Shown here piece after piece: positions 1 through 11,692 of a stretch of 11,692 nt of DNA (position 1 is the first letter of the stretch; each line of letters starts with the position of its first letter). Under the pieces are notes generated by a model that saw only the letters and a program-made list of their open reading frames with translations, did not search any database and had not been told where the DNA came from. Source of the stretch: Planctomycetota bacterium (GTDB taxonomy: Bacteria > Planctomycetota > GCA-002687715 > DRQF01); assembly GCA_015485455.1 (NCBI GenBank), contig WFTN01000592.1:1-11692 (forward strand). Reading direction: 5' to 3'. Position numbers and translations under genes: made by a program.

Positions 1-1667
1 CTCTAATCATGTCATTGACGCTGATGCCTGTCTTGTCCAGCTTCTTCCTGCCTCGTATCCCAAAAGATAAAGACAACTTCATCATTCGCTTTTCAAAAGC
101 CATTTATCGCCCATTGGTCCGTCAAGCAATGAAGATACGCTACCTGACGGTGGGGATTGCAATTGCACTCCTGGCATTCGGGATTTTCCTTGGTGCCAAC
201 ACGGGCTCTGAGTTTGTCCCACATCTTTCGGAGATGTCATTGGTTGCCAACACAGTTCGGCTCTCCGGTGTATCATTGGATGAATCTGTTCGTTATGGCG
301 GGCAGATGGAGAAAGTCCTACTCGAAGAGTTTCCAGACGAAGTACGAGATATTTGGTCGCGAACGGGAACCCCAGAAGTGGCAACTGATCCCATGGGATT
401 GCAGTTGACTGACGTCTTCATAACTTTAAGACCAAGAGAAAAATGGAAGCGTGCAACCACACAGGATGAGTTAACAACGCTCATGAGAGAAGAGTTGAGT
501 GATTTCCCTGGCACCAAAATTGTATTCACACAGCCAATCGAAATGCGCGTCAATGAGATGGTTGCCGGCATCCGTTCTGACCTGGGTATTAAGATTGTCG
601 GGGACGATTTGGACGTGCTCAAGGATAAGGCCAATGAAGTGGCTGCCATTCTTGAGGAAGTGGAGGGAAGTTCGGACGTTTATGTTGAACAGATTACTGG
701 TGAGCCCATCTTAGAGATCCTCATTGACCAAGACGCCATCGCCCGGTTCGGCATTCCAGCTCAGGAAGTACTCGAAGTGATTGAGGCCATCGGCGTCAAG
801 AAAGTCGGCGAAATTCGGGAAGGGCAACGTCGATTTGCTCTTGCCGTTCGCGTAGATGAGAGCTTCCGCGAAAATCCAACTGCCGTGAGAAACATCTTGG
901 TTCCGACGGCCAATGGCGGACGGATCCCTTTGGAAAGGCTTGCGAAGATCCGGCAGGTGGACGGTCCGTCTACGATCTCCCGCGAGTGGCAACGCCGCCG
1001 GATTATTGTTCAGTGCAATATCGAAGAAAGAGACATCGGCAGTTTCGTTGCTGAGGTCAAGGAACGAGTCGCTCAGAATCTTGAGCTACCGCCCGACTAT
1101 CACATCGAATATGGCGGTCAATTTGAACATTTGGAAAGTGCACAGGGCCGCCTCATGTTCGTCGTCCCCTTAGCATTGTTCTTAATTCTCTTCTTGCTGT
1201 ATATCAGCACGAATTCCATCCGAGATGCATTGATCATTTTTACCGGCGCTCCATTCGCCAGTTTGGGCGGTATCATTGCGCTTTGGACGCGTGATATGCC
1301 CTTCACGATATCTGCTGCGGTTGGTTTCGTTGCCGTCTCCGGGGTTGCCATGTTGAATGGCTTGGTAATGGTGTCCATGATTCATCAGCTACAAGGGCGA
1401 GGTGTCAAGCTTCGAGATGCTATTGAAGAATCGGCCTTGTCTAGACTTAGACCTGTCTTGATGACTGCGTTAGTGGCTGCTCTTGGTTTCGTGCCAATGG
1501 CGCTCAACACGGGGGTGGGAGCGGAGGTTCAGAGCCCCTTAGCCACAGTTGTCGTGGGCGGCGTGATCTCCGATAACATCCTCACCCTTCTTGTATTGCC
1601 GGCTCTCTACTTGATATTCGGGCCTAAGACAGCGGATCCGGCAGCAACAGTTGAAGTAACGCCTTGA
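1..1667 (+). CDS. Heavy-metal efflux RND transporter, CzcA/CusA family, C-terminal half (5' end outside window)
   Basis: This is the inner-membrane proton-driven pump subunit of a tripartite metal efflux system, normally about 1,030-1,050 residues and partnered with a periplasmic adaptor and an outer-membrane channel. The frame is open to the left edge, so the Met at base 9 is internal; roughly the last 552 residues are present. Counting from that Met, family landmarks are the end of a membrane helix with SLTLMPVL (2-9), a helix at about 45-63, GSEFVPHLSE (66-75), a periplasmic porter region with the QPIEMRVNEM stretch (175-184) and GDDLDVL (198-204), GGQFE (369-373), then five C-terminal helices from about 384 to 537 including GFVAVSGVAMLNG (439-451) and RLRPVLMTA (479-487). 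The segment after GSEF resembles CzcA more than CusA, as it lacks the Met found there in CusA. This suggests divalent cations, but that is an inference. Adaptor and outer-membrane genes, if linked, lie upstream. Confidence 0.95.
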   Translation, partial: LIMSLTLMPVLSSFFLPRIPKDKDNFIIRFSKAIYRPLVRQAMKIRYLTVGIAIALLAFGIFLGANTGSEFVPHLSEMSLVANTVRLSGVSLDESVRYGGQMEKVLLEEFPDEVRDIWSRTGTPEVATDPMGLQLTDVFITLRPREKWKRATTQDELTTLMREELSDFPGTKIVFTQPIEMRVNEMVAGIRSDLGIKIVGDDLDVLKDKANEVAAILEEVEGSSDVYVEQITGEPILEILIDQDAIARFGIPAQEVLEVIEAIGVKKVGEIREGQRRFALAVRVDESFRENPTAVRNILVPTANGGRIPLERLAKIRQVDGPSTISREWQRRRIIVQCNIEERDIGSFVAEVKERVAQNLELPPDYHIEYGGQFEHLESAQGRLMFVVPLALFLILFLLYISTNSIRDALIIFTGAPFASLGGIIALWTRDMPFTISAAVGFVAVSGVAMLNGLVMVSMIHQLQGRGVKLRDAIEESALSRLRPVLMTALVAALGFVPMALNTGVGAEVQSPLATVVVGGVISDNILTLLVLPALYLIFGPKTADPAATVEVTP

Positions 1668-1922
1668 TGTCAAGTTGGTGGTTGCCTTCCTCACAAGCCA
1701 AGTAGCCAGTGTACAATCTGCCGGGAATTTGAAGTTTTGCCACGCCTGATCGCTATCTCCCGGAATCGAGGTTTAAGGGGCGCTCGCGATCCCATGTCTC
1801 CATTGGCGCGAAAGGCGTCAAGACTGCAACTCAATCTCATTTATTCTGCGATAGATGAGAATCGCCAATTCCAGACTATCTGCATCGACGTTCACAAGAC
1901 AAAGCATAGAATGGAGGACTTC

Positions 1923-1961
1923 ATGGGCAAGCCCAAGAAAAGCAAATCTGACCGAGGATAG
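1923..1961 (+). CDS. Possible 12-residue Lys-rich micro-ORF (leader peptide or gene remnant)
   Basis: An ATG at 1923 is preceded at a 5-base distance by GGAGG (1913-1917), the strongest Shine-Dalgarno match in the window. It opens a 12-codon frame, MGKPKKSKSDRG, ending in TAG. The same frame extends upstream to 1737, but no ribosome binding site supports that longer start and the composition upstream is not protein-like. The peptide is very basic. It could be a leader peptide for the operon at 2031, a true tiny protein, or the surviving start of a lost gene. The 15 bases around the start closely resemble those at the start of the lipoprotein gene. No family was recognised. Confidence 0.3.
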   Translation: MGKPKKSKSDRG

Positions 1962-1971
1962 ATCCAGACAA

Positions 1972-2004
1972 AAATTCCCACTTGGGACTTTCGTTTCTTT
2001 TGTT
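1972..2004 (+). terminator. Weak terminator-like hairpin plus T-rich tract
   Basis: AAATTCCC (1972-1979) pairs with GGGACTTT (1984-1991) with one mismatch around a 4-base ACTT loop. It is followed by a T-rich run to about 2004. The stem has only three G-C pairs, so its strength is doubtful. Its place after the micro-ORF and just before the operon fits either termination of upstream transcription or attenuation. Confidence 0.3.
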
Positions 2005-2020
2005 CCAATAATGGATACAT

Positions 2021-2024
2021 GGAG
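2021..2024 (+). promoter_or_regulatory. Ribosome binding site setting the lipoprotein start at 2031
   Basis: GGAG lies 6 bases before the ATG at 2031, whereas the upstream in-frame ATG at 2019 has no such site and overlaps the GGAG itself. Starting at 2031 also gives a conventional signal peptide beginning MKRHFF. Confidence 0.6.
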
Positions 2025-2030
2025 AACATC

Positions 2031-3593
2031 ATGAAGCGACACTTCTTCAATCAAGTTCGAAATAGTCTGAAGCCAACCTCGTTCGGATTATTCTTCGCCT
2101 TGCTCCTTGGCTCTTGCGCAGCACCAGAAAACTTTGATGACGCAGTCCCATGGTATGTCGCCAGCGAAGGTGTTCATGATGCAGCAAGCCGGTTGGTGGA
2201 CGAGACGCCTTTTCTTCGTTTCAATGATTACGACCTCTATCGTTTCGAAAGACTCCTCGAACGCGAAAACGTTGACGCGAATTGGCGCGAAGCATTCGCT
2301 GACATCTTGGTGTCAGCAAATGCCATTGGCAATCACTTAGCCGCCTTCGAAATCGACCGTCTTCCTGATCCAATCGTCAACAAGTTGGCTAAGCACGGCC
2401 CAAGTACACAGGGCGACAATGCCCGCAAGTCGATTCGTAAACAGTGGTTGTCAAGATCATCAGACTGGCTCAAGAAATGCCAAGAAGAAAACGAAAAGAA
2501 GGATGACACAACCCTGTGGGAATATGCCGACAACCTTCATTCCAAGATTCAAGACTCCATCAAGGAAGAATCCAGCTTTCTTCGCGTCTTGACTCACCTG
2601 CCCTTAGTTCCTGTTTCACTCATCGCCGTTAGTAGCATCGAGAATGGTGAGTACTGGGGCCCGGCACCAGTTCGAGAGGATTTCAAGGAAGTGGCCGTGC
2701 TAACCCCGAGCCCCATCTCATCCGATCCTTCCGCTGATTGGCAACGTCTGCTCAAGCACGCCCCCGTTATCGTGCAACAGATTGCGCCAGATGCGACGTA
2801 TGACAAATCCATTGATCGCGTCGGCCATGTGATTCTTGAGCGAAACAAAAGCGGTGAGGTCATTGCAACAGTGGACACTTCAGAGCCCGCCGTTTACGCT
2901 CACACTGAATGGGCCGTTATTCAGGGCGAAACATTGCCCCAATTGGTTTACACCCTCATTTACCCAGAACACCCAGCCCTCAAGTCTCCTGATTTTGAAG
3001 CTGGCAAGATCGAGGTCATCATTCTAAGGATGACTTTGGACAAGTCAGGGCGACCAGCCATCTTCGAATCAGTCTATGCCTGTGGTTGCCACCACCGTAT
3101 TCGTGTCGCCCAGCATGTCGCACAGTGGGCCGGTCCTAACAAGCAAGAGCATCATCCGATGGAAGTGTGGCGAGACGGCGAACTCAAAGGAGCTCATGTA
3201 GTCGAAGACATTCCGGACAGTGACCCCAACGCTCCTGTTTGCCTCTACCAGTATGCCGGGTATCACATGAGTGGCTTGATTCAGATGACTAAGTCGCCGG
3301 TTGCGGACTACGTCAAAGTGAATTCCAGAAACCAGTATCGCCTCATTCCTTACGAAGAGTTGGAACACCAGAAATCCGGCAACGCCTATCTTAGCCTCTT
3401 CGACGATGATGGGCTCATCGTCGGCGCCGAACGAGCTGAGAGTTTTTGGCTAGCCGGTGCTGGTTTCTTTGCTGCCGGTCATCCCCGTGAACGAGGTACG
3501 CAAAGGATTCTCTTGGACAGCGAAGACTTCGGAGATCCAACCTTGTTGGATCATCTTCTGCACATCCCACATAAAATGGTGGCCGAGAAGTGA
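2031..3593 (+). CDS. Lipoprotein of unknown function with a CGCHH motif, 520 residues
   Basis: Not recognised as a characterised family. The start at 2031 is chosen over an in-frame ATG at 2019 because of the well-spaced GGAG. The N-terminus has a basic stretch, a hydrophobic core (about 18-26) and a lipobox LGSC with the lipidated Cys at residue 29, so the mature protein should be membrane-anchored in the periplasm. Residues 36-180 are charged and probably helical; about 290-350 look beta-rich, including a YTLIYPEHP stretch. A striking ACGCHHR at 350-356 is followed by more His and Cys (H362, H374, H375, H389, C404), suggesting a metal or haem site; that is inference. The last four bases overlap the GTG of the MMPL exporter gene, so the two are almost certainly co-translated. 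A role as a periplasmic partner of that exporter is plausible but unproven. Confidence 0.85.
   Translation: MKRHFFNQVRNSLKPTSFGLFFALLLGSCAAPENFDDAVPWYVASEGVHDAASRLVDETPFLRFNDYDLYRFERLLERENVDANWREAFADILVSANAIGNHLAAFEIDRLPDPIVNKLAKHGPSTQGDNARKSIRKQWLSRSSDWLKKCQEENEKKDDTTLWEYADNLHSKIQDSIKEESSFLRVLTHLPLVPVSLIAVSSIENGEYWGPAPVREDFKEVAVLTPSPISSDPSADWQRLLKHAPVIVQQIAPDATYDKSIDRVGHVILERNKSGEVIATVDTSEPAVYAHTEWAVIQGETLPQLVYTLIYPEHPALKSPDFEAGKIEVIILRMTLDKSGRPAIFESVYACGCHHRIRVAQHVAQWAGPNKQEHHPMEVWRDGELKGAHVVEDIPDSDPNAPVCLYQYAGYHMSGLIQMTKSPVADYVKVNSRNQYRLIPYEELEHQKSGNAYLSLFDDDGLIVGAERAESFWLAGAGFFAAGHPRERGTQRILLDSEDFGDPTLLDHLLHIPHKMVAEK
3534..3552 (+). repeat. Perfect 8-bp inverted repeat with 3-base loop near the end of the lipoprotein gene
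   Basis: GATCCAAC (3534-3541) and GTTGGATC (3545-3552) are perfect complements around CTT. The hairpin ends 37 bases before the start of the MMPL gene. It lacks a T tract, so it is not a terminator. It could tune coupling or mRNA stability, or be chance within coding sequence. Confidence 0.5.
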
Positions 3594-5782
3594 CGGGCCG
3601 TCAATCTCATGGCGCCCCTAAAGTTAGATACAATCTTCGACGACATGTTATTGCCGTTGCAATTCTTTCACTTCTACTCATAGCCCTCGCACACCCGTGG
3701 CAACTCAAGTTAGATAATTCCCTAGACATTTGGATTCAAGGCGCGCCCGGAGAGGCGCAATACCAAGAGTTCAAGAAGCGCTTCGGCTCTGATCGTTTCT
3801 TGTTGGCAAGTTGGTACGGGGACGACCTGTTCTCCAGGAACCACCTTGACGCAGCCGTAGATTTCTATGCCACATGCAAGACCTTTCCTCACGTCGAGCC
3901 CGCGAGTGTCTTTGGCGTCCCAACTCTTTGGAAGGAAATCAGAAACCACATCACCCCCCCTGAGTTTGCAGAACTGACAAAGCAAGACCCAGTCCTCCAA
4001 GGTTTGTATTGCGCGGAGGACGGTCAAGCTCTCGGATTGATGATACCAATGGTGCCAAACTTAGACCCCATCGAAGGGGCTGCATTGTGTCAAGAGGTTA
4101 GGAAAGCCTTGGCCGACTTTGGCTCGCAAATTGATTGCGAGACAGCACTCGTTGGCCCGAACGTCCTCAATGCCGCGCTGGATCATGGCAGCGCCCGGGA
4201 TGGCCAGATTCTATTCCCACTCCTCTTCGCCCTCAGCTCTCTATCGCTATTGGTCTACTTCCGAAAGCAGCTTGGTAGCGCCATCATGATTCTTGTCTGT
4301 AGTGGCCTGACGGTTGGTTTATCCCTGTCCGCTTACGCCTTCTTCCATCCGTCCCTTGACATGATCACCGTGACGATTCCAACCTTAGCTTGGATCCTGG
4401 CCCTGTCTCTCAATATTCACAGTCTCCACCGCCTCCAGACTCAAGACCAGACCAAGTCTATCTTAAAGGTCCTCAAGCCCAGCCTTTTGGCCGCATCCAC
4501 TACAGCCATCGGGTTTGCCGCCATCGGCGCCACGAGTGTCGGACCAGTCAGTTCCTTTGGGACGTTTGTTGGCGTTGGTGTCGTCATTTCTCTACTTCTG
4601 ACCATCACGATTCTGGCACCTTTAGCGCGCCCATCAACAAAAAACAAGAAAAGCCTCCCAAACTTGCCTGTTGTTGAGTCTTCAGTTGGACATGGCCACA
4701 AGAAAGCCATAATTGCCTTGGGAGGGTTTTTGGCAGTCTTGGCCTTTCTTCCGGCGCGTTCCATAAAAGCCGAATCACGGGTCCTGGAATTTCTACCGGA
4801 GTCTCATGCCATTCGCAGGGACTACGACCTCACCCGAACCCGGCTCGGAGGCGTTTCACCTATTGAATTGGACCTCGAGTTGCATCCCGGCGTAGAGGCA
4901 AGTCCTGCGATAAAAGAGATTGGGAGGCGCGCAAGACTGTTGGAAGCTATGCCTCACATAGCCAAAGTTTTCGGCATCGACCAGATAAGGCAACTGGTGG
5001 CCCGCTGGAGCATCATTTTCAAGTCACATCAAGTTCCTTTGTCACCTGATTTCCTGATTGCCGTCTCCAGAATGAAAGACCATTTCTCTCACAACGAAGG
5101 TCGCCACCAACGTGTCACCATACTTGTCGACGATGTATCCAGCCAAGTGACAAAGGATGTCTTGGGGCAAGTGCAAAAGTTATTCCCACCCAATGGTAGT
5201 CAAGGGGGTTTCAACACAGAGATTACGGGGACGATTCCACTGTTGAATGCAAGCCACGAAGAAATCTTGGCCGACGCGATTGAGAGCCTCATCATTGCAC
5301 TCATAGCGGCCATCGCAGCTGTACTCCTACTGACTCGGCAATTGGGAAGAGTCTCAGCGGTCATGCTCCCCATCTTGGCTCCGCCTCTTTCGGTGATGGC
5401 CTTTATGGGAATATTTGGCATCCCTCTCGACTTGGGGACAATGATGGTTGCTTCTGTCTCTGCAGGAATCGGCATTGACGACACTCTCCACATGCTAGCG
5501 GCCTACGGTGATGCGCGCAAAAGTCTGCCAGCTCTCGATGCACTGGCCTTAGCTCAACAAACTTGTGGCCAGGCCCTAATTGTGACCACCGCGGTGAACG
5601 TTACTGGGTTTGCTGTCCTGTGCTTGGCGAGCTTTCGGCCCATCCGGTGGTTCGGGGGGTTGACTGCTTTGGCACTGCTGACAGCATTGCTTGCGGACCT
5701 ACTTCTCTTGCCGGCGGCGCTTTATCTTTGGGACAAAAAGAGCAACACGCCTCCCCACCCATTGAATTCAGGAGCAGTTTAA
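3590..5782 (+). CDS. MMPL/COG1033 RND-superfamily exporter, 730 residues
   Basis: An integral membrane exporter of the RND superfamily, of the kind that moves lipids or other hydrophobic molecules with proton energy. The GTG start overlaps the previous stop as GTGA; no early in-frame ATG exists. Two homologous halves are visible. TM1 lies at about 19-34, then a periplasmic loop, then five helices at roughly 206-346. A second half begins with a helix at 372-390, then a loop, then five helices at 564-712. The second half carries GIGIDDTLH (626-634), the acidic-pair motif of proton relays in this family. The matching place in the first half reads LSLNIHSLH (272-280), with Asn instead of acidic residues. 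Length fits the family. It has no adaptor of the AcrA type nearby; its neighbours are a lipoprotein and acyl-type enzymes, which points to lipid export, though the substrate is unknown. Confidence 0.9.
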   Translation: MTGRQSHGAPKVRYNLRRHVIAVAILSLLLIALAHPWQLKLDNSLDIWIQGAPGEAQYQEFKKRFGSDRFLLASWYGDDLFSRNHLDAAVDFYATCKTFPHVEPASVFGVPTLWKEIRNHITPPEFAELTKQDPVLQGLYCAEDGQALGLMIPMVPNLDPIEGAALCQEVRKALADFGSQIDCETALVGPNVLNAALDHGSARDGQILFPLLFALSSLSLLVYFRKQLGSAIMILVCSGLTVGLSLSAYAFFHPSLDMITVTIPTLAWILALSLNIHSLHRLQTQDQTKSILKVLKPSLLAASTTAIGFAAIGATSVGPVSSFGTFVGVGVVISLLLTITILAPLARPSTKNKKSLPNLPVVESSVGHGHKKAIIALGGFLAVLAFLPARSIKAESRVLEFLPESHAIRRDYDLTRTRLGGVSPIELDLELHPGVEASPAIKEIGRRARLLEAMPHIAKVFGIDQIRQLVARWSIIFKSHQVPLSPDFLIAVSRMKDHFSHNEGRHQRVTILVDDVSSQVTKDVLGQVQKLFPPNGSQGGFNTEITGTIPLLNASHEEILADAIESLIIALIAAIAAVLLLTRQLGRVSAVMLPILAPPLSVMAFMGIFGIPLDLGTMMVASVSAGIGIDDTLHMLAAYGDARKSLPALDALALAQQTCGQALIVTTAVNVTGFAVLCLASFRPIRWFGGLTALALLTALLADLLLLPAALYLWDKKSNTPPHPLNSGAV
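5771..5774 (+). promoter_or_regulatory. Ribosome binding site setting the reductase start at 5782
   Basis: GGAG sits 7 bases before the ATG at 5782. That ATG shares its A with the exporter's stop codon (TAATG). The frame is open further upstream to 5563, but the site and the immediate GGTGFIG motif favour this start. Confidence 0.7.
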
Positions 5783-7263
5783 TGCCAGCGACAAACAAAG
5801 CCACGATTCTTCTCACCGGGGGCACTGGGTTTATTGGTGGCGAAGTTCTGCATCAACTCCAGAAAAACAACAACCAAGTACTCGCCATTGTGAGGGGAGA
5901 ACATCCGAAAGAGAGATTGGCGAGGCGGGGAGCCCTTCAAGGGTACGACTTCCCAGGTGCCAAGACGACTATTGTTTCCGGAGATGTTGGATTAGCTCAT
6001 TTCGGGAATCGTTCGAACATCTTGCTTCCTTGGCGAGGACGAATAAGCGCCCTTGTTCATGGGGCGGGATTGACATCTTTTGATTCAACTAGACGACGAG
6101 AATTGTTGCGCGTCAACTACGAAGGCGCCAAGAATGCTGCGCGCTTGGCAAGAGACTTGGGCTGCGACCGATTCATCTTAGTTAGCACTGCATTCTTGGG
6201 GGGCAAAGAAGGCCGTTTCATTCCAGAAACTCCGGTCGAACACCCGGGAGACTGGCTGTCCATCTACGAAGAATCGAAATATCGCGCAGAGATAGCTGTG
6301 GCCGCTATCCTGGCAAAAACTCAAACTCAGCTCGTGGTTCTGCGACCTGCCATCGTGGTGAATCATCAAGCATCGGGCTTCGCACTCAACAAAGAACATT
6401 TGCACAATTTGTGGCGCCCTCTCCACCGGCTTTCACGAGCCGGCCAGACTGTGCATGTGGACGCCCGCATTCGCGCCAATCCAAAGGGGCTCAAGAACAT
6501 GATCCCAGTGGACGCTGTTGGTCGCGCTTGTTTGGCTGTGATCAACAATCCCGATGCCACAGGATATTTCCATGCAGTAGCGCAACAACCGATAGCCCAC
6601 AGCAAGCTCATGGAGTTAACTCAACAAGTACTTGGACTCTCAGGTTTTCGTTTGACTGAAAAATGGCAAAACCCGAATCGTTTGGAACGCCTCATTGACG
6701 AGTCATTAGCTTCTTATCGCCATTACTTGAGCGTATCTGATCCAACCTTCGCTTGCAAACGCCTCAACAAAATCGTGCCCAACTGGAACGATCCTGTTGA
6801 TCTGAATTGGGATTTCATGAAAAGGGCCTTCGCCGCGTTTGCCAGGATGCCTTCAAGCGAAGAGCCTGGCCAACAAGACAGTGATGGTCTGGTTTCGAAC
6901 TACCACAAGAATCACTTAAGTCCGAAACTTGGTCAACAGCTCCTTCAAGGGAGGGAAGATGTGAACGCCCATTTCAATTTGGAAGTATTCGGCGGAAACA
7001 CGGGCAGGATTTCTGTGACTATCAAAGATGGTGCCATCTCGTCCGTTCAGAAAACCCACGACTCACGGGCTTCCGTTCTCTTTTGCATCGACCATTATTC
7101 TTTCGCCAAGATCATTGCCGGGCATCTATCACCAGTCCCTGCCTTTCTGGACGGGAGGGTGGACATCGAAGGCAACGTCGAAGAAGGACTCCGACTCGCC
7201 AGCATCCTCACTGATTTCTTTTCCTTACATCCCTACGTTCAATCTGGAGCCAAACATGCCTGA
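5782..7263 (+). CDS. NAD(P)-dependent thioester-reductase-like SDR fused to a C-terminal SCP2 lipid-carrier domain, 493 residues
   Basis: The N-terminal 350 residues are an extended short-chain dehydrogenase of the fatty acyl-CoA reductase/thioester reductase type. They show GGTGFIG (13-19) for nucleotide binding, HGAG (93-96), ILVSTAF (132-138) and the catalytic pair Y162/K166 in YEESK. Such enzymes reduce acyl thioesters to aldehydes or alcohols with NAD(P)H. Residues about 385-482 look like an SCP2 sterol-carrier fold, with HYSFAKIIAGHLSP (438-451), AFLDGRV (454-460) and IEG (462-464), which would bind a hydrophobic ligand. No transmembrane helix or signal peptide is seen, so it should act in the cytoplasm. 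The start follows a TAATG overlap with the exporter gene and a good GGAG. Fusion of reductase and lipid carrier suggests a bulky lipid-like substrate. The true substrate and whether the SDR is a reductase, epimerase or dehydrogenase are not shown by the sequence. Confidence 0.85.
   Translation: MPATNKATILLTGGTGFIGGEVLHQLQKNNNQVLAIVRGEHPKERLARRGALQGYDFPGAKTTIVSGDVGLAHFGNRSNILLPWRGRISALVHGAGLTSFDSTRRRELLRVNYEGAKNAARLARDLGCDRFILVSTAFLGGKEGRFIPETPVEHPGDWLSIYEESKYRAEIAVAAILAKTQTQLVVLRPAIVVNHQASGFALNKEHLHNLWRPLHRLSRAGQTVHVDARIRANPKGLKNMIPVDAVGRACLAVINNPDATGYFHAVAQQPIAHSKLMELTQQVLGLSGFRLTEKWQNPNRLERLIDESLASYRHYLSVSDPTFACKRLNKIVPNWNDPVDLNWDFMKRAFAAFARMPSSEEPGQQDSDGLVSNYHKNHLSPKLGQQLLQGREDVNAHFNLEVFGGNTGRISVTIKDGAISSVQKTHDSRASVLFCIDHYSFAKIIAGHLSPVPAFLDGRVDIEGNVEEGLRLASILTDFFSLHPYVQSGAKHA
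7246..7249 (+). promoter_or_regulatory. Ribosome binding site setting the ANL gene start at 7256
   Basis: GGAG lies 6 bases before the ATG at 7256. The frame is open upstream to 7028, but that part only overlaps the SCP2 domain of the previous gene out of frame and is not protein-like. Confidence 0.65.
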
Positions 7264-8182
7264 TGGTCGGATAAGAAACTCAGAGAACGCCGCATCCTAC
7301 ACGGCACAGTCCAAGAACTTTTCTCAAAATCTTCGTGAACGCCCTTGGTCCGATTTCGTCGAAGCGGGAACCCTTGAAACCAACAATCTTCTCATCGTTG
7401 AGACCGGCGGTACTACTGGGCGCCCATCCTCAGTAGCCTACACTCTTGAAGACTTTCATCTCAACTTCGTTAAGCCGTTCTTGGAATCTCTAGGGGAGGC
7501 CAAAGAGAGCTTTGAAGGGCCGTGGCTCTATGCTGGGCCCACTGGACCTCATGCCATTGGTTATGGCGCTGATGGTTGTGCTACTGCTTTGACGGGCCAC
7601 TCTCCTTACCGTGTCGATTTGGATACCCGCTGGCTGCAAAAGCTCGAGCAAGGCATTGCCCGAGATCGCTACTTGAACCATGTTGTTGAACAGTGCTTAG
7701 ACATTCTCGCTGTGCGCCCTGTCCAAGTTCTATTCTCAACGCCACCATTGCTTCAGCTTCTGGGCTTGGCCATGGCAGAAGGCCTTCGAGATGCCGTCCA
7801 AGGGATTCACTGGGGTGGCGTCCTCACCAAAGCTGAAGAGATCTCGGCTTTGAAACAGCTCTATCCGAACGCAGTTTTGCGCTCCGGATTCGGCAATAGC
7901 TTAGTCGGCCTCTTCCCTGAAATAGGTCAACACCGGGGCCTACCTATTTACGGCCATGTCGGAGGATCTCACGGCTTTGATGTAGTCGATGAAGATGGCA
8001 ATCCAACGGCCGAAGGTGAGGAAGGCTGCTTGGCATTCTCTCGCCATGATTCTTGTGCACATTTCACGAGGTTACGAGACCGTGATCGTGCCCTCTCTCT
8101 GGTCTTAGAAGATGGCCAACTCGGATTCCAGCCTATTCTCAATAGCAAGATTCATGACGCAACAAAGAAAGTCATCTATTGA
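7256..8182 (+). CDS. Minimal ANL-superfamily (AMP-binding) protein without C-terminal domain, 308 residues
   Basis: Resembles the core of adenylate-forming enzymes that activate a carboxylate with ATP. It starts 8 bases inside the reductase gene. ETGGTTGRP (49-57) is the family's phosphate-binding loop, but the Lys usual just after it is Ser (58-59). GFGNSLVGLFPE (211-222) sits where the YGxTE-type adenine loop is expected, and RLRDRDRA (272-279) where the ribose-binding Asp motif is expected. After this only about 30 residues remain, so the mobile C-terminal domain with its catalytic Lys is absent. Canonical enzymes are 430-600 residues; the N-terminal lead before the loop is short as well. 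A known precedent for an ANL protein lacking the C-terminal domain is EhpF of phenazine biosynthesis. It may make an acyl- or aryl-adenylate for the neighbouring reductase, or only bind such a ligand. Catalysis is uncertain. Confidence 0.75.
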   Translation: MPDGRIRNSENAASYTAQSKNFSQNLRERPWSDFVEAGTLETNNLLIVETGGTTGRPSSVAYTLEDFHLNFVKPFLESLGEAKESFEGPWLYAGPTGPHAIGYGADGCATALTGHSPYRVDLDTRWLQKLEQGIARDRYLNHVVEQCLDILAVRPVQVLFSTPPLLQLLGLAMAEGLRDAVQGIHWGGVLTKAEEISALKQLYPNAVLRSGFGNSLVGLFPEIGQHRGLPIYGHVGGSHGFDVVDEDGNPTAEGEEGCLAFSRHDSCAHFTRLRDRDRALSLVLEDGQLGFQPILNSKIHDATKKVIY

Positions 8183-8868
8183 TGGTCTCTATGATTCAAG
8201 AACGCGTAGATTTTCGTAGCCACCATATGACTGTGATTCTGAGCTATCCAGAAAAAGGCTCTATTTGCTTCGGAGCGACTCTCTTCCCTCCCCACCCGGA
8301 CCTGGGTGGTAGCCGCGACCACCCTCTCCTCATGGCTGTGGCCGAGACGGTGGTGAAAGCTGGAGGCATAGCACTACGCTACGAGTATCCGAATCGATCA
8401 ATTCAAGAAACGAAGCGCAATGGTCCAGTGATTCCCGACGATGAATTCCCCAACCTCTTGGCACCAACTTTTTCAACCCTTGCGTTGATGAGGAAAACCA
8501 TCCCTCAGGGCAAACCCCATTTTGCCTTTGGTTATTCCCTGGGGGCTTGCGTGATGGCGCAGTTCCCCGAAGTGCTTCCTTGGCAAAGACCTGTCTTCGT
8601 TGCTCCGCCCCTGGCGAAACAAAAGTTGAGACCACTGACGAAGAAAGGAGAAGACGCCTTGGTCATCTTGGGCGATTGCGATTTTTCATGTCAAGAAGCG
8701 GATGCCCGTGAATGGCTTTGGAACTCCACTCCGACTCACAAGGACAAACGAACTCTACACATGCTCCCCGGTACTGATCATTTCCTTCGAGGGGAAGAAA
8801 ACTTCATTGCCGAACTAACCCTGGCCCATTGGAGAATAGAAAATGACCCCATCCTGCCCCAGCAATGA
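8182..8868 (+). CDS. Small alpha/beta hydrolase, 228 residues
   Basis: A cytoplasmic serine hydrolase of the alpha/beta fold, with no signal peptide or membrane helix. The likely triad is S119 in the nucleophile elbow GYSLG (117-121), D165 in ILGDCD (162-167) and H200 in GTDHF (197-201). PHPDLGGS (37-44) matches the oxyanion-side HPHP-GG motif common in small dienelactone-hydrolase-like or acyl-esterase families. The ATG at 8182 overlaps the stop of the ANL gene (TGATG). A second in-frame ATG at 8191 is possible, and neither has a strong ribosome binding site, so expression probably relies on coupling. In this operon a thioesterase or esterase acting on the activated or reduced product is reasonable, but the substrate cannot be read from the sequence. 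Confidence 0.85.
   Translation: MVSMIQERVDFRSHHMTVILSYPEKGSICFGATLFPPHPDLGGSRDHPLLMAVAETVVKAGGIALRYEYPNRSIQETKRNGPVIPDDEFPNLLAPTFSTLALMRKTIPQGKPHFAFGYSLGACVMAQFPEVLPWQRPVFVAPPLAKQKLRPLTKKGEDALVILGDCDFSCQEADAREWLWNSTPTHKDKRTLHMLPGTDHFLRGEENFIAELTLAHWRIENDPILPQQ
8831..8834 (+). promoter_or_regulatory. Ribosome binding site favouring the MqnD-like start at 8843
   Basis: GGAG stands 8 bases before the ATG at 8843, inside the end of the hydrolase gene. The alternative in-frame ATG at 8870 lacks a site, though it lies closer to where family homology begins. Confidence 0.6.
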
Positions 8869-9802
8869 CATGCCGCCCAAGCGTATAACCTATTCCGTGG
8901 CACACACGCCTGACACAGATGACGCCTTTTATTTTTCGGCCCTAGCCCATGGAACTATCACCCCAGCAAACTCGGCAATAATCAATTTCCATACTGGCCA
9001 CATTGCCCAACTAAATCGTGATGCTCTCGATGGCGTCTACGACATCACCGCCATCAGCGCAGCATTCTTTCCACGAGTTTTCGACTCGTACCGCATCTTG
9101 ACCTGTGGCACCAGTGTTGGCCGAGGTTATGGGCCCCGCCTCGCCGTCGCCCAGGGCTTGGAGGATGACGACCTTGCTGACCGCCGTGTTGGCATTGCCG
9201 CAGAAGGAACGACCGGAGCCTTCCTGCTCAAGTGGTATTATCCCCATGCGATCCCAGTTGAATGCTGCCATCTAGAAATGCGCGATCTTGTCGCTCAAGG
9301 AGAATTGGACGGAGCAGTTCTTATCCACGAACAACTCTTGTTGACGCGGCCTGAACATGAGCGCATCTCGATCAAGGAATGTTTGGGTGCCCGCTGGTGC
9401 CACGACCAAAACCTCCCCCTCCCCGTAGGGCTCAATGTGATCCACAAGAGAATCCCACTGACTCAAGCGAAAGCGCTCTGCCAAGATTTCCAGGACTCTC
9501 TTCAATACGGATTCGACAATCCCGGAGAAACACGAGAACGAGTCGGATGCTGGGATCATGGTGCCATGGATGAATTTATCCAGAAATTCGCCAACCAGGA
9601 TTCTCTCGCCTTGGCCCCAGACGTCCGTCAAGGATTGGTCACCCTATTGGATCAAGTCGCCAAGATAGAAAACAGGAACACTCTTCGCCTTCCCGAAATT
9701 ATTGACGGCCACGATTGCGATCCCCGATCCGGGGCACCAGCTTTCGGCCGATCTGACGGAGCGTCCAAAATCTGGCCGACTGGACCAAAAACCAAAGAAT
9801 AG
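8843..9802 (+). CDS. mqnD: MqnD-family protein (1,4-dihydroxy-6-naphthoate synthase type), 319 residues
   Basis: The family has a periplasmic-binding-protein-like fold and, as MqnD, converts cyclic dehypoxanthine futalosine to 1,4-dihydroxy-6-naphthoate in the futalosine route to menaquinone. Visible landmarks are HTPDTDDAF (21-29) in place of the classical SPCPNDTF, YDITAIS (66-72), GYGP (95-98), EGTTGAFLLK (121-130), IHE (161-163) with the His that acts as the catalytic base in MqnD, and LPLPVGLN (191-198). There is no signal peptide, which argues against a transporter binding protein. It overlaps the hydrolase gene by 26 bases. The chosen start has GGAG; Met at 8870 is the alternative. The last 35 or so residues are a low-homology tail rich in Gly, Pro and Ser. 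The related enzyme MqnA or an unassigned paralogue is possible, but the His favours MqnD. Confidence 0.75.
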   Translation: MTPSCPSNDMPPKRITYSVAHTPDTDDAFYFSALAHGTITPANSAIINFHTGHIAQLNRDALDGVYDITAISAAFFPRVFDSYRILTCGTSVGRGYGPRLAVAQGLEDDDLADRRVGIAAEGTTGAFLLKWYYPHAIPVECCHLEMRDLVAQGELDGAVLIHEQLLLTRPEHERISIKECLGARWCHDQNLPLPVGLNVIHKRIPLTQAKALCQDFQDSLQYGFDNPGETRERVGCWDHGAMDEFIQKFANQDSLALAPDVRQGLVTLLDQVAKIENRNTLRLPEIIDGHDCDPRSGAPAFGRSDGASKIWPTGPKTKE

Positions 9803-9901
9803 GTCGGTCGACCCTTTCCGGAGCCATTTATCCTTGTAAATCTACCACCAGGCGGTCAAATCACGAGGAAAATCAGTCCTGGCCCCAAGGAACCGGTAGA
9901 A

Positions 9902-9995
9902 TTCTCCCTCAAGCATGTGCCTGCCGTAGTCTTTTTTGGCCCTCGTCAAGTTGGTTGGCAAAACGGCTCTTGCTCAAGAGATCAGCGGCGACTGA
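9902..9995 (+). pseudogene. Fragment of a DUF4143/AAA_14-type ATPase with Walker A broken by a 4-base duplication
   Basis: The frame from 9902 reads FSLKHVPAVVFFGPRQVG, the characteristic N-terminal approach to the Walker A of DUF4143-type ATPases. At 9951-9958 TTGG occurs twice in a row; with one copy removed the frame would continue GKTALAQEISGD to 9992, followed by TGA. Only about 30 residues of an approximately 400-residue family are left, with neither an obvious start nor the rest of the ATPase. It is therefore a remnant. Its right end abuts the transposase remnant. Confidence 0.65.
9951..9958 (+). repeat. Tandem TTGG duplication in Walker A
   Basis: The bases TTGGTTGG interrupt GPRQVG-GKT. 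Deleting one TTGG exactly restores the expected VGKTALAQ reading, so a slippage or fill-in duplication explains the frameshift. Confidence 0.65.
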
Positions 9996-10003
9996 GCAAG
10001 AAG

Positions 10004-10498
10004 AGTGGCGAAAGCGAAAAGCTCTTTGACGAGTTTTAGTATTCGGCCAAGAGCTGGAAAAAGAAAAAACGCCGCATTGTGGTCAAAGCAGAAGTCACCC
10101 GAAACAAAGATCGCGAGCCACGGGACAATCCGCATTTTATCGTCACCAATCTTAGGCTGGTGCCAAGGAATATCTACGCTCTCTACTGTGAACGAGAAGA
10201 TTGCGAAAACCGGGTCAAGGAGATGAAGATCGACTTGGAGTCCGGAAGCACAAGCTGCAACGCATTTGATGCCAATCAAATGCGTCTAACCACGACCGCG
10301 ATGGCCTTCGTCTTAATGCAAGAACTAAGAGCTGACGCCAAAGGCACTCAATGGCAAAGAGCAACTGTCCCCAGCATTCGCTGGCGACTATTGAAGATCA
10401 GCGCACGATTCGTTGAGTCAACTAGGCGTATTGTGATGCACATGCCAAAGTCATTTGGGCTCAAGCACCTATTCGCCCAACTTGCCGTCAGTCCGTAG
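10004..10498 (+). pseudogene. IS1380-family transposase, C-terminal remnant with in-frame TAG
   Basis: From 10004 the frame reads SGESEKLFDEF, then TAG at 10037-10039, then YSAKSWKKKRRIVVKAE and on to a stop ending at 10498. Family hallmarks are the RRIVVKAE stretch, NPHFIVTNL, the CEREDCENRVKE stretch holding the Glu expected as the third acidic catalytic residue, DLESGSTSC, ANQMRLTTTAMAFVLMQ and a closing RWRLLKISARFVESTRRI. Full IS1380 transposases are about 430-460 residues; roughly the last 165 remain, and the N-terminal and central parts with the two catalytic Asp residues are absent. The TAG could derive from CAG by one transition. A late frame restart at 10079 (GTG) is not expected to be functional. 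The element is dead. Confidence 0.85.
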
Positions 10499-10668
10499 CG
10501 CCAAGGAGCCCACTACAACCAAGGAAAATGACAAGGAACAGAGAACGTCCGTACACATGGGCGTGATCTCGGACAATCGGCATTAACTTGGTTGATCCGA
10601 ATCGTTCACGGAGGTCGATTGCCAATCGAAAAACGCAATTCGATTCGAAAATAAAATCTCGACGCGAA

Positions 10669-10686
10669 ATTTGCGGTTTCGCAAAT
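10669..10686. repeat. 7-bp inverted repeat, 4-base loop
   Basis: ATTTGCG (10669-10675) and CGCAAAT (10680-10686) are exact complements around GTTT. An alternative pairing of GCGAAA (10664-10669) with TTTCGC (10677-10682) competes. It lies in the probable IS1380 tail and may be part of that element's end structure. Confidence 0.5.
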
Positions 10687-10771
10687 AGATCAGTCTATGG
10701 GTGTACTTTTCTCACAATTTAGTTGACAAAAGCCCCTTCCGTTGATTTCATGCAGGGGCAAAGATTGGGCA

Positions 10772-10818
10772 ACAAGAAACATCGGCGAAACCTTACATTG
10801 TTTCTGAACGTTTCTTGT
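10772..10818. repeat. Nested inverted repeat with two GAAAC and two GTTTC copies
   Basis: ACAAGAAAC (10772-10780) is perfectly complementary to GTTTCTTGT (10810-10818). Inside it GAAAC (10787-10791) pairs with GTTTC (10800-10804) around an 8-base loop. Together they form a 9-bp stem, a near-symmetric internal loop and a 5-bp stem. It lies 222 bases before the secreted-protein gene and could be a regulator site or an RNA structure. Confidence 0.5.
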
Positions 10819-11025
10819 CTGCCAATAGGCTTGTCGTCGTTCAAAGAGATGAGGAAAGAAGCTCATTGCGGTGCTTTTCTTTTCTAACACTACTTTGATA
10901 GCAGCGATTTGTTGGGGCTCCAAGAAAACTTGCGAGTGAAGATCCAGTCGGATTGCCTGAATTTCAAATGGGGTGACCCTCAAGGAATTCATGTGCTCTT
11001 GATGACGATTTTCCTCCAATAACTT

Positions 11026-11029
11026 GGAG
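11026..11029 (+). promoter_or_regulatory. Ribosome binding site for the secreted-protein gene
   Basis: GGAG lies 10 bases before the ATG at 11040, with a second partial site AGGA at 11034-11037 closer to the start. Either supports translation from 11040. Confidence 0.5.
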
Positions 11030-11039
11030 AGTTAGGAAA

Positions 11040-11692
11040 ATGAAATGGATTACGCTATGTTCGTTGTTGGTACTTTTATCTCCAAATTGGATGGTTGCTC
11101 AAGTCGCCACTTGCCCACCAAGGGGTGACGATCAATATGGCGTAAATGCTTGCTGCACGACGCCACCGATGCCTGCATTCCAGATCCCCGTAATCGACCC
11201 AAACACAGGTCTTACGCAAACGGCACAGTGGGCCTACATCGCCGACTGTGGGACGGTGGTGGAAGAAGAAATGACCATCAATATCAAAATGGCAACGAAC
11301 CCTACGAATTTCCCTGGAAACCTCTTCGGGATGATTGTCTGTGATGATGTCTTGTTTCAAATCACTGCGACATCGACTGACCCAGGAAGCGCTCTATCAT
11401 TTACCATTGGAAACAGCCTAATATCGCAGGACAGAGTTGACTGGCTTCTAGGCAAGTACGTTCGTACTTGGCGGGCGGCCGATGTCGAAGGCTATGATCG
11501 TCAGTTCTATCGATTTCTCATCGCTGGCGATGCAAACTTTCTTGGAGGTAGTCAGCCGACACAGGTGCCTCCTTGCCAATCGAATTTCACTCAAGTCATG
11601 ATGAATGGTTATATCGACCTAAGCTGCCAGTCCTATATCAATGGTACGACACCATTGCCTCAGAACTTCACAGCCAGCTTGGTTTTGACTCA
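11040..11692 (+). CDS. Secreted Cys-rich protein of unknown function, N-terminal 217 residues (3' end outside window)
   Basis: The frame is open from the ATG at 11040 to the right edge, so the gene is truncated there. Residues 1-20 form a classical signal peptide: MKW, a hydrophobic core to about residue 13, and a likely cleavage after MVA (18-20). There is no lipobox. The mature part has seven Cys in 197 residues (25, 38, 39, 70, 101, 179, 196), including a CC pair, and is rich in Thr, Asn, Pro and Asp. This fits an exported beta-rich, disulfide-stabilised protein. I recognise no domain. It is separated from the operon by degraded mobile DNA and is probably an independent unit. Longer homologues, if any, would show whether a surface-anchoring or sorting domain lies beyond the edge. 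Confidence 0.75.
   Translation, partial: MKWITLCSLLVLLSPNWMVAQVATCPPRGDDQYGVNACCTTPPMPAFQIPVIDPNTGLTQTAQWAYIADCGTVVEEEMTINIKMATNPTNFPGNLFGMIVCDDVLFQITATSTDPGSALSFTIGNSLISQDRVDWLLGKYVRTWRAADVEGYDRQFYRFLIAGDANFLGGSQPTQVPPCQSNFTQVMMNGYIDLSCQSYINGTTPLPQNFTASLVLT

Follow-up and report, generated by a model that had tools for sequence, protein, structure and literature searches.

A six-gene planctomycetal operon with a predicted EhpF-type adenylating enzyme and a third-clade MqnD paralogue, a candidate unit for carboxylate activation, reduction and export

Introduction

What would a bacterium make with a MqnD homologue that shares an operon with a putative adenylating enzyme, a reductase and lipid-transport genes? 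The question is raised by a stretch of 11,692 nucleotides from a Planctomycetota bacterium (hereafter the window), which is one entire contig (C592) of a 614-contig genome that is 77% complete. Since the window is the whole contig, both flanks of the operon end with it. An earlier note had described six overlapping genes likely to serve one process and had proposed that they activate and reduce a hydrophobic acid and export the product.

Results

The six overlapping open reading frames (ORFs) are real and lie on the forward strand. The first, g1 (2031–3593), encodes a lipoprotein of 520 aa, or of 524 aa from an alternative in-frame ATG at 2019. It is followed by g2 (3590–5782; 730 aa, GTG start), an MMPL/RND-type membrane protein overlapping g1 by 4 nt; g3 (5782–7263), a thioester-reductase SDR with an SCP2 domain (1-nt overlap with g2); g4 (7256–8182; 308 aa), an EhpF-type ANL enzyme by sequence (8-nt overlap with g3); g5 (8182–8868; 228 aa), a small alpha/beta hydrolase (1-nt overlap with g4); and g6 (8843–9802; 319 aa), a MqnD paralogue (PF02621) whose overlap with g5 is 26 nt as read. 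The first four of these overlaps, all noted earlier, stood; the fifth is doubtful on account of the g6 start codon. An ATG at 8870 lies one base past the g5 stop, and in alignments the N-terminus starting there resembles the homologues better than the one from 8843. This ATG is probably the true start, so the g5/g6 junction may be a 1-nt gap.

Judged by its sequence relatives, the g4 product is an EhpF-type adenylate-forming enzyme. The g4 family profile matched EhpF over the whole length (E 1.3e-50), both ending at the same C-terminal Tyr, and with the g4 sequence alone EhpF was the only solved-structure match at E<=1 (E 1.2e-15). The window copy aligned to EhpF residues 64–341 only, with the first ~63 EhpF residues missing; one relative (P0010, 59% identical) is equally short. 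No C-terminal ANL domain is present, and the score against the Pfam family AMP-binding (PF00501) was 15.8 bits, under the cut-off of 29.9. EhpF, from the Pantoea/Enterobacter agglomerans phenazine cluster (PDB 3hgu, 3hgv, 3l2k), shares the short ANL architecture and is an acid-activating enzyme of a redox-active aromatic pathway, a role like that proposed below for g4. The reaction of EhpF itself is proposed, not proven. The part of PMC3175449 that treats the griseoluteic acid route places EhpF–O after phenazine-1,6-dicarboxylate and gives griseoluteic acid as 6-hydroxymethyl phenazine-1-carboxylate, i.e. with one carboxyl group reduced. Unlike EhpF, g4 stands beside an SDR-SCP2 reductase, an MMPL protein and a MqnD paralogue, and the window copy is ~60 residues shorter N-terminally; no phenazine genes were found among the window proteins.

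The g3 protein joins an SDR domain (residues about 8–290; PF07993, NAD_binding_4, 87.7 bits against a cut-off of 20.1) to a C-terminal SCP2 domain (about 391–476; PF02036). It reached 82.1 bits with NCBIfam TIGR01746, missing the curated cut-off of 213.35. The family has the Rossmann motif T-G-x-x-G-x-x-G and a Y-x3-K motif that is invariant in 11 of 11 aligned sequences. Its best solved-structure match was the MxaA R domain (E 1.5e-10), and the SCP2 part matched that of 17bHSD4. In their logic of activation and NAD(P)H reduction, g4 and g3 resemble MxaA-type terminal reductase (R) domains and carboxylic acid reductases; they differ in being separate polypeptides and in the SCP2 domain fused to g3. 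No carrier-protein domain was found in either.

The lipobox of g1 is LLLGSC (Cys29); its N-terminal half is helical, and it has a conserved CGC motif. No Pfam or NCBIfam family matched, and Foldseek returned nothing at E<=0.001. The C-terminal domain (about residues 229–507) is predicted to form an NLP-like beta-sandwich (VIA-align); submitted alone to Foldseek, it ranked 3gnz first (E 0.016). By its predicted model, g1 is thus a lipoprotein sharing the fold of NEP1-like (NLP, NPP1) proteins such as PDB 5nnw and 3gnz. It was rejected as a member of that family: the fold is all that is common, the NPP1 family match and the heptapeptide that we take to be the NLP signature are missing, and g1 is a membrane-anchored lipoprotein. 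The g2 protein passed MMPL PF03176 (57.9 bits, cut-off 20.5); its best NCBIfam model was HAE3, under the cut-off. For g5, which has the nucleophile motif G-Y-S-L-G, Pfam gave a sub-cut-off match to Abhydrolase_11, and 2i3d was the match among solved structures (E 2.7e-5).

In many other genomes, too, members of these families lie near one another on the same strand, a grouping that goes beyond chance. A search with the g4-family alignment A1 gave 140 stretches, 139 of them confirmed, and the best 80 of the 139 were kept as named loci. Beside the g4 relatives in these 80, a profile search placed the reductase in 69, the hydrolase in 60, a class III aminotransferase in 51, MMPL in 46 and a U32 protein in 37; as these loci also supplied the profiles, the counts measure presence and not independent discovery. 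The first four of these neighbours were on the strand of g4 in every case. At >=200 bits the respective counts in the same 80 loci were 62, 48, 47, 46 and 36, and the seven reductase matches below that score may represent different SDRs or fragments with SCP2. Profile counts were preferred to counts from gene-family communities because the latter used mechanical ORFs, in which some ANL genes were lost to longer antisense ORFs. Within the window's phylum, 21 loci with strong g4 relatives were examined from 32 strong-match genomes besides the window's own; 20 of them had another window family, versus 0 of 19 weaker-match loci. According to database records, the families are grouped in Planctomycetota, Desulfobulbaceae, Hydrogenedentota, Lentisphaerae, Omnitrophota, Sumerlaeia and Auribacter. 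Relatives thus keep the genes together, on one strand, rather than scattered, which bears out the earlier view that they serve one process. No description of the cluster was identified in openly licensed PMC literature; it is apparently undescribed and unnamed.

The earlier identification of g6 as a MqnD homologue held for the family (PF02621; 155.7 bits, cut-off 26) and for the kept residues: the IHE, S, N and TT positions align with those of solved MqnD. Ordinary MqnD was a candidate that we rejected, since g6 separated from the MqnD of the same genomes in the trees. The window's genome has three PF02621 copies, with ordinary MqnD elsewhere, on contig C442. Together with 16 other rows, g6 formed a third clade, here called MqnD3 (support 100/99, and 100/98 in another tree), in trees in which the window row sat on a long branch (1.6) and ordinary MqnD rows were not one well-supported clade. 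Four radical-SAM rows and duplicates had been removed, and three long-branch MqnA rows were excluded from the later tree. Sixteen of the 17 rows came from ANL-cluster loci, and 13 of the 16 genomes with MqnD3 held another MqnD outside the clade. Two sister genomes lacking the ANL gene had just two PF02621 copies each. The window's g4 and g6 are both divergent, the former with its short N-terminus, the latter in its branch length of 1.6. A scan of genome contigs with g6 alone gave no match.

MqnD3 was present in just 15 of the 80 named loci (best 80 of 139), on the strand of g4 in 14. A threshold of 250 bits gave 16; the count was set to 15 because L162 (251 bits) groups with ordinary MqnD in the trees. 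The idea that MqnD3 occurs only with the ANL gene proved false: the seventeenth row (G139) lies ~107 nt behind an AMP-binding, PCP and thioesterase protein, in a genome where nothing related to the ANL enzyme appeared at E<=1e-12 and where the 19.5 kb examined held no further cluster gene. Going by sequence, this is a second, unrelated association of MqnD3 with an acid-activating enzyme; among 14 genomes searched for further such pairs, G139 itself was the one found. Each of six other genomes (G392–G395, G401 and G402) carried two copies of PF02621, together with two strong radical-SAM matches of the MqnC/E type, on the contig that holds the ANL cluster. The cluster also occurs without MqnD. 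Genome G377 (93% complete) has no PF02621 copy, and G095 (99%, one contig), G398 and G399 have one each, in all three cases MqnA.

Discussion

We tentatively favour, with confidence somewhat short of even, a biosynthesis-and-transport unit built round carboxylate activation and reduction, in which an acid from MqnD3 would pass through g4 and g3 to an exported naphthoquinone-type compound. The activation, reduction and export postulated earlier are retained here at family level (EhpF-type ANL, thioester-reductase SDR, SCP2/MMPL/lipoprotein), with a change of substrate. The substrate could be something other than a fatty acid, because the only solved relative of the ANL enzyme works in phenazine biosynthesis, and a futalosine-type aromatic acid is indicated because g6 is a distinct MqnD paralogue. 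Going by its family and kept motifs, MqnD3 would close a futalosine-type sequence by releasing 1,4-dihydroxy-6-naphthoate or a close analogue, whose carboxylate g4 may adenylate, as kinship with EhpF suggests. The activated acyl group would be received by g3, directly or via a thioester or acyl-enzyme, and reduced with NAD(P)H to an aldehyde or alcohol; g5 would either transfer the acyl group or clear misloaded ones, and the SCP2 domain could hold the hydrophobic intermediate. In most relatives the class III aminotransferase could next form an amine. Neither it nor U32, both regular in relatives, is in the window, and the amine-forming step is not supported in the window's genome (77% complete) because no close aminotransferase was found there, only three weak matches (best 70 bits). 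MMPL (g2) and the lipoprotein (g1) would carry the product, presumably a modified naphthoquinone-type compound, outward. In this scheme we infer every chemical step, the identity of the substrate and which way the product is transported. Against a naphthoate, MqnD3 is in a minority of loci, some cluster genomes lack MqnD, the G139 copy has no other cluster gene in the 19.5 kb examined, and the window's g4 and g6 are divergent; lipids are no worse a fit for MMPL and SCP2 than naphthoates.

A precedent is the PM100117/PM100118 (gon) cluster of Streptomyces caniferus. In the part of PMC4763440 devoted to it, the cluster has its own mqnA, C, E and D copies, with a second mqnD elsewhere, and an AMP ligase proposed to activate 6-naphthoate; deleting either gene (mqn copy or AMP ligase) affects the naphthoquinone part. 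The window's genome has the same arrangement, known here from the genes, of a mqn paralogue beside an acid-activating enzyme and a further MqnD on C442. In contrast, the gon cluster is a large polyketide one, whose ketosynthases, acyl carrier proteins (ACPs) and sugar genes are absent from the window; the latter carries a reductase and lipid-transport genes instead. Neither ketosynthase nor ACP was found among the window proteins scanned, which upholds the earlier rejection of a standard polyketide or aryl-polyene cluster. Within the openly licensed portion of the PMC literature, PM100117 was the only specialised-product branch off menaquinone chemistry found. If the naphthoquinone reading is right, primary menaquinone chemistry has a second such branch leading to a specialised product, in anammox, sulphur and sediment-carbon-cycling lineages, and a constant group of 'unknown' genes in those genomes gains a testable function.

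A lipid substrate is possible, if rather improbable. The ANL enzyme would then activate a long-chain acid, the SDR would yield the aldehyde or alcohol, the hydrolase would be LuxD-like, SCP2 and MMPL would carry a fatty product (alcohol, amine or ether-lipid precursor), and MqnD3 would be a passenger or have another role. SCP2, MMPL and the lipoprotein fit lipids, and the aminotransferase family, one of whose NCBIfam matches was PigE, would accept an aldehyde. We retain this explanation because the core is common without MqnD3 in anammox and Desulfobulbaceae loci. ANL enzyme, reductase and hydrolase form the functional trio of LuxE, LuxC and LuxD. The likeness to the LuxCDE fatty acid reductase (activator, reductase, alpha/beta hydrolase) is functional only; membership was rejected, as no LuxC, LuxD or LuxE Pfam model matched the window proteins at E<=1 and the g3 reductase is an SDR. 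Fatty-acid ligases and LuxE are more distant from the ANL enzyme than EhpF is, and a lipid substrate leaves unexplained both MqnD3 in the operon (14 same-strand loci) and the mqnA/C/E copies beside the cluster. Even with a lipid, the cluster would be a conserved activation-reduction-export unit, apparently unnamed.

A more specific form of the naphthoquinone reading is doubtful: that the cluster makes exported redox-active carriers (hydroxymethyl-, formyl- or aminomethyl-naphthoquinones, or a lipid conjugate), O2-free from futalosine intermediates, for use with multihaem cytochromes. Genes for such cytochromes adjoin the cluster in loci of anammox bacteria, Desulfobulbaceae, Phycisphaerales and Sumerlaeia, and a pentahaem cytochrome occurs in 23 of the 80 named loci (best 80 of 139). 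If true, these carriers would correspond, in anaerobes, to the phenazine electron shuttles, with the EhpF step in common.

Unlikely, too, is a modification of menaquinone, with ring hydroxylation by U32 and SCP2 and carboxyl reduction by ANL and SDR giving a new respiratory lipid quinone that MMPL distributes between membranes. The SCP2 domain of g3 and the U32 proteins in 37 of the best 80 of 139 loci, which match TrhP and UbiU models, recall anaerobic quinone hydroxylation by UbiT-UbiU-UbiV. In anammox loci, cytochrome b and NapC-like or pentahaem cytochromes are present as well, and UbiA-type proteins were found in 17 of the 18 cluster genomes searched. However, the window has no U32 gene, the U32 matches in relatives miss the curated cut-offs of both models, G393 (Victivallaceae) lacks a UbiA match, and the recurrent cluster families were not seen to include a prenyltransferase or a UbiD-type gene.

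Ordinary menaquinone supply, in which MqnD3 is a redundant MqnD and its operon position chemically meaningless, agrees with the PF02621 membership and kept motifs of g6, yet we hold it to be quite improbable given the separate 17-row clade with 16 rows in ANL-cluster loci, the additional MqnD in 13 of 16 genomes, and the two-copy sister genomes without the ANL gene. Hopanoid tailoring, with the aminotransferase, an HpnB-like GT2 and an HpnN-like MMPL acting on bacteriohopanepolyols, is very improbable and was rejected as a general function: the L043 GT2 and g2 match HpnB and HpnN models under their curated cut-offs, strong squalene-hopene cyclase matches (E<=1e-100) occur in just 7 of 18 cluster genomes searched, with no match in G402, G406 and G407, and to our knowledge hopanoids need no acid-activating step. 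The cluster is also carried by a named strain, Desulforhopalus singaporensis DSM 12130 (L127).

Operon layout

On the forward strand of the window, six ORFs are arranged head to tail: a lipoprotein (g1, 2031–3593), an MMPL protein (g2, 3590–5782), an SDR and SCP2 reductase (g3, 5782–7263), an EhpF-type ANL protein (g4, 7256–8182), an alpha/beta hydrolase (g5, 8182–8868) and an MqnD paralogue (g6, 8843–9802). Family searches agreed with the assignments of an earlier note made from the sequence alone, with two refinements. Of the five overlaps claimed there (4, 1, 8, 1 and 26 nt), the first four were found again, whereas the 26-nt overlap of g5 and g6 is probably not real, because an ATG at 8870 suits homologues of g6 better than that at 8843. 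The window is a complete contig (C592) of a fragmented genome (77% complete). It also contained part of a CusA/CzcA-type RND metal-efflux pump (1–1667), of which the contig edge leaves the C-terminal half, an IS1380 transposase remnant (10079–10498, C-terminal part only) and a putative secreted protein without family (11040–11690, truncated by the contig end).

Conservation of the gene cluster

With g4 as query, 120 of 392 genomes from the phylum matched at E ≤ 1e-12, and 33 of the 120, the window's own included, formed a strong group (E ≤ 7e-27). Loci were fetched from the other 32 strong-group genomes (21 loci) and from weaker matches (19 loci). The conserved co-occurrence that the earlier note had proposed to look for was borne out: at least one further window family was present in 20 of the 21 strong loci versus 0 of the 19 weak ones (tblastn, E ≤ 1e-4).

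Named genomes were scanned with the ANL family alignment, and the best 80 of 139 confirmed loci were used. Their titles comprised Planctomycetota (including the anammox genera Brocadia, Kuenenia and Scalindua), Desulfobulbaceae and relatives, Hydrogenedentota, Lentisphaerae, Omnitrophota, Sumerlaeia and Auribacter. With profiles derived from those same 80 loci, the reductase was detected in 69, the hydrolase in 60, a class III aminotransferase in 51, MMPL in 46 and a U32 protein in 37, always on the strand of the ANL gene. The lipoprotein occurred in 24 (same strand in 23), a pentahaem cytochrome in 23 and the clade of g6, here termed MqnD3, in 15 (same strand in 14). All six window families were found together in L095, one of these 80 loci, and in L043; the main partner families were absent from one of the 80 (L114). 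Absences are weak evidence, since contig ends cut many loci.

MqnD3 as a separate paralogue

The informative part of the operon is g6. The window's genome encoded three PF02621 proteins (g6 and one each on contigs C442 and C264), and the sister genomes G001 and G002, both without a g4 relative, encoded two each. In phylogenetic trees, g6 was placed on a long branch within a third clade, apart from MqnA and other MqnD (60 rows: clade of 16, support 100/98; 81 rows: clade of 17, support 100/99). MqnD3 was present in 16 genomes, 13 of which had a second MqnD outside the clade; none was seen in G396, G413 and G415. Scores at the MqnD3 level (at least 300 bits) occurred in four of the 392 phylum genomes, three of them with a strong ANL match. 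Locus L095 carried a tandem pair of MqnD3 genes within one cluster (10931–12751).

ANL-cluster loci held 16 of the 17 MqnD3 rows, the exception being genome G139. There (L289, 6267–9991), MqnD3 lay approximately 107 nt behind a gene for an 879-aa protein that combines AMP-binding, PCP and thioesterase domains, and the surrounding 19.5 kb contained no further ANL-cluster gene. The pair is possibly a two-gene naphthoate pathway of its own. Thus two unrelated architectures combine MqnD3 with an enzyme that activates acids and an alpha/beta-hydrolase; the second of them is a single case.

Proposed pathway

The product of MqnD, 1,4-dihydroxy-6-naphthoate, is a fused aromatic acid like the phenazine precursor. 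EhpF is one of the enzymes converting phenazine-1,6-dicarboxylate to D-alanylgriseoluteic acid, and griseoluteic acid has a hydroxymethyl in place of one precursor carboxyl (PMC3175449). The naphthoquinone of PM100117, from a Streptomyces caniferus polyketide cluster, is made by the cluster's own mqnA, C, E and D copies and an AMP ligase; deleting the cluster mqnD lowered production, because a second mqnD substitutes in part (PMC4763440). By analogy, MqnD3 would supply g4 with its acid, and g3 would reduce the activated acid. The hydrolase g5 may act in acyl transfer or editing, and a hydrophobic product would be handled by SCP2, g2 and g1. We infer all of the chemistry in this scheme.

The principle that cluster-borne mqn genes supply an acid-activating enzyme is already known from PM100117, as is EhpF-type activation from phenazine pathways. 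Apparently new are the way in which these families are combined, the lineages where the combination occurs, and the MqnD3 clade. Searches of CC-licensed PMC papers brought up none that could be identified as describing this gene cluster, and the word MqnD was not seen in the main text of a 2026 paper that surveys quinone pathways in bacteria (PMC13386864).

The cluster core was commoner without MqnD3 than with it, and several cluster-bearing genomes had no MqnD: G398 and G399 had MqnA only, G095 (99% complete, single contig) had one PF02621 copy, in the MqnA clade, and G377 (93% complete) had none. A naphthoate substrate, if right, may therefore hold only for the window's subtype, with a lipid substrate possible for other members. 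No close match to the class III aminotransferase turned up in the window's genome (77% complete).

Other genes near related clusters

In six genomes (Auribacter, Victivallaceae, Hydrogenedentota), the contig of the ANL cluster also bore both PF02621 copies and a pair of strong matches to MqnC/E-type radical-SAM proteins. In L111 (G399) and L112 (G398), the cluster was adjoined by MqnA and by a double radical-SAM ORF, which matched the MqnC/E type twice. A UbiA-type match was absent from cluster genome G393; provided that this genome is complete, the absence argues against a prenylated quinone in it.

After the cluster in anammox loci such as L157, L158 and L160 came genes for cytochrome b, the pentahaem cytochrome and decahaem proteins, some of them NapC-like. 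Each of the 25 pentahaem family members had exactly five CxxCH motifs. The C-terminal half of an ORF before the cluster in L104 (5314–7593) held a radical-SAM domain of the ArsS type, and a similar family occurred in ten loci. The alignment of the EhpF-type ANL family (A1) contained an invariant C-terminal tyrosine, common to EhpF too.
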